NCBI RefSeq assembly: GCF_000619905.2
Contig: NZ_CP012371.1
Coordinates: 1 to 64,000 of the forward strand
Reading direction: 5' to 3'
DNA: 64,000 nucleotides
DNA from: Nitrosospira briensis C-128
GTDB taxonomy: Bacteria; Pseudomonadota; Gammaproteobacteria; Burkholderiales; Nitrosomonadaceae
Of this stretch, positions 1-64,000 are shown one piece after another. Numbering within the stretch: position 1 is the stretch's first letter; every line of letters starts with the position of its first letter. The notes under the pieces were generated by a model. That model had not been told where the DNA came from, ran no database searches, and saw nothing but the letters and a program-made list of their open reading frames with translations. The position numbers and the translations under genes were made by a program.

Positions 1-295
1 CAACTTCGTAGCGCTTGTCGCCAATGGCGTAGAGGTTGACGCTATCCCCATCCATTCCTTTTTTTTCATCTTTTATCGACCGCACGATGGCGAGTCCGGA
101 AACTTCAGCGATGGGCAAGTTATATTGTTCCGTCACGGTCAGCGCTTTCTTCGGATCCCCGGCAATATCATTCGGGGCGGAGAACGCATTGCCAAGGCCT
201 CCCAGCATGGCGAAGACATAAGTGCAGGTGGCAAGGGCCAGCCGTGCGGGGAACCTCGTTGTGGTTACCGGGTGGCTGAAGGTAAGCTTATTCAC
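1..295 (-). CDS. Partial secreted protein, 3' end outside the window
   Basis: The frame is open from a GTG at 293-295 to the window edge and gives the first 98 or so residues of a protein. A hydrophobic stretch at about residues 18-40 ending near an F-S-A-P junction looks like a signal peptide. The later segment with VSGLAIV and LYAIGDKRYEV recalls beta-propeller proteins of the SdiA-regulated or esterase-like phytase kind, but too little is present to name it. GGGAG lies about 8 nt before the GTG. The start is only 2 nt after the stop of the CotH-type gene (298-1848), so the two are very likely translationally coupled in one operon. Confidence 0.6.
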   Translation of the reverse strand, partial: MNKLTFSHPVTTTRFPARLALATCTYVFAMLGGLGNAFSAPNDIAGDPKKALTVTEQYNLPIAEVSGLAIVRSIKDEKKGMDGDSVNLYAIGDKRYEV

Positions 296-297
296 GC

Positions 298-1848
298 TTA
301 CTCCCGTATTTCCATCTGGTTTCGCCCCTCGGATCTGGTCGCTCGTGGCTGATTTCTCAGCACTCGCAAGCGTTGCTTGGCATAGTCGATCATCTCTTGC
401 GCACGCTGAATGTTTTGTTGCTCGCCGCTGGGCAGTTCATCGTTGGTCTTGATGATATAGCGGTCACGCACATCGATGATTTTGTTCTTGAGCAGGCTAT
501 CCGAACCATTTGAACCGTAGAGTGTGGTCAGATAATCGCCAAGGCGCTTTCTGAATTTTGCATCGAGTTCGGGCGTGCCAAACAATTTATCGAACAGTAT
601 GCGAGGCGCGTTGGCAACCTCGGCGTACGAATAGCTGCGCGCCGTGCCACCAGGACCATCATAGTCGAACGTGTTGTCCACATCCCAGACGACGAGTTTC
701 CATTTACCGCTCGGCGCATGAAAATACAGTATATCGTTATTGAAATTTCCGTAGGCGCTATCCCAATGACCCACGGTTGTGGCGAATGCCGCGTAATTCA
801 TGATCGAATCGAGATCGAGAACTTTGCCAAGTTCCGATGGGCTGGCGGCGGCATCCACGCGTGCCTTGAGGCCATCGGCTCCATTAATGTGAGCGAGGGC
901 CTTCAGCAGGTCTTCCGCATTTGCCTCGTCGATCTTTTTCCCATCCATATATTCAGGTTCGAGGCAGGGATAGGTAAAGCCCTCATTTCCGTTGCCGACC
1001 TTGAGTGCGCAGCCATGCGCCATTGAGAAGAAGGTAGGTTTCTCGTCGTCGTAACGCATTTTGAAGAAACCCTTGTCGAGTGGTTCGGCGATAAGGTAGG
1101 CGCGAACAAAGCGGTTATTGCAGACATTATCCGCGTCGTTGGTGCAGAACTGGAACTCGACGAGCGCGTAGGCGGTACGGTAAGCGGGGGGCCCTCGAAG
1201 CGTGGTTCTGGCGGTGTCCTCCGTCTTGGCGCCGGCCCACGTTGCGACGAATTCGCGTGCCAGCATACCGTTACCGCTGTCGTGCTCGCTGCTCGAGTCG
1301 TTGTAGCTGCGGCGCAGGCTCAACTCTTCGAGGCCATGCAAGGTACGGGCCTTGATTGCTGCGCCGGTCTGCTCGTCGTAATTGACCTCGTGCCAGTCCT
1401 CGCTTCCTTGCCGGGTATAAACACCCTTTGCCTTGTCGAAGGAAACGCTGAACTGCAATCGCGGAATGCAGCGCGAACTGTTGCCGCGCACCTTGATAGC
1501 GACATTACTCATGGTAACGTCATTGAATGTAAAGTCGCGCGCATGAGCCCATTTGACATTGGCGGCCTTACGGCATCCATTGTTCTTCTCGTCTTCGTGA
1601 AGCCGGTTCCAGACAGCCTGGTTCATGCGGATGGAAATCTTGTGCACTTCTCCGTTGAATAACCTGCTTTCGGTAAGCGCCCATAGATCGTTACCCGATG
1701 GCTCCGGCGACCCCGTTTCTGCGGCAGGCTGTACGGTGGACTGCGCACCGCGCTTTAGCGGTTTTTGTGCGAAGGAGGGATCGACATCGAAGAAAAGGCT
1801 GAGGCAAACCGTAATGCAGCAAGCTGACAAAATCCATTTCTTGTCCAT
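298..1848 (-). CDS. CotH kinase family protein, secreted
   Basis: A 516-residue protein with an N-terminal signal peptide (about residues 1-27, ending SFA-Q). The body matches the CotH kinase fold: the early RGNSSR segment (about 121-126) and the hallmark WDVDNTFDYDG (about 388-398), which in CotH proteins carries the metal-binding Asp of an atypical protein kinase. Spore-coat CotH phosphorylates coat proteins. Bacterial homologues outside Bacillus are mostly uncharacterised extracytoplasmic proteins, so the substrate here is unknown. It is followed after 2 nt by another secreted protein, a likely partner. ATG start at 1848. I am sure of the family and unsure of the function. Confidence 0.8.
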   Translation of the reverse strand: MDKKWILSACCITVCLSLFFDVDPSFAQKPLKRGAQSTVQPAAETGSPEPSGNDLWALTESRLFNGEVHKISIRMNQAVWNRLHEDEKNNGCRKAANVKWAHARDFTFNDVTMSNVAIKVRGNSSRCIPRLQFSVSFDKAKGVYTRQGSEDWHEVNYDEQTGAAIKARTLHGLEELSLRRSYNDSSSEHDSGNGMLAREFVATWAGAKTEDTARTTLRGPPAYRTAYALVEFQFCTNDADNVCNNRFVRAYLIAEPLDKGFFKMRYDDEKPTFFSMAHGCALKVGNGNEGFTYPCLEPEYMDGKKIDEANAEDLLKALAHINGADGLKARVDAAASPSELGKVLDLDSIMNYAAFATTVGHWDSAYGNFNNDILYFHAPSGKWKLVVWDVDNTFDYDGPGGTARSYSYAEVANAPRILFDKLFGTPELDAKFRKRLGDYLTTLYGSNGSDSLLKNKIIDVRDRYIIKTNDELPSGEQQNIQRAQEMIDYAKQRLRVLRNQPRATRSEGRNQMEIRE

Positions 1849-1959
1849 TAAAACCTCGGCTCCCGGGTGTACTTCAGTCCAATAGGCAACCTGCCGAAAG
1901 CCGGTAAGATTGCACCTCGGGAGAATAACCTGACTTCTCCTCCAGGCAGCGGTGCCTGT

Positions 1960-1989
1960 AGCCCGGCAGCGGCGATCCCGTGCCGGGCT
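1960..1989. terminator. Hairpin in the 1849-2224 intergenic stretch
   Basis: A perfect 9-bp stem (AGCCCGGCA / TGCCGGGCT) with a 12-nt loop is followed on the plus strand by GTTTTCTGT. It could terminate plus-strand transcription, but no plus-strand gene precedes it. The rest of 1849-2224 shows no convincing gene on either strand. Confidence 0.4.
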
Positions 1990-2224
1990 GTTTTCTGTCG
2001 ATATTGCAAGGTGGACCGTTCAGCCTGCGCGAAAACATGCACATCTTTAAGTCGCAGGATTGCTGGCCATGCTGCGCTAACGCGAATAACGTAAATGCGA
2101 TCGACACAAGCCTCACCAGCGATCAAGGTTATAACTCAGCCTGAAAAACAGCGTCACCGTCCTCTTGACCAAGCTGGAATCAAAAGCAGCTTCGGGTTGC
2201 CGTGGTACAGCGCGGCACTTTCCC

Positions 2225-2252
2225 GATTTCCTTCAAGTCCGACAGGCTGCTA
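2225..2252. repeat. Solitary end of repeat family 1
   Basis: This stretch matches one terminus of the 163-bp family-1 element found complete at 12738-12900, 23476-23638 and 33771-33934 (terminal core AGCAGCCTGTCGGACTT followed by AAGGAAATCGG on the opposite strand). No second terminus is recognisable nearby. Its outermost bases, CTA at 2250-2252, are the reverse complement of the TAG stop of the OsmC gene. Confidence 0.75.
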
Positions 2253-2678
2253 GGGCTCCAGTCTGGCATCCATCGTGATCTTTGCCTTCAGGAGCTTGGA
2301 TACGGGGCATCCAATTTTGGCCTTGTTGGCAATCTCCTCAAACTGCGCTTTATCCACGCCGGGAATTTTTGCCGAGACGGTAAGATGGCTTGCGGTGATT
2401 TCGAATCCTTCCCCTGCCTTGTCGAGCGTAACCTCTGCGTGCGTTTCGATCTTCTCCGGTGTCAGGCCCGCCTCGCCGAGCATTAACGAAAGCGCCATTG
2501 AAAAACAACCGGCGTGCGCAGCGCCGATCAGCTCTTCGGGATTGGTGCCTTTACCATTTTCGAATCTGGATTTGAAACCATAAGGCGCTTCCTTGAGTAC
2601 GCCGGTTTCGGTGGAAATGGTACCGCCTCCATCCTTGATGCCGCCTTTCCAGACTGCCCATGCTTTCTTGGTTGTCAT
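2250..2678 (-). CDS. osmC: OsmC family peroxiredoxin
   Basis: A 142-residue OsmC-like thiol peroxidase that reduces organic hydroperoxides in the cytoplasm. Both active-site cysteines are visible: Cys58 in AHAGCFSMALS and Cys124 in IGCPVSKLL, with the usual spacing, and the length is typical of the OsmC branch. An SD-like GAGGAG lies a few bases before the ATG at 2678. The stop codon TAG is formed by the last bases of a family-1 repeat end, so the insertion fixed the exact C-terminus (..DARLEP). It stands alone between repeats. Confidence 0.92.
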   Translation of the reverse strand: MTTKKAWAVWKGGIKDGGGTISTETGVLKEAPYGFKSRFENGKGTNPEELIGAAHAGCFSMALSLMLGEAGLTPEKIETHAEVTLDKAGEGFEITASHLTVSAKIPGVDKAQFEEIANKAKIGCPVSKLLKAKITMDARLEP

Positions 2679-2718
2679 AATCGCTCCTCATATGGTAAGA
2701 AAGGTTGCTTGCGGGAAA

Positions 2719-2825
2719 ATCCTGAATCCGGCAGTTGACCGCTCATTTGTCAACCAAGCGCAATAACGGGAGCGGATTTTTCGTTTTCCTTGAGCTTCAC
2801 CTGGTCCAACAGCCGGATTCAGGAT
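2719..2825. repeat. Inverted-repeat element, family 2 (copy 1)
   Basis: A 107-bp unit with terminal inverted repeats: left ATCCTGAATCCGGCAGTTG, right CAACAGCCGGATTCAGGAT. The internal sequence resembles the longer copy at 50966-51105 but lacks a segment of about 28 bp. It lies just upstream of osmC. The stretch 2826-3011 shows nothing else recognisable. Confidence 0.75.
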
Positions 2826-3011
2826 AAATGGCCAATGATCGATTTGTGGAAAAAACGACCACATTGCATCATGGATCTCTGTTCGTCTGTTCGGTACCTC
2901 ACCGATGAGCGAATAAAGCGAAGAGGATTTTTTAAGTAATCGACGGGAAAAGCCATACTCCGCCAGAAACTATGGCAGGGATGCGGGTTTCGCACCGAGC
3001 ACGGTGGTTTT

Positions 3012-4943
3012 CTACCGGGAATCCGGGTCGGGTCGCCCATTCCATAATATCGCTACGCCAATAATAGCCGATAAAATCGAGCCCACGAAAATCGCGATCT
3101 TGACGGCAGCATAATCGCCTTCCTGGGGAAAAGCCTGGCTTGCTATGAATAGAGACATGGTAAAGCCGATTCCGGCCAGCGCGCCGGCGCCGGCCAATTG
3201 CCGCCAGGAGTAATTGGCCGGCTTGGCTGCGATACCCAGCCATACTGTGGCAGCGGTGGCGGCAATAAACCCGAGCGGCTTGCCGATCACCAGCGCCATG
3301 GCCGTACCCATCATCAATGGCAAGTGGCCGCTGAATACATCGGTATCGACTACTACCCCCGCATTAGCCAGGGCGAACACCGGCAGCACCAGAAAGCTCG
3401 ATCTCGGCGCGACATGGCGAAGCATGCGGTCGGCGGGCGATTCGAGCCGATCATGTATCGCGTCCAGCGCTTCCAGAGAGGGTTCGGAAGGCCCGTACCG
3501 CAGAACTTCTTTGCCGCGCTGCGTTTCCGCAGTCAGGATGGCATCGGCTTGCAGCATCAGGGCCCGAAGATTGGGCGGTGGCCGGGTCGGAATGAAGACG
3601 GCAAGAATAACGCCGGCCAGGGTGCCATGTATTCCACTGGAATATACGCATATCCATAAACCGATGCCGAGCAAGACATAGGGAGACGCGCGGTATATGC
3701 CGCCCTTGTTGAGTAGCACCAGCAATCCTATAATTGCGGCCGCGCCGGCGAGATAGCTGAAGTGGAGGCTGCCGGAATAAAAGATCGCTACGACGATGAT
3801 GGCGCCAATATCGTCGACAATAGCGGCCGCAGTGAGAAAAACGCGAAGCTCTATGGGGACGCGCCTGCCCATCATGATTATCAACGCGACTGCAAAGGCA
3901 GTATCCGTTGCCATCGGCACGCCCCAGCCGAGCGACCACGCCCCTGCCGGACCCTCGGGCACCAGTATCAGGTACAGCATGGCGGGCACAGCCATACCAC
4001 CAATGGCGGCGGCAATCGGCAACATCGCTGCGCGCCGGCTCGCAAGATGGCCAACGGTGAATTCCCGCTTGATTTCCAACCCCACGACCAAGAAGAAAAT
4101 GACGAGCAGCCCGTCATTTATCCAATGCCGCAGGGAGAGTTCGAACCCGGTGCCGGCGAAAGTAAATCCCAGGGGCTGATTCCATAAATCATTGAAGCCC
4201 GGGCCGATCATGGAATTGCTCAGCATGACTGCGAGCGCGGTGGCCAGCAGCAGCATGATACCGGTCGAGGGCGCCCATTTGGCGAAGTCCAGTGCAGCCG
4301 AGTGGACTACATGACCCAGCGACCCAAGCATCGCCTCGGAAAGAGAACCGGCCTCCCAGGGGCCGTCATAGCGCCGGTCATTGATGAAGAGGGTTGGCGT
4401 GATAGTGACGCCGCTGGCGGCCGCGCTGGCAATATCCGCATCCACGCGGGCTTTGGCTCGGGCGGCAATGTCGCCCTCTTGTGACGCCATGTCCGCACCA
4501 AGGCTCAAATCCGCGGCGAGGGTACGAAGGTCTTCTTCGGTCAGTTTGCTTGAACGCGCCATCAGCGCGACATGCACGTTCCAGAAGTGCACCGGATCGC
4601 TACATGATTCCACCAGTTCGGCTGCACTGCGAGCCATATCGTTTCCCGTCAATGGCCGATGACGAAATACATAGCGCATGCGGTTGCCGAACCGGTTGCG
4701 CATCTTGGCGACGCCCTCGTGGGCTACGCGAGAGAACGGGTCGTCGTAGCTGCCGTATTCGACCAGCGTGATCTCGGCATCCGGCGGACCCAGGATATGG
4801 TCGTTCGCCTCGTCCACAGGCCGGTCGAGCCGGTTTGACGGAGCTTCGGGTGTCACTTCAGAGGCCGCGCGAGGGGGTGTGTTGCTATCTGGACAGGAAA
4901 AGCTGGATTCGGGTCGTGGTTTTGCACGACCCCGATTGCGCAA
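3012..4943 (-). CDS. nhaA: Na+/H+ antiporter NhaA with N-terminal DsbA-like domain
   Basis: A 643-residue fusion. Residues about 45-210 form a DsbA/thioredoxin-like domain (VEYGSYDDPF, cis-Pro in TPTLFIND at about 182), but the redox CxxC is replaced by S-Y-D-D, so it cannot be a dithiol oxidoreductase. Residues about 220-640 are a full NhaA antiporter with about 11-12 membrane segments, including ATDTAFA (345-351) and VDDIGA (376-381), which holds the two essential aspartates. NhaA exchanges 2 H+ for Na+ or Li+ at the inner membrane for pH and sodium homeostasis. The first usable start is TTG at 4943 without a strong ribosome site. The upstream small gene ends 14 nt before it, so co-transcription is likely. 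Such fusions exist in other bacteria; the role of the degenerate thioredoxin domain is unknown. Confidence 0.9.
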   Translation of the reverse strand: MRNRGRAKPRPESSFSCPDSNTPPRAASEVTPEAPSNRLDRPVDEANDHILGPPDAEITLVEYGSYDDPFSRVAHEGVAKMRNRFGNRMRYVFRHRPLTGNDMARSAAELVESCSDPVHFWNVHVALMARSSKLTEEDLRTLAADLSLGADMASQEGDIAARAKARVDADIASAAASGVTITPTLFINDRRYDGPWEAGSLSEAMLGSLGHVVHSAALDFAKWAPSTGIMLLLATALAVMLSNSMIGPGFNDLWNQPLGFTFAGTGFELSLRHWINDGLLVIFFLVVGLEIKREFTVGHLASRRAAMLPIAAAIGGMAVPAMLYLILVPEGPAGAWSLGWGVPMATDTAFAVALIIMMGRRVPIELRVFLTAAAIVDDIGAIIVVAIFYSGSLHFSYLAGAAAIIGLLVLLNKGGIYRASPYVLLGIGLWICVYSSGIHGTLAGVILAVFIPTRPPPNLRALMLQADAILTAETQRGKEVLRYGPSEPSLEALDAIHDRLESPADRMLRHVAPRSSFLVLPVFALANAGVVVDTDVFSGHLPLMMGTAMALVIGKPLGFIAATAATVWLGIAAKPANYSWRQLAGAGALAGIGFTMSLFIASQAFPQEGDYAAVKIAIFVGSILSAIIGVAILWNGRPDPDSR

Positions 4944-4957
4944 CGATTGCGACGCGA

Positions 4958-5224
4958 TCAGTAGATCGACAGATCGCTCGGCATTTCCATGAATGAGGGA
5001 GATGCATACTCCTGGTCGCTCATTCGCTCGATTGCCCTGGATAATGCGTCCCGGAGTTCGCGAGCCTGCTCTGCCTGCATGACGTAAGGTCTGCCCGGGT
5101 CGGCTTCGGCCAGTTTTTGCTGCTCATGAGATAAAAATGGAAAGCGAACAGAGAGCAAGCCATCGAGTGGCTCAGTTTTGACTTCCCAGCCGGTTATCGG
5201 GAATTGAAAAAGATCGTCGCCCAT
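4958..5224 (-). CDS. Small hypothetical protein, possibly BssS-like
   Basis: A cytoplasmic protein of about 88 residues starting at ATG 5224, chosen because AAAGGTG precedes it at proper distance; the frame is open further upstream to 5299. The pattern (ITGWEVKTEPLDGLLSVRF, then YVMQAEQARELRDALSRAIE) loosely resembles the biofilm regulator BssS (GW..., then a C-terminal helix with A-R-x-L), but I cannot confirm it by eye. It lies 14 nt upstream of the NhaA fusion, likely in the same transcript. Confidence 0.6.
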   Translation of the reverse strand: MGDDLFQFPITGWEVKTEPLDGLLSVRFPFLSHEQQKLAEADPGRPYVMQAEQARELRDALSRAIERMSDQEYASPSFMEMPSDLSIY

Positions 5225-5419
5225 GAGAACACCTTTCATTAATTTGGAAAACCGAAGTCTAGCAAAGGAAGCTTTATTACTTCGTTCACTAACGCACATA
5301 CGGCGGCAGCGGGCGATGGTAGAAGAATAGGTGCGGATGCTGGAAGTTCTGGTTCCGGCAAACAGCCGTGATTGTTGCCGGAAGGTGTGCTGTCAACAAT
5401 GCCGTGCCTGGGCGGTATT

Positions 5420-5538
5420 ATCCTCAATCCGGTAGTTGTAGCGGCCTCATCCGGAAGGTGAGTGCCAATAATATGAAATATTGTTATTAATCATAACACT
5501 GATCTATTAAATGAGCGGTCAACTACCGGATTTGGGAT
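5420..5538. repeat. Inverted-repeat element, family 2 (copy 3, divergent interior)
   Basis: The ends are left ATCCTCAATCCGGTAGTTG and right CAACTACCGGATTTGGGAT, and both ends carry a GCGGxC/CTCAT-like subterminal block. The interior is AT-rich and unlike the other copies. It sits 31 bp before the start of the oxidoreductase at 5570 and may influence its promoter. Flanking 5225-5419 shows no gene. Confidence 0.65.
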
Positions 5539-5569
5539 TATCGGTAGAGCATATAGGGGATATCGTCCG

Positions 5570-6586
5570 ATGAAAGCTTTTCAACTTGAGGATACTTGCG
5601 GCATAGGCGGCCTGATGTTGCGCTGTAATCTTGAGAAACCCGAACCGGGCCCTGACGAGGTGCTGATTCGAGTACGCGCCGCTTCGCTGAATTTTCGCGA
5701 TTATATCGTGGCCCATGGCCAGTACCCGGTCGGGGTGAAGCCTTGCGTCATTCCGCTTTCGGATGGCGCCGGTGATGTGGTTGAGGTCGGGATAAGCGTC
5801 ACAACCGTCAAGGTGGGCGATCGCGTTGCAGGGTGCTTTTTTCCCGACTGGGTATCGGGCCCATTGACGCAGGAAATCTTTCAACGCTCGCTTGGCGGAC
5901 CGCTCGATGGCATGCTGGCCGAATATGTGGTGCTTCCCCAACGTGCGGTCATACCGTTTCCGGAGCATCTGTCTTACCAGGAAGCGGCAACCCTGCCGAA
6001 TGCCGGCGTGACCGCATGGCATGCGCTGGTCAAGGCCGGACGCATTCGGGCGGGCCAGACCGTGCTCCTGCTGGGTACGGGCGGGGTAAGCCTGTTCGCT
6101 TTGCAGTTCGCGAAGTTGCACAGCGCAATCGTCATACAGACTTCAAGCAGCGACGAGAAGCTGGAGCGGGCCAAGGCAATGGGAGCCGATTATCTTATCA
6201 ATTACGAGAATACGCCGGAGTGGGATGAGGAAGTCATGAAGCTCACCGATGGGCGAGGCGTGGATATCGTGGTGGAAGTGGGAGGCGCACAGACGCTTGA
6301 ACGCTCCCTGAGGGCGGCGCGTTTTGGCGGAATGGTGACGTTGATCGGGCTGATGGCGGGTTTCGGGAAAATTGATCCTTTACCGTTGATACTGCGCTCG
6401 ATACGTATGTATGGTATCAATGTCGGCTCTGCCGACATGTTCCGCGCAATGAATCTCGCGATTGCCACTTCCGGATTGCATCCGGTGATTACCCGCACAT
6501 TCCCGTTCGACCACGCAAACTATGCCTATGCCTATCAGTTCAATCAGACCGAGGATCATTTCGGGAAAACCGTCATTACCGTCTGA
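5570..6586 (+). CDS. Zinc-free NAD(P)-dependent MDR alcohol dehydrogenase / quinone oxidoreductase
   Basis: A 338-residue medium-chain dehydrogenase/reductase. The N-terminal GroES-like domain (about 20-130) has GDRVAG and LSDGAGDVVEVG, and the Rossmann domain has the nucleotide-binding loop LGTGGVSLFALQFAK (about 168-182). The catalytic-zinc ligands and the four-cysteine structural zinc loop of classical ADHs are absent, which puts it with zinc-independent quinone-oxidoreductase-type members. Substrate cannot be deduced. A family-2 repeat lies immediately upstream. Monocistronic. Confidence 0.85.
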   Translation: MKAFQLEDTCGIGGLMLRCNLEKPEPGPDEVLIRVRAASLNFRDYIVAHGQYPVGVKPCVIPLSDGAGDVVEVGISVTTVKVGDRVAGCFFPDWVSGPLTQEIFQRSLGGPLDGMLAEYVVLPQRAVIPFPEHLSYQEAATLPNAGVTAWHALVKAGRIRAGQTVLLLGTGGVSLFALQFAKLHSAIVIQTSSSDEKLERAKAMGADYLINYENTPEWDEEVMKLTDGRGVDIVVEVGGAQTLERSLRAARFGGMVTLIGLMAGFGKIDPLPLILRSIRMYGINVGSADMFRAMNLAIATSGLHPVITRTFPFDHANYAYAYQFNQTEDHFGKTVITV

Positions 6587-6668
6587 CCGGTAATGCTGCG
6601 TCCGCCATCCCGATCATGGCATTGTGCCTGCGAGCAGCCTGTGCAGATGAATTGAAGATGGCTGCGCG

Positions 6669-7889
6669 CTAGACATAATAGGTCCACCATCTTCCCCTAT
6701 GGCTTGACTTGATGGTGGCAAACCAACGGCAAACCGGATAGAGCAGCGTAGTTATCGCAATCCAGATCAAATAGACGATGGGAAGGCTGAAGCCCCACCA
6801 GGGCGGGAAAAAAACCGGAATCGTCATGAATGAGCTGGTATCGCCGCTTATCGCATAGCCGAATACAATAACCAGAACATGAATGACATATAGATGGAGA
6901 ACGTAATAAAACAGGGGCACGCGTCCGAAGGTGATTAAAAAATTTCCCAAGAGCCCATGCCGCCGTTCGAATACCGAAAGCAGGATGAACATGGCCCCCA
7001 GGGTCATCAACAGGAACAGCAGGGAAGGGGGGTATTTTGTCGTGCTCAGAAAGGAAAAAAGCGTGAACAAGGTTGTTTCCTGGGTGGACCAGGACGAAGG
7101 GTCGCCATAGGTATTGTAAACGCGTAAAGTGACGAAGGCCGCGATGAGGACGGCACCGGATACAAGTGCTAGCTGTTTCCTTATCCTGGGCGTTGTCAGC
7201 ATCAAAGGGCCGAAGGCGTAGCCCGCCGCCATCACCCCGATCCAGGGGATGAGGGGATACATTACCGGAAAGCGCGGAATATGGAGCACGTTTAACACCC
7301 ATCCCTGCCATCCGAGCGATCCGTCCGCCATTTCAAAGTCCTCGAGCCGTATACCATCGAGCAGATTGTGCCCGGCAATCATACCAATACCCAGAACGGC
7401 GATCGACCACAAAGGCATATGGACGAGCCCGGCCAGCACGACCATTGACCACCCCAAGGCCCAGATGACCTGCAAATCCATCTGGCTATAGTCCAGATTG
7501 AAAAACCAGGCAAAGCGGACAACCGTAAGCTCGAGAATGACGAGCCAGAGCCCCCGGGTGAACAATCTGGCGGCAAGTTGATGGCGGTCCGGGCTGTGAG
7601 CAGCCGATAAAAAGGCGCTGGTGCCCGCCAGGAAGACAAAGGTCGGCGCGCAAAGATGCGTTACCCAGCGGGTGAGAAACAGGGCGGAATCCGTGCGCGA
7701 AAGATCGGTAGGACTAAAATCGGCATCCAGGAAATACCAGCGCACATGATCCAGCGCCATGAGGACGATGACCAGTCCACGCATTAAATCCACAGACGCG
7801 ATGTGGGGGATCCTTGACGGAATTGCCGAAGACGGATGATTCAAAGCGGATAACCCGGTATCGCTGACGCCAGTCGTATTCCCCATCAT
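6669..7889 (-). CDS. DUF1624 / heparan-alpha-glucosaminide N-acetyltransferase-like membrane protein
   Basis: A 406-residue polytopic inner-membrane protein with roughly ten hydrophobic segments. The family signature is at the N-terminus: SVDLMRGLVIVLMALDHVR (about 33-51), with the conserved Asp-His pair, followed by LCAPTFVFLAGTSAF. The family resembles the eukaryotic lysosomal enzyme that transfers acetyl groups across a membrane. In bacteria the acceptor is usually unknown, possibly a surface glycan. The O-acetylation pair at 8699-11377 on the other strand makes an exopolysaccharide role attractive but unproved. Confidence 0.8.
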   Translation of the reverse strand: MMGNTTGVSDTGLSALNHPSSAIPSRIPHIASVDLMRGLVIVLMALDHVRWYFLDADFSPTDLSRTDSALFLTRWVTHLCAPTFVFLAGTSAFLSAAHSPDRHQLAARLFTRGLWLVILELTVVRFAWFFNLDYSQMDLQVIWALGWSMVVLAGLVHMPLWSIAVLGIGMIAGHNLLDGIRLEDFEMADGSLGWQGWVLNVLHIPRFPVMYPLIPWIGVMAAGYAFGPLMLTTPRIRKQLALVSGAVLIAAFVTLRVYNTYGDPSSWSTQETTLFTLFSFLSTTKYPPSLLFLLMTLGAMFILLSVFERRHGLLGNFLITFGRVPLFYYVLHLYVIHVLVIVFGYAISGDTSSFMTIPVFFPPWWGFSLPIVYLIWIAITTLLYPVCRWFATIKSSHRGRWWTYYV

Positions 7890-7941
7890 TTTAAAATATG
7901 CCTCTGTATCATTTTCAGCTTGACGACTGCTCAGCTTATGT

Positions 7942-7993
7942 AGGTCGGGCTGCGCCCGACGATCAAGAAACCATGTCGGGCGCAGCCCGACCT
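7942..7993. repeat. REP-like perfect palindrome
   Basis: Two 19-bp arms that are perfect reverse complements (AGGTCGGGCTGCGCCCGAC and its complement) are separated by 14 bp. It lies upstream of the DUF1624 gene and can form a strong hairpin in either transcript. Each arm is itself partly palindromic, as in REP elements. Confidence 0.8.
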
Positions 7994-8077
7994 GGTTTCA
8001 GGATGGGACGGCTTCTCAGTGAACTGATGATCTTACTTGCACCTTAACCAAAATTAGAACAATTTCGATCATACAAG

Positions 8078-8208
8078 GGTGGGTGGAGCGTAGCGCAACC
8101 CATCATTTGGCTATTCTCATACCCTACCACGCTGGCGTCACGCCGGTATCCGGTCGTGATTAATGTGTGGTGTTGCGTGCTTTTGATGGGTTGCGCTTTG
8201 CCCCATCC
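8078..8208. repeat. Inverted-repeat element, family 3
   Basis: A 131-bp unit with long imperfect ends. The left end contains GGAGCGTAGCGCAACCCATCA, the right end TGATGGGTTGCGCTTTGCCCC. Its composition is typical of non-autonomous intergenic repeats that are common in Nitrosomonadaceae and other proteobacteria (established type; this copy is judged by its ends only). Confidence 0.65.
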
Positions 8209-8271
8209 ATACTGCTGAAAACCGTATGGAAGCATATTTTAAAATAGCGCCTCGACGTTGAGCTTCAAAGG

Positions 8272-8522
8272 TGTATAATTTTTCGATAGGGCAATCAGTA
8301 TACGTTGCCGGCTGTCGGACAGCCTGATTCAGCCCTATTCAGCCAGCCTCACTTTTCATGCCGCTTTCCCATTCCACGCCGGTCCGGTGTATACCAAGGT
8401 TGGTACTTGTCAGTTCTTCAGTAGCAGCGTATCCGAGCATTGCAAGACGCAGATGGGGATTAACGACTTTTCGCTCCATGTAGGGTAAACCTTGGCCGAG
8501 CCTGGCTCGGCAGTTCTTACCC
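8272..8522 (+). promoter_or_regulatory. Possible promoter and structured leader before the acetylation genes
   Basis: A TATAAT hexamer lies near 8274-8279, with only a weak match 16 bp upstream for a -35 box. Further down, 8483-8522 can fold into a two-part hairpin: outer stem GGGTAA/TTACCC and inner stem GCCGAGC/GCTCGGC with a 3-nt loop. Also at about 8394-8407 is a TACCAA-GG-TTGGTA palindrome. If transcription starts at 8285 or so, the O-acetyltransferase genes have a leader of about 400 nt. No long gene is seen in 7890-8698. Confidence 0.35.
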
Positions 8523-8698
8523 GCGTCAGAATTTTTTTATGATCGCCAAGGCGTTATTTATCAGGGCGGGGCTGGAAGGAGCCACGCTAACGCAGCCTGG
8601 TCAGGAACAAGATGAGATACGGGCGAGCGTGGGATCGCCTGTAAAAACGCCGGTGCAATAAAACGCCCCCGGCTAATCCATGGAAGAGCCATGCACAG

Positions 8699-10177
8699 AT
8701 GATTTTTAGCTCCCCGAAGTTCATTCTGCTGTTTCTACCGATCGCGTTCCTCGGTTACTTCGCATTGAATCGAATGCGGCTTGTCCTCGCGGGCAAGGCA
8801 TGGCTGGTGGCGGTAAGCCTTTTTTTTTATGCGTATTGGAACATGGCATACCTGCCGATTCTCGTCGGGTCCATATTATTCAACTTCGCTGTCGGCACTC
8901 ATCTTTCTTCAAACTTTGCGGCAGGATATTCGCGGTTCCCGCCCCGTCTTGTTCTGGCTGGCGGCATTGTCGCAAACCTTGGCTTGCTTGGATACTTCAA
9001 GTACGCCAATTTTCTGACCGATAACATCAATGCCGCTTTCAATGTTGGCCTTGCTCTACCCGACATTTTGCTGCCGCTGGGCATCAGTTTTTTTACCTTC
9101 ACGCAAATCGCCTACCTCGTTGACAGTTATCGCGGCGAAGCCAGGGAATATGATTTCCTGAATTACGCACTGTTTGTCACTTTCTTTCCTCATTTGATAG
9201 CAGGTCCCATTCTGCATCACCATGAGATGATGACGCAGTTCAAATCGCGCTGGAACCTGGCGGTGCGCTACCGCAATATTGCCCTCGGGTTGTTCATTTT
9301 CAGCATCGGCTTGTTCAAGAAGGTGGTCATCGCGGATACCTTTGCAATCTGGGCAAATGCCGGGTTCGATGGCGAAACGGCGCTTGATTTTTTCAGTGCC
9401 TGGGCCGCCAGCCTTTCCTATACCTTTCAGCTTTATTTCGATTTCAGCGGCTACTGTGACATGGCGATCGGGGCGGCATTGCTGTTCAACATCTGGTTGC
9501 CCATCAATTTCAATTCTCCTTACCAGGCATTGGATATCCAGGATTTCTGGCGAAGGTGGCACATTACGCTCAGCCGCTACCTGCGCGATTACCTCTATAT
9601 TCCGCTGGGCGGCAATCGTTGCTCCACTCCCCGGGTTTACCTGAACCTCATGGCAACCTTCATATTGGGCGGCCTCTGGCACGGTGCAAGCTGGATGTTC
9701 GTGATGTGGGGCGCGTTTCACGGTGTTGCACTCGTTCTGCATCGGGCATGGAGCGGGCTGGGCCTGCGTATGCCGAAAGCATTGGCATGGCTGTTGACAT
9801 TCAACTTCATCAACTTTACCTGGATTTTCTTTCGGGCCAATACGCTGGAAGATGCGCTCAGGGTCATACGTGGAATGGCGGATGTGGGTTCGCTCCTTCA
9901 TTTTTCGGCAATGGACGTGCAAACCAGCGGCCTGATGTGGGGCGGCTGGTTTTCCGATCATCTCCTGAGGTGGCTGCCTGCCGGTCTTGCCGCGAACGTG
10001 TTCTGCTTCACGGCGATCCTGCTTACGCTGGGAATCATCAGCCGGAAGAACTCTTTCGAGCTGATGGCGGACGGCCATGGGACCGCAAAACTATCGGGTG
10101 CGCTGCTGTTGTTTTGCATTGCCATGTATTGCACGATGGTAACGACGAGCTCGATATTTCTTTACTTCAATTTCTAA
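8699..10177 (+). CDS. MBOAT family O-acyltransferase (AlgI-like)
   Basis: A 492-residue inner-membrane protein with about 10-12 hydrophobic segments. The MBOAT landmarks are present: FWRRWHITLSRYLRDYLYIPLGG with His288, and GGLWHGASW with the invariant His328. AlgI-type proteins move acetyl groups from a cytoplasmic donor across the membrane for O-acetylation of a periplasmic exopolysaccharide. The next gene, 21 nt downstream, is an AlgX/AlgJ-like periplasmic acetylesterase-type protein, the usual partner. No alginate synthase is in this window, so the acetylated polymer is unknown. Confidence 0.92.
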   Translation: MIFSSPKFILLFLPIAFLGYFALNRMRLVLAGKAWLVAVSLFFYAYWNMAYLPILVGSILFNFAVGTHLSSNFAAGYSRFPPRLVLAGGIVANLGLLGYFKYANFLTDNINAAFNVGLALPDILLPLGISFFTFTQIAYLVDSYRGEAREYDFLNYALFVTFFPHLIAGPILHHHEMMTQFKSRWNLAVRYRNIALGLFIFSIGLFKKVVIADTFAIWANAGFDGETALDFFSAWAASLSYTFQLYFDFSGYCDMAIGAALLFNIWLPINFNSPYQALDIQDFWRRWHITLSRYLRDYLYIPLGGNRCSTPRVYLNLMATFILGGLWHGASWMFVMWGAFHGVALVLHRAWSGLGLRMPKALAWLLTFNFINFTWIFFRANTLEDALRVIRGMADVGSLLHFSAMDVQTSGLMWGGWFSDHLLRWLPAGLAANVFCFTAILLTLGIISRKNSFELMADGHGTAKLSGALLLFCIAMYCTMVTTSSIFLYFNF

Positions 10178-10198
10178 GCGCTTTCTAAGCGGCTCCGC

Positions 10199-11377
10199 AT
10201 GAAAAAAAGAGTTTTAATGTTCGTTTGCGTCGCCTTGCTTGCATTGGCGGTGGTGCCCGTGATCAACCTGAGCATGCTGAACGGACAGAAGAATGAGGGT
10301 CAGGAATGGTGGAGCGAATCCGTGCTCTACAATTTCGATTTTGCGTTGGCTTTGCTGAGCCGTTTTTCCTATCCTCACGGAATTTCCACTAACCCGAGCC
10401 AGGTATTCATCGGAAAAGAAGACTGGCTTTACCTCGGGGAGCAGTACAACAAAACCGTCGCTCAGGGACGTCACGGGACAACGGCCAAGGATGCGCAAAT
10501 TGCCGGGTTGATAGGGAGTGCGACCGAATCCTGGAGCCAGTGGCTGAATCAAAAAGGCGTCAGCATGTTTCGGGTCATGCTGGGCCCCGACAAGGGAACG
10601 ATCTATCCCGAGTTTCTACCGGACTGGGCGCAACCTGCCGCCCACTCTGCAACGGATATGTTACTGGCCAATGTCAGCCAGGGGCTCTATGTCGACACCA
10701 GAATGGCCTTGCGAGCGGCAAAGTCTCAGTTTCCCGAATCGCTCTACTACAAAACAGACACGCATTGGAACAGCCTTGGCGCCTGGGTGGCTTTTAGTGC
10801 TTTCGAAACGGAAATTGCTCGCGCCGAGGAAGGGTTGCGGCGACTTACCGAGCAACCGATACGTCGTTTCATGGTGAATGAGCGCCAGGGAGGGGATTTG
10901 GCGAAATTCCTGAGATTGAAGGAAACATTGCGAGATACGGAGGTGGTCATCAGGATTATCAGTGATCGCCCCATTGAAACCGAGCAGTATGATTTCGATA
11001 CGGGCAGCCTCAAGCAATCCGGGGGCAATCCTCAAATTCATACCGCGCGACGTCCATTACTCGTTAAATCGAAACATGCCTTGAATGAGAAGAGAGTGCT
11101 GTGGTTACGTGATTCCTTCGGGACGGCGATGTCACCCTTTATGGCTGCCACTTTCACCGAAACGCTACAACTGCATTATGACGAGGCGCATCCGGAGGTG
11201 TTTGCCCGCCTGGTGGAAACCTTCAAGCCGGATTACGTATTCATCACAGTGGTAGAGCGCGCAGCCCGCCGGAAGCGGTTCGGAACGCCTCCACCCCCCA
11301 TGGTTGCTTCAAGGGAGCCGGAAGTGATCGCCCCGCCAAGCGAAGGTTTTCTGTCTCAAATCAGCTATAGGGAATAA
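10199..11377 (+). CDS. AlgX/AlgJ-like SGNH-fold polysaccharide O-acetyltransferase
   Basis: A 392-residue periplasmic protein with an N-terminal membrane anchor or signal (about residues 4-25). The SGNH-like catalytic elements are visible: YYKTDTHWN (about 184-191) with the D-x-H pair and WLRDSFGTA (about 302-310) with the nucleophile Ser306. In AlgJ and AlgX these transfer acetyl from the MBOAT partner to the polymer. It forms an operon with the upstream AlgI-like gene (21-nt gap). The tail is proline-rich (TPPPPM). Confident of the family; the polymer is unknown. Confidence 0.88.
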   Translation: MKKRVLMFVCVALLALAVVPVINLSMLNGQKNEGQEWWSESVLYNFDFALALLSRFSYPHGISTNPSQVFIGKEDWLYLGEQYNKTVAQGRHGTTAKDAQIAGLIGSATESWSQWLNQKGVSMFRVMLGPDKGTIYPEFLPDWAQPAAHSATDMLLANVSQGLYVDTRMALRAAKSQFPESLYYKTDTHWNSLGAWVAFSAFETEIARAEEGLRRLTEQPIRRFMVNERQGGDLAKFLRLKETLRDTEVVIRIISDRPIETEQYDFDTGSLKQSGGNPQIHTARRPLLVKSKHALNEKRVLWLRDSFGTAMSPFMAATFTETLQLHYDEAHPEVFARLVETFKPDYVFITVVERAARRKRFGTPPPPMVASREPEVIAPPSEGFLSQISYRE

Positions 11378-11451
11378 GAGGTTGCGGAAGCGCCGCCATT
11401 TCATGCACGATTTGAAAGAATGGTGTCTTGCCCTTTCAGGATGAGGCCTGC

Positions 11452-11709
11452 TTATCCATTAACCTCATTCCACTTTGCCGCTGCAAGGCAAACCGCTTCG
11501 CGCAGGGTTGGGCCGTTCGTCTTGATCTCGTCGCAATACAAGGTGAAGCTGCCGCCATATTGCGGGGTGGGGCGGCTATAAGTTGCCTGGTCGCAGTATT
11601 CGCCTAACCAGTCCAGTATCTCGCTATCTGATAGATCAAGGGGAGCCGGGCGGTGTTCGGTCCATGTCTCCATCCAGTTCATCCAACGCCCGGCCCCATT
11701 TTCCATCAT
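11452..11709 (-). CDS. Small phage-type hypothetical protein
   Basis: An 85-residue acidic protein (ILDWLGEYCDQATYSRPTPQYGG, then LREAVCLAAAKW) of a type commonly found among prophage early genes; no function is recognised. GAGGAAAA precedes the ATG at 11709. The only good upstream promoter is the consensus-like one at 11937-11965, which carries two of the operator sites seen at the XRE repressor. The gene therefore appears to be under phage-repressor control, with a leader of about 220 nt. Confidence 0.6.
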   Translation of the reverse strand: MMENGAGRWMNWMETWTEHRPAPLDLSDSEILDWLGEYCDQATYSRPTPQYGGSFTLYCDEIKTNGPTLREAVCLAAAKWNEVNG

Positions 11710-11936
11710 CGCGCTTTTCCTCGTGCTTACCTTGTTTACCCTTTCAAATCGGGCTCAGTTCCGCGCCAGGCACGGCCTGGACATTTCTTTGTGCGTTTCC
11801 TTCTCGCGACCGCTTGTCTTTCCACGCCACCCGGGGCTTACTGGATCGAGGCTATGCCGGATCGGGCTACACGTCTGTTTCGCGGATGCTGCGAACACCT
11901 GGACCAAACAAACCGAGGTGTTGCAGCACGGAGAGC

Positions 11937-11978
11937 ATATTACAAGTTAATCTTGTAATTGTCAAGGAAAACTTGTAA
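11937..11978 (-). promoter_or_regulatory. Minus-strand promoter with two repressor operators
   Basis: Read on the minus strand, TTGACA (11960-11965) is followed after exactly 17 nt by TAATAT (11937-11942), a near-consensus sigma-70 promoter. Site O4 (11940-11958) is a perfect TTACAAG-N5-CTTGTAA and fills the spacer and part of the -10. Site O5 (11960-11978, TGTCAAG-N5-CTTGTAA) covers the -35. The same 19-bp operator occurs three times beside the XRE gene at 13500. Confidence 0.8.
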
Positions 11979-12041
11979 CATGTGTACCCGCGCTACAAGT
12001 TCGAACCGAGGGATTGCGGATTTGCCTTAACGGCGGTGATT

Positions 12042-12374
12042 TTATCGGCTTGGTATTCTTACGAAAGGCGACACATCGGAGTCACGTTGATGTGTCCGTC
12101 CCGGGCCATACTCCACCACTTGGTTGTCTTTTAAAATAACCGAGTAATCCGAGATATCCCGGTAATAGCCGCCAAAAAAAGTCCAGGGAGTAGTGTTCCG
12201 GTCAACGTAAAGCAGTACCTCATACTCGCCGCTTTGCTGGTAGCCATCAGGGCTACCGATAGCGCCCAGGACCTCCGATTTTGTCATGCCTTCATGCAGG
12301 CGGTTCATTTTTGGTCCCATGGCGCATGAAGAAAGGATCAATATGCTGAGCAGGGCGACAATGGCGGATTTCAT
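12042..12374 (-). CDS. Small outer-membrane-type lipoprotein, SmpA/BamE-like fold
   Basis: A 110-residue protein with a clear lipoprotein signal (lipobox LSSC at about 14-17). The mature part has the pattern GMTKSEVLGAIGSPDGYQQSG, typical of the SmpA/OmlA (BamE-like) fold, where GMT..EV..LG.P starts the conserved helix. True BamE is somewhat different, so this is a paralogous small lipoprotein, probably anchored to the outer membrane. It lies inside the phage-like block and may be a cargo gene. Confidence 0.7.
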   Translation of the reverse strand: MKSAIVALLSILILSSCAMGPKMNRLHEGMTKSEVLGAIGSPDGYQQSGEYEVLLYVDRNTTPWTFFGGYYRDISDYSVILKDNQVVEYGPGRTHQRDSDVSPFVRIPSR

Positions 12375-12442
12375 AGTGGGCTCCGAAGGATATAAATAAT
12401 TATTTTAAAAACCGTTACCGCGAGCAGTGGGTCCGAGACATG

Positions 12443-12661
12443 CTAACTCTCCAATTCCTTGATGAGCACGGCGACTTCGGCCACATCCGCAAGAATTTCC
12501 TTTACCGCTTGCTCAAGCGTATAGCTACGCTTTTCCGCTTCACGCAATTGTTGAGGGAATTGCATAATATATTGATCTCGCTTCGCGCGAGCCTTTTCGG
12601 AAACATGAAAAGCAAACAGCATCTCTATGCTGTCGTAGGGAATGCCGCTGGAAGGTTTCAT
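12443..12661 (-). CDS. Small hypothetical protein
   Basis: A 72-residue, mostly helical, charged protein with no signal or membrane segment. No clear ribosome site is seen. It sits between the lipoprotein and a family-1 repeat in the phage-like block. I do not recognise it and it may not be expressed. Confidence 0.4.
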   Translation of the reverse strand: MKPSSGIPYDSIEMLFAFHVSEKARAKRDQYIMQFPQQLREAEKRSYTLEQAVKEILADVAEVAVLIKELES

Positions 12662-12737
12662 ATCGTTAAGGTCTTGATTGGGTTGGTCGCACTATCGTTA
12701 TTAATCATTCCCTGACTTCTCTTCAGGGCTGCTTACC

Positions 12738-12900
12738 AGCAGCCTGCCGGACTTAAAGGAAATCAGTTGCAAAAGCGTCTGGCCTGTTCATATTTCGCCG
12801 CTTTTCGGTCAATAGAATAACTATTGGCCTTCAAAATCCGCAAAATCTGCCCTTAACCAGTCATTTTTTCGCTGCGATTCTTCAAGTCCGACAGATTGCT
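12738..12900. repeat. Family-1 inverted-repeat element (copy A)
   Basis: A 163-bp unit. The left end is AGCAGCCTGCCGGACTT, the right end the near-complement AAGTCCGACAGATTGCT. The interior (GCGTCTGGCC, TTCATATTTCGCCGC, CTATTGGCCTTCAAAATCC) is shared with copies B and C. It encodes no protein and behaves as a MITE-like non-autonomous element. It lies downstream of the XRE repressor gene. Confidence 0.88.
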
Positions 12901-12956
12901 AGCTTCGGCGCCTGTCGAATTTCCGCCTATCCATCTGATGCCGGTCGTGCAACCTT

Positions 12957-13500
12957 CTATCTGACTGCCGTCTTTCCCCGGCCCTTTGTTCCTGCCTGGG
13001 ACATCCGACGCGGAGGAAAAGCAGGTGATGGATGAGCGGCTAGATCGGGAACAGGCAACGGCTTCAGGTCGAGCATAGCCTCCGCCCTTTCCACAGACCC
13101 TTCGCCGACAAGGGCCTTGCTTATTGTTACCAGGCGGGCAGCGTCTTCTTTCGACATGCGCCGCATTGCTTCAATAACCTGATCGATAAGCGGGTCATGA
13201 TCCGAGCTGGGTTTTTCGGCATTGGCTTTGGCGGATAGGCCTGCTTTTATGCCCCTGCGTTCACCATGTGCTTTCCCTCCAGGCAACGCCGGTGTCTCCG
13301 AGGACGTTCCGAAGTGCGTCACCGTTGGCGACAACTTGAGTATCTCCGCGATCCTGTTCAACCTTTTTCCGCGAGGCTGGGTTGCGCCCGCTTCCCATTG
13401 CTGAACAGCCTGCGGCGATACACCTACCAGATCAGCCAACTGGGACTGGTTCAAGTTAAGCTTTTCACGCCCCTCCCGAATTATTTTCGCAATATCCATG
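12957..13500 (-). CDS. XRE-family phage-type repressor
   Basis: About 180 residues from ATG 13500 (alternative upstream start at 13514). An N-terminal helix-turn-helix (LNLNQSQLADLVGVSPQAVQQWEAGATQP, about residues 14-42) of the Cro/CI type is followed by a linker and a helical region (LIDQVIEAMRRMSKEDAARLVTISKALV). A peptidase-like CI cleavage domain is not evident. It is divergent from the DUF1376 gene, with three 19-bp operators between, the arrangement of a lambdoid immunity region. Site O1 is 9 nt upstream of its own start, which suggests autoregulation. Confidence 0.85.
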
Positions 13501-13508
13501 CATTCATA

Positions 13509-13574
13509 ATACAAGCAACTCTTGCAATGCGCTTACAAGAATAACTTGACTGAACAAGTAAAACTTGTAATAAT
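13509..13574 (+). promoter_or_regulatory. Three-operator control region and promoter for the replication genes
   Basis: Three 19-bp sites with a 5-nt centre: O1 13509-13527 (ATACAAG/CTTGCAA), O2 13533-13551 (TTACAAG/CTTGACT) and O3 13552-13570 (GAACAAG/CTTGTAA). A plus-strand promoter overlaps them: TTGACT at 13546-13551, a 17-nt spacer filled by O3, and AATAAT at 13569-13574. Repressor bound at O2/O3 would block transcription of the DUF1376 operon. O1 is placed to affect the repressor gene itself. Confidence 0.8.
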
Positions 13575-13678
13575 GCCCTTTATTGGAGATCGCCGATTAA
13601 AAAAGGTTTCATTATCCGATCCGACAGTCGGATTACCGGATTCATGTTCAGTTACCGTCGAATAAATGGAGTTATCCC

Positions 13679-14662
13679 GTGAATTATTACGAACGATATT
13701 GCGGCGACTATCAGCGGGACACCGCACACTTATCTCTAGCAGAGCACGGCGCTTACACAATGCTGCTCGATACCTATTTTAGCGTAGAAAAGCCCTTGCC
13801 CAAGGAATTGCCCAGCCTCTACAGGGTGTGCAGGGCAATGACGCGGCTTGAGCAGCACGCCGTGAAGGCGGTTGCCGATCAGTTTTTTCCTGTTTCCGAG
13901 ATGGATGGTTTGCGCCATAACCATCGTGCCGACCGCGAGATTGCCAAGGCCCGGCCCAAAATAGAGGCGGCACGCATCAACGGCAGAAAAGGCGGCCGTC
14001 CGCCAAAAGAGTCCTTCCAGCAAACCCGGCGGGAGGCCCAGGACATACCCGATGGGTTATCCACGGCTTCCGGCGATATAGCCGCCGCAATACCTGCTGG
14101 GGAGCCCGGTGGCAAAGCTCACCAGCACCAGCACCAATACCAACCCCATCAAGATAGAGACTGTAGTTCTATACGAACTATTTACTCGCCCGAAGAGCAG
14201 GTGTGTGTATCCGGCATCGCGTCTGGTGTTACTTCCACGATTATTTCCAACATCTATTCCAGCCCCACCCAACCCTTTGAAGCCAGAAGCCGAAATTCAG
14301 TGCCGCCGGGCGCGGCAGGGGCCTGTTGCAAGGCTTTGGCCCGGCATGGGGTCCAAGGCAGCAATCCTCATCATCCGACATTGCTTGCGTTATTGCAGGC
14401 AGGCGCGGTGGAGGATGAATTTGTGCAGGCGGCGAAAAACGCCGTTGCAAAGGGAAAGGAGAATTTTGCTTATGTCATAGGTACGGTAAAGCGCCAGCGC
14501 GAGGAGGCTGCAAGACTGGTCTTGCATCAGGGGCGGATGCCCAACAGGCAGGAATTGCTCGAATCATCGAACAGGACTGCGACGAAAGGATGGCTGCCGC
14601 CGGAGTTGAGGCTGGCGGAAGCCGGAGAGCCGCAATCGAAGGAAGTCCAGCATGCAAGCTGA
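13679..14662 (+). CDS. DUF1376 phage replication-type protein
   Basis: A 327-residue protein starting at GTG 13679, with GGAG seven bases before it. The N-terminal domain (about 1-95: YYERYCGDYQRDTAHLSLAEHGAYTMLLD) is DUF1376, found in prophage replication proteins in the position of lambda O. Then come a basic linker (NGRKGGRPPKE) and a low-complexity His/Gln stretch. The C-terminal part (about 225-320) resembles a helicase-loader-interacting region. The gene overlaps the next one by 11 nt. Expected to act in phage DNA replication initiation; not tested. Confidence 0.78.
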   Translation: MNYYERYCGDYQRDTAHLSLAEHGAYTMLLDTYFSVEKPLPKELPSLYRVCRAMTRLEQHAVKAVADQFFPVSEMDGLRHNHRADREIAKARPKIEAARINGRKGGRPPKESFQQTRREAQDIPDGLSTASGDIAAAIPAGEPGGKAHQHQHQYQPHQDRDCSSIRTIYSPEEQVCVSGIASGVTSTIISNIYSSPTQPFEARSRNSVPPGAAGACCKALARHGVQGSNPHHPTLLALLQAGAVEDEFVQAAKNAVAKGKENFAYVIGTVKRQREEAARLVLHQGRMPNRQELLESSNRTATKGWLPPELRLAEAGEPQSKEVQHAS

Positions 14663-15344
14663 CGATTTTCAGAAATTTCACGACGGGATTGCCGGGGTAA
14701 TGGGGTTTTATGGCAAAAGCGTATCGACCTTTGCGCTGGATATATGGTGGACTGCGCTCAAGAAGCATGACCTGGCTGCGATTGTGGATGCTTTCAACCG
14801 GCATCTGGCGAATCCGGATGCGGGACAGTTCGCGCCCAAACCGGCTGACATCATCCGCATGTTGCAAGGCTCGACGCAGGATGCCGCGCTGAGAGCCTGG
14901 GCCAAGGTCGATCAGGCCGTGCGGCAAGCGGGAACGTACTGTGACGTGGTGTTCGACGACGCGTTGATCCACCGGGTGATCCACGACATGGGCGGCTGGA
15001 TTGCGCTTGGAACCAAAGCCGAGGATGAATGGCCGTTTGTGGCAAAGGAATTCGAGAATCGCTACCGCGGTTTCCGTTCCCGCAGCGAGCGCCCGCAATA
15101 CCCTTCCACACTAATCGGCATCGCGACAGCCCATAACAACCTGAAGGGTTTCCGCAACGACAGACCGCTGTTGATCGGGAACGAGCAGTTGGCGAAGCAG
15201 GTGCTGCGTGGGGGAATGGACCAGCCGGCGCTGGGTTTGAAACGCATGGGCGATGATCTGGACGAGGCTATTGGAGAAGCATTGCATAGCCGAAATGGGC
15301 AGGAGAAATATCAGGTTGAGCGATGTGGCGTCGAGGGGCAATAG
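14652..15344 (+). CDS. DUF6475-type phage protein
   Basis: A 230-residue protein with the family pattern FHDGIAGVMGFYGKSVS..ALDIWWTAL, FAPKPADIIRMLQGSTQDAALRAW and DEWPFVAKEFENRYRG. Such proteins follow DUF1376 genes in prophages and probably play the lambda-P-like role of bringing helicase to the origin (inferred from position). It starts inside the end of the preceding gene, so translation is coupled. Confidence 0.75.
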   Translation: MQADDFQKFHDGIAGVMGFYGKSVSTFALDIWWTALKKHDLAAIVDAFNRHLANPDAGQFAPKPADIIRMLQGSTQDAALRAWAKVDQAVRQAGTYCDVVFDDALIHRVIHDMGGWIALGTKAEDEWPFVAKEFENRYRGFRSRSERPQYPSTLIGIATAHNNLKGFRNDRPLLIGNEQLAKQVLRGGMDQPALGLKRMGDDLDEAIGEALHSRNGQEKYQVERCGVEGQ

Positions 15345-15469
15345 AAGTTTGTGAAGTCATATTTAAACATGGAGAAGGTGTAAGCAATGGATGCAGGGAA
15401 AAATACCAGAAATATCAGCACCTGCAGGATGCAGGAAGAATATTCGATACATCGGAGCGGCGAAAGAAA

Positions 15470-15712
15470 ATGAATATCGCCAGCACAACAACCAGGGCGA
15501 CCAGTGCGACCAGGGCAAGTAACGGCTCAGTGCATCTCGAACACTGGGAATATGGAAATCCCGAAGAGGTTGCCGCTCGCAGGCAGGCGCAGTCGTGCCA
15601 TGGCTGCCGACATGAAGAAACTATCCATCTTGGCTCGCAACATACGAAATATTGCGGGAAAGGGCGGAAGCATGGGAAACATTGTGCGTTATATCAACCA
15701 GAAGGAATATGA
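15470..15712 (+). CDS. Small cysteine-rich phage protein
   Basis: An 80-residue protein from ATG 15470; the frame is open further upstream but lacks a better start. After a Ser/Thr-rich N-terminus it has HLEHWEYGNPEEVAARRQAQSC, then Cys and His residues (CxxC..H, later C) that could bind one zinc. The type is common in prophage early regions. Its stop codon TGA overlaps the ATG of the next gene (ATGA). Confidence 0.6.
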   Translation: MNIASTTTRATSATRASNGSVHLEHWEYGNPEEVAARRQAQSCHGCRHEETIHLGSQHTKYCGKGRKHGKHCALYQPEGI

Positions 15713-16236
15713 CAATGATATTTAATGATCCGCAGCACGCCCTCGGATGGGCTTATGAAACCTGCAGCAGGCCGATCGTGAAAATCTCGTCGGTGAATGC
15801 CATGCGTGGAACCGATGGGGCGGGGGAGGGGGCCAACGGCGAGCTGACGGCGTACGATCGGCACGCGCAAGCAGCATTGATACTCGGGCTGTGCGAACGC
15901 GTATTGCCCGCATTGCACATGGCCTACGTGAGCGTGCAATTCGGCAGGGAAGCAAGCGGTCTTGATTTGCTGGCGCGCCATCTGGCCGCAAATTTTGGCA
16001 CGGGAATGCATAGCCGAAGAGGCACTGAACAAATAATCCGCAGCTACTGCGGGGAAAAGTCAGGTTTGCGCGAGCTCAGAAAATCTATGGCGTGCGGGAT
16101 GCTCAAGGCGGCGTCGTTGCGCAACCGCGGCTACGACGCGCTGGATATGATCCATAACCAGGCCGTGGATATCTTGCAAAAAGAAATGGAGAGCCGCGAT
16201 TTGTTGCGGAGCCCGATGGTTGGCGAGATGGCGTAG
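15709..16236 (+). CDS. Phage-type hypothetical protein
   Basis: A 175-residue protein from ATG 15709 (AAGGAAT just before it), with an ATGA overlap with the upstream gene. It is mainly helical, with YDRHAQAALILGLCERVLPALHMAYVSVQFG in the middle. It is the last gene of the plus-strand operon 13679-16236. The position corresponds to that of late antiterminator or recombination genes in lambdoid phages, but I do not recognise the family. Confidence 0.55.
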   Translation: MTMIFNDPQHALGWAYETCSRPIVKISSVNAMRGTDGAGEGANGELTAYDRHAQAALILGLCERVLPALHMAYVSVQFGREASGLDLLARHLAANFGTGMHSRRGTEQIIRSYCGEKSGLRELRKSMACGMLKAASLRNRGYDALDMIHNQAVDILQKEMESRDLLRSPMVGEMA

Positions 16237-16426
16237 TGGGTGGCGCGGGTGTATGCCAACCGGGTACGCCACCGCAGGGCAATTGGATCTTCACCGGTAG
16301 GTTCGCTAGCGCACAGAGCAACAATTTGAGTCGTGTAATGTTCAAGATGAAAGAGAAAACGACCTCCGGTCGCTGCTACCTCGGCCTTGTCCGATGTTGA
16401 TTCTGGTGGCGAAGGATGGAGGAGGG

Positions 16427-16466
16427 AAAACCAGGCTTATCGGTTGATGCCGATAAGCCTGGTTTT
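16427..16466. terminator. Strong bidirectional terminator after the phage-like operon
   Basis: A perfect 13-bp stem (CCAGGCTTATCGG and its complement) with a 6-nt loop is flanked by AAAA on the left and TTTT on the right, so it works on both strands. It closes the 13679-16236 operon. The remaining 16237-16605 shows no gene. Confidence 0.85.
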
Positions 16467-16605
16467 CAGCCCCCCATCCATTCTGCCGGTACATTGAGGA
16501 TGTACTTGTGTTTTTTTTGCTGGGAAAGTGAGCAAAACCTATATTTACCCATCCTCTGAGAGCGCGGGCCGGAATTGCCGATGAGCATATTAAAGAGCGA
16601 AAATC

Positions 16606-16908
16606 ATGAATACAAAAAAGACAGTGACCGCTGTTTCCATGGCAGTGGGGGCGCTATTGATAACGACGCTCGTGGGCTGCGAGACTCATGAGCCGCAGGA
16701 AGAAGTTCGGTCCGTTGACTGGTATGAAGCACATGACCCCGAGCGCGCTGCGAAGCTGAATGAATGCAAGACCAGTCCGCGCAGCATTGACGCAACACCC
16801 AATTGCGTGAACGCGAGCCGCGCGGAAAATAACGCAAGAGCCAACACCCAGTGGGGTACGTCAAGTGAAGGGGTTAGAACGGTGCCCACCCTCCCCAGTC
16901 CCAACTGA
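16606..16908 (+). CDS. EexN-like lipoprotein
   Basis: A 100-residue lipoprotein with a signal peptide and lipobox LVGC (Cys at about 25). The mature part has VDWYEAHDPERAAKLNECKTSPRSIDATPNCVNA, the pattern of the EexN family: W-Y-x-x-H, two cysteines, and C-V-N-A before a helix. EexN was named for entry exclusion on IncN plasmids, but most chromosomal members have no shown conjugation role. No transfer genes are nearby. 16909-17205 holds no gene. Confidence 0.72.
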   Translation: MNTKKTVTAVSMAVGALLITTLVGCETHEPQEEVRSVDWYEAHDPERAAKLNECKTSPRSIDATPNCVNASRAENNARANTQWGTSSEGVRTVPTLPSPN

Positions 16909-17205
16909 CTCTGCCTCGCTGCTAGTTGATGAGTGGATGGCTGCCCTGCCTCGTGATCGAGAATTTTCCAGTTTGTATCGTATTTCCATACGGAGCAGCC
17001 CCCTGCCTTGGGATTCTCACCAGCCGCCTCCGGGTTTGTCATGGAGTCTTGCATCTGTTGGAAGGCAATGACTATCACTACGGAGCAACCGGGGGAAGCT
17101 GGGGGAATTGGAGGAAGGGATAACCTCGATTGAGGCTTGATAGGGAATTAAAGCCGGGGAATAGTCATGCGTCTAACGGCGATAGGAGAGCTTGGCTATA
17201 TGGTG

Positions 17206-17811
17206 CTACTCGTTGTGGCGGGTCATCTTGTTGCGGAGATCTTCTCCCCATCGAGGGAATATATCGGTATGAATGCCGAATTGGTCGAGAGCCCGCCCGA
17301 CTGACTGATCGATTATTTGTTCCAGCGTTGTGGGCCTTGAGTAGAATGCGGGCACGGGGGGGAAAATGATGCCACCGGCTTCTGCAATAGTTGTCATGTT
17401 GCGCAGATGAATCAGGTTCAGCGGCGCCTCACGGACCATCAGCACTAATCGACGGCGTTCCTTGAGTACGACGTCGGCAGCGCGTGTCAGGAGCGAGGAT
17501 GTAACGCCCGTGGCTATTTCGCCGACCGACCGCATTGATGCGGGGGCAATAAGCATTCCCAGCGTCTGGAAGGATCCTGAGGAGATTGGGGCTGCCACGT
17601 CCTTGATGTTGTAGGCATGGTCTGCCATGGCGGCCAGTTCCTCCCTGCTGAGATCGGTTTCGTATGCCCGCGTCAGGTCGGCGGCACGGCTGACGATCAG
17701 ATGCGTTTCGATGCCGATGGTGCGAAGCACCTTGAGAGCTCGTATCGCATAAATGATTCCCGTAGCGCCGCTAACGCCTACGATAAGTCTCTGTTTGCGT
17801 GATTCGACCAT
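17206..17811 (-). CDS. ubiX: Flavin prenyltransferase UbiX
   Basis: A 201-residue protein. It attaches a dimethylallyl group to FMN to make the prenyl-FMN cofactor used by UbiD-type decarboxylases in ubiquinone synthesis. Visible motifs are VGVSGATGIIYAIRAL (about 11-26, flavin phosphate binding), the SSGSFQT loop and RRLVLMVREAPLN (about 118-130), which binds the phosphates. The C-terminus extends slightly past the usual end. No ubiD is in the window. Confidence 0.93.
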   Translation of the reverse strand: MVESRKQRLIVGVSGATGIIYAIRALKVLRTIGIETHLIVSRAADLTRAYETDLSREELAAMADHAYNIKDVAAPISSGSFQTLGMLIAPASMRSVGEIATGVTSSLLTRAADVVLKERRRLVLMVREAPLNLIHLRNMTTIAEAGGIIFPPVPAFYSRPTTLEQIIDQSVGRALDQFGIHTDIFPRWGEDLRNKMTRHNE

Positions 17812-18111
17812 GCGATGCGGTACTCCGAATTCAATTGAGAGGCGTGATTCGTCTGATTCTAATCGTTTTAATAAAATCTTACTTCCACTTATCCGAAATA
17901 AAATATTGGCAGTTATGTCAGATTGAACTTTTAGAACATTTTATCAGTTCCAGCCGCTCTAACCAGAGTGAACGGGTAGGCTGGCGGCTGGGAGAACGGA
18001 ATCGCGCTCTTCATATCTGATATGGCTGGGCTGTCAAAGCGGCTGAGTTCGTCGTATGCTTCGCCAGATCACAATATCCGATATCCATGTTAACTATGTT
18101 AATGATCTATG

Positions 18112-18140
18112 TTGACGATAGTTTAGGCCTGTGCTAGGTT
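18112..18140 (+). promoter_or_regulatory. Candidate sigma-70 promoter for the PPOX gene
   Basis: TTGACG near 18113 is followed after about 17 nt by TAGGTT. It precedes the PPOX-family gene. Just before it, ATGTTAA and related motifs repeat, which could be a regulator site. The rest of 17812-18111 shows nothing clear. Confidence 0.4.
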
Positions 18141-18182
18141 TAAGTGGCACGTTGTGACCTAATCAGTGCGGACGAAACCAAC

Positions 18183-18692
18183 ATGAGCGAAGCCAACCCG
18201 CTTTACCTGCCGCCGACTGAAATATCTCGGATTGACATTCCCCATGAAATTTCCCTCTATTTGAATGGGGAAGATCTGGTCACCAAAAATGTTGCTCTCC
18301 GGCTCTCTACTGTGGATTCGGACGGCTGGCCTCACGCCGCATTGCTCAGCGCCGGCGAGATCCTCGTACTGCCTGACGGGCGTATCCGGTTTATTATCTT
18401 CCCGAGTTCGGGTACGGCCGCCAATATTGCTCGTGACGGCCGCTCGACGCTGACCATGCCGCTCGATCGTGGTATGTGCGAAATACGGGTGCGAATGCGA
18501 AAGCTGGGCGAGAGTAAAGCTGCCGGCGTTGCGCTCGCCATTTTCGAGGGACAAGTACAGCGCATACAAAAGCATTTGTCGCGCTATGCAGACGTGGAGT
18601 CTGGCTTGACCTTTTCCCTACACGAGCCGGAAGTCGTTCTTGCCCGCTGGTACCGCCAGATTGCGGTCCTGCGGAACATGCCGTCATCGTGA
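18183..18692 (+). CDS. Pyridoxamine 5'-phosphate oxidase-like flavin/heme-binding protein
   Basis: About 169 residues from ATG 18183; an in-frame GTG at 18144 would add 13 residues and cannot be excluded. A split beta-barrel of the PPOX-like type: VALRLSTVDSDGWPHAALLSAGEILVLPDGRIRF, then GTAANIARDGRSTLTM. These small proteins bind FMN, F420 or heme. The residues specific to genuine PdxH are not seen, so the substrate is unknown. The gene is followed 47 nt later by a DUF2501 protein. Confidence 0.75.
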   Translation: MSEANPLYLPPTEISRIDIPHEISLYLNGEDLVTKNVALRLSTVDSDGWPHAALLSAGEILVLPDGRIRFIIFPSSGTAANIARDGRSTLTMPLDRGMCEIRVRMRKLGESKAAGVALAIFEGQVQRIQKHLSRYADVESGLTFSLHEPEVVLARWYRQIAVLRNMPSS

Positions 18693-18738
18693 CGCGCTTC
18701 ATCACTGCAGTTTATTAAACACCCTGGAGGAAAGTCGA

Positions 18739-19194
18739 ATGAATATTTCCAAGCGTCATCCGTTGTTGTTAGGCGGCAGCATTGCAATAGCGATATTTTC
18801 CGGTTCCGTTGCAGCCCAGGACTTGGGTCAGTTGAAAGGCATCATGGGCGGGAGCAATATCGGCGGCGCAGCCTCTTCACTGGGGTCGTTGTCATCCATA
18901 ACGGCGGGAAGTACCGGCAATGCCGCGGGCGTTATCGAATTCTGCGTCAAGAATAATTATCTGGGCGGTGAAAACGCCTCTTCGGCCTCTTCGGTCAAGG
19001 ATCAGTTGATGGGGAAGCTCTCCGGTAGCGAGGGTCAACCCGCCCAGAGCAACCCCGACTATATCAGCGGCGCGAGTGGTATCCTGACGGGCAGTAGCGG
19101 CCAGAGCGTTGATTTGAGTATGGCTGGCTTGAAGGCGAAGGCAATCAAGAAAGTATGCGACACGGTACTCGACCAGGCTAAGTCTATGCTTTGA
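18739..19194 (+). CDS. DUF2501 (YjjA-like) secreted protein
   Basis: A 151-residue protein from ATG 18739 with a perfect GGAGGAAAG ribosome site. The signal peptide ends at VAAQ (about residue 22). The mature protein is rich in Gly and Ser, with conserved GVIEFCVKNNYLGG and a C-terminal VCDTVLDQAKSML. Both cysteines are probably disulfide-linked in the periplasm. YjjA of E. coli is the reference member, with no firm function. Confidence 0.82.
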   Translation: MNISKRHPLLLGGSIAIAIFSGSVAAQDLGQLKGIMGGSNIGGAASSLGSLSSITAGSTGNAAGVIEFCVKNNYLGGENASSASSVKDQLMGKLSGSEGQPAQSNPDYISGASGILTGSSGQSVDLSMAGLKAKAIKKVCDTVLDQAKSML

Positions 19195-19316
19195 TCGCTG
19201 GATCTTTAACTTTGGTAAATATACCGTGGACGTAGAGCCGTCCTCGGATAATATTATAAATACTGGCGTTTATCGCGCCGGGAACCAGGGTTGGCTCCCG
19301 GTTAAAATTCAAAAGA

Positions 19317-19844
19317 TTATGTTTTAGCTGCCGCTGTTGAGCCCGCCAGTGCTTCCTGAAGCTTCTTCTCCTGGTCGGGAGACAGGGATGTACGCAGTAC
19401 TTTGCCTGTCACGCCGACGAGTTCAGCCATGACTTTTTCCGGCTGTGCCTTGCGCACAAGAATGAAAAGTGCCGACGAGTTTTTCGGAATGGTATTGGCC
19501 AATGACTTGATGAAGTCATCGTTGATGCCATAGTCCGATAAAGAACCTGACAGCGCTCCCGCTCCGGTACCAATAGCACCGCCCAGTACAAATCCGGCAA
19601 ATGGATTAAGGAATAGCAATCCGACCAGCATGCCCCACAGGCTGCCGGAAAGAAAACCCGACGTTGCGCCGGCAGTGGTGAGATTGATGCTTTGCTTGAG
19701 ATGGACCTTGCCCTCGTCATCACGAACGACGACAACCGCGTCCTCGAGATCCAGGAGGTATTCTTTTTTTAACTTGGCAAGCCTCAACAGTACACGATCG
19801 GCTTCCTCGGTATTTTCAAAGCCCACTACAACTAATTCAGACAT
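19317..19844 (-). CDS. DUF1269 membrane protein
   Basis: A 175-residue protein with the DUF1269 layout. An N-terminal ferredoxin-like part (MSELVVVGFENTEEADRVL) and charged strand (DAVVVVRDDEGKVHLKQ) are followed by a Gly-rich hydrophobic hairpin (about 58-100, GMLVGLLFLNPFAGFVLGGAIGTGAGALSG). The C-terminal domain includes SSALFILVRKA. The ribosome site GAGGGGATAA precedes ATG 19844. The family is often stress-induced; the function is unknown. 19845-20165 holds no gene. Confidence 0.85.
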   Translation of the reverse strand: MSELVVVGFENTEEADRVLLRLAKLKKEYLLDLEDAVVVVRDDEGKVHLKQSINLTTAGATSGFLSGSLWGMLVGLLFLNPFAGFVLGGAIGTGAGALSGSLSDYGINDDFIKSLANTIPKNSSALFILVRKAQPEKVMAELVGVTGKVLRTSLSPDQEKKLQEALAGSTAAAKT

Positions 19845-20165
19845 ATTTATCCCCTCTAATTGTTTTGTTCACCATACGTAAAAATTCAGACGGCCCCCAT
19901 CACTCGAAGTAGTGTAGGCCGACTATGAACCAACCTTGGGAATAGGTGAACAGCTATCGAAAAAAAAATTATAAATCCTTATTGCCAACGTGTCTGTTCG
20001 GTGCCACACATAGTCCGATTGCATAGTCCATCCGATTGGATAAAGAGGTGATGAAATAAAGCGCGCAATCCGATTATTACCCGGCGGTTTCATTGGCCCC
20101 GTACTGAGCGGGCGAGACATTGCCGAAAGTCAGACGCCCGAAGCGGCCTGACGGATATCAAGTAG

Positions 20166-23012
20166 TCAACCGTGACTCCGTTTTGCGATGCGCAGTATCA
20201 GCTTGCTGAGTTCACGCAGCCATAGCACTGAACTTGCCACCGCCGTGCAAAGTAGCCAATCTCCGCCGCTCAGGCTTACGGTGGAAAATGCCTGTTGCAG
20301 AACGGGTATGTAAATCACTGCCACCTGTAACACGAGCGCCAGCATAACAGCGGCCCACAGCCATTTGTTGGAGAACAGCCCGACGAATGCGCTCTGCTCG
20401 TCGGAACGGGCGTTGAAAACGGTGAAAAGCGAAAACATCACCAGGGTCGTAAACGCCATGGTCTGCGCGTAGCGCATGCTGCCTGAACCCTCCACATATC
20501 CGCCGGGCAAACTGGCATCGAGCACCAGCAGCGTACCGGTTGCCATCACGATACCGGTGAACAGGATGCCAAACCACATCCGGGATGTAATGACGCCTTC
20601 GCCTTTCGGCCGGGGCATTTTGCGCATCACGCCATCATCCGCGGGGTCAACGCCGAGGGCGAGCGCGGGTGCACCATCCGTTACCAGGTTGATCCACAGG
20701 AGTTGCGTCGCCAGCAACGGGAGCGCGATAGTTTGCTCCTCAGCCTTCAGCCCGATGACATCCATCAGCAGCACACCGAAGAACATGGTGAACACTTCGC
20801 CGATATTCGACGACAGAAGATAGCGCAGGAACTTTCGGATATTGGAGAAAATGGCGCGTCCTTCCTCGACAGCCGCAACGATTGAAGCGAAGTTGTCGTC
20901 CGCGAGTACCATGTCGGCGGCAGCCTTGGAAACATCGGTTCCCATGATGCCCATTGCTATGCCGATATCCGCGGTCTTCAAGGCAGGCGCGTCGTTTACG
21001 CCATCCCCGGTCATTGCGACAATTGCGCCGCCTCGCTGCAGCGCTTTTACGATGCGCAGCTTGTGCTCGGGGCTGACGCGCGCGTAAACCGATACCTCTT
21101 TTATCGTCTGGTCGAGAGCATCGTCCGATAGCCTCTCAATCTGGGTGCCGGTAATGGCCCACGCATTTTCCGCTATGCCAAGGCTGGTTGCGATAACCCC
21201 GGCAGTGACCGGATGGTCCCCGGTTATCATTATCGGGCGTATCCCAGCCCCTTTCGCGCGGGCGACGGCTTCTTTCGCCTCTGCACGCGGTGGATCGATC
21301 ATGCCGATCAGCCCGGCGAACACGAGGTCTTGTTCAATGCGTTCGTCGACATCATCGATTTGGAGCGCGCCAGGCGGCAACAAGCGGAAAGCAACCCCGA
21401 GGGTGCGTAAGGCTTCGCCTGCCAGCGTTTCATTCATTTTTCTGATCGCCGCACGGCGATCCGCCACCAAAGCTTTTGTCTCGCTTCCCACAAGCTCGGA
21501 TGAGCAGCGCCCAAGCAGCAGGTCCGGCGCGCCTTTGGTGAAGACGATCAGCTGCTCCCGTTTTTGGGCGTCGGTATGAATCGTCGTCATCAGCTTGCGC
21601 TCGGATGAGAAGGGTATTTCGGCAACGCGCTCGAAACGCGCATTGAGCGCCTCATCTTCCAACCCCGCTTTACGTGCTGCTACTATGAGCGCGCCTTCCG
21701 TGGGATCGCCCTGTACGCTCCAGTGCCCATCATGCTCCTGTAAAACGGCGTTATTGGCGCGGTCGGCGATGGTAAGCGCTTGTTCAAGTTCGCTTCGCAG
21801 TGCGCCGTCAATCATCCTGTTTCCGTGCGGGCCCAGCGCTTCATCTTCATGCGGACGTACTTCGCCTACCTTTCCTTCCGGTGCGTAGCCCACTCCGCCC
21901 AGGGATATGCGCCCGCTTGCGGTGACGACGGTACACACTGTCATTTCGTTTTTGGTCAACGTACCGGTTTTATCGGAGGCGATGACAGTTGCCGAGCCGA
22001 GCGTTTCGACAGCGGGGAGGTGGCGCACGATGGCATTCCTGGCGGCCATGCGCTGTACACCGAGGGATAGGACCGCGGTTACCACCGCAGGTAAACCTTC
22101 GGGTATTGCTGCGACAGCCAGCGCCACGCCAAGGATAAGCACGTCAAATAGAGCCGCGGCACCGCTGACATCTTCAACAGTGATAATGGCCGCTATCATC
22201 ACAATGGCGATGACGACAACGATAATCCCCAGTAGCTTGCCCACGCGCGCCAGCTCTTTTTGTAGCGGTGTTATCTCTGCCGATGTATCTTCCAGCATTC
22301 CGGCAATGTGCCCCATCTGGGTCTGCATGCCCGTTGCCACGACTACTGCACGCCCGTGCCCGGAAGCGACTGCGGTACCGCTGAAGATCATGTTGCGGCG
22401 ATCGCCGAGCTCGGCATCTTCCATGATCGTAAGCGTATCTTTTGATGCAGGCAGGCTTTCGCCGGTGAGCGCCGCCTCCGCCGTTTGCAACGCAGCCGAC
22501 TCGATCAGCCGGGCGTCTGCGGGAATGGTGTCACCCTCCGTGACGAGAATGATGTCGCCGGGTACGAGATCGGCTGCAGGGACGTTTCGCTGGGCACTAT
22601 CGCGGATAATATGTGCGTGCGCCGCCGACATCTGACGTAGCGCAGCTACTGCTTCCTCCGCTCGTGATTCCTGTATGTAGCCCATGAGCGCGTTTAGCAA
22701 CACGACCGCGAAAATGGCGGTTGCTTCATAGGGCCATGCCGATTCGCGTTCGTACAGCCACAATCCTGCCGAGATCGCCGTTGCAACCAGCAGCAGAATA
22801 ACCAGCACATTCTGAAATTGGGCGAGGAATTTCTTCCAGCGGGGAACCGGCTTTTCAGCCTCGAGCTCGTTCTTCCCGTATCTGTCGAGCCGCGCCCGCG
22901 CTTCCTCTTCGCTCAAGCCGCGCTGTGCGTCTGTGGCGAACCCGATCAATAAGTTATCGATCTCTTGCTGGTAAGGGATCTTCTGATCTTGCTCAGGATG
23001 CGCTATGTTCAT
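20166..23012 (-). CDS. P-type cation ATPase, calcium-transporter type (P2A)
   Basis: A 948-residue ATP-driven cation pump of the inner membrane. The order is: N-terminal cation-ATPase domain, TGES (183-186) in the actuator domain, PEGLP (304-308) in membrane helix 4, the phosphorylation site DKTGT (347-351), KGAPD in the nucleotide domain, TGDGVND, and six C-terminal helices. PEGLP and the overall layout fit Ca2+ (SERCA/PMR1-like) pumps; Mn2+ or Na+/K+ cannot be excluded. It appears monocistronic, and a family-1 repeat end and a DUF4142 remnant lie just upstream. Confidence 0.92.
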   Translation of the reverse strand: MNIAHPEQDQKIPYQQEIDNLLIGFATDAQRGLSEEEARARLDRYGKNELEAEKPVPRWKKFLAQFQNVLVILLLVATAISAGLWLYERESAWPYEATAIFAVVLLNALMGYIQESRAEEAVAALRQMSAAHAHIIRDSAQRNVPAADLVPGDIILVTEGDTIPADARLIESAALQTAEAALTGESLPASKDTLTIMEDAELGDRRNMIFSGTAVASGHGRAVVVATGMQTQMGHIAGMLEDTSAEITPLQKELARVGKLLGIIVVVIAIVMIAAIITVEDVSGAAALFDVLILGVALAVAAIPEGLPAVVTAVLSLGVQRMAARNAIVRHLPAVETLGSATVIASDKTGTLTKNEMTVCTVVTASGRISLGGVGYAPEGKVGEVRPHEDEALGPHGNRMIDGALRSELEQALTIADRANNAVLQEHDGHWSVQGDPTEGALIVAARKAGLEDEALNARFERVAEIPFSSERKLMTTIHTDAQKREQLIVFTKGAPDLLLGRCSSELVGSETKALVADRRAAIRKMNETLAGEALRTLGVAFRLLPPGALQIDDVDERIEQDLVFAGLIGMIDPPRAEAKEAVARAKGAGIRPIMITGDHPVTAGVIATSLGIAENAWAITGTQIERLSDDALDQTIKEVSVYARVSPEHKLRIVKALQRGGAIVAMTGDGVNDAPALKTADIGIAMGIMGTDVSKAAADMVLADDNFASIVAAVEEGRAIFSNIRKFLRYLLSSNIGEVFTMFFGVLLMDVIGLKAEEQTIALPLLATQLLWINLVTDGAPALALGVDPADDGVMRKMPRPKGEGVITSRMWFGILFTGIVMATGTLLVLDASLPGGYVEGSGSMRYAQTMAFTTLVMFSLFTVFNARSDEQSAFVGLFSNKWLWAAVMLALVLQVAVIYIPVLQQAFSTVSLSGGDWLLCTAVASSVLWLRELSKLILRIAKRSHG

Positions 23013-23094
23013 CCGCCTGGTTCAAGATGTGCTTGTAGTTGAAGGCCGAGCATGAGAGTTCATGCAGTGGATAAACTTGTGATTACCCAGCTCT

Positions 23095-23122
23095 GCAGCC
23101 TGTCGGACTTAAAGGAAATCGG
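23095..23122. repeat. Solitary end of repeat family 1
   Basis: GCAGCCTGTCGGACTT followed by AAAGGAAATCGGC matches the same terminus type as the solitary end at 2225-2252. It supplies the TAA stop (reverse strand GATTTCCTTTAA) to the DUF4142 fragment that runs into it. Confidence 0.78.
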
Positions 23123-23378
23123 CAGATGCAACGTTCAGCCCGGCAAGGTGATTTTCACCATCAACCTTCAGCTCCTGGCTGATCGGGCTGTCTCGGGGTG
23201 TCCATTCAAGCCTGGTTGCCAGCTCAGCGACCGCCTTATTCACATGCGAGTGCTCACGTGCAACTTGATGAGCGAACGCCTTGACTTTCTCGTTGGACGA
23301 TTTAAGCCCTGCCAACCTGCCGGCCTCGACAGTCACATCATTGGCGCTAACCACGACGTGAGCGATTTGCGCATCGTT
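23109..23378 (-). pseudogene. DUF4142 protein fragment, truncated at both ends
   Basis: The frame is open from 23378 (just after an in-frame TAA) and reads N-D-A-Q-I-A-H-V-V-S-A-N-D-V, then EAGRLAGLKSSNEKVKAFAHQVAREHS, the central part of DUF4142 helical-bundle proteins (ferritin-like, usually periplasmic, about 160-200 residues). The signal-peptide part and the C-terminal half are missing. The end runs into a family-1 repeat terminus that provides the stop. The break by the repeat suggests insertion or deletion at the repeat caused the loss. Confidence 0.72.
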
Positions 23379-23475
23379 TTATATCTTCGCCTCTCTGTCA
23401 TCGCCACCAGCCCGTCGTGAGCACCGCTTTCGGCCCCTGTGGGTGAACCCAGGGGCTTATCCGGCATTACTTTCC

Positions 23476-23638
23476 AGCAGCCTGTCGGACTTGAAGAATC
23501 GCAGCGAAAAGTGACTGGGTGAGGGCAGATTTTGAGGATTTTGAAGGCTAATAGTTATTCTATTGGTGGAAAAAGCGGCGAAATATGAACCAGCCAGACG
23601 CTTTTGTAGCCGATTTCCTTTAAGTTCGACAGGCTGCT
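23476..23638. repeat. Family-1 inverted-repeat element (copy B, reversed)
   Basis: A 163-bp unit in opposite orientation to copies A and C. The left end is AGCAGCCTGTCGGACTT with GAAGAATCGCAGCG, the right end AAGTTCGACAGGCTGCT. The bases CTA at 23637-23639, at and just past the right terminus, form the TAG stop of the SRPBCC gene. Confidence 0.88.
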
Positions 23639-24182
23639 AATGTTGGGCGGCCGAGTCGCGCCACTCTCCCGTTTCTTTCCCGCGATTTTCGAGGAATTCC
23701 TTGAAACGCTTGAGATCTCCGCTCGTTCGCATCTTTACCAGTCCCAACGCATCGCCAATCTCTTCAATAATACCCTTGGGGCCGTAATCCATTTGCAGCA
23801 CGATCCGGGTTATCGAATCGGATATTTTGTAGAATTTGACGACACCCTCGTTTTTAGCGCCGCTCGTGCTACGCCAGGCAATCCGCGTTTCCGGCACCTG
23901 CTCCGTGATCTCAGCATCCCATTGCGTTTCTTTACCGCCGATTTTTGCGCGCCAGTGCAAATGCGTGTCATCGATTTGCCGTACTTCGCATACTCCTTTC
24001 ATGAAGCGGGGAAAATCCCCGAACTGTGTCCATTGGTTGTATACCGTGTTTATCGGCAAATTTACCTCGATCGAATCTTCCATTGTCGACGTGTTTTCAG
24101 AATCGAGAGATTTTCTGATTTTTTTTGACAGCATGAGTCCTCCCGCAGTAACCGCAGCGATCGTTACAATTTTTTTTAACAT
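23637..24182 (-). CDS. SRPBCC (polyketide-cyclase-like) family protein with membrane anchor
   Basis: A 181-residue protein from ATG 24182, chosen for the GGAGGAAATC ribosome site. An N-terminal hydrophobic helix (IVTIAAVTAGGLMLSKKI) is followed by an SRPBCC ligand-binding domain of the cyclase/dehydrase type (about 45-160: VNLPINTVYNQWTQFGDFPRFMKGV.. and WDAEITEQVPETRIAWRS). Ligand unknown. The TAG stop lies in the terminus of a family-1 repeat. 24216-24621 upstream holds no gene I can support. Confidence 0.82.
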   Translation of the reverse strand: MLKKIVTIAAVTAGGLMLSKKIRKSLDSENTSTMEDSIEVNLPINTVYNQWTQFGDFPRFMKGVCEVRQIDDTHLHWRAKIGGKETQWDAEITEQVPETRIAWRSTSGAKNEGVVKFYKISDSITRIVLQMDYGPKGIIEEIGDALGLVKMRTSGDLKRFKEFLENRGKETGEWRDSAAQH

Positions 24183-24621
24183 TTTGATTTCCTCCAAGTA
24201 GATGCCCACTGCCATTCCGAAAGTTCTTTCATTCGCGAGCTTTACCTGGCTTGGTACTTGAGCTGGCGGAAGACTCGCTCAACTGTGAGAGAAAATTTGT
24301 CCGCGTTTTACCCATACGGTTCGAGTGAACACAGCAGCAAATTGCACCTCTTTTAAAATAATGTACTCTCTGCCGCACGTGATCTGTGCGGTTGTACACG
24401 TAGTGCAAAAGTACTGCAAATTTGAACCAGGTGACCGCCCCGTTATCGCGGTGCGCAGAATAATCAATTGCAAGGCGACCACGGCACACCCTTGGGAGGA
24501 CAGCGCAATAAAAGAACGGGGCGGGATTCATGGCCAGAGTTTCTCGATCGGTACAGGAGAAACTGCAAGCAGCAGCGGATTTACAGGGCGCGACATTGAA
24601 CCGATTTATTGTTCTCGCGCG

Positions 24622-25308
24622 CTAGATTTCAATGGTACCTTTCAAGGGAAGGTGGTCGGACGCAATCCGTGCAAGGCTGCTGGCGTGGACCTCCAATTTT
24701 GCGAGGCGGCGACGCGGATGCACCCAAAGCCGATCGAGGGCCATGAAGGGCTGGCGCGAAGGGTAGGTCGCGACGTGGGGCGTGGATAGGAAGTGGCCAT
24801 GCAGCCAGCGCAGGGGACGTCCCCAGAGAAACCATTCGTTTAAATCGCCCAGCAGCACATAAATATCCTTGGAGCCGATGTCGAACAGCTTGAGCAGCTG
24901 ACGAACCTGCTGGCGCCTTTCCCAGGGCTTGAGTCCGAGATGGGTCGCGACCACCTGCACATGCCGTTCTTTACCGTCGAGGGTCACATCAAGCGCCCCG
25001 CGCGGTTCCCGGCCGGGAAGAGTCAGGTCGACGCGGTTGACTGTCAAAATGGGAAGCTTTGTCAATATGGCATTTCCATAATGCCGGGATTCGCGCAGCA
25101 GGGTAGGGCCGGCAATGGCGGTCAAGCCGGTTTTCGCAGCCAGGTAATCCAGCAGGTCATAACCGTCGACATGATGGTGATCCACTTCCTGCAGCGCCAC
25201 GACATCCGCGTCCAGCTCAAGAAGCACGTCTGCGATGCGTGCGGGTTCGAAGCGGCCATCTGTGCCGACACACGCATGTATATTGTATGTAACCAGCGTA
25301 AGGTGCAT
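24622..25308 (-). CDS. Endonuclease/exonuclease/phosphatase family protein
   Basis: About 228 residues from ATG 25308; an in-frame upstream TTG at 25326 is possible. EEP-fold hallmarks: LVTYNIHACVGTDGRF (metal-binding Asn), VALQEVDHH (catalytic Glu), VVATHLGL (His), LLGDLNEW (Asp and Asn), SDHLPL (the final Asp-His). Members hydrolyse phosphodiesters or phospholipids. In many proteobacteria this gene neighbours a phospholipase D gene, and indeed a phospholipase D remnant lies about 170 bp upstream. Confidence 0.88.
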   Translation of the reverse strand: MHLTLVTYNIHACVGTDGRFEPARIADVLLELDADVVALQEVDHHHVDGYDLLDYLAAKTGLTAIAGPTLLRESRHYGNAILTKLPILTVNRVDLTLPGREPRGALDVTLDGKERHVQVVATHLGLKPWERRQQVRQLLKLFDIGSKDIYVLLGDLNEWFLWGRPLRWLHGHFLSTPHVATYPSRQPFMALDRLWVHPRRRLAKLEVHASSLARIASDHLPLKGTIEI

Positions 25309-25477
25309 AAATCGCGTAAAGACCAAAGATTAAATTTTCTGTCATGAAGAATATAGTATGAGCAGGCTGCCATGCTGGTGTTAGTGTCGCGGTGTTCTTG
25401 TGCCGTGCTGGAAATTCATGTCAGGTATTCGTTCAATCGGCGCGTGCTCTCAATCGGGAGTTTGTTGGCGTACTGTA

Positions 25478-25696
25478 TTACGGCCCGGCAAATGGCCCAG
25501 CGCGAAGGTTGACATGGACAAGATCGATACGGCTACCGATATCCCAGGCAATGATCGATACCGAACGCTGTGCCTGTTTTACCGTTTCACGAAAAGCCCG
25601 AAAAAATTCAGCCCCATCCACAAGAAATGCGGCCCGATCGGCATGTTCGACGCGCCAACAGCTAGCCCCTGGCTTCGAGATGGCGGAGTGGGCCAT
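25478..25696 (-). pseudogene. Phospholipase D, N-terminal remnant
   Basis: 72 residues match the start of cardiolipin-synthase/phospholipase-D-like proteins: WRVEHADRAAFLVDGAEFFRAFRE, then SIIAWDIGSRIDLV. The sequence then degenerates (HVNLRAGPFAGP) and stops, and none of the two HKD catalytic motifs remains. Its ATG overlaps the TAA of the preceding small gene (TAATG), so the original pair was translationally coupled. The missing body would have lain between here and the EEP gene. Confidence 0.72.
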
Positions 25697-26031
25697 TACG
25701 TGTTGAGATGCCCGATGGGCTTGATTATCACACTCGGCGGACTGACGACCTGCACCTCGATGTGCGCGGTGGCCAGCGCTCTTGCGAGTGCAATAAACTC
25801 TTCCAGTCCTTTGACTGTTGCGATGACCGCGAGAAGCTCCGGGCCACCCGAAGCATCGATTTCTTCCAGCTGAGCTGGAGGCTCGTCAGGATGAAGCGCG
25901 CAAAATAAAGAGTGGTTATAGTTGGTTGGCAGGATAATTTCTATCTGCCGCGCATCGTCCAGCAACGGTGGTATTGATTCGATCGTTTCATGGCCGCGCC
26001 AGGCTAATTTGATCAACGGTTCCTTTTCCAT
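25696..26031 (-). CDS. Small hypothetical cytoplasmic protein
   Basis: A 111-residue protein from ATG 26031 with AGGAG before it. It reads as an alternating alpha/beta pattern (IEIILPTNYNHSLFCALHPDEPPAQLEEI, then GPELLAVIATVKGLEEFIALARAL, then IEVQVVSPPSVI). I do not recognise it. Its last codons overlap the start of the phospholipase D remnant, and it may have served that enzyme. Confidence 0.6.
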   Translation of the reverse strand: MEKEPLIKLAWRGHETIESIPPLLDDARQIEIILPTNYNHSLFCALHPDEPPAQLEEIDASGGPELLAVIATVKGLEEFIALARALATAHIEVQVVSPPSVIIKPIGHLNT

Positions 26032-26300
26032 TATCAGCTCCTGATTCGTTCCATGGGAATATTGCTCCATCTTTCATTGGGGGTGAATACCAAAGCTTGG
26101 ATAGTATGAGTTAGTTGATTGCTCGTCCGTTCGTTGTCGTACATAAAGGTGGGAGCGGAGAGCGACGCCTGCCCGTACGACCCGCGACCGTTGAATGGAT
26201 GGAAAAGCTTCCGAGACCAGGCGACTGGGGCAGCCGGCTCGGCCGCAGCAACCTCCAAAGCCAACCGTACCGGAAACAGGCATGTTTTTGGACCTTCGGC

Positions 26301-26326
26301 GCATGGTTTCGCATGCGAAACCATGC
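26301..26326. repeat. 26-bp perfect palindrome
   Basis: Two 13-base halves (GCATGGTTTCGCA and its complement) meet without a loop. It lies in the gene-free stretch 26032-26392, downstream of the DUF1826 gene. It could be a hairpin terminator for the zinc operon or a protein-binding site; there is no T-run. Confidence 0.6.
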
Positions 26327-26392
26327 ATTCCGCTTACCGCTGCGTGGCGTAACGAAACATCGTCAAAGAAGACGGAAGTCAGGCTTTTTTCC

Positions 26393-27157
26393 TCAAGTCC
26401 AGATTGCATCCATTATAAGGAGAATACGCGGCCCGTTCCCGGTAGTGACGGAGGGTGAACGATGGATTGCACCTCTTCGAATATTCTCCTGCCATAACGA
26501 GCCCTTCAAGAGTACGACGTCGAATGGTGCGGCTGACTCGGTTGTCGTTCTGGCGTCGAACAGGCCGGAAGCGTCATCGGCAAGACCCAGCGATCCTTGG
26601 CCGAGCTTGCTACGATCCACCCACTTGTCGTCAATCCATTCTGTTCCCTGTCCACGATAGGTGCAAATGAGACGGATGCCTGTGCGATCCACGTGAAAAC
26701 GAGGGCACATGGCTTTGCTGGACACTTCCAGACGGATGGCGATTTCATCGCAGCCAAGAAGCTCCGAGTAAATATCAGCAATGAGCGAAATATCCTGAGC
26801 CATTGCTCGCCGGCCCGAAAGGTCTGGCAAGAAATCAAGCTCCAGGCCCTCACCGGCCGGAATAACGATACGGAAACCATTTCTTAAATGGCTATTTACC
26901 GGCCTCTGCTGCAAGTAAGCCTCGATACCAGGATCGACCTGCCGCCGCCACCGAACAACCTGGATAAGCGGATGAAAAATCCGTATCAGTTCCACTGGCT
27001 CAGCCGTAGTGCATGCATATGGATGAGATATTTGATCTTGCGGCAATTTTTGAGAAGGCTCGGCAAGCCTATCCATCGCTTGGGCAAAGCTGGCCTCGCG
27101 ACTATTCCGCAGCGGATTCGGACCGATCATCTCAATGGTAGCCAGTTCATCATTCAT
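26393..27157 (-). CDS. DUF1826 protein, last gene of the zinc-responsive operon
   Basis: A 254-residue cytoplasmic protein with DUF1826 features: W-R-R-Q-V near residue 70, DLSGRRAMAQDISLIADIYSELLGCDEIAIRLEV, CPRFHVDRTGIRLICTYRGQGTEW, and a late KGSLWQENIRRGAIHRSP. FHVD and IHRSP give His/Asp/Cys residues that could bind a metal, as in cupin-like DUF2387/DUF1826 neighbours of COG0523. DUF1826 genes are recurrent members of predicted Zur regulons (established comparative genomics). It follows dksA2 by 27 nt. Confidence 0.8.
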   Translation of the reverse strand: MNDELATIEMIGPNPLRNSREASFAQAMDRLAEPSQKLPQDQISHPYACTTAEPVELIRIFHPLIQVVRWRRQVDPGIEAYLQQRPVNSHLRNGFRIVIPAGEGLELDFLPDLSGRRAMAQDISLIADIYSELLGCDEIAIRLEVSSKAMCPRFHVDRTGIRLICTYRGQGTEWIDDKWVDRSKLGQGSLGLADDASGLFDARTTTESAAPFDVVLLKGSLWQENIRRGAIHRSPSVTTGNGPRILLIMDAIWT

Positions 27158-27184
27158 CGTCGATTGCGCCGCCTTTCCTGGACA

Positions 27185-27607
27185 CTAGATTCGATAATTT
27201 CGCTCGTAACGTTCGTGACGCTCTTGTGCTTCAATGCAGAGCGACGCCGTCGGCCTCGCCAAAAGGCGCGCGATGCCGATAGGCTCCCCAGTTTCCACGC
27301 ACCAGCCATACGTCCCATCCTCGATACTCAGAAGGGCATCCTCGATTTTCTTGAGCAATTTACGCTCGCGGTCCCTCACTCGGAACTCAAGGGAAAATTT
27401 CTCCTCCGTACTTGCCCGGTCGTTTGAATCCGACTCCGAAACAATAGCCTGCATCTGCTCGAGCGTGCCTTGGGCATTATCCAGCAACATGCGCCGGTCA
27501 TCTTCCAGGCGGAAACGAAAGAATTCCAATTGCGCCGCGCACATGTATTCCCCGGACGGGACCTGGTGAATAGCGCGCTCCACGGAAGAGGAGTGCTTAG
27601 TTTTCAT
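27185..27607 (-). CDS. dksA2: DksA2-type RNA polymerase-binding regulator lacking two zinc cysteines
   Basis: A 140-residue DksA/TraR protein: a coiled coil (about 25-95) with the tip Asp/Ala region, then the C-terminal globular part. The canonical C-x2-C-x17-C-x2-C zinc site reads Cys103-V-E-Thr106 and Cys124-I-E-Ala127, so the second and fourth cysteines are lost. This matches the zinc-independent DksA2 that replaces DksA under zinc starvation in Pseudomonas. Together with ppGpp such proteins tune rRNA and amino-acid promoters. Its place between a COG0523 GTPase and DUF1826 supports control by zinc. Confidence 0.88.
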   Translation of the reverse strand: MKTKHSSSVERAIHQVPSGEYMCAAQLEFFRFRLEDDRRMLLDNAQGTLEQMQAIVSESDSNDRASTEEKFSLEFRVRDRERKLLKKIEDALLSIEDGTYGWCVETGEPIGIARLLARPTASLCIEAQERHERYERNYRI

Positions 27608-27689
27608 GACATATCATAATTAAGCCAAGCTGGCATATGCATACGAACTTCCAGAACTTCCATTGGTTCCATCAGCCTCGTGCGGTCCA

Positions 27690-27908
27690 TTATTTAAAAA
27701 GCTCGTTAAACGCATGCTGATACCAATCCATGATTCTTTTCAAGTGCGTTTCTCCATAATGATGAATGAAGCGGAGTGTTTCCTCATGCCGTGGCTGACG
27801 AAATACGGTTAATCGCTTTTGAATGAATTCCTGAGTCAGTGGAAGCCCACAGTCGTGCTCAATACACTGACGCCACTCATTGAAAGTCTGTGGAATTATC
27901 GCGCTCAT
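27690..27908 (-). CDS. Small protein coupled to the COG0523 GTPase
   Basis: 72 residues from ATG 27908, which overlaps the TGA stop of the GTPase gene (ATGA). It is helical, with [25 protein letters not shown], and the end is rich in His ([21 protein letters not shown]). Two Cys and several His suggest metal contact (inference). The family is unrecognised; its position makes it part of the zinc operon. Confidence 0.7.
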
Positions 27909-29158
27909 ATGTGTTCCGCTGCCTCTTCCGCGAGCGCTGCCGCCGCAACCCACTCGGGAAACGGGTCTGGCAGCTTCTGCCAGTAGCCCAGGCCCTTGCG
28001 GATTTCATAAGACCGAAGCTGGCATTCGGAAAAAGCTTTTTTTATCAAATCCCGATCCATATCGCGACCAATGAAGACGACTTCATTGATTCTGTCTCCG
28101 TATGGTTGTCGCCAGTTCTGCTCTATCGATGCACGCTCTTCGCTTCCTTCCGCTGGCCAGCGCTCTTTTGGCACCGCCGCCCACCAACGCCCCACTGGCT
28201 CCACATTGGCGATGTTGCCACAGCGCGAATAGGAGATTGCCCATTCGGGACGGCTTGCCAGCCACACATAACCTTTAGCCCTCAGGATCCCCGGTAGGGG
28301 GCGCTCGATAAAGGCTGCAAAACGTTGGGGATGCAATGGTGCATGCAAGCGCAAGACGAAACTGGCAATGCCGAATTCCTCTGTTTCCGGCGTATGTTCT
28401 CCGGCAAGCTCTTTAAACCAACCCGCCATCTTACTGGCACGATCCAGGTCGAACCGGCCTGTACCGAGGATTTCGTTCAACGGAACATCGCCATGCCTGG
28501 CGTACGTTATTTCCGCTTCCGGATTCAAGGCCTTGATCACACCCATGACTTCACTGAGTTGGCCCGGTGTTACCTTATCTATCTTGCTTATCACGATTAC
28601 GTCCGCGAATTCGATCTGCTCCGTCAATAGGCCAGCCAGAGACCGGTTGTCTTCATCACCCGCCACTTCGCCGCGCTGGGCCAGCAGGTCTTCGCTGGAG
28701 AAATCCCGCAAAAGGTTCACGCCATCGACCACAGTGACCATAGTGTCTATCCGGGCGATATCGTTGAGCGAATTGCCATCCTCATCCCGGAAATCAAATG
28801 TTGCTGCTACAGGCATCGGTTCGCCGATTCCGGTCGACTCGATCAGGAGATAATCGAAACGACCCTCGGCGCAGAGCTTGCGTACTTCTGTAAGCAAATC
28901 CTCGCGCAACGTGCAACAGATACAGCCGTTGCTCATTTCCACCAATTTTTCTTCAGTGCGCGATAAAGCGGCATCTGCGTTTTGGGCGCCTCTTTCGATG
29001 AGCGACGCATCGATATTCACTTCGCTCATGTCGTTCACAATTACCGCTACGCGCAATCCCTCGCGATTGGCCAGAACGTGATTAAGCAAGGTCGTCTTGC
29101 CTGCGCCGAGAAATCCCGAGAGTACCGTCACCGGCAAACGTTTTTCCATAGTTTTCAT
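27905..29158 (-). CDS. zigA: COG0523 GTPase, zinc metallochaperone (ZigA/YeiR type)
   Basis: A 417-residue G3E-family P-loop GTPase. Walker A is GFLGAGKTT (15-23), the metal-binding CICC is at 79-82, and ESTGIGEP and SKID follow. The C-terminal CobW-C domain (about 255-400) has [12 protein letters not shown] and CGNIA. COG0523 proteins deliver zinc to client enzymes when zinc is scarce. It starts 7 nt after the PEP-CTERM gene and overlaps the next small gene. Context (Zur-type regulator, dksA2, DUF1826) makes a zinc role much more likely than cobalamin or nitrile hydratase. Confidence 0.92.
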
Positions 29159-29165
29159 TACAACC

Positions 29166-30041
29166 TCACGTCGTCGTCTGGTTTGGCACGCTAATAAGAT
29201 TTTCTCGTTCTTGTCGGGCGTGCCTGTGCGCCGTCCAAGTCACAAAGAACAGGCCTGCGAGAAGCATGGCGTAGGTGCTTGGTTCCGGAATCGGCGAAAC
29301 AGCAAAATCCAGATGGAAAGTACCCGAATCCTTAATGGACGAGCCTGTTTCCGTATTCAGCAGCTCAAAAGTCGCAGAATAGATGCCGCCAGGAGCGGAT
29401 GCGTCGACCCAGTAGATCGGCTTGAACTCGAAGTTATTACTCATGCCCAGGTTGAATACATCACCGGTGCCATAGATATCCTTTGTCGCTTCGGTCCCTA
29501 CATGCAACCCCTCCGTGCTCTCAACAAGCCTGAGGCCAAGCTCCACATTGTTCAGCGGTCCCGACCAGCGATTACTGCTGCTCTGAAACAGGATGTCCTC
29601 CATGCTTCCCGAAGCGTGGCCCGAGAGAGATTGGATCGACGCAATGCCGAGATGGCTGTATTCCGAACTGCCTACGGCGCTGCGCAATGTTCCATCGTAG
29701 AGTCCGCTGCCCATTTCAAGTGGCAAGGGACTTTCGAGGGAGGAAATTTCCGGAACACGATTGTTCGCATTGGTAGGCAGTACATTAGGGGCAGATGCCT
29801 GCCCGCTGTAGCTGTAGGCGCCAATACCGTGAAAATGCTCGCCGTGATCGAGCAATAGAGTGAGGCGGTCCGCGTTGGGGTTAGGCAACCCGGCATAAGT
29901 GCCTGAAGCAATAGTCGCCAGCCGATCGTAACCGATGTAGAAGCCGATACCTTCATCATGCCGTGATGATGCCGAAACATTGAAGGAAGCCATCATAATC
30001 GCCCAGCCAGCCAAGCCGGCATATAGCACGTTGGAACGCAT
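29166..30041 (-). CDS. all3515-type Zur-regulated PEP-CTERM protein with HxxHxH motif
   Basis: 291 residues from ATG 30041 (GGAGAAAG before it). Signal peptide ending near NVSA-S. Early in the mature part is [19 protein letters not shown], with His66, His69 and His71 forming a likely zinc site. The C-terminus carries [26 protein letters not shown] then HRHARQ, the exosortase sorting signal. Homologues named after Anabaena all3515 are Zur-repressed and PEP-CTERM sorted. Probably a surface zinc-capturing protein (inference). First gene of the operon 30041 to 26393, directly behind the palindrome at 30128-30155. Confidence 0.85.
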
Positions 30042-30127
30042 ATACTTTCTCCGTGTGCAGTTGTAAGATAAAGTCGTGAGATGAAATCGTAGCCATTGAT
30101 GCATAAGCCGAGCTTATACGGGAGTGA

Positions 30128-30155
30128 CGCTATTGATAATAGTTTATCAATAGCG
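30128..30155. promoter_or_regulatory. Perfect palindrome, probable Zur operator between divergent genes
   Basis: Two 12-bp arms (CGCTATTGATAA and TTATCAATAGCG) are perfect complements around a 4-bp centre, TAGT. The AT-rich core with GATAA/TTATC resembles Fur-superfamily boxes. It lies 86 bp upstream of the PEP-CTERM start and 113 bp upstream of the Fur/Zur-family start, so one site could control both directions, including autoregulation. Confidence 0.85.
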
Positions 30156-30268
30156 TATGGTCAAGAACGATTATTGCTCAAGGGATTTTTCGGTGGCGCT
30201 AAGCTCAGGCATTCAACCTCTACCGCCACTCATATTTCTTTTGTTTAACTTTTATCGGGATAAGATGC

Positions 30269-30682
30269 GTGGAGCGTAATACCCGGCAGCGCAACGCTAT
30301 TCTCGGCGTGATTACAGAAGCCGGGAGACCACTTTCGACACAGGAAATCCTAGTGGAGGGGCAGGTCGCCGTGCCATCGCTGAGTATCGCGACGGTTTAC
30401 CGGACGCTGAAGGATCTGATCACTGAAGGCTGGATCGTGCCGGTAAAACTTCCCGGCGAGGCGGATCGCTACGAACTTACAAAGCTAGGGAAGCATTACC
30501 ACTTCAAGTGCAGCTCATGCAGCAAGGTTTTTGATATCCATGAGAGGATCAAGAATAACAATCTTCCGGCGCCCGCCGATTTCATCGTCGAGAGTTATGA
30601 TCTTATTCTTTATGGTCGCTGTAGCGAGTGCGTTCCGAAACCTGGAGGTACAGGGCCAGGGACAGCAAAACACCTGATTTAA
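30269..30682 (+). CDS. zur: Fur-family regulator, probable Zur
   Basis: A 137-residue protein from GTG 30269; the ATG 4 nt upstream is in another frame and stops at once. A winged helix (QRNAILGVITEAGRPLSTQEIL.., SIATVYRTLKDL) is followed by a dimer/metal domain with HYHFKC, CSSC (81-84) and CSEC (118-121), the structural zinc site of Fur proteins. Divergent from a zinc-starvation operon, it is most likely Zur; Fur or PerR are excluded only by context. The Gly/Pro-rich tail is short. Confidence 0.8.
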   Translation: MERNTRQRNAILGVITEAGRPLSTQEILVEGQVAVPSLSIATVYRTLKDLITEGWIVPVKLPGEADRYELTKLGKHYHFKCSSCSKVFDIHERIKNNNLPAPADFIVESYDLILYGRCSECVPKPGGTGPGTAKHLI

Positions 30683-30937
30683 AGGGTGGCGGAGACCTTT
30701 TAATGAGCAGGACATACATCCTTTTCCGACCATCTTGCGCTGGAACGGTTTATTTCCCTCGCAACCTTTGACTACGGGAACGAAAGGTGAGATTTCATAT
30801 CGCAATTGATAGAGTAGTCTATTCGCGATAGTCTTCCCCACTGGGAGCGGATCGGTGCGGTGTGGCACAACGTACGTTTCCAACCTATTTAACCTATTTG
30901 TTCAGAAATCCAGTTTAACCGGAGGAGGATCAGAATC

Positions 30938-32044
30938 ATGGCCAAACCCGCCATTCAAGACCGTGCTGCCGGCGCCATCATGGGCGCCTTTATCGGAGAC
31001 GCCCTGGGCCTCGGCCCCCACTGGTACTATGACCTGGATGAACTTCACCGCGACTATGGTGACTGGATCACAACTTATACCGATCCCAAACCGGGCCGTT
31101 ACCATGACGGCCTCAAGGCAGGCCAGTTGTCGCAGGCAGGCATCATTCTCAGGCTCATGCTCCGTTCGCTCGTCGAGCGAGGCGGCTATGACGAAGCGGA
31201 TTTCTGCAGGCGCATGGATGAAGAGCTGTTTCCGTTGCTTGATGGCACTCCAGCGAACGGACCTGGCGGATATACAAGCCAATCCATCCGCAACGCCTGG
31301 CGCAAGCGCGTCCAGCAGAAACTGCCCTGGGGGCAAACGGGTGGCCATGCCGATACTACAGAAGCTATCGAACGCACGCTCGCCTTGGCGGTTCGCTATG
31401 CGACTCAGCCGCACGAGTTGGCGACAGTTATTTCCAATAATACCCGCCTTACCCAAATCGACGATATCGTGCTTTCGATGACCGTTGCTTACGGGGCGGT
31501 ACTGAGCCTCCTGGTGCAAGGGCACGAGCTCGACAAAAACCTGTCTGGCAAGCTGATGCAATTGGTGAAGACGGGCGAACTGCCTTTTCATGCAGTAACG
31601 CATTCAGATCTGCAACCGCCGCGCCCCGGCGACCCCGACCCGCCTCTCGCCGGGCGGTTCGCATCACCTGACGCCCTGCTGACACCTTCGTATGTTGCCG
31701 CCGCCGCCGCGGACCCGGGAATACAGATAGAGCCACCCTGGAAGGTATCCCTCGTATACGGCATGCCTTGCGCCATCTATCACCAGCTTCCCGCGGCCTA
31801 CTACCTGGCTGCCCGCTTCCCTCAGGACTTCGAATCGGCTGTGCTGCACGCCGTGAATGGCGGAGGGCAAAACCAGGCGCGTGCCATTTTGACTGGCGCG
31901 CTAGCCGGAGCCCAAGCCGGACTGTCAGGTATTCCCCAGCGCTTCGTCGACGGACTGGAAGAAGGCGAAACGCTCAGGCAGCTTGCAGTGGATTTGGCCA
32001 CTCAGGTAGGCAAACCGCCCGCTGGGGAGAGTAAAATCCAGTAG
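30938..32044 (+). CDS. ADP-ribosylglycohydrolase family protein
   Basis: A 368-residue protein of the DraG/ARH fold, with AAGAIMGAFIGDALGLGPHWYYD at the start and a ribosome site CGGAGGAGG. In classic members the di-magnesium site uses two aspartates in a GGDTDT loop near the end. Here the matching loop reads NGGGQNQARAILTGALAGA, so both acidic ligands are gone. The N-terminal GDALG aspartate is kept and QIDDIV replaces another. It may have a changed metal or substrate, or be inactive as a hydrolase. No nitrogenase partner is seen. Confidence 0.8.
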   Translation: MAKPAIQDRAAGAIMGAFIGDALGLGPHWYYDLDELHRDYGDWITTYTDPKPGRYHDGLKAGQLSQAGIILRLMLRSLVERGGYDEADFCRRMDEELFPLLDGTPANGPGGYTSQSIRNAWRKRVQQKLPWGQTGGHADTTEAIERTLALAVRYATQPHELATVISNNTRLTQIDDIVLSMTVAYGAVLSLLVQGHELDKNLSGKLMQLVKTGELPFHAVTHSDLQPPRPGDPDPPLAGRFASPDALLTPSYVAAAAADPGIQIEPPWKVSLVYGMPCAIYHQLPAAYYLAARFPQDFESAVLHAVNGGGQNQARAILTGALAGAQAGLSGIPQRFVDGLEEGETLRQLAVDLATQVGKPPAGESKIQ

Positions 32045-32176
32045 CCCGAAGAATAATCAGAGTAAGAAATTAACCCGATCTGTTGTTTTATTGGCCAGGC
32101 TCCGGCTCCTAGTCAGGTGGTGCGGACGTCATGCCTGGCTTTCTACCGGAGGATGCCGGGCTGGTCATATCTGCCA

Positions 32177-32569
32177 TTACCGGCTATTTACATCATCGCT
32201 GCTCATCGCCGCATCTATGGCATTTAGCCGTGTTCGCAGCATTTCAACTTCATCCAGCAACTGCAGAGCCAGCGCTATGCCGGCAAGGTTGACGCCAAGA
32301 TCGTGCTGCAGCCTCAGCGCCACTCTGGCGCGGCGCATTTGTATGCCCGTAAAGCGCCAGCGCTGAGGCTCATGCTCTTCCGCCGATTCTGGGGTGAGCA
32401 AGCCTTCGTCAACCAGTTCGATGATATAGCCGGTTTGTACGGCACAAGCGCGGCTAAGCTCGGACAGCGTCAGGGCGTTCTGCTCATCGATAACGATTGC
32501 GTTGAGCTCGGTTTGCGTCCCGGGCGGTCTTCCAGGCCGGATCTCCGGCCCTCTGTTTTCATCCATCAT
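32177..32569 (-). CDS. cbpM: Chaperone modulator CbpM
   Basis: A 130-residue MerR-like protein that inhibits the co-chaperone CbpA. Visible are LTLSELSRACAVQTGYIIELVDEGLL (HTH-like region) and RRARVALRLQHDLGVNLAGIALALQLLDE, the characteristic second half. Its ATG overlaps the TGA of cbpA (ATGA), the standard cbpAM arrangement. Confidence 0.88.
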   Translation of the reverse strand: MMDENRGPEIRPGRPPGTQTELNAIVIDEQNALTLSELSRACAVQTGYIIELVDEGLLTPESAEEHEPQRWRFTGIQMRRARVALRLQHDLGVNLAGIALALQLLDEVEMLRTRLNAIDAAMSSDDVNSR

Positions 32570-33546
32570 GGCGCCACTCCAAGTTTGGCCCGGGGATTGA
32601 AAGACTTGAACTGCTCGGCCATGTCCCGGTAGAGTGACTTGGCCGCTTCATCGGTCGCTGGCGGAGACACGATACGCAGTACGACATAGAAATCTCCCGG
32701 CGTCTTGCCGGGGATGCCGCGTCCCTTCAACCGCAACTTGCTCCCTGTGGTGGAATCCGCAGGAATCTTGAGCTCAATTGTTCCGCCGGGTGTAGGCACT
32801 TTCACGGTGGCGCCCAAGGCAGTTTCCCATGGCGCCACCGGCAGATCGAGATAGACGTCGTTGTTCTCCACCCGATAGTAGGGGTGCGGGCGAAATTCAA
32901 TTTCAAGATACAGATCCCCGCGTTTGCCCTGTCCCTGGCCCGGCGCGCCCTGTCCTGCAAGGCGAATATACTGCTTGGGTCGAATACCGCTCGGAATGAC
33001 GACGTTGAGCTTGTGTTCGCGCGTCGATACATATCCCTGGCCATCGACTTCGGGCACTTGCAACGAGATGGTGTGGGTGGCGCCCGTGTAGGAATCTTCC
33101 AGGTCGATCATTACTTTCGCATAGTGATCCTCACCCGGAGCGTGATAGGAGGGGCTTCGGCCAGCGCCCGGCGTGCTGCCAGACCGGTTGCCCTGTGAGT
33201 GAAAGCCCCGGCCGAACAATGATTCAAAAAAGTCGCTGAACTGCGAAGCGTCCCCCCCGGTAAATCCCTGCTGCGAAAATTCGAAACCAGCATTCCAGCC
33301 CGGCGGCGGGCGGAACTCCTGATTTGCTTTCCAGTTTGTGCCGAGCTGGTCGTATGCAACCCGCTTTTCAGGGTCCTTGAGAACTTCATAGGCTTCGCCC
33401 AGCTCTTTGAAGCGGGCTTCAGCCTGGGGTTCCTTGCTTACATCCGGATGATACTTGCGCGCCAGCTTCCTGTACGCACGCTTGAGGTCGTCCTGCGAAG
33501 CATCGCGTGCGACACCCATTATTTTATAATAATCCTTGTATTCCAT
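32566..33546 (-). CDS. cbpA: Curved DNA-binding protein CbpA, DnaJ-type co-chaperone
   Basis: 326 residues from the ATG giving MEYKDYYKIMGV; an upstream ATG at 33576 is possible. J-domain with HPD at 33-35, a Gly/Phe linker, then the two beta-sandwich C-terminal domains (LNVVIPSGIRPKQYIRLAGQG.., TPGGTIELKIPADSTTGSKLRLKGRGIP), without a zinc finger. It stimulates DnaK ATPase and can bind curved DNA in stationary phase. Overlaps cbpM by 4 nt. Part of its J-domain coding sequence is duplicated as a scar at 34614-34662. Confidence 0.93.
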   Translation of the reverse strand: MEYKDYYKIMGVARDASQDDLKRAYRKLARKYHPDVSKEPQAEARFKELGEAYEVLKDPEKRVAYDQLGTNWKANQEFRPPPGWNAGFEFSQQGFTGGDASQFSDFFESLFGRGFHSQGNRSGSTPGAGRSPSYHAPGEDHYAKVMIDLEDSYTGATHTISLQVPEVDGQGYVSTREHKLNVVIPSGIRPKQYIRLAGQGAPGQGQGKRGDLYLEIEFRPHPYYRVENNDVYLDLPVAPWETALGATVKVPTPGGTIELKIPADSTTGSKLRLKGRGIPGKTPGDFYVVLRIVSPPATDEAAKSLYRDMAEQFKSFNPRAKLGVAP

Positions 33547-33770
33547 CGATAAGCGAGCTTCTATAAATTGCATCATGCGGGAATATCGCCCGCGAAATCC
33601 TGTTTGCGCTTCACCGCGACCGCTTTACGGACTGACTTTATACTGGATCGTATTCTAAATTAAATGTTGCGGCACACATTCTTCCTGAAGTGGCAAATGC
33701 ACTGGCCAAAACTTGGGGCTCCTGAAACGCGAGCTTTCAATATGAAGAAGGAAAAACGATCTTACGGCCT

Positions 33771-33934
33771 AGCAGTCTGTCGGACTTAAAGGAAATCGGC
33801 TGAAAAAGCGTCTAGCCGGTTCATATTTCGCTGCTTTTTCGACCAATAGAGTAATTATTGGCCTTCAAAATCCTCAAAATCTGCCCTCACCCAGTCACGT
33901 TTTCGCTGCGATTCTTCAAATCCGACAGGCTGCT
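33771..33934. repeat. Family-1 inverted-repeat element (copy C), inserted in a duplicated region
   Basis: A 164-bp unit, same orientation as copy A, ends AGCAGTCTGTCGGACTT and AAATCCGACAGGCTGCT. The flanks (AAGAAGGAAAAACGAT to the left, then GGAGCCGCCGCGAC on the right) recur without the element at about 34698-34756, which gives a natural empty site. Confidence 0.9.
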
Positions 33935-33966
33935 GGAGCCGCCGCGACAAACTCCCGAACGTCATA

Positions 33967-34566
33967 TTATTTTCCCAGGATGAGTTTATACTCGAATCTG
34001 GGCAGCTTTCCCAGATCCGCTTTGGTCTTCCCGGGAAGAATGACCTTAGGGACGATTTGTGAGAAGTCATTCGTGGGAATCGCGACCATATAAGTGCCAC
34101 GGCCCGGAAATCGACCCAGGTTAACAACGGCAAAGGTCAAAGACCCGTCTTTGGTAACGATAAAGTCATCAATTTTTCCAATTTTCTGGTTAGTGTCGTT
34201 ATAGACAGTTGCTTTTTTCAGCTTCGAAACGCGCCAACCGCTGGCAATAAGACGGGATTGGGCCGTGTCCGGCGCGGCGCCGTTGCTATCGGCGGCGGGC
34301 GTATCCATGCCGGGAGCTGTCGTAATAGCGCCAGGAGCAGCATTGGGCCCGGGAGCAGGACTCCTCATCGGCCTGCGGTCTGGTTTCATTCCGGGAGCGT
34401 TCGTCATGCCAGGAGCGGCAGTGGTTCCAGGAGTGTTATTCATATCCTTGCGAGTTGTATCCGTTCCGGGAGCGCTCGTCATATCCTTCTGGGCTGCTAC
34501 TGCGCCGATCAAGGAAAAGCTACAGATTACCGCAATAATTATTTTTCGAATACGCTTCAGGTTCAT
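33967..34566 (-). CDS. PRC-barrel protein 1, secreted, with APG repeats
   Basis: A 199-residue protein: a signal peptide (ending GAVAA-Q), a low-complexity stretch of SAPGTD/NTPGT/NAPGM units (about 28-90), and a PRC-barrel domain (about 105-199: ASGWRVSKLKKATVYNDTNQKIGKIDDFIVTKDGSLTFAVVNLG). PRC barrels are small protein-interaction or photosynthesis-related folds; in periplasmic proteins their ligand is unknown. A tandem paralogue at 34767-35291 is nearly identical in the barrel, with a shorter linker. Confidence 0.85.
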   Translation of the reverse strand: MNLKRIRKIIIAVICSFSLIGAVAAQKDMTSAPGTDTTRKDMNNTPGTTAAPGMTNAPGMKPDRRPMRSPAPGPNAAPGAITTAPGMDTPAADSNGAAPDTAQSRLIASGWRVSKLKKATVYNDTNQKIGKIDDFIVTKDGSLTFAVVNLGRFPGRGTYMVAIPTNDFSQIVPKVILPGKTKADLGKLPRFEYKLILGK

Positions 34567-34613
34567 GTCGGTCTCCTATTGATGTCCACTATCTAATTGC
34601 GCGGCCTCGCGGT

Positions 34614-34662
34614 GCGCTCACTTCCTGTATGCGCGCTTGATGTCGCTCTGCGAAGCATCGCC
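34614..34662 (-). pseudogene. Scar of the cbpA J-domain between the PRC paralogues
   Basis: About 49 bp resemble cbpA 33459-33506 (CTTCCTGTAxGCxCGCTTGA, then CTGCGAAGCATCGC). It shows that the tandem duplication started inside cbpA, included the PRC gene, and later lost most of the cbpA part. Confidence 0.75.
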
Positions 34663-34766
34663 ATGAGCTGGCCAAAACTTCCCACTCCTGGAACGCGAAC
34701 TTCCGATAGGAAGAAGGAAAAACGATTTTATGGCAGGAACCGTCGTGACAGATCCCAGATGTCATA

Positions 34767-35291
34767 TTATTTACCGAGGATGAGCTTATATTCGAATCTG
34801 GGCAGCTTTTCCAGATCGGCTTTGGTCTTCCCAGGAAGAATTGCCTTGGGGACGATTTGAGAGAATTTATGTATGGGAATAGCAACCAGATAATTTCCAT
34901 ACCCCAGGAATCGGCCCAGGTTAACAACGGCAAAAGTTAAGGATCCATCTTTGGTAACGATAAAATCATCAATTTTGCCAACTTTCTCATTGGCGTCGTT
35001 ATATACCGTTGCTTTATTAAGTTTCGATACGCGCCAGCCAGTGGCAATGAGACCAGACTCAGCCGCAGTGGGTGCGAGAGCACTGTTGTAACCCTCGGCG
35101 GGCGTATTCGTTCCGGGAGCAGTGGTAATGGCGCCGGGGGCAGCAGTGGTTCCTGGAGCGCTCATCATATCCTCGCCGGTTGTATTCGTTCCGGGAGCGC
35201 TCGTCATATCCTTCTGGGCTGCTGCTACGCCGATCAAGGAAAAGCTACAGATTGCCGCAATAATTATTTTTTGGATACGCTTCAGGTTCAT
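34767..35291 (-). CDS. PRC-barrel protein 2, tandem paralogue
   Basis: A 174-residue protein with the same signal peptide, APGT-repeat linker (shorter by about 25 residues) and PRC barrel as the gene at 33967. The upstream regions are also alike (TCTCCTATTGAT ribosome-site region), so each copy may have its own promoter. Both end in PRFEYKLILGK. Confidence 0.85.
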   Translation of the reverse strand: MNLKRIQKIIIAAICSFSLIGVAAAQKDMTSAPGTNTTGEDMMSAPGTTAAPGAITTAPGTNTPAEGYNSALAPTAAESGLIATGWRVSKLNKATVYNDANEKVGKIDDFIVTKDGSLTFAVVNLGRFLGYGNYLVAIPIHKFSQIVPKAILPGKTKADLEKLPRFEYKLILGK

Positions 35292-36045
35292 GTTGATCTC
35301 CTATTGATTGATGCCTCTATCCAATCGCGCAGCCTCGCGGTGCGCCCACTTACCAAAGATGGTCTGGCTCGACATCAAGCGTCGCCATGCCGGACCTCTC
35401 TGAAATCTTTATGCCCTTATCCGGCTCATCAGTAGGGATGGGAACCTCTCGCAAGTGGCAATGCCTCCGCCTCGCCGTTTTGCCGGCTCCGCGTGTTACG
35501 CGCCGGCCAGCACGGCGGCGTGCAACTCGGCGCCAAGCGATAATGGGTTTGCATTCGGCAGAAAAATCTGTAAGCCCAGGAGGAGCATCAGCCATCCTTT
35601 TTTTGCGTTGTTTCAGTTAAACAGCAATGCCGTACGATAATCGTGCATGCGGGGAACATGACCACTATCGGAAGGCATATTTTTTATCAAAGCGCAGTCA
35701 AAAATCCCAACCGCAAAGGCGCGTCGCGTCGTAATAGTCAGGGTGTAGTCAATGAGAAGGGACACGAAACGGTCAATTCATGCGCGGACCTTGATTTATC
35801 CTGTAATTTCGTGAATAAATATAAGCAAGTTTCCCCCTATGAACAGTACGCCAGCGCACATACGTGTCCAACGTATTTGACGTATCTGCCATCGCTGATC
35901 GCTGACTACCTGGCAACGCGGGTTATGTGTGGTGGAATACAAGGAGTAGTAAATGCAGCGAGTAAATGCAAATGCTGTATCGTATTCGCGATAAAGTATA
36001 GGTTAGGGCCACTACCGGGCTGAACAATGCTGAGGAGGGGAAGTG

Positions 36046-36456
36046 ATGACTGACGCAACCAGGCACCCAGGCAAGGAAGCGCCATTGGGGGAAACGAATT
36101 GCAAAGAAACCGGCTTGGTGACAGAGGACGTAAAACTTACAAAACCCGATTCCGCGCAGAAGCGGCATGAGAAGCCAGAGGGCCAGTCTCTGCTCCCGCA
36201 TGAACGGGATGAAACGACCGGCGCAGCGTCGACCGGTAATCCTAATGAAACCGCGCTCGGACGTGCCGTGATGGGGCAGGCGGCGGACGATATCGAGCAT
36301 GGCCTGGAGGATACCGATTGCAGGGGAATACCTTCCAATATTTTCGGCTCGGGCCACTGCTCGCTTCCTTCAGTCGCCGAAAGCAAGGACCCCGGGAAAA
36401 ATGGCGGGGATAATCTTTCCGGCGACAAAGACAAAAAGCCCGGTAAACCCCCTTAA
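36046..36456 (+). CDS. Hydrophilic hypothetical protein
   Basis: 136 residues from ATG 36046; GAGGAGGGG is well placed, and a GTG one codon earlier is less likely. Very polar and probably disordered, with a conserved-looking core LLPHERDETTGAASTGNPNETALGRAVMGQAADDIEHGLEDTDCRG. That core occurs in small betaproteobacterial proteins of unknown role. No signal or membrane segment. 35292-36045 upstream holds no gene I can support. Confidence 0.65.
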   Translation: MTDATRHPGKEAPLGETNCKETGLVTEDVKLTKPDSAQKRHEKPEGQSLLPHERDETTGAASTGNPNETALGRAVMGQAADDIEHGLEDTDCRGIPSNIFGSGHCSLPSVAESKDPGKNGGDNLSGDKDKKPGKPP

Positions 36457-36588
36457 GCGGGCGATCGCAAAGCTTGAAAGGTTACCGGCCGCATGCGGCG
36501 CAGCCAAATACGCAGGCATACGGAGGTAGTGGGCGGGTAGGGCGCGCGCTGCTTGCCAGGGATTTTTTTCATTAATGAGGAGCGGTTC

Positions 36589-37044
36589 ATGAAGAGAACT
36601 GAATTCACGAAAGCAGGTTTAGTCTTGATATTTCTCGCCGTCTTTTCAACATCCGGATTTGCCGGGAACGATAACACGAGCCCGGGCACATCCTTGCCGG
36701 CCACGCAGACGCAAGGTGAGGTAGCATTTCTGTCAGGCGGTATCGGCGGAGACGAATCGGAGGCTATAAAGAAGGAAGCAATTTCATGGCCGCTCATGCT
36801 TGAACTGGCACAGGCAGCCACACCTCGCGCCGAATATATCGGTGACGTTCCGGTGACCATCAGCGATGAGTCGGGCAAGATCGTGCTGGACACGATTGCG
36901 GAGGGCCCTTTCCTGCTGGTAAAACTTCCGCCGGGAAAATATTCTCTGGATGCCACCTACCAGTCGATAAAGCTTTATCGGCAGCTGAACATTCAGAAGG
37001 GGCAGCATGAGAAGCTTACACTGATCTGGCCGGCCGTTCGGTAA
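36589..37044 (+). CDS. Secreted protein with carboxypeptidase-regulatory-like beta domain
   Basis: 151 residues from ATG 36589 with GAGGAG before it. The signal peptide ends SGFAG. The mature part reads LSGGIGGDESEAIKKEA, then YIGDVPVTISDESGKIVLDTIAEGPFLLVKLPPGKYSLDATYQ, a transthyretin-like or carboxypeptidase-regulatory beta-sandwich pattern. Probably periplasmic; function unknown. Single gene. Confidence 0.75.
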   Translation: MKRTEFTKAGLVLIFLAVFSTSGFAGNDNTSPGTSLPATQTQGEVAFLSGGIGGDESEAIKKEAISWPLMLELAQAATPRAEYIGDVPVTISDESGKIVLDTIAEGPFLLVKLPPGKYSLDATYQSIKLYRQLNIQKGQHEKLTLIWPAVR

Positions 37045-37129
37045 TAGCTCGGGCTTGTCCATTTTTGAGTTTTGTGAGGTCTGTCCGCGCCGCGCTTTCC
37101 TCCGCGACAGTCTTCATCGGGTGCGAGAC

Positions 37130-38057
37130 CAGTCCAACCTGTTATGACTGTCCGTGGCCGCAAGCGCGGCATGCCCGTGGTCAACCTGATCTGGTTCAAT
37201 TCGTCAATCACATCTCCCACGGCGTATAAAGCAGGAACCGTCGTGCGCTGATGACGATCGACAATGAGTTTCCCTTCTTTATTGCATCTGGCGCCTAATT
37301 GGATGGCCAACAACGATCTCGGACTTTCACGCAGCATGGGATAGATGACGTCGAAGTAAAGTTCTTTTCCATCCGGGAGAGTAATCGTGGGCTTGGCTGT
37401 CCGATGACGCGAATATTGCGGGGGTTATCCTCGATTACATCAATGTTTGCCCGACGAAGTTTTCTTCTCTCGGCCTCTTCCAACATCGCTTCGGAGAGGA
37501 TCAGGGTCAGGTTGGGAGTATAGCTGCGCAAGAACAATGCGTGCTTCATCCCTCTTTGCACCGAAGAGGATAGTACTGCAATCCTTTGATTCTTTGCTTT
37601 ATAGGCATCGCAAATAGAGCATAGGCGAATAAGGCCGCGCTTAACGCGGTTAGCCAGTCAGGGATATTACGGAGTCTATCCGCTGTGCCGGTCGCCAATA
37701 ATACGGTCGCTGCACGCACAGCTGGAGAAGCTCCGTTGCTCTCGACGCTGCCGGCAGTAGTCGCTTCGAATGCGTTTCCAGCTCGCTTCAGGGCTGTAAC
37801 CTCGCCCGCCACGACACGCACATTGAAATGCTCTGCCTGTTTGCGCAACAGATGTAGCAGTTGCTTGCCGCCCCTTCAGGAAAACCTGGGCAATTATGAC
37901 TGGCAGGAATGAGCGAGGCGCGGCTGAATCCGCTAACCATTACGGTCACCGTGCGGCGAAACCGCGCAAGATAGACGACAGCCGGCAGTCCCGCAGGCCC
38001 CGCCCCGATTATCAGGCAATCAACCCTATCGCCGGGCCCAGGTTCATCATGTTTCAT
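37130..38057 (-). pseudogene. Thioredoxin-reductase-like FAD oxidoreductase, multiply frameshifted
   Basis: Pieces of one protein lie in order in different minus-strand frames. VDCLIIGAGPAGLPAVVYLARFRR and HNCPGFPEGA (to about 37900) come first, then AEHFNVRVVAGEVTALKRAGNAFEATT, then LTLILSEAMLEEAERRKLRRANIDVIED (37295-37560), then LGARCNKEGKLIVDRHQRTTVPALYAVGDVIDELNQI (to about 37180). At least three frame changes break it. The redox CxxC appears lost. The original would be a 300-residue NAD(P)/FAD-dependent reductase. Confidence 0.85.
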
Positions 38058-38562
38058 TTTTTGAATCGCAAAGAATGCGACGCCTCTGAAAGGACGTGCA
38101 CAAAGTTCAGGTTTTGTCGGCGACTGTACTCCTATTGTCTTTTCGCTTCCGTACGAAGCAACACATTGGGTGCAGCAACTGGCGGACAGTGGAAGCCCAT
38201 GGATGAACTGGATCAAATCGCAGGTAATCAAGCAATTCAAAGGTAAGGTGATGGAGCAGGGGAGGAAACTTACTATGCCGATTCGCGCTGCTCGCCGAGC
38301 GCCAAATCGGGACTAGCAAAAATAGACTATATTGATATTGTTACGCTTGGTGGCGTGAAAGAGATCTCGTGAAGTCCTCCGTCATCCCTACAAAGCCATG
38401 GATTAAAGACCGCCTGTCTCGCGCGTTCGATTCGTGCAGGCTTACAAGCTGAAATACCGAAGGCGGCTGAAGGGGCCTTTACAGAAATAGAAAATTATCA
38501 AAAAGCCGGCGCCTGATCATCCGGCCGTTCCCAACTTGACGGTCACCAAGGAATGTAGTGGG

Positions 38563-41500
38563 ATGATGCCTCCCATAAAAGAGCCAGACCTAGCCCTCGC
38601 CGGGGTGGCTTTACTCGTTATGTTTGGACTCTTGATGTGGTATGACAGCCCAATCAAGAGCTCCCATCCCCTTGATCCGTACGTCCAACCTCCAGACCCA
38701 CCTGTTACTGAATATGCTTATGAAAGCTGGTTGTGGCAGGACCCTTTCGAGTTTAAAAAACCTCATCCGAAACTGAAAAAAAATTTTGAAGATCAATGTA
38801 AAGATCAGTTAAAAAAACATAAAAACGACGTAAAAATATTGGCACCGTTATTAAAAGTACGGCCCGATACACTAGAAAATAAGGAATTGCGAACCAGGCA
38901 TCGCTACGCAGTAATTGCTGGACTAATAGAATCAGGCTATCGCCCCTCAGAGCCCGATCATTTGCGCTTTTGCTCAATTCAAAAGAAAAGTAGCAACAAA
39001 GAATATGACGTGCGGTGGGAGCTTTACCATCATGAATCAGACAAAGATAAACACATTGTTGTTGTCTGGATGAACAGTGAAATATTCACTCGTGATGATA
39101 AGTTAACTCTTGTGCTAGAGGATCTGTTTTTATCAAAAAGGATAAATGAAAATAAATTCTATATTTTTGATCAGAACAATATTTTTGATCAGAACCACTT
39201 CAAGACGAGATCAAAAAAATTAGGGATATTAATTAAGGATATTAATAATAGAATTAAAGATGAAAATGCAAATATCAAGCTCATCAAGCTTGTTGACACC
39301 GCCGACGATGAAGCACTTACTGAAAAACTAACCAACGAGCTAGTAAAACTACGCAATATTAAAGAATCATCTGAAGTCAGGATCATTACAGAACAAGATT
39401 CAGAACATGTTCGCAAGCTTGCGAGTACCTTCTGTGAATCGCTTCCTGACTCTCTTGGCAAAGGCAAGCAGCCTGTCACGGATGCAAAACCTGACACCTG
39501 TGAAATACGTGGAATAAAAAACGTTTTCTATCTAAAAAACGTGGACGCTAACCAGCTAATCGATAAGCAAAATAAAAATGAAGATTATCAAGCGGCCAGC
39601 AAACGGGCTGATCACCGTTCTGTTATTGATCTACATAATCCATCGCCGCTACCCATTGGTGCAGGTCAAGTGGATTACCTGCATCGATTGGCAAAGCAAA
39701 TTAAAGACTCTCATAATGATATAGATACAGAAAAACGCGATAGCGGCATAAAAGCGGTCGGCATTTTTGGCAGTGATTTTAACGACAAACTACGAATCCT
39801 TGAAACCTTGCGCGTAGAAATGCCTGAGATTCTGGTTTTTACAACCGATCTGGATGCGCAAATGTTTTCTCCGCAACATTGGCGCGCAACCAGAAACCTA
39901 GTTGTGGCCTCACACTTCAATCTTCGGCTTGATAATGAATATCAGGAACATTTTCCGGACTTTCGGGATAGCCAACAGACCGCCATTTTTTATCACACTA
40001 TCAAGATTTTCAAACGCGACGTCAAACCACCTGCATCCCAAATTTTTGAAATCGGCCGACACGGTCCTGTCCACCTGGTACAGGAAAAAAATGAAGAAAG
40101 TTCTATTCATACTCAGGATCAAGCCACCCAGCAGCTAAAGCTGCTGGGTTGGATTACATTGGTTCTTATCCTTTTTCTTTCGCAAGTACTTCCCAATTCC
40201 TGTTATTTAGTTAGCTGGCTGTCGTTTGGTTCGATCATAATATTTTTCATTGCCTGGTTTGCTGCTATAAACGGCCTCGGAGAGCCACTCAGCTTTAAAG
40301 ATGGCGTCAGCCTTTGGCCAACCATATTCATACAAATTATTGCAACCTTGCTGGCATGCGCATTTATCTTCTATGCAAAACTCATTCTTGAAGACAATTT
40401 TAAGATCATAGATAGACAATACTTTAATGGACAATACTTTAAAGATTCAAATGACGATGGCGGGTTAGTTCGTTGGTGGGTTTGCATCAATTCTATAATA
40501 ACATTCTTCGCCAGGTGCCCAGTCCTATGCCGCAGTGGGTTAGCTATTGGGGTTTGCATCATTTTTATGGTATCTAGTTTCGTCTATGCAATTAATGATG
40601 TATCTCCATCACATGTTCAGTTCTACGCTTGCTTAACGTTCCTTGGGCTATTCGCATTCTTCTATATACTGATATTTAATCTTTATGAAGAAAATTTTCG
40701 ATTTATCAAACAGTGGGCAGAAAAAGATACCCATAATGTCTTTAGATTATATGACCTGTGGCAGCAATATTGTGAGTACGGTCAATTTCAACATCGCGCA
40801 AGTCGTGTTGTCGCAATATGGTTATTCTTTGCAATCATTGAAACCATCCTTATTTACTTACTGCCACCCTGGCCATCGCCATGCCGGGGCGATACTTGTG
40901 ATTGGGTTTCCTGGATAGGGGTAATCAGTTTTGTTGTGGTCATGATTTTGCTCTTTTTTATACTGGATGCTGTAAGGCTGAGCTATTTCTGGATTAAAAA
41001 GCTGCGTACACACCATCCCCTACTCACTGATGAAACTACTCTAACAGTTGCGGATTTTCAGTACTTTAATGGCATAAAAAATAATACAAGTACTACACGT
41101 ACTATAGATACTACAAGTAGTATAAGTATTACCAGTCCTCCCAGTACTACAAGTACTACAAGTACTACAAGTACTACAAGTACTACAAGTACTATAAGTA
41201 CTACAAGTACTACAAGTTATCTTAACTCACTGGAAGAAATTGTTGACTTGGTCGCAGAAAGAACGCTGGTAGTCGACAAGCTTATTTACTATCCAATGCT
41301 TTGCATTATGTTGTTGTTGTTTGCCAAAATCACATATTTTGATAATCAGGAGTTCCCTCTTAGCAAAGGCATCACTTTTGCTGCAAGCATATCATTACTC
41401 TTCTTTGCGGGTTTTATGCTTCGAAAGGAGGCGGGCGATCTCAGGCTTTCCGTCATTAAGAGCGCCGAGAAACTGCTTAAAAAGAATTTATTTTGCAAAA

Positions 41501-41652
41501 CGGAAGTAGATGCAGTTATTAATAGAATAAATAACAACAACAAAGGTGCTTTTGAACCCATGTTCGAGCAACCCGTCATGCGCGCATTATTAATAATATT
41601 GGCATCTATCGGTATTTTCGCTGCCAAATATCTCAAGATATTTGAATCGTAA
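38563..41652 (+). CDS. Large AT-rich membrane protein of unknown family
   Basis: About 1029 residues from ATG 38563 (AAGGA about 10 nt before it); in-frame TTG at 38536 is less likely. Numbering from the TTG: one membrane helix (18-36), a soluble region of about 500 residues, then about ten membrane helices in 537-1035. The soluble part contains two alpha/beta segments; the second (AVGIFGSDFNDKLRILETLR at about 406, then LVFTTDLDA) looks like a Rossmann or periplasmic-binding fold. A Thr/Ser tract (about 850-895) is encoded by 9-bp repeats. The stop TAA is formed by the end of an IS3 element. Codon use is far more AT-rich than the neighbours, so it was acquired by transfer. I do not recognise a function; a membrane-anchored sensor or defence protein is a guess. 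Confidence 0.8.
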   Translation: MMPPIKEPDLALAGVALLVMFGLLMWYDSPIKSSHPLDPYVQPPDPPVTEYAYESWLWQDPFEFKKPHPKLKKNFEDQCKDQLKKHKNDVKILAPLLKVRPDTLENKELRTRHRYAVIAGLIESGYRPSEPDHLRFCSIQKKSSNKEYDVRWELYHHESDKDKHIVVVWMNSEIFTRDDKLTLVLEDLFLSKRINENKFYIFDQNNIFDQNHFKTRSKKLGILIKDINNRIKDENANIKLIKLVDTADDEALTEKLTNELVKLRNIKESSEVRIITEQDSEHVRKLASTFCESLPDSLGKGKQPVTDAKPDTCEIRGIKNVFYLKNVDANQLIDKQNKNEDYQAASKRADHRSVIDLHNPSPLPIGAGQVDYLHRLAKQIKDSHNDIDTEKRDSGIKAVGIFGSDFNDKLRILETLRVEMPEILVFTTDLDAQMFSPQHWRATRNLVVASHFNLRLDNEYQEHFPDFRDSQQTAIFYHTIKIFKRDVKPPASQIFEIGRHGPVHLVQEKNEESSIHTQDQATQQLKLLGWITLVLILFLSQVLPNSCYLVSWLSFGSIIIFFIAWFAAINGLGEPLSFKDGVSLWPTIFIQIIATLLACAFIFYAKLILEDNFKIIDRQYFNGQYFKDSNDDGGLVRWWVCINSIITFFARCPVLCRSGLAIGVCIIFMVSSFVYAINDVSPSHVQFYACLTFLGLFAFFYILIFNLYEENFRFIKQWAEKDTHNVFRLYDLWQQYCEYGQFQHRASRVVAIWLFFAIIETILIYLLPPWPSPCRGDTCDWVSWIGVISFVVVMILLFFILDAVRLSYFWIKKLRTHHPLLTDETTLTVADFQYFNGIKNNTSTTRTIDTTSSISITSPPSTTSTTSTTSTTSTTSTISTTSTTSYLNSLEEIVDLVAERTLVVDKLIYYPMLCIMLLLFAKITYFDNQEFPLSKGITFAASISLLFFAGFMLRKEAGDLRLSVIKSAEKLLKKNLFCKTEVDAVINRINNNNKGAFEPMFEQPVMRALLIILASIGIFAAKYLKIFES
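41085..41217 (+). repeat. 9-bp tandem repeat tract (ACAAGTACT) inside the large membrane gene
   Basis: Units of ACAAGTACT with variants run from 41085; the cleanest run is 41142-41217. The unit length is a multiple of three, so copy-number change alters only a Ser-Thr-Thr linker between two membrane blocks and never the frame. Confidence 0.9.
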
Positions 41653-42433
41653 GCTCCCCGTCAAGTAGACAATTCAAAAGTAGAATTTTTCCCGCGAGCA
41701 GCTGCTCGCGGAACACAGCTGGGGGCAGGTTTCCCAGTGCGTCATGGGGACGTTCCTCGTTATAGCTTTGAAGCCATTGATGCGTGATTTCCCGTACTTC
41801 CTCAAGCGATGCAAACAACCAGCTATTGAGTACCTCGGTCCGGTATGATCGGTTGAAGCGCTCAATGAATGCGTTTTGATTCGGCTTGCCCGGCTGGATA
41901 AAGCGCAGTTCGATACCCTTGCTTTTGCACCAGTCGGCCAGATGCTGTGAAGTGAGTTCCGGGCCATTGTCGAGTCGTATTGCTTTAGGCAATCCACGCC
42001 AGGCTTCCAACTGTTGCAAAGCCCGCACAACCCGTTGCGCGGGCAGGCTCGTATCTATTTCGATAGCTAACGCCTCCCGCACGCCTTCATCCAGAATATT
42101 CAAGGTGCGAAATCGCCGTCCTTGATAGAGGCTGTTGCTCATGAAGTCCAAGGACCAGATCTCATTGGGCCACAGCGGCGCGTCCAAAGGCTGTGCCGGC
42201 CTGATCAAACGCCTCTTGGCGCGACGCGGAAGATTCAGTTTCATCTCGCAATAAATCCGCCAGACTCGCTTGTGATTCCACGGATGACCTTCTAACCGCA
42301 GCCGGTTGTGACACTTCCAGAATCCCCAACGGCTATGTTTGGCTACGACCGCATTGAGCGCGTCAATCACCGGCATATCACGCACCGCAAGCTTGTTCTC
42401 TTCCTGGTAATACGCCGCCCGTGACAGGTTCAC
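41633..42433 (-). CDS. IS3-family transposase OrfB (DDE integrase domain)
   Basis: A 266-residue frame with the rve integrase core: IWSLDFMSNSLYQGRRF (first Asp), AIRLDNGPELTS (second Asp), QPGKPNQNAFIERFNRSYRTEVL (Glu). The part upstream that should join OrfA (APPERRDMVLRLAKDQRLSI) is in another frame than SCQLVNLSRAAYY, pointing to a 1-nt indel near 42445. The frame also runs out of the element into flanking DNA before stopping. This copy may be inactive. Confidence 0.85.
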   Translation of the reverse strand: MNLSRAAYYQEENKLAVRDMPVIDALNAVVAKHSRWGFWKCHNRLRLEGHPWNHKRVWRIYCEMKLNLPRRAKRRLIRPAQPLDAPLWPNEIWSLDFMSNSLYQGRRFRTLNILDEGVREALAIEIDTSLPAQRVVRALQQLEAWRGLPKAIRLDNGPELTSQHLADWCKSKGIELRFIQPGKPNQNAFIERFNRSYRTEVLNSWLFASLEEVREITHQWLQSYNEERPHDALGNLPPAVFREQLLAGKILLLNCLLDGELTIQIS

Positions 42434-42842
42434 CAGTTGGCAGGATCGGTGATGGACAATCTCTGATCCTTCGCCAAACGCAAAACCATATCCCGGCGTT
42501 CAGGCGGCGCTACAGCTTTTTTAATACCACCTTGATCGCTTCATTCTCCAGCGCAAGGTTGGCATACATACGTTTGAGCTGGCTGTTCTCCGCTTCCAGC
42601 TCTTTTACCCGCACCAACTCGGAAACATCGAGGCCACCATACCTGGCTTTCCACTTATAGTAAGTCGCTGAACTGATCCCATGCTTGCGCCAGATCTCGT
42701 TGACCGCTACGCCGCTATCGGCTTCCTTCAATATCCCAACAATCTGGCTTTCCGTAAATTGCGATTTCTTCATTTGAACCTCCAGCTAAAATCCTGCCAG
42801 AAAGTTCTACTTTTTGCTTGTCCCTTAAATGGGGAAGCTTAC
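41649..42842 (-). mobile_element. IS3-family insertion sequence
   Basis: About 1.19 kb bounded by inverted ends GTAAGCTCCCCG (left) and GTAAGCTTCCCC (right, reverse strand). It holds orfA (42510-42773) and orfB (about 41633-42433). A slippery A-A-A-A-A-A-G stands at the end of orfA. The left end abuts and forms the stop codon of the large membrane gene. No clear target duplication is seen. Confidence 0.85.
42510..42773 (-). CDS. IS3-family OrfA (HTH)
   Basis: An 87-residue protein, MKKSQFTESQIVGILKEADSG, then an HTH region (VNEIWRKHGISSATYYKWKARYGG) and a leucine-rich C-terminus for multimerisation. It ends at the A6G slip site where a -1 frameshift would produce OrfAB. Confidence 0.92.
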   Translation of the reverse strand: MKKSQFTESQIVGILKEADSGVAVNEIWRKHGISSATYYKWKARYGGLDVSELVRVKELEAENSQLKRMYANLALENEAIKVVLKKL

Positions 42843-43004
42843 GGAATAATCAATACCTATAGCCAAATGTTGTGTATGGCGGCATGATCAAGCGGCAACT
42901 TTTGGTCATTTTTTATATGGGGCCCAGGAAACGCGGTTTTGGTGCCACCAGAGATGCTGACCGAGCTCATCGGAAAAGAATCCGGCAATTTGGCAATTTG
43001 TATG

Positions 43005-43113
43005 TTGATGGGCTGACAAGCGATTACCTATATTGAGCGAGAGACCCATGAGGATTCAAGTGCCGGAAGGAGGGTGCCTCTTCCAGGACGACGCAGCCGG
43101 TTTCACCATTAAT
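43005..43113 (+). pseudogene. Catalase fragment upstream of katE
   Basis: The sequence at 43066-43107 matches katE at 44811-44852 with few changes (V-P-E-G-G-C-L-F-Q-D-D-A-A-G-F-T against [16 protein letters not shown]). Weak similarity reaches back to about 43005. It is a leftover of a second large-subunit catalase gene. Confidence 0.65.
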
Positions 43114-43134
43114 GATTTTTCTTTCTTTATTCAT

Positions 43135-43160
43135 CGGGCTGCCAACTAGCTGGCAGCCCG
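43135..43160. terminator. Hairpin before katE
   Basis: A perfect 10-bp stem (CGGGCTGCCA / TGGCAGCCCG) with a 6-nt loop; only a weak T-run follows. It follows the catalase fragment and may be the terminator of the lost gene. 42843-43004 holds nothing recognisable. Confidence 0.6.
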
Positions 43161-43316
43161 TATGTTGATTTTCAGCCCACTGCTGCATGCGCCTTGTAAT
43201 CGTACGGAAAAATTGCTTCTCCTATGTATGATGTCGCACGGAAACTGCGGCGTAAGGGGGACCACTATAGTCTCTGTGGCTCAAAAACCCCCCGATTACG
43301 TTCAGGAGCAGATCAT

Positions 43317-45689
43317 ATGAAAGCACCCGGTAAAACAGACAATCGATCTACCGTCGGCGGTCCCGCCCATCCGGATGGCACGCCAGCGAATGATTTCACT
43401 GCCAAGCTTGCCGCGACGCAGGAACTGGCTGCGGCGATGCCTTACAATACCAACAAGGCGCTCGAATACGGAGACGTTTCCGGCGTTCCGGGAAAAGGCC
43501 AGACGTTAGAGCCTGCCGATCCCGCTACGACGGGAAGCACACTCACTGAAATTAACAGCTCCGATAAAACAGGCAGTGGCGATCCGCAGCTCGGCTTCAA
43601 CGCCGGCAATGAACCGCTTGACCGGGTGCGGGCCGATTCGAGCGGCCGGCTGCTGACGACCAACCAAGGTGTGCCTGTCGGCGACAATCAAAATTCCTTG
43701 AAAGCCGGCTATCGCGGTCCTGCTCTGCTGGAAGATTTTATTCTCCGGGAGAAGATCACGCATTTCGATCACGAGCGTATACCGGAGCGCATCGTACATG
43801 CGCGGGGCTCGGGCGCACACGGATACTTTGAATGCTATGAGTCGCTGGAGAAGTATACCCGCGCCTCCCTGTTCTCGGCCGCCGGAAAGAAAACGCCCGT
43901 GTTCGTGCGCTTTTCAACGGTATTTGGGGAACGCGGGTCGGCCGATACCGTGCGAGATGCACGGGGCTTCGCCGTAAAATTCTACACGGACGAAGGAAAT
44001 TGGGATCTGGTGGGAAACAATATTCCCGTATTTTTTATTCAGGACGCGATGAAATTTCCGGACCTCGTGCACGCGGCCAAGCCTGAACCGCATTTTGCCA
44101 TGCCGCAAGCTTCAACCGCGCACGATACTTTCTGGGACTTCGTTTCACTTATGCCGGAATCGATGCACATGCTGATGTGGGCGATGTCGGATCGCGGCAT
44201 ACCGCGCAGCTTTCGCATGATGCAAGGTTTTGGCGTTCATACTTTCCGACTGGTGGCAGCCGATGGCGAATCGAATTTTGTGAAGTTTCATTGGCAACCA
44301 CTCGCCGGGACTCACTCGCTTGAATGGGACGAGGCGGTTAAAATCTCCGGCGCCGATCCCGACTTCCACCGCCGCGACCTATGGGAAGCAATCGAGTGCG
44401 GAGCCTACCCGGAATATGAGCTTGGCATGCAAATTTTCACTGAAGCGCAAGCCGAGGAATTCAGCTTCGATGTGCTGGACGCGACGAAAATCGTCCCGGA
44501 AGAGCTCGTGCCGGTTATGCCCGTTGGCAAAATGACACTCAACCGGAACCCGGATAATTTCTTTGCGGAAACAGAGCAGGTTGCGTTCTGCGCAGCGCAT
44601 ATTGTGCCTGGGCTGGACTTCAGTAGCGACCCGCTGCTGGCAGGCCGCATTCACTCTTACGTCGATACTCAGATATCGCGCCTGGGCGGACCCAACTTTC
44701 ATGAAATACCCATCAATTCGCCGGTGGCCCAAGCGCATAACAACCAGCGGGATGGAATGCATCGTCAGGCTATCAATCGAGGTCGTGTTGCCTATGAGCC
44801 GAATTCGCTGGGAGGAGGGTGTCCATTCCAGGCCGGTGCAGCCGGTTTCACATCATTTCGCGAACCGGTGACGGGGGATAAAGTGCGGGGGAAGCCGGAG
44901 CGGTTCGCCGACCACTATACCCAGGCGACATTATTCTGGAACAGCCAGGCTCCCATTGAAAAAGCCCATATCATCAATGCATTTCGTTTCGAGCTGACGC
45001 GCGTGCAGACACCCGCGATACGCGAACGCATGGTTTCCCTGCTCGTCAATGTTGCGGCGGATCTGGCGGAAAGTGTTGCCGAGGGGCTTGGCATGCGTGT
45101 TCCGCCTGCTCAACCGAGGGCAACGGAAAATCCAGCTGTGCCGGAGGTGGTGTCGTCGCCTGCGCTTTCGCTTTTTGCCCGGCCGGGCGAGGGTGGCATC
45201 CACACCCGCAGAATCGCAATTCTGGTCGCGGATGGGGTAGATGGGAAATCTGTAACGGCACTATATGCCGGACTCCTGGGCGAGCAAGCCGTGCCGCGTT
45301 TTGTGGGTGCCCGTCTTGGCACCGTACAGGCCGGCGATAGTAACGCGATCGAAGTCGACGCCACCTTTGAAACAATGCCATCCGTTCTTTTTGATGCCCT
45401 CGTAGTGCCCGGTTTTCGCGAAGATAGCGGGGTTCTGGCGCATTCAGCGGATGCGATTCAATTCATCAAGGATCAGTATCGCCATTGCAAGCCCATCCTG
45501 GTACTGGGAAATGCCAGGAATATGATTAAAAGCGCGGGTGTAAAATTGAAGCTTCCGTCTGGCGAGCTCGATCCTGGAATTCTTTATTTTCCGGAGGGCA
45601 ACCTTGACGATATCCTGCCGCAATTTATTGAAGCGATTGCCGCGCACCGCCACTTTGAAAGGGAAATCGAACCGCCTCGATCAATATAA
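43317..45689 (+). CDS. katE: Catalase HPII (large subunit, KatE type)
   Basis: 790 residues from ATG 43317 with CAGGAG before it. It disproportionates H2O2. The catalase core has the distal His in [17 protein letters not shown], the distal Asn in [15 protein letters not shown], and the proximal Tyr region [24 protein letters not shown] (E. coli HPII has RIFSY, so His replaces Phe). The C-terminal GATase1-like domain (from about 650: [15 protein letters not shown].., DALVVPGF) is typical of large catalases. A disordered 90-residue N-terminus precedes the core. Confidence 0.95.
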
Positions 45690-45948
45690 CCCAGTCAATG
45701 TAACGAACTTGCGAATACGTGGCAGCCGGCGTGCGGGGTGCCCACTGCATATCAAGAATGGAATAATTCTCGAACGGATAAAAACGATGTAACTTCACTT
45801 CTGCAATAAACCGGGACGGCAAGAAAAAGGTGCGCGTCTCCATTTTGCAGCGCGTACCCACGTGCGTCCTCGACGCTCTGCTTTGCAGAGCTGCCGGGCC
45901 AACTGCGGCACAAGAATCTTTCCTCGTCTGTACACGGTATCTCTGCCC

Positions 45949-48456
45949 ATGTCCTTCCAAATGAATTCATCTGCCACTTTGATGATGGTGCTCGTTTTAT
46001 CATTGGCTGGCACGCTTTTCAACGCGGCCTTCGCGGATGAACAGGTTCGTGAATCCACGCCCGCACCAGCACAAATTGCCCCGGCACAACTCACTCCAGC
46101 GCAAGCCAGGCACACGCTTTCCATTCTGCAGGATGAAAGGAAACGAGCAGAGCTCGAGGAAACCCTGAGTGCAATAGCTCAAGCCACGGGCGGAGCGCCG
46201 GTCGATGCAGACGCGTCCGCTGCAACTGCTACGCCCGTAGCGCCTGCCGAATCGGCAGCGGAAAAAAAAGCGCTGCCTATAGAACTGGCGGAGGGTGGTC
46301 TGATTGCTCAGGTGTTTGACCTGTTGGCAAAACGCGTGGATGCGGTTGTCGGCCAGCTGCGATCCACCGCCCGCATGCTGTTTCAGATAAGGACAGTGGG
46401 CGACTGGTGGGAGTATAACCTGGGTGTACCGGAGCGCCGGGCGGTGGTGCTCGACGCGCTGTCGGAGACAGCCCTCACGCTGGCTGGAGCGCTTCTCGCG
46501 TATTGGCTGCTGGCGTTTGCGCTCCGTCGGCCTCGCAGGCTGGTCGAGGACCGCGCGGCTGCTCGCCAGGTCGCTGCACAATCGAAGGTGAAGGCGGAAG
46601 CCGTCCCCGGTCTGGCTTTCCCGAGTGAACACTCTGTTGAACCCATGCGAAGGGTGCCGGCCGCTGAGCGTCACTGGAGCCTTCTGCGCCGGCTGCCGTT
46701 TGCCGTTGCACACTGGGTACTGGAATTGCTTCCATTGATCGCTTTTGTGGCTGTCTCCATCGTATTGCTGAATGCGTTCGGTGGCCGGTCCACTCCGTTT
46801 TACAGCGCCACCATCTTGATAGTCGGCGCGTACGCCGCCACGCGAATCGCGTTGAGCGTGGTTCATCTCATGGCGTCGCCGCTCGGGCAGGGCCTGCGGC
46901 TGATGCACATCAGCGATGGCGCGGCGGATTTCCTGAATCGCTGGTTGCGGTGGATTATCGTGGTGGCCGTATTTGGTACCGCCATCGCCGATATCGCTCT
47001 TCAAACGGGCGCGACCTCCGATACGCATCTTGCGCTTTCCCGATTGGTCGGCCTGGTTGTTCATGTGATGTTGCTGATCATGGTCTTTCGCAGTCGAAAA
47101 GCGACTGCAGCGGCTATCCGTGGTGCCGCTTCAGATAGCCAGGACTTGTTCGGGATTCGCGGGATGCTGGCGGATAGCTGGTCGTTTGTCGCGACATTCG
47201 TTATCGTTGCCATGTGGTTGCTGTGGTCGGCGGGGGCGGAGAATGGTTTTCAGCACGTGCTTCAGGTTTTTGCATGGTCGGCAGCGGTAATCGTCTGCGC
47301 GAGTCTGGTGTCGATTTTCGTCTTGGGCGCGATTGACCGCGCATTCATCGAAAATATCGAAAGCAAACGAGCCCAGTTGGGTCAGTCAAGCGACTCGGGA
47401 GAGATAGCGCCCGAGTCCGCCGCAAAAAATACTTATCACCTGCTGGTGTATCGAGCGGTCTCCACGTTGATCGGCATTGTCGCATTTATTGCGTTGCTGC
47501 AAGTCTGGGGCGTGAATACCCTTTCCTGGTTTGAAAGCGGGTCGGTAGGGCGACGTCTTGCTTCCGCCGTCGCCACGATCGCGGTTACCTGCATGTTGGC
47601 GTTCATGGCATGGGAAGCACTCAATAAGGCGATGTCCCGGCGCATCGACCGGTGGATAAAGATTGGAGATGCCGCGCGGGCCGCACGGCTTCGTACTTTG
47701 GTGCCCATGTTGCGCGCCACCGTGTTCTTTATCATAGGGCTGATTGTGCTGCTCGCAGCACTGAACGAGCTGGGTATTACTATTGGGCCGCTGTTGGCGG
47801 GCGCCAGCATTATCGGCGTCGCGTTGGGTTTCGGCTCCCAGAAGCTGGTGCAGGATTTCATTACCGGCCTCTTCCTCCTGATGGAAAATGCCATTCAGGT
47901 TGGCGACTTCATCACCGTGGCAGACGTATCGGGATCGGTCGAGCACCTGTCGATACGTACCGTGCGTCTACGTGCTTCCGATGGTGCGTTGCATGTCGTG
48001 CCGTTCAGTTCCGTTACAACCGTGACCAATGTCAATCGCGGCATTGGCAACGCCTCCGTCAGAGTCAGCGTAACGGCCGACTCGGACGTAGACAGGGTTC
48101 TTGAGGCGATCACAAGCGTGGGCGAAGAGATGCGGGCCGATCCACGATTCAGGGATCTGATCCTCGCGGATGTGGAGATCTGGGGGGTGGATCAGGTCGA
48201 TGGCTCAATGATTACCATTCTTGGGCAGATACGCACGCTGGATAGAGGCCGATGGCCGGTGCAGCGTGGCTTTAACCGGCTCATCCTGCAGCGCTTCCGG
48301 GAACGGGACATCCAATTTGCCAACCCACAGAAAAGACAGGTGGTGGCGCAATTGCCCAGATCTTCTCCAACGTATCCTTCGGAAGCCGAGGCAGGGGCCG
48401 AGGCTGGCGCTGCCGTTATTGCAGCGCACCAGAATGGAGAGTCCAAAAAAAGCTAG
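45949..48456 (+). CDS. Large mechanosensitive channel of the MscS/KefA type
   Basis: About 835 residues from ATG 45949 (ATG 45961 is the alternative; neither has a strong ribosome site). The signal peptide ends NAAFA-D, then comes an Ala-rich periplasmic coil and about ten membrane helices. The MscS pore and beta domain follow (AGASIIGVALGFGSQKLVQDFITGLFLLMENAIQVGDFITV, then VPFSSVTTVTN). It releases solutes on hypo-osmotic shock. The long N-terminus places it with MscK/YbiO-type channels. 45690-45948 holds no gene. Confidence 0.92.
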   Translation: MSFQMNSSATLMMVLVLSLAGTLFNAAFADEQVRESTPAPAQIAPAQLTPAQARHTLSILQDERKRAELEETLSAIAQATGGAPVDADASAATATPVAPAESAAEKKALPIELAEGGLIAQVFDLLAKRVDAVVGQLRSTARMLFQIRTVGDWWEYNLGVPERRAVVLDALSETALTLAGALLAYWLLAFALRRPRRLVEDRAAARQVAAQSKVKAEAVPGLAFPSEHSVEPMRRVPAAERHWSLLRRLPFAVAHWVLELLPLIAFVAVSIVLLNAFGGRSTPFYSATILIVGAYAATRIALSVVHLMASPLGQGLRLMHISDGAADFLNRWLRWIIVVAVFGTAIADIALQTGATSDTHLALSRLVGLVVHVMLLIMVFRSRKATAAAIRGAASDSQDLFGIRGMLADSWSFVATFVIVAMWLLWSAGAENGFQHVLQVFAWSAAVIVCASLVSIFVLGAIDRAFIENIESKRAQLGQSSDSGEIAPESAAKNTYHLLVYRAVSTLIGIVAFIALLQVWGVNTLSWFESGSVGRRLASAVATIAVTCMLAFMAWEALNKAMSRRIDRWIKIGDAARAARLRTLVPMLRATVFFIIGLIVLLAALNELGITIGPLLAGASIIGVALGFGSQKLVQDFITGLFLLMENAIQVGDFITVADVSGSVEHLSIRTVRLRASDGALHVVPFSSVTTVTNVNRGIGNASVRVSVTADSDVDRVLEAITSVGEEMRADPRFRDLILADVEIWGVDQVDGSMITILGQIRTLDRGRWPVQRGFNRLILQRFRERDIQFANPQKRQVVAQLPRSSPTYPSEAEAGAEAGAAVIAAHQNGESKKS

Positions 48457-48638
48457 GTGAAGAACGCCATCACCGACCTACTGGATGGAGTCGGGGTGCC
48501 GGGTGCCGTGTCTCTTCCGGTTTCCCTTCTCGCAGGATGATGACATCCGACAGATTTGATAGAATCCCGGACTCGCAGTCAAGTCGCTGAAGCCATATGG
48601 CAGTGTGTCGATTATCCAGATAAAACAAGGGGACCAAT

Positions 48639-49913
48639 ATGAAACTAGAATCGCTGGCATTGCACTATGGGTATGAATCCGAAGCGACGACGAAAGCGGC
48701 GGCGGTTCCCATATATCAGACAACTTCCTACACCTTCGACAATACGCAGCACGGTGCCGACCTGTTCGACCTGAAGGTGGCGGGGAATATTTATACGCGC
48801 ATCATGAATCCCACCACCGCCGTGCTGGAAAAACGCATCGCGGAGATGGAGGGTGGGGTCGGCGCGCTAGCCGTGGCTTCGGGCATGGCAGCGATCACTT
48901 ATGCCATCCAGTGCATTACGAGCGTCGGCGACAATATCATCAGCACAACCCAGCTCTATGGCGGCACTTACAACCTGTTTGCCCACACGTTTCCGCGGCA
49001 AGGCATAGAGGTGCGCATGGTCTCGCATGATGACTACGGTGCTGTGGAGAAACAGATAGATGACAACACCAAGGCGATTTTTTGCGAATCGATCGGGAAT
49101 CCCGCCGGTAATGTCGTCGATATTGAAAAATTGGCGGATATCGCGCATAAGCACGGCTTGCCGCTCATCGTGGACAGCACCGTTTCCACGCCTTACCTCT
49201 GCCAGCCTTTCAAGTTTGGCGGCGATATCGTCGTACACTCGCTCACGAAATACATCGGCGGCCATGGCACGACAGTAGGCGGGGCGATAGTCGATTCGGG
49301 GAAGTTCGACTGGGTGAAGCACAAGGACCGATTCAGGCTCCTGAATGAGCCCGACCCATCCTATCATGGGGTCGTATATACCGAGGCTTTCGAAAACGCA
49401 GCGTATATCGGCCGCTGCCGGGTTGTGCCGCTACGCAATACCGGCGCGGCGCTATCGCCGCACAGCGCTTTTCTGCTGCTGCAAGGACTGGAAACGCTGG
49501 GCCTGAGAATGGACCGGCACTGTGAAAATGCATTGAAGGTCGCGCAATTTCTGGAGCAGCATCCAAAAGTGGAGTGGGTCAATTATGCCGCACTGCCAAG
49601 CAGCCGGTATCATGACCTGTGTAACCGGTTAAGCAAGGGAAAGTCCTCGGGTCTGCTGAGCTTCGGAATCAGGGGTGGTGCTGCCGCCGGTGCGCAGTTT
49701 ATCGACGCGCTGAAGATGATTTTGCGCCTGGTCAATATCGGCGACGCGAAGTCGCTTGCTTGCCATCCCGCATCCACCACACATCGGCAGTTGAATCCGG
49801 ACGAGTTGAAGGAAGCTGGGGTTTCGGAAGGTCTGGTCAGAATTTCCGTGGGCATCGAGCATATCGAGGACATCATCGAGGATATAGCCCAGGCGCTGGA
49901 CGCGGCTGATTGA
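48639..49913 (+). CDS. metY: O-acetylhomoserine aminocarboxypropyltransferase (sulfhydrylase)
   Basis: A 424-residue PLP enzyme joining sulfide and O-acetylhomoserine to homocysteine in methionine synthesis. Motifs: YTRIMNPTTAVLEKRIAEMEGG, ALAVASGMAAI (phosphate loop), IVDSTVSTPYLCQPF, and the PLP lysine in VHSLTKYIGGHGTTVGG. The length and HPASTTHRQL near the end are typical of MetY rather than MetB. Ribosome site AGGGGA. No SAM riboswitch is apparent in 48457-48638. Confidence 0.94.
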   Translation: MKLESLALHYGYESEATTKAAAVPIYQTTSYTFDNTQHGADLFDLKVAGNIYTRIMNPTTAVLEKRIAEMEGGVGALAVASGMAAITYAIQCITSVGDNIISTTQLYGGTYNLFAHTFPRQGIEVRMVSHDDYGAVEKQIDDNTKAIFCESIGNPAGNVVDIEKLADIAHKHGLPLIVDSTVSTPYLCQPFKFGGDIVVHSLTKYIGGHGTTVGGAIVDSGKFDWVKHKDRFRLLNEPDPSYHGVVYTEAFENAAYIGRCRVVPLRNTGAALSPHSAFLLLQGLETLGLRMDRHCENALKVAQFLEQHPKVEWVNYAALPSSRYHDLCNRLSKGKSSGLLSFGIRGGAAAGAQFIDALKMILRLVNIGDAKSLACHPASTTHRQLNPDELKEAGVSEGLVRISVGIEHIEDIIEDIAQALDAAD

Positions 49914-49930
49914 GATTTACGCCGGGATTT

Positions 49931-50605
49931 TCATGGAATAACCGCTCGCCACACGTCTTCCGTCGGCGTATCTCCCGTATTGACCGCTTTGCGAAAAATA
50001 CTCATTTGCGGGGGAGAGGCGAGATCGGTGCGGGTAAACGATATAAAAAGCAGAAGCGTATGATTGTTGTAATAGGTCTCGGCCAGGAACACGGGCGTGG
50101 ACTGGACAAATTGCTCTGACGGCAACTTGAAGATGTCCAGGTAGAACTTCACATATCCGGTCTGAAATTGTGCTTTGTATATAGCCAGTTCCGGGAGGGA
50201 AATCGGAATAAACTGGCTGGAGGCAGGCGGCATACCGAAAAAATCGCTACCGAATTCCGTTCCCATCGCATTAACGATTACATTAATCCTGTACGTTGCG
50301 TTCTTCTCGTCTTTCTGAACAGAAAACCCCTGTTTTCCCAGCCACCCCACCAGTATTTTCTGCAGAAGAGCCTGGTCCGGGCTTATTCCGGCCGTGTTCA
50401 ATATCACACCCGCGCCCGAAGGAATAGAAAGCATATCTTGAGATTCGGCAGGCAGGCTCCGCAGTACTGCTTCACTGATAAGGAGTTGTTCGATAGCGGT
50501 TCTTGGCGACTGGGTTGTTCTTTGGGTGGTCGAGCAGCCTGCCGCCAACCCGATACAGACGGCACTTACGGCCATGTTCTTCAACAGCCTGATCACTCGT
50601 TCCAT
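49931..50605 (-). CDS. Lipoprotein of unknown function
   Basis: A 224-residue protein with a signal peptide and lipobox LAAGC (Cys about 24). The mature part has ILVGWLGKQGFSVQKDEKNATYRINVIVNAMGTEFGSDFFGMPP, suggesting a periplasmic alpha/beta domain with a DUF-type outer-membrane lipoprotein flavour. I do not recognise the family. Convergent with metY. Confidence 0.75.
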   Translation of the reverse strand: MERVIRLLKNMAVSAVCIGLAAGCSTTQRTTQSPRTAIEQLLISEAVLRSLPAESQDMLSIPSGAGVILNTAGISPDQALLQKILVGWLGKQGFSVQKDEKNATYRINVIVNAMGTEFGSDFFGMPPASSQFIPISLPELAIYKAQFQTGYVKFYLDIFKLPSEQFVQSTPVFLAETYYNNHTLLLFISFTRTDLASPPQMSIFRKAVNTGDTPTEDVWRAVIP

Positions 50606-50965
50606 TCGTCGACGTCTCCAGCCGGACTATCGGTTGACATCACGCGTTAACCGAATGCCGGAAAATTATCGGCAAGTGCTTGCCGGGAAGAAATTGCGAA
50701 AACTCGAGCGAACCCTTTCCTTCGAAATCGCACAGGAGCCCCTCGCGGCACATACTGGTTCACCATCGATCTGCTATTGTATTCCCCTACCGCCTCATCC
50801 CATACGCGCGACATGGGTTCATTGCCATCCGCTTTTGCTGGATTGTAGCCGGGGTAGGGCGAATAGCTCGACTGCGTCTATTACCCACGCATCGCCATAA
50901 AGCTGGGCAAGCTTTGCACTATCACCTGCATCAGCAATGACAAACGGTTTGCTATGGAGTTCATA

Positions 50966-51105
50966 ATCCGGAAGCCGGCAGCTGGCCACTCAATTGTCAA
51001 CTCATTTGCCAACTAAGCGTTATAGCCGAAAAGGATTTCTCGTACCCGTGAGCTTCACCTTTTTGGTGAACCCGCTCCACCTCGTCCAGCTGCCGGATCC
51101 AGGAT
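50966..51105. repeat. Inverted-repeat element, family 2 (copy 2)
   Basis: 140 bp. The left end contains AAGCCGGCAGCTGG, the right end CCAGCTGCCGGATCCAGGAT. Internal blocks (GTCAACxxATTTGCCAAC, GTGAGCTTCACCT) match copy 1 at 2719-2825. The rest of 50606-51348 shows no gene I can support. Confidence 0.72.
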
Positions 51106-51348
51106 AATTGCTCTATGCAAGTTTCCCATCAAAATCCCGATTCCGCGGTCCAGGTGGTATCAACATTCATAGCCTACGCTCATTCAACGCGATGTAACGG
51201 ATACTGTCAACCCGGTTCATCCGGGCAGGTGGAACGCGGCGACTGATTGATGTTCTAAGCAGATATATGATATTGATGTGTTCAACAATATGAGCCGTAC
51301 GTCAGGCTGGGCTTGACGATGGCGCGCTGATACAGAACTGGAGCTTAT

Positions 51349-51870
51349 GTGAAAATTAAATTAATATGCCTCGCCCTGCTTTCCCTCGGGCCGATTTCCG
51401 GCTCCGCATGGGCAAGTGGCGGTCACCACGGCGGAGGTCACCACGGCGGGAGCCATCATGTCGGTGGCCACCATCATGGCGGGCGCCATTTTTATGGGGG
51501 AGGTTTTTATCCAGGCTATGCCTTTGGTGCATATGGGCTAGGATTGGGCCTGGGTTATGGTCTGGGTTATTATGGTGGTTATGGCGGTTATTATGGTGGT
51601 TATCGCGGTTGGGGTGGCTATGGTGGCTACGGCGGCTATGGTGGTTATGGTTTTGGAGCGCCGTACTATGCCTATCCCCCGGTAGTGGCTGTGCCAACGG
51701 CTCCGCCGGTGTATATTCAACAACAGCAGCCGCAGCCTCAACAAGCTGTGCCGCCGCCACAAATCAATTACTGGCACTATTGCAGAAATCCGGAAGGCTA
51801 TTACCCGTATGTTAAAAAGTGCCCTGATGGCTGGTTGCAGGTAGCACCGCAACCTTCCAGCCAGAATTGA
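51349..51870 (+). CDS. Gly/His/Tyr-rich secreted protein
   Basis: 173 residues from GTG 51349 (GGAG about 9 nt before). Signal peptide to SAWA-S, then GGHHGGGHHGGSHH blocks that could bind metal, then YGGYGGYYGGY-type repeats, a Pro/Gln stretch, and a C-terminal CRNPEGYYPYVKKCPDGWLQV motif with two cysteines. That motif is common to small secreted proteobacterial proteins. Function unknown; probably surface or periplasmic. The lipoprotein gene at 51885 follows in 14 nt. Confidence 0.78.
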   Translation: MKIKLICLALLSLGPISGSAWASGGHHGGGHHGGSHHVGGHHHGGRHFYGGGFYPGYAFGAYGLGLGLGYGLGYYGGYGGYYGGYRGWGGYGGYGGYGGYGFGAPYYAYPPVVAVPTAPPVYIQQQQPQPQQAVPPPQINYWHYCRNPEGYYPYVKKCPDGWLQVAPQPSSQN

Positions 51871-51884
51871 GACGATAATTCACC

Positions 51885-52436
51885 ATGACAAGAATTCATC
51901 ATGGGGCTCCATTACTGGTGGCGCTGCTTGCGCCTTTTTTCCTGGTGTCGTGCGCAAGCATTCCCAGCGGCCCCAGCGTCATGGTATTGCCTGCCGCAGG
52001 CAAAACATTCGATCAGTTTCGAGAAGACGATGTCTACTGCAAGCAGTACGCCAATGCGCAAATGGGGGGAGAAACGCCAAATCGCGCGTCGATACTCAGC
52101 GGCTTGGGAACTGCCGCACTCGGTACAGGTATTGGTGCTGCGGCAGGCGGAGCTTTCGGCGGGGCAACCGGTGCTGCGTTTGGCGCCGGTAGTGGTCTCT
52201 TGCTAGGCGGACTGGTGGGAACCGGCGCTGCGCGTGATTCAGGCAATATCGGCCAGCAGCGATACGACGCGGGTTATACCCAATGTATGTATGGTAAAGG
52301 TCATCGCGTACCGGTATCCGGCCAAGTCATGGATAACACGCGTAACCAACCTGTGGAGGCGCCGTCCCAACCTTTATCGAACACTACAATGCCGCCGCCT
52401 CCGCCGCCTGGAAATCCCCCGCCCCCGCCACCATAA
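51885..52436 (+). CDS. Glycine-zipper lipoprotein
   Basis: A 183-residue lipoprotein (lipobox LVSC, Cys about 23). The mature part has FDQFREDDVYCKQYANAQ, two glycine-zipper stretches (LGTAALGTGIGAAAGGAFGGATGAAFGAGSGLLLGGLVGTG), then QQRYDAGYTQCMYGKGHRVP and a poly-proline tail. The pattern is typical of outer-membrane stress lipoproteins of unknown function. Likely co-transcribed with the Gly-rich gene before it. Confidence 0.82.
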   Translation: MTRIHHGAPLLVALLAPFFLVSCASIPSGPSVMVLPAAGKTFDQFREDDVYCKQYANAQMGGETPNRASILSGLGTAALGTGIGAAAGGAFGGATGAAFGAGSGLLLGGLVGTGAARDSGNIGQQRYDAGYTQCMYGKGHRVPVSGQVMDNTRNQPVEAPSQPLSNTTMPPPPPPGNPPPPPP

Positions 52437-52636
52437 TCTTGGTACTGCGTTCAGCTCAGATTGCTGGCAAGGCGGCCCAATGTGCTTTTCCGGCGTCATT
52501 CCCGGCTCAATTGCACCCTGCTCATGGTCGGTTCCGGATGAGCATCTGGCCGTGCCCGCACGTATGGATCGACGCGCACGATTTCAAATTCCGGCGATTC
52601 AGCGTACCCAGCGGAAGCGCTTGCCAATGGAAGAGT

Positions 52637-52897
52637 TTATGGATTTCGAGGAAGCTTGACGCCGCGAATCATTTTGTCCAGTTGGAAATCTGCTTTTTTG
52701 GCCGCTCGCTCGTCTTCTTTCGTCAACTCTTTTTGCACCAGTTCCGCAAAAACGACGAGGTCCTGCCGGGGATAAGCGTCCTGCACACCGCAGTCCTGAA
52801 AGAATTCCGCAATCCAGTGCGCATCGAGTTCGGTGCTTCCTGCTTCCCGCACATACTCATCCGCTGCCATTTTGACGTAGTCCGTCAGTTTAGGCAT
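52637..52897 (-). CDS. Small hypothetical cytoplasmic protein
   Basis: 86 residues from ATG 52897 with GGAGAGAAAG before it. Helical and charged (KLTDYVKMAADEYVREAGSTELDAHWIAEFFQDCG, then LVVFAELVQKELTKEDERAAKKADFQLDKMIRG). Divergent from selO with 86 bp between. Not recognised. Confidence 0.65.
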   Translation of the reverse strand: MPKLTDYVKMAADEYVREAGSTELDAHWIAEFFQDCGVQDAYPRQDLVVFAELVQKELTKEDERAAKKADFQLDKMIRGVKLPRNP

Positions 52898-52983
52898 CTT
52901 TCTCTCCTTGCACATGTCTATAAATGAATTTAGGTCTACTATGAACACGTGTCAAGGAACCTCTATTCCACGATGATAAATAT

Positions 52984-54672
52984 ATGACCCAACAAAATCT
53001 CAAGCTTAGCGCCATAGCCGTTGAACGCACCGATCTCGCGGACTTGTGCGATGTGAAATTCGACGACAGCTTTGTGCGCTGCCTGCCGGGCGACCCGGTG
53101 ACAACCAATGTGTCGCGTGCGGTGCGTGGGGCAAGCTATACCCGCGTCGCACCGACCGCTGTGCGCGCCCCGCGACTGCTTGCCTGGGCCGAACCCGTGG
53201 GGGAAATGCTCGGCATCTCGCCGCCCGGCTCGCCTGTGGGCCTTGCGGCAGACGTGCTTGGCGGCAATCGTATCCTTTCCGGCATGCAACCTTACGCGGC
53301 ACGTTACGGTGGTCACCAGTTCGGCCATTGGGCGGGACAGTTGGGTGACGGCCGCGCCATCACCCTGGGCGAGATACTCCGCCCTGACGGCAGGCGGTTT
53401 GAGCTGCAGCTCAAGGGCGCGGGCAGAACACCTTATTCGCGAACCGCGGATGGCCGTGCGGTGCTTCGTTCGTCAGTTCGCGAGTTCCTGTGCAGCGAAG
53501 CCATGCATTATCTCGGTGTGCCGACGACGCGCGCATTGAGCCTGGTTGCAACGGGTGAATCGGTGGTGCGCGACATGTTCTATGACGGCAATCCGCAGGC
53601 CGAGATGGGCGCCATTGTCTGCCGCGTCGCACCCTCGTTCATACGCTTCGGCAGCTTCGAAATACTGGCCGCGCAGGATGAGCCCGATCTACTCAAACGC
53701 CTGGCCGATTACGTGATACGCGAGCATTTTCCCGAACTGCCGATGCCATCCTCTTCTACACATTCCATATCTTCCACCGTTTCTGCACCCTCGACTTATG
53801 CCCGCTGGTTCGAGGAGATCTGCCGGCGTACCGGGTTGATGGTTGCCCACTGGATGCGAGTGGGCTTTGTGCATGGGGTGATGAATACCGATAATATGTC
53901 GATCCTGGGATTGACGATCGACTATGGCCCTTACGGTTGGCTGGAAGGTTTCGATTTTCGATGGACACCCAACACCACGGATGCCCAGGGGCGGCGTTAC
54001 TGCTTTGGTGACCAGGCGCAAATAGCGCAATGGAACCTTATCCGTCTCGCGAACGCGCTCGCGCCACTGATCGAGGATCACGCCGCGCTGGAGCGGGGAT
54101 TAGCGGTCTATGGCGAAACCTTCAATAACACTTGGCGTGGAATGCTGGCCGATAAGCTCGGACTGGCTTCGCTGAACCATAGAGATGACGACGCGCTCAT
54201 CAGCGATCTGTTCGATTTGCTGCAACAGGTCGAGACGGATATGACGCTGTTCTTTCGCGCACTGATGGAGATTCCTGAACCGGGCAACGTGGACCATATG
54301 GATGATCGGGCACTGGCGGAGCTATTCCGAAAGGCATTCTACGATGTGCAGCGCGCATTCGAACCCGCGCAGCTTGGCCGTCTAGCCGGTTGGTTGCGTC
54401 GTTATATCGCGCGGTTGCGCCTGGATGGTGATTCTCCGGATCAGCGTTATCAACGGATGAGCCGCGCCAACCCCAAGTATGTGCTGCGCAATTACCTCGC
54501 TCAGCAGGCAATTGAAGCGCTGGAGCGAGGCGATGCTTCTGTCATTACACGGCTCATGGAAGTGCTGAAACATCCATACGACGAGCAGCCCGAACATGAC
54601 GAGCTGGCGGGCCGGCGTCCCGAGTGGGCCCGACACAAGGCCGGCTGTTCGGCATTATCGTGCAGTTCGTAG
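52984..54672 (+). CDS. selO: Protein adenylyltransferase SelO
   Basis: A 562-residue pseudokinase-fold enzyme that transfers AMP to Ser/Thr/Tyr of client proteins in the redox response. Motifs: RYGGHQFGHWAGQLGDGRAITLGE (about 102-125), LKGAGRTPYSRTADGRAVLRSS, HGVMNTDNMSILGLTIDYGPYGWLEGFD (catalytic region with metal Asp). The C-terminus GCSALSCSS carries cysteines at the place where eukaryotic SelO has selenocysteine. Start ATG 52984. Confidence 0.95.
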   Translation: MTQQNLKLSAIAVERTDLADLCDVKFDDSFVRCLPGDPVTTNVSRAVRGASYTRVAPTAVRAPRLLAWAEPVGEMLGISPPGSPVGLAADVLGGNRILSGMQPYAARYGGHQFGHWAGQLGDGRAITLGEILRPDGRRFELQLKGAGRTPYSRTADGRAVLRSSVREFLCSEAMHYLGVPTTRALSLVATGESVVRDMFYDGNPQAEMGAIVCRVAPSFIRFGSFEILAAQDEPDLLKRLADYVIREHFPELPMPSSSTHSISSTVSAPSTYARWFEEICRRTGLMVAHWMRVGFVHGVMNTDNMSILGLTIDYGPYGWLEGFDFRWTPNTTDAQGRRYCFGDQAQIAQWNLIRLANALAPLIEDHAALERGLAVYGETFNNTWRGMLADKLGLASLNHRDDDALISDLFDLLQQVETDMTLFFRALMEIPEPGNVDHMDDRALAELFRKAFYDVQRAFEPAQLGRLAGWLRRYIARLRLDGDSPDQRYQRMSRANPKYVLRNYLAQQAIEALERGDASVITRLMEVLKHPYDEQPEHDELAGRRPEWARHKAGCSALSCSS

Positions 54673-54777
54673 CTTATGAGGAATAGGTGTACGCCGTCAC
54701 CGCAGTATTAACTCGGTATCAAGTTGTTTATCTTTATAGATCGAGCCATGATTTACGGTGAGGCGTAATAAAAGATA

Positions 54778-55515
54778 CTAGAGTTGCTGGAGGGAGATGG
54801 TTGCCTGTTGGCTATTTTGAACGCTATCGGCATTGATCCAGACGAACTGAGAACCATTGCCAAATATTGAAGCTGCAATCTGCTGCTGTGGTTGAGTGGG
54901 GGCTGGCAAAATAAATTTGTAGTTGACAGGGTTACCTGGATCAGCCTGATAAACATTGGCTGCTGCCGAAGGTCCGGGATTTACGCAATAGATGCTGACA
55001 GCTGATGACCCTGGCCCAAACTGTGCCGTATAAAACTGCGTGATATTGCTTTGCAGGTTCATTTGATACCAGGTAGAAGCAGGTACTGCGTAATACCGTG
55101 TAAATGCGTTAAAGTTCTGGGGAACTCCATTTATTGGAAGACTTCTGTTATTGATGCCGGCAGTATTGATAGGAAACGCAAGGCTTCCAATAAATGCACT
55201 TATTTTAGAATTGGCGGGTTGATCACTGGTTAAGCTGATGGTAACGGTATTTGTTACATTCCCGTTAACCAATACGATTGCGGCAAGTCCTTGGTTTCCT
55301 GTCGTGCCAGGAACAACGACTTTGACTGGAGCCGCCGCATTGGTAGTGACTATGGTTACCGTCGTATCATGGTCGGCACCCGCAGAGTTATAAAGGAATA
55401 TGCCATTCGCGCCATTTTGAATGGTTGTACAAACATATTTATTGTTACTTGGATCCAAGGTGACTAGACGGCCATCGTCCCAATTCCCAGGTGTTGCAAA
55501 AAGTACACTCATCAT
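54778..55515 (-). CDS. Hypothetical protein, beta-rich, Asn/Thr-rich
   Basis: A 245-residue protein with good AGGGAGAAT before ATG-ATG at 55515. No signal peptide or membrane helix. Composition (Asn, Thr, Gln, Ala, Val) and alternating hydrophobic strands (TVTIVTTNAAAPVKVVVPGTTGNQGLAAIVLVNGNVTNTVTISL) suggest a beta-sandwich or fibre protein. Slightly AT-richer than the surroundings. Not recognised; could be exported by a specialised route or form an assembly. Confidence 0.7.
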   Translation of the reverse strand: MMSVLFATPGNWDDGRLVTLDPSNNKYVCTTIQNGANGIFLYNSAGADHDTTVTIVTTNAAAPVKVVVPGTTGNQGLAAIVLVNGNVTNTVTISLTSDQPANSKISAFIGSLAFPINTAGINNRSLPINGVPQNFNAFTRYYAVPASTWYQMNLQSNITQFYTAQFGPGSSAVSIYCVNPGPSAAANVYQADPGNPVNYKFILPAPTQPQQQIAASIFGNGSQFVWINADSVQNSQQATISLQQL

Positions 55516-55634
55516 ATTCTCCCTAAGTCAGGTGTAAAAATTTTCATTCTCGATTGAGAAAATCAAGGTCGGCTATCAAATCTCCTGATAGCTCAGCAGT
55601 ACTCTAGTGCATAAAAAAATAAGTTGAGATTAAG

Positions 55635-55663
55635 AAAAGAAGGCGTTTTATATGCCTTCTTTT
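55635..55663. terminator. Bidirectional hairpin terminator
   Basis: Stem AAAAGAAGGC / GCCTTCTTTT with a 9-nt loop ends in TTTTT on the plus strand and A-rich on the other side. No gene ends directly at it. The gap 55516-56450 otherwise holds only the remnant at 55952. Confidence 0.8.
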
Positions 55664-55951
55664 TATTTGACTGCTTGATAAAAATATCGTAGGCGGAAGC
55701 TTCTTCCGCGATTTTCGCGTACGAAATTCCTGTACGAATATCCGCCTTCCGGCTGCGCTAGACCTCCGCATACTCTTCTCGGAAAACTGAATCAACGCCA
55801 TTGCCGATGGGATTCGGCCTGGCTCTGGTTTCTGGTACAGCAGAGTTTGCTCAAGCTGCAAGCAGCTATACCGACATTCTTCGCTTGGCCCAGAGCCAAT
55901 ATCGTGAGCGAGAATGACTATGCGTTTTTTTAACAATCAACCTGGTGTCCT

Positions 55952-56194
55952 ATGATGCTGCCAGGGACGCCGAGAGCCGGGGTGATTAGGGTGCGAACCA
56001 AAGGTGCCGCCCCAGGTGCAGCCTCGGGAGGTGTGGCACGAAACGCGGTTGGAATGCTGGTTGGCGGACCTGCGGTCGGCGCGGTGGTTGCCGCGGGGAA
56101 TATGTGGACTCGCCGGCAGGCACAGCAGGAGGTCTGCCGGAAGGAGGCGAAGGAACAACGAAAAGAGCCTTACATCCGAGGCCAACCGGGATGA
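55952..56194 (+). pseudogene. Possible glycine-zipper protein remnant
   Basis: 80 residues contain GAAPGAASGGVARNAVGMLVGGPAVGAVVAAGN, then WTRRQAQQEVCRKEAKEQ. This looks like the glycine-zipper half of an outer-membrane lipoprotein without its signal peptide. A short small gene cannot be excluded. Confidence 0.4.
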
Positions 56195-56360
56195 TGTGGC
56201 CGTGCGTATCGCGATTGCCAGTGATAATGGATAATCGGGCGCTAAGGCAGCATGCGCAGCGGAGTCGAAAGGGTGAAAGGCACGTGGGAAAATGGCGGCT
56301 GGGTAGACTTCGACGCGGCGATGCCCCAGCAGCGGGTGGATTGATGGCTGGAAACTTCCA

Positions 56361-56405
56361 ACCTGAATCCGCCGCGCAGCGAGCGGTCAACTGCCGGATT
56401 CAGGT
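56361..56405. repeat. Short family-2-like hairpin
   Basis: ACCTGAATCCGCC on the left and GCCGGATTCAGGT on the right carry the family-2 end, and GAGCGGTCAACTG is the subterminal block shared with the other copies. Only 45 bp, so it is a collapsed copy or joined ends. Confidence 0.65.
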
Positions 56406-56450
56406 TTAAGGGACAACCACTTGATTAGAGGTTGGCAGCGGGTCCGTTTA

Positions 56451-56903
56451 TTAACCGCGTTGGTCCGATTTGCCCGCCTGATCGTTCCTGCCGACCCCAT
56501 AATGCCGGGTACCGTAGTATGTGTTGGTCTGGCTGATCCAGGATTCATCGACCATATCCGGCCAGTTGTCCTTATCGAATCCTGGTGCGGATTCAAGGCG
56601 TTCCTTCTCGATATCCAATATGAAACGCCTGTCCAGAGTTTCGAGTTTAAGCGTTAGCGCGCACCATGGTACAGCATGAAGTTTCTCACCAAAGCCCAGA
56701 ATACCGCCGGTGGCCAGCACCGCATAAGCAACGCTGGCATGCTCCATATCAAGCATTACTTCCTTGATTGCGCCAAGGATTTCCCCCTTCGGCGTGTAAA
56801 CATCCATTCCCAAAGGCCAGGTGGCACCCATGAATCTGGGGGCAGGGCTGTTACTTTCCGGCATTATTTTATCCAGGCCTTGAGTATTGTGTTCATAAGT
56901 CAT
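56451..56903 (-). CDS. PRC-barrel domain protein
   Basis: A 150-residue cytoplasmic protein. After a polar N-terminus comes a PRC barrel (about 28-110: MDVYTPKGEILGAIKEVMLDMEHASVAYAVLATGGILGFGEKLHAVPWCAL), then a basic, Tyr- and Gly-containing tail. AGGAG precedes ATG 56903. Unlike the two secreted PRC proteins at 34-35 kb it has no signal peptide. 56943-57464 holds no gene. Confidence 0.85.
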   Translation of the reverse strand: MTYEHNTQGLDKIMPESNSPAPRFMGATWPLGMDVYTPKGEILGAIKEVMLDMEHASVAYAVLATGGILGFGEKLHAVPWCALTLKLETLDRRFILDIEKERLESAPGFDKDNWPDMVDESWISQTNTYYGTRHYGVGRNDQAGKSDQRG

Positions 56904-57464
56904 GTTGAGCTCCTGCTATATATAATTAGAATCTTCCGGTGACATCATGCATTCCGAAGCCACTTCGTGAAGCTTATGGCTGACTAAGCGTGCCTGAGCC
57001 AGCCGACGAGGTCGGTTCGGTGGCTAACACAGCGCGGTGTCTGGCGTGCCCGCTGCAATGCATGAATGGTGGCGGGATGCTTTTAATATGATGGCAGCGG
57101 AGTTCTTCGACCTCCCGTTATTCGAAGACGGGTAGCTGATAAGCTCGAATCACATGGTTGGAATGCCATATGGTTCTTTGAATATTGCGTCTTTTCTGTA
57201 TTTATCGGCATTTATCCCGAAGAGTCCGGCACCTATAGGCTAGGCTGCGTTCGAGCATGACCTTGCCATCAGTTTCACGCCCATGTATCGTGCGATTGAT
57301 ATGGGTCCTGGTGAAGCAGTGGCATTACAGCCGCGGCGAGGTTGGGCTGGCAATCGTAATTGAATTAGCTGTTTAGCATTATGGCGGCACAATCAGCACC
57401 ATGCTGCGGAAGGGCCGGCTGGCTATCGGCCAGACGTCAGATTCAGTTAAAACGAGAGGCCAAA

Positions 57465-59639
57465 ATGACAATCCAGGGAACCAAAAGCAGCGAACCAGCA
57501 CAAGTGGACCAGCATCTGGAGGAACTGTGCATCAATACGATCCGGGTCCTGTCCATTGACGCTGTCCAGAAGGCCAATTCGGGACATCCGGGTTTACCCA
57601 TGGGAGCAGCGGCGATGGCCTATGTTCTCTGGACGCGCTTCCTCAAATACAATCCTCATGATCCACTGTGGCCGGATCGCGACCGCTTTGTCCTGTCCGC
57701 GGGACATGGTTCCCTGCTTCTATACAGCCTGCTGCATCTTACAGGCTATGATCTCTCGCTTGACGAGATCAAGCGTTTTCGCCAGTGGGGCAGTCACACG
57801 CCAGGCCATCCCGAGCGAGGGCACACGCCGGGAGTCGAGGTGACGACCGGTCCGCTCGGGCAAGGTTTCGGCAACGGCATCGGCATGGCTATGGCCGAGG
57901 CATGGCTGGCGGCTCGATATAACCGCCCTGGTCATGATCTGGTCGATCACTACACTTATGCTCTCGTCTCGGATGGCGATCTGATGGAAGGGGTGGCTGC
58001 GGAGGCAGCGTCGCTTGCGGGACACCTTCGCCTGGGCAAGCTCATTTATCTTTATGATCAAAACCACATCTCGCTGGCTGGCGCAACGGATCTTACGTTC
58101 ACTGAGGATGTCGGCAAGCGGTTTGAGGCATATGGGTGGCATACCCGCATGGTGCCGGATGGCAACGACACGGAGGATGTAGCTGCTGCCCTGCGAGAGG
58201 CGCAGGCCGAGAAAAACCGCCCCTCGCTCCTGCTGGTGCGGACGCATATAGGCTATGGCAGTCCCCATAAACAGGACTCCTTTCATGCCCATGGGTCACC
58301 CCTGGGTGCGGAAGAAGTAGCTGCCACCAAAAAAGCATTAGGATGGCCAACGACCGATTCTTTCTTCCTTCCGCCCGAGGCCGTGGCGCACTTTCGGCAG
58401 GCTATCGGGCGCGGAGCAAAAGCGCAACAGGAATGGCAGGAGCGCTTCGATGCTTACCGGGCAGCCTTTCCCGTAGAAGCCGCCGAATGGGACCAGGTCA
58501 TGGGTGGCCGGCTTTCTCCAGACTTTACGACACAATTACCACAATGGAAGCCCGGCGACAAACCCGTTTCGACACGGGTGGCTGCCGGGCAGGCCTTGAA
58601 CGCGCTCGCCCAGCGCATTCCGAATATTATCGGCGGCTCGGCCGATTTGAACCCCTCTACCAACACGGCTCTGAATGAGCAAGGCGATTTTCAGCCATCG
58701 GAGGAGACGCCAGTGCCAGTCGCTGCGGGTGCAGTCGGCGGCACGTGGAGCTATGCGGGTCGCAATATCGCCTTTGGCGTTCGCGAGCACGCGATGGGCG
58801 CAGCCGTCAATGGCATGGCCGCGCATGGGGGCATAATCCCCTTCAGTGCAACGTTCTTCGTATTCTCCGATTACATGAAGCCAGCGATACGCCTGGGAGC
58901 GATCATGGGCTTACGGGTGATTTATGTCTTCACGCACGACAGCATTGCTGTGGGCGAGGATGGGCCGACGCACGAACCGATTGGCCACCTGGCCGGCCTG
59001 AGGGCGATTCCCGGTCTGACTGTTATCCGCCCGGCCGATGCGAATGAAGCCGCAGAGGCATGGGTGATTGCGGTAGAGAGAAGCTCGCCCACGCTATTGG
59101 CGTTATCGCGCCAGAACCTTTCCATTCTCGACCGCTCGCGTGCGCGCGATGCCGGGGTGGCGCGAGGGGGATATATCCTTTCGGAGGCTGTGGGTGGCGA
59201 GCCTCAGGTACTGCTGATCGGAACCGGCTCGGAAGTCGAGCTATGCGTCAAGGCACAAGCGCGATTGAAGGAGCTGGATATTCGCGCTCGCGTGGTCAGC
59301 CTGCCGAGCTGGGAGTTGTTTGCGGAGCAGGACAGCGGCTACCGCCAGCAAGTGCTGCCTGCCGGTGTGCGAAAACGCATAACAGTGGAAGCGGGCGCAA
59401 CACTGGGATGGGAACGGTTTGCCGGAGAAGAAGGCTCCATTATCGGAATCGACCATTTTGGGGCCTCGGCTCCGGCGGAAGAAGTCATGAAACATTTTGG
59501 CTTCACTGTCGAGCGCGTCACCGCTGCCGCTCTGCGGCTTCTGGGTCGCCCCGAAGCGGCGGCGCAAGAAGAGGGGAACCAGCATGAACAGGGCAGCGCG
59601 TCTGTGGCGCCCACATCGTCGGCCGAAGGACATTCCTGA
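57465..59639 (+). CDS. tkt: Transketolase
   Basis: 724 residues from ATG 57465 (GAGAGG before). A ThDP enzyme of the pentose-phosphate and Calvin cycles, moving two-carbon units. Motifs: [74 protein letters not shown] (ThDP-Mg), and the pyrimidine domain with [20 protein letters not shown] and [20 protein letters not shown]. The C-terminus has a 35-residue Glu/Ser-rich extension. No other Calvin-cycle gene is in the window. Confidence 0.96.
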
Positions 59640-59880
59640 GGAAGTACTCTCTTTTGCTCCACGGCAGAGCTGTACTATTTTTAGTTCTTCCAGGAAAGCG
59701 CTGAACAAATAGTGCTTCCAGATCCGCGTAGGTTGGCTGCTGTTTTTTAGCACGAGCAGACCGACAATTCATTTCCCGGCCATATTTCATTACCGAGTTA
59801 CCGTGTTTTTCTGTTTCATCGTCCGCTCTGGGGCATAGCGGACGGATTTCGCCCCTCAGGCGGAAGCAGGCATTGAACCC

Positions 59881-60128
59881 TTGGTGGGCAGCCGGGGTGA
59901 CTGTTACGATAATGCCTTGGCTGAAACCATCAACGGCCTGTACAAAGCCGAATTGATATACCGCGTGCGCCCTGGAAGACAAAGGCGGCAGTGGAACTGG
60001 CTACCCTGGAATGGGTATCGTGGTTCAACCATCAACGTCTGCTCGAACCCATCGGCTATATCCCACCGGCTGAGGCCGAGGAATATTATTATCGACAGCA
60101 GGTAGAAAAGGCCACGGTAGTGGTCTAA
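59881..60128 (+). pseudogene. IS3-family transposase C-terminal remnant, frameshifted
   Basis: GSRGDCYDNALAETINGLYKAELIYR, then after a 1-nt loss near 59965 the other frame continues as APWKTKAAVELATLEWVSWFNHQRLLEPIGYIPPAEAEEYYY, ending TAA 60126-60128. It carries the final catalytic Glu region of an IS3-group transposase other than the one at 41.6 kb. The IS right end (GGGGCGGTTCA) is at about 60157-60167. Confidence 0.88.
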
Positions 60129-60350
60129 CTTAAACCAACCGGCCTCCATGAAAGCCGGGGCGGTTCAGTCTGATCCCGGACTATCTGGAAGAATCAGGTT
60201 ATGAGACTGATCTGGCCAGTGCGAAAGCATGAATATTCCAGGACCGTCCTGCTTCTTCTCCAGAGCAGAAACCTGCGCTTCGATCAGCACTTCCCCTCTC
60301 ATACGCACTTTACAGCCGCCAACGCCTCTTGAATGATTCAGGTCGCAGTG

Positions 60351-60465
60351 TTCACAAAATGATCACTTTCAGGTTGGAATATTCACAAGATGACCACTTC
60401 CAGGTCGGAATATTCACAAAATGACCACTTTCAGGTCGAAATGCTCACAAAATGACCACCGATAC
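60351..60465 (+). repeat. Tandem 31-bp repeats, probable IS21-type multiple terminal repeats
   Basis: Three complete units (60351, 60382, 60413) and a partial fourth (60444) share TTCACAAAATGACCACTTTC and AGGTCGGAAT. Spaced copies of such a motif are typical of IS21-family ends, which bind IstA. No istA or istB gene is here, so it is a leftover end. 60466-60713 shows no gene. Confidence 0.75.
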
Positions 60466-60713
60466 ATAATATTTCCCTGACAAGTGGTGTGGTAATTTTA
60501 TCTCATCCTTGGACATTGGCTTCCTTCTTGAATCTGCGCTGATCAGTTTAAGAAAAGCCACGGCGAAATTGTCGTGTTTGGCTGCTGGACAGATCATTCG
60601 CACGTCATAATCGCCAGTCTATTGGAACCGGGGCAACGTGATAGCAAGCAGCAGCTAAACGCTCTCGGGTATGAGAATGACTTGTTCATCTTGGAAGGGA
60701 GACTTGGAAGCTC

Positions 60714-61721
60714 ATGGCCCTGCAACTCACCATCCATATGATTGACGTCGGGCAACGAGAAAGTGCGCTCGTTGTTGCGGCAAACGTGGCAACCGGGCGA
60801 CACCGGACGATATTGATCGATGGCGGGCTACTCGGGTATGCGGAGACAGTCCACAACTTTATCGATCCCATCCTCAGAGGTTACGGTTACCCCCTCGATC
60901 ACATCCTCGTCAGCCACTACGACAAGGACCACTCAGGGGGAGTCATAGGCCTCCTGAATGCGAACAACATGCGAGTCGTAAGCGAGGCCATCGCGAACGC
61001 GGTGGCAAATGCGGCCCAATGGGCCGCAATGGGCACTCGCTCCCAGCAAATCGCCTGCGGAGCTGTGGCCGCATCGGCAACGATCCTCGGCGCTTGCGGC
61101 CCGAACGTGAATCAAATCCTGACAATGTGCCAGGTTGTTTTCCCCCGGGCTGTCGGGAAGACAGACGACGAGGCCGGCGAGATTGGATTTAACTACGCCC
61201 TGGAGCATACCCACAGGCCTTGGAGCTTTCCGCCCCTTCAAGTCGGCGAAAATGGGAGACGCATCGCAAAAATATCCTCGGTCGCTGCAGCAATTGCCAT
61301 CGCGTCGGGAAGCAATCCGGCTACTGCAGCCTTCGGCGCCATCTTCCTCTTGATCGCCAAAACACTTCCTAATCAGCTACGGTTCGATACCGGGGGCCAA
61401 TACTGTAACGTTCATCTTATCGATATCGGGCAACCCATCTGGCCATCGCAATCTGCCGAGATATGCGCCGACGCGGCGAGCGGGCAACACATGACCAAGG
61501 CGAATCGGATGATGGCGCCGGGCGTAAGCCGGACCCGGACGATGCCGGCGCGAGGGGACGAGATGCGATGGAACAGCGAGGCCGGTCGGACTCCCGCTCC
61601 CCCCCATTCACCCGCGATATTCTGCCTGGCGATCAACTCCTGGGTTTGGCAAGGGATCGGCAATAATCCTGTTCAGACCGTTTGGAGGCGCAAGGCCGAA
61701 AGCTGCACGTCCAGAGTTTAG
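60714..61721 (+). CDS. ComEC/Rec2-like metallo-beta-lactamase-fold hydrolase, probably truncated
   Basis: A 335-residue frame. The N-terminus IHMIDVGQRESALVV.., LIDGG and HILVSHYDKDHSGGV (His, Asp, Asp-His ligands, about 67-79) fit an MBL-fold hydrolase related to the ComEC catalytic domain. The middle carries a large Ala-rich insertion. The frame ends with AIFCLAINSWVWQGIGNN and a short basic tail, where homologues would continue with an -NDxS- metal-binding strand. The C-terminal part therefore seems missing. It lies next to IS remnants. Confidence 0.68.
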   Translation: MALQLTIHMIDVGQRESALVVAANVATGRHRTILIDGGLLGYAETVHNFIDPILRGYGYPLDHILVSHYDKDHSGGVIGLLNANNMRVVSEAIANAVANAAQWAAMGTRSQQIACGAVAASATILGACGPNVNQILTMCQVVFPRAVGKTDDEAGEIGFNYALEHTHRPWSFPPLQVGENGRRIAKISSVAAAIAIASGSNPATAAFGAIFLLIAKTLPNQLRFDTGGQYCNVHLIDIGQPIWPSQSAEICADAASGQHMTKANRMMAPGVSRTRTMPARGDEMRWNSEAGRTPAPPHSPAIFCLAINSWVWQGIGNNPVQTVWRRKAESCTSRV

Positions 61722-61870
61722 TTGTAATGATCGTTAGTGACAGTTCGTTTCTTTATGCGGTTTAGGCAACTGTATTGTTTTATAAAGGTTTGCTAAAGAA
61801 TTGCCTCATCCTTACATGCAATATTGTAGGTAAATGAATTTTTTACCGAAGATATAAGAGGATACATAGT

Positions 61871-64000
61871 ATGAACCAGATAGTACTTATTGCGTTACGC
61901 AGACCTTACACCTTCGTGGTTCTTTCAATTCTGATCGTCATATTCGGAGTCAGGGCGATACGGCACTCGCCAACAGACGTCTTTCCCACTATCAAGATTC
62001 CCGTGATCTCTGTAGTCTGGGCTTACGCCGGCATGTTGCCGCTGGATGTGTCGGGTCGTATCACTTTTTACTTCGAACGCTTCTTGACCTCGACGGTGGA
62101 AGGTATCTCGGACATCGTCAGCCAGGCGTACTATGGCATCAGCATCACGAATATTTTTCTTCAGCCCCACACCAACCTCCCTGGCGCGGAAGCGGAAGTC
62201 ACAGCCATAGCCCAGACGATTGTCAAGGCGCTGCCGCCGGATATTTCGCCGCCCATGATCATGCGGCTGGAAGCCTCTCAGGTAGCGGTAGCCAGCCTGC
62301 AGATTACCTCGGACGAGATGACGCCGGCAGACCTCTATAACCTTGCTTATAACCAGCTCAGGCCCCTGATTGTCGTGATCCCGGGGGCGATTGTTCCGCA
62401 TCCTTACGGTGGAAAGCCCAAGCAGCTTCTGGTATCCCTCGATCAAGACAAGATGCTGGCTCGCAATATATCGCCAACTGATATCCATGCGGCTTTCGAT
62501 CGACAGAATATCGTGCTGCCCGCGGGCGATATGAAGATCAAGCAGACCGACTGGATGGTCCAGACAAACGCGATGCCGCCGGAGATTCCGGAATTCAACG
62601 ATATTCCGGTTAAAAGGGAAGGAAATTCCTTCGTTTTTTTGCGTGACGTCGCCGATGTTCAGCTGGCAGGGCCGCCGCAAACAAACTCCGTCATCGTGGA
62701 CGGTAAACAGGCCGTCATTATTGTCGTCATGAAAAGCGGCGAGGCATCGACCCTGGACGTGGTCGACGGCATCAGGGCAACCCTTCCGCGCATCAAGGAG
62801 ATCGTGCCGTCCCATGTGGACGTTAGAATCATCACGGATGCATCGGTCTTCGTGCGGGAATCCATCAACGAGGTGACGCATGAGATGGCAATCGCCGGCC
62901 TGCTTGTCGGTTTGATCGTCATGCTCATGCTCGGCTCCTGGCGTCCCATGATAGTCGTTATAACTTCAATTCCATTGTGTATTTTAACCTCCCTCATCTT
63001 CCTGCAAGTGCTGGGAGAGTCGATGAATGTCATGACGCTGGGCGGATTGGCGCTGGCGGTAGGGATTCTTGTCGACGATGCGACAGTGATGATCGAGAAC
63101 ATCGATACCCACCTGGAAATGGGCAAGGAACTCGATGAGGCAATCATCGACGCGGCAAACCAGATCGTTATTCCGACGCTGCTCGCCACATTATGCATAT
63201 GCATTGTCTGGCTGCCACTGTTCACGCTTTCCGGCGTATCGGGCTATCTGTTCAAGCCAATGGCGCTGGCGGTGATATTCGCCATGCTGGCGTCCTTCAT
63301 CCTGTCGCGTACGCTCGTGCCGACCATGGCGAAATATATTATCAAGCATCCGCACGCAGAAGGACATGCGGAAGGACATGCAGAAGGACACGGAAAGGAA
63401 GGCGACCACCCTGGCGAGGAAAAGCCAGCGGGGGAGGCTGCCGGTTTCAAGGAGAAGTTGAAATATCATATGGGGATTTTCTCCCGTTTTCAGGAGGCAT
63501 TCGAGGCTCGCTTTGTTCAATTCTGCGCCTGGTATGGCGGGCTGCTCGAACAGACCATTGCAAATCGTCGCCGGTTCGTAACGATCATGCTGGCTTTCGC
63601 GCTCGTCTCCCTTGTTCTGTTCTACTTCAACGGTCGCGATTTTTTTCCGGAGGTCAGGTCGGGGACCATCCAGATGCACATGAGGGCGCCTCTCGGCACA
63701 CGGATAGAAGCCGTAAACCGCATTACCACGCGCGTTGCGGAGGATATCTCGCGGATGCTTCCCGGGCAGGTTGAAGGCGTCATCAGCAATTGCGGCTTAC
63801 CCGTCGGGCCGCATAATCTGGCATTTATTCCGACGCCCACGATCGGAACGCAGGACTGCGATCTGACGATCACCCTGTTCGACGAGAAGTCAGCCGTGTG
63901 GGATATTCGGAAAATTATCCATAAAGGTCTGAAGGAGCGCTATCCGGGGAGCGAATTCACCTTTCAGCCAGCCGATCTGATAGCGAAAATCTTGAATTTT
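61871..64000 (+). CDS. RND-family efflux transporter (AcrB/HAE1-like), 3' end outside the window
   Basis: Open from ATG 61871 to the window end (710 codons, no stop). Starts MNQIVLIALRRPYTFVVLSILIV, the first membrane helix of RND pumps. VDVRIITDASVFVRESINEV leads into helix 2, and GILVDDATVMIENIDTHLEMG is the conserved proton-relay motif in helix 4. Between helices 6 and 7 is a His-rich insert, HAEGHAEGHAEGHG (63355-63396). The final part enters the second half of the protein. It probably exports drugs or metals with a membrane-fusion partner not seen here. 61722-61870 upstream is AT-rich and may hold its promoter. Confidence 0.93.
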   Translation, partial: MNQIVLIALRRPYTFVVLSILIVIFGVRAIRHSPTDVFPTIKIPVISVVWAYAGMLPLDVSGRITFYFERFLTSTVEGISDIVSQAYYGISITNIFLQPHTNLPGAEAEVTAIAQTIVKALPPDISPPMIMRLEASQVAVASLQITSDEMTPADLYNLAYNQLRPLIVVIPGAIVPHPYGGKPKQLLVSLDQDKMLARNISPTDIHAAFDRQNIVLPAGDMKIKQTDWMVQTNAMPPEIPEFNDIPVKREGNSFVFLRDVADVQLAGPPQTNSVIVDGKQAVIIVVMKSGEASTLDVVDGIRATLPRIKEIVPSHVDVRIITDASVFVRESINEVTHEMAIAGLLVGLIVMLMLGSWRPMIVVITSIPLCILTSLIFLQVLGESMNVMTLGGLALAVGILVDDATVMIENIDTHLEMGKELDEAIIDAANQIVIPTLLATLCICIVWLPLFTLSGVSGYLFKPMALAVIFAMLASFILSRTLVPTMAKYIIKHPHAEGHAEGHAEGHGKEGDHPGEEKPAGEAAGFKEKLKYHMGIFSRFQEAFEARFVQFCAWYGGLLEQTIANRRRFVTIMLAFALVSLVLFYFNGRDFFPEVRSGTIQMHMRAPLGTRIEAVNRITTRVAEDISRMLPGQVEGVISNCGLPVGPHNLAFIPTPTIGTQDCDLTITLFDEKSAVWDIRKIIHKGLKERYPGSEFTFQPADLIAKILNF

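Follow-up and report, generated by a model that had tools for sequence, protein, structure and literature searches.

Gene, locus and composition

The window analysed here (the whole stretch of 64,000 nucleotides, taken from the single 3.21-Mb contig that makes up the genome of Nitrosospira briensis C-128) carries on its forward strand, at 38536-41652, an open reading frame of 1038 codons counted from a TTG, with no internal stop. Judged from the sequence, ATG 38563 is a better start than TTG 38536, because AAGGA lies 9 nt upstream of it and because four of the six orthologues that form, with the window protein, what we call subfamily A have a longest ORF starting at the corresponding position; in G033 and G020 the longest ORFs extend further 5'. 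The features of the locus are as follows.

38475..38520, + strand: upstream block conserved with the subfamily-A orthologues of three relatives, a candidate promoter or leader
38549..38553, + strand: AAGGA resembling a ribosome-binding site, 9 nt upstream of ATG 38563
38563..41652, + strand: CDS of a receptor-like protein, 1029 aa from ATG 38563 (ORF from TTG 38536)
38584..38646, + strand: N-terminal membrane anchor helix (hydropathy)
38818..40104, + strand: predicted periplasmic type I binding-protein (Venus flytrap, VFT) domain, residues 86-514 of 1029
40132..40194, + strand: linker membrane helix between VFT and seven-helix (7-TM) module (hydropathy and model)
40204..40266, + strand: helix S1 of the 7-TM module (hydropathy and model)
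40315..40425, + strand: long helix S2, which extends into the cytoplasm (model)
40534..40680, + strand: pair of additional membrane helices within the S2-S3 loop (hydropathy and alignment of 60 proteins)
40786..40860, + strand: helix S3 (model)
40894..41013, + strand: long helix S4 (model)
41085..41217, + strand: 9-bp tandem repeat coding for the Thr/Ser S4-S5 loop
41203..41325, + strand: helix S5 (model)
41359..41481, + strand: long helix S6 (model)
41497..41532, + strand: cytoplasmic helix S7a (model)
41572..41646, + strand: last membrane helix S7b (hydropathy and model)
41648..42843, - strand: insertion sequence (IS) with rve-type transposase (rve/HTH_21), abutting the last codon of the gene

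The initial annotation placed this gene between a dead reductase gene and an IS. The IS is indeed present, with an rve/HTH_21 transposase and terminal inverted repeats at 41648-41689 and 42801-42843, and so is the broken reductase: of its three ORF pieces, one matches Pyr_redox_2 above the curated cut-off, another matches it below that value and the third has no match. The TAA stop at 41650-41652 lies within the terminal inverted repeat, so that the stop codon of the gene is supplied by the IS; in the alignment, orthologues end level with this stop or one residue earlier. Elsewhere in the window, we note a mechanosensitive-channel-family protein (MS_channel, Pfam) at 45862-48453, where it follows the catalase gene that lies downstream of the IS, two similar tandem ORFs at 33967-35291 (199 and 174 aa), whose repeated linkers are rich in proline and glycine and which look like a duplication, and an ADP-ribosylglycohydrolase family gene at 30938-32041 (Pfam E 1.7e-57).

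The gene had also been described as an AT-rich island, and its composition is as distinct as claimed: GC is 0.398 compared with 0.525 and 0.543 in the 4-kb flanks, and the lowest value for any 3117-bp slice of the window that does not overlap the gene is 0.5085 (100-bp steps). The 60 bases from 39181 contain exactly the 17 G/C reported, and 60-mers at least this AT-rich account for 35 of the 306 sampled at 10-bp steps within the gene, compared with 45 of 6394 across the window. However, we rejected recent import as the reading of this low GC for lack of contrast: each of the seven subfamily-A genes has a lower GC than its own flanks, including the five that occupy a conserved chromosomal place. 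Across 77 genes of the wider family, the mean GC difference from the flanks is -0.006 +/- 0.028. Estimates of dN/dS between the window gene and its six orthologues range from 0.24 to 0.48, with synonymous sites partly saturated, and indicate that the gene has been under selection and the protein kept for function.

Chromosomal place and descent of the window copy

Subfamily A is found in six of 23 genomes of the genus and in G033, a genome of another genus (54-58% and 42% identity to the window protein). The five other carriers in the genus all have the gene at one place: an inositol-monophosphatase-family gene lies on one side and, on the other, a small gene whose YgaP-like-TM match is below threshold (Pfam, one example of each neighbour), and the surrounding stretch has what we take to be glycosyl- and heptosyltransferase genes. 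A conserved place without mobility was named at the outset as an observation that would count against an accessory system; the place is conserved in these five genomes, but the window copy lies outside it. When both G020 flanks were searched against the window genome as DNA, the matches were limited to the small gene, at 3,179 kb, and three short fragments, and a protein search of that genome for the glycosyltransferase of the usual stretch, run with no positive control, returned no match. Decayed subfamily-A pieces in the same genome at ~3003 kb (L154, ~8074-8343) and in G006 (L155, ~7800-8113) are evidence for loss of the subfamily.

The conserved upstream block lies 17-90 bp before the ORF starts of the orthologues in the three relatives, with 85% identity over 40-46 bp in G020 and G008 and 24 of 24 bp identical in G013. 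Given that the window, G020, G008 and G013 have this block in common, gene and leader probably moved together.

Predicted architecture

Sequence profiles say little about the protein. Its best Pfam match has an E value of 0.19 and NCBIfam yields none; among 60 members of the family the best Pfam value is E 0.003 (DUF6297), with matches scattered over unrelated families, and searches of Pfam, NCBIfam and PDB sequences gave no trustworthy homology. By sequence, then, the family matches no named protein family among those searched. Matches to CFTR and GPCR sequences (E 0.56-0.97) and to a ribosomal protein (E 0.53) were dropped as chance. More specifically, no Peripla_BP profile matched the window protein or four relatives in Pfam, a profile-profile comparison of the VFT region (27 sequences) with LivJ gave a probability of 1.6%, 7tm_7 scored above cut-off in none of five genomes, and neither 7tm_7 nor 7tm_6 is among the 25 of 62 Pfam families listed for the 60 members. 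The sole Peripla_BP_6 match in the window genome belongs to a different gene (G000 3,138,924-3,139,871, L160; E up to 1e-5), ~9 kb from a paralogue described below; nearly all sampled genomes of the genus have one such gene.

The description of a large, unrecognised, single-gene membrane protein stands. Hydropathy likewise agrees with the proposed layout, revealing one N-terminal membrane helix, an alpha/beta region (of ~430 rather than the proposed 500 residues) and then ten helices, a count obtained by merging overlapping peaks by hand; there is a further weak peak at 646-666. The length-variable linker corresponds to the S4-S5 loop, a Thr/Thr/Ser repeat encoded by 14.8 copies of a 9-bp unit and 65 aa long here compared with 9-33 aa in the six orthologues. 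The two extra helices between S2 and S3 occur in five of 60 aligned rows (the window protein, three gammaproteobacterial MAG proteins and Magnetocorallium). When the seven subfamily-A proteins are counted in the same way, five have two extra helices and two have one.

We modelled the full-length protein from an alignment (A4) of 61 of the best 80 relatives, leaving out X-containing, short or split and near-duplicate rows, and the membrane module from a second alignment (A7) of 59 relatives plus the window protein. The alpha/beta region almost certainly adopts the two-lobed fold of the LivJ/AmiC class, that is, a VFT domain, although its inserts are modelled with low confidence; structure comparison finds ABC substrate-binding proteins (LivJ, UrtA) and AmiC as nearest folds. 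The suggested resemblance to a nucleotide- or ligand-binding fold thus survives in its periplasmic-binding form, whereas a STAND/TIR-like fold is unsupported. As the model shows it, the domain is tethered at its N-terminus by the anchor helix and at its C-terminus by the linker helix.

Note that the match list obtained via the full-length model is filled by the VFT domain, so that matches to the membrane fold cannot be read from it. With the membrane module alone, the leading structural matches among those listed are insect receptors (BmGr9, DmGr43a, Orco) and not transporters. Positive-inside counts put S1-S7 in an N-in/C-out orientation in all 60 rows, with segment limits chosen from the model. 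In that model, H88-122, H203-243 and H312-353 extend into the cytosol and S7 is split into H359-377 and H402-414, while S5 is fragmented and confidence in the last helix is low. Long helices that reach the cytosol as an anchor and an S7 divided into S7a and S7b are features of the 7-TM ion-channel (7TMIC) superfamily according to the available text of PMC9998090 and PMC11100771. On the strength of the model, the bundle is probably 7TMIC-like; that its helices are arranged as in the 7TMICs that serve insects as gustatory and odorant receptors (GR/OR) is supported, not proven.

Relation to known systems

The membrane module resembles insect GR/OR in its N-in/C-out topology, long S2, S4 and S6, split S7 and variable S4-S5 loop. 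It differs in being part of a bacterial protein, a putative channel, with extra anchor and linker helices and an extracytoplasmic VFT domain, and no sequence signature of GR/OR was found in it; we know of no solved insect receptor with such a domain. LivJ/LivK, AmiC and UrtA (Peripla_BP_6) act as free ABC subunits, whereas the VFT domain here is tethered at both ends, has no Peripla_BP match in the proteins scanned and has no adjoining LivH/LivM-like permease or LivF/LivG-like ATPase in the 80 loci examined. Like ionotropic glutamate receptors, NMDA-receptor rows of which are in the Foldseek list, the protein joins a VFT module to a putative membrane channel. The pore of those receptors is of the P-loop tetramer type and their ligand-binding domain is split, whereas the module predicted here resembles GR/OR. 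Class C GPCRs (mGlu, GABA-B) also have a VFT domain followed by a 7-TM part, but GPCRs are N-out and the 7-TM part here starts inside after a linker helix, in the opposite orientation. Neither class is among the membrane-module matches listed, an absence that excludes nothing.

Bacterial 7TMICs are, as far as the available text of these sources goes, not a new idea: evidence supports eukaryote-to-prokaryote transfer of 7TMICs, according to a review citing Himmel et al. 2023 (PMC11526382), while the accessible part of PMC9998090 describes a screen of prokaryotic proteomes without Orco-like structures and that of PMC12187929 adds nothing further on bacteria. Among the open PMC matches listed (titles and abstract starts), no paper deals with the family or with a VFT-7TMIC fusion.

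Distribution, tree and neighbour genes

The window genome encodes a paralogue of 1073 aa with 28% identity (~3,126,655-3,129,876). Family members are present in 25 of 61 genomes (our own plus 60 relatives): 20 of 23 in the genus, four of 14 in the rest of the family and one of 24 in the rest of the order. Wider samples yield six of 398 genomes in the host's phylum, our own included, and 28 of 148 in the phylum to which Nitrospira defluvii belongs, where one of the 28 has just a broken fragment. A pattern scan of 84,980 species genomes recovered 213 relatives, of which we kept the best 80: 43 from Pseudomonadota, 27 from Nitrospirota, seven from Planctomycetota, two from Myxococcota and one from Thermodesulfobacteriota. 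Going by record titles, these 80 include Nitrospira (21), Nitrosospira (13), Variovorax (8), Nitrosovibrio (3), Nitrococcus (2), Nitrosomonas (2), Brocadia (2), Nitrotoga (1), Scalindua (1) and several methanotrophs; one MAG labelled 'Nitrosospira' (L096) has a Nitrospira neighbourhood. Because the relatives were ranked by likeness to a Nitrosospira-type query, their list is no proof of enrichment in nitrifiers, but the genus and order counts and the 398- and 148-genome samples point that way.

In a quick-method tree of 73 rows (61 relatives, six subfamily-A proteins, five others and the window protein; SH-aLRT support, midpoint root), 11 Nitrosospira/Nitrosovibrio rows, including the paralogue, fall inside a clade of 28 rows (support 100) whose other 17 are all Nitrospirota. 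The paralogue adjoins the Nitrosospira sp. Nsp11 member, and subfamily A forms a separate clade (100) near the three gammaproteobacterial MAG proteins (96). The simplest reading of these sequences would be transfer from Nitrospirota to the Nitrosospira line, a direction we infer from a midpoint root.

In the 80 loci (L135 has no called family ORF and in L074 it is split in two), no neighbour family within two ORFs recurs across distant genera; recurring neighbours are each confined to one lineage. A membrane protein of ~400 aa adjoins the paralogue in Nitrosomonadaceae (10 of the 80 loci, and L036 6394-7584); the copy in our own genome is without a Pfam match, and the protein is a possible partner of that group only. 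In Nitrospira loci a TPR-like protein, an unnamed one and others recur, and Variovorax loci have two recurring families. A membrane protein gene that we take to be NnrS-like is found in 15 of the 80 loci (L073-L096, L139), almost all of them from Nitrospirota, and is mostly separated from the family member by one to four ORF positions.

Function and rival explanations

We propose, with about even confidence, that the protein is a one-protein chemoreceptor of the inner membrane in which a VFT domain is coupled to a 7TMIC-like bundle that gates a pore. The ligand, given LivJ, AmiC and UrtA among the nearest folds, would be a small polar solute (amino-acid-, amide- or urea-like) that closes the VFT domain. 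This motion would be relayed by the linker helix and by the bundle's conserved periplasmic loops, and would open a pore that S7b lines within an oligomer: the logic of an ionotropic glutamate receptor, but with an insect-chemoreceptor-type bundle as the membrane part. Channel activity itself we hold to be slightly short of an even bet.

The same parts might serve a receptor without a pore, signalling to a cytoplasmic partner through its long helix ends much as a class C GPCR does. The combination of a VFT domain with seven helices, mGlu receptors at Foldseek ranks 5 and 10 for the full model and the long cytoplasmic ends in the model would all fit. Yet no partner gene adjoins the family across distant genera (though it could lie elsewhere), the N-in/C-out module is inverted relative to GPCRs and class C GPCRs are missing from the 50 membrane-module matches listed, which leaves this scenario rather unlikely. 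Alternatively, the VFT domain could hand a solute to the bundle for import. Its nearest folds are ABC substrate-binding proteins and AmiC, and amino-acid-, amide- or urea-like solutes would presumably suit nitrifiers. However, phmmer searches with E. coli LivF, G, M and H detected no LivH/LivM-like permease among the ORFs of the 80 loci, and LivF/LivG-like ATPase ORFs, which we take to be ABC-F-like, occur in 11 loci of several genera only four to eight ORFs away and never within two. These results disfavour ordinary ABC import and, with insect receptors leading the membrane-module matches listed, we consider a transporter unlikely.

Perhaps the window copy is decaying or idle. Subfamily A, in six of 23 genomes of the genus and with decayed pieces in this genome and in G006, appears to be on its way out, and the copy sits in an unusual place with a stop codon lent by an IS. 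Its intact ORF, dN/dS and retained ribosome-binding site and upstream block speak against decay or idleness, which we regard as improbable. Anti-phage defence or another accessory effector role, the other half of the initial proposal, drew on an AT-rich gene adjoining an IS and a pseudogene. The sole PADLOC match is to a 2TM effector (E 0.014 over 69 residues), plasmids hold no match to the window protein or the paralogue and phages none to the paralogue, subfamily A keeps to one place in the five other carriers and 20 of the 23 genomes of the genus carry the paralogous group. We consider such a role very improbable and retain a possible part in signalling, as also envisaged initially.

At its broadest, and more tentatively than for the single protein, the chemoreceptor reading describes a bacterial family of ligand-gated channels in which a VFT domain gates a 7TMIC pore and which ammonia and nitrite oxidisers and anammox bacteria share horizontally. 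If true, it would tie the channel fold of animal taste and smell to a bacterial solute sensor, bear on the age of that fold and the origin of its chemical sensing, and offer a bacterial, probably expressible model of it with a separate soluble ligand-binding module. It would also suggest that nitrifiers of different phyla have in common a dedicated sensor for some solute. Even without the channel, 20 of the 23 genomes sampled from a genus of ammonia oxidisers hold a receptor-like family that has no name.
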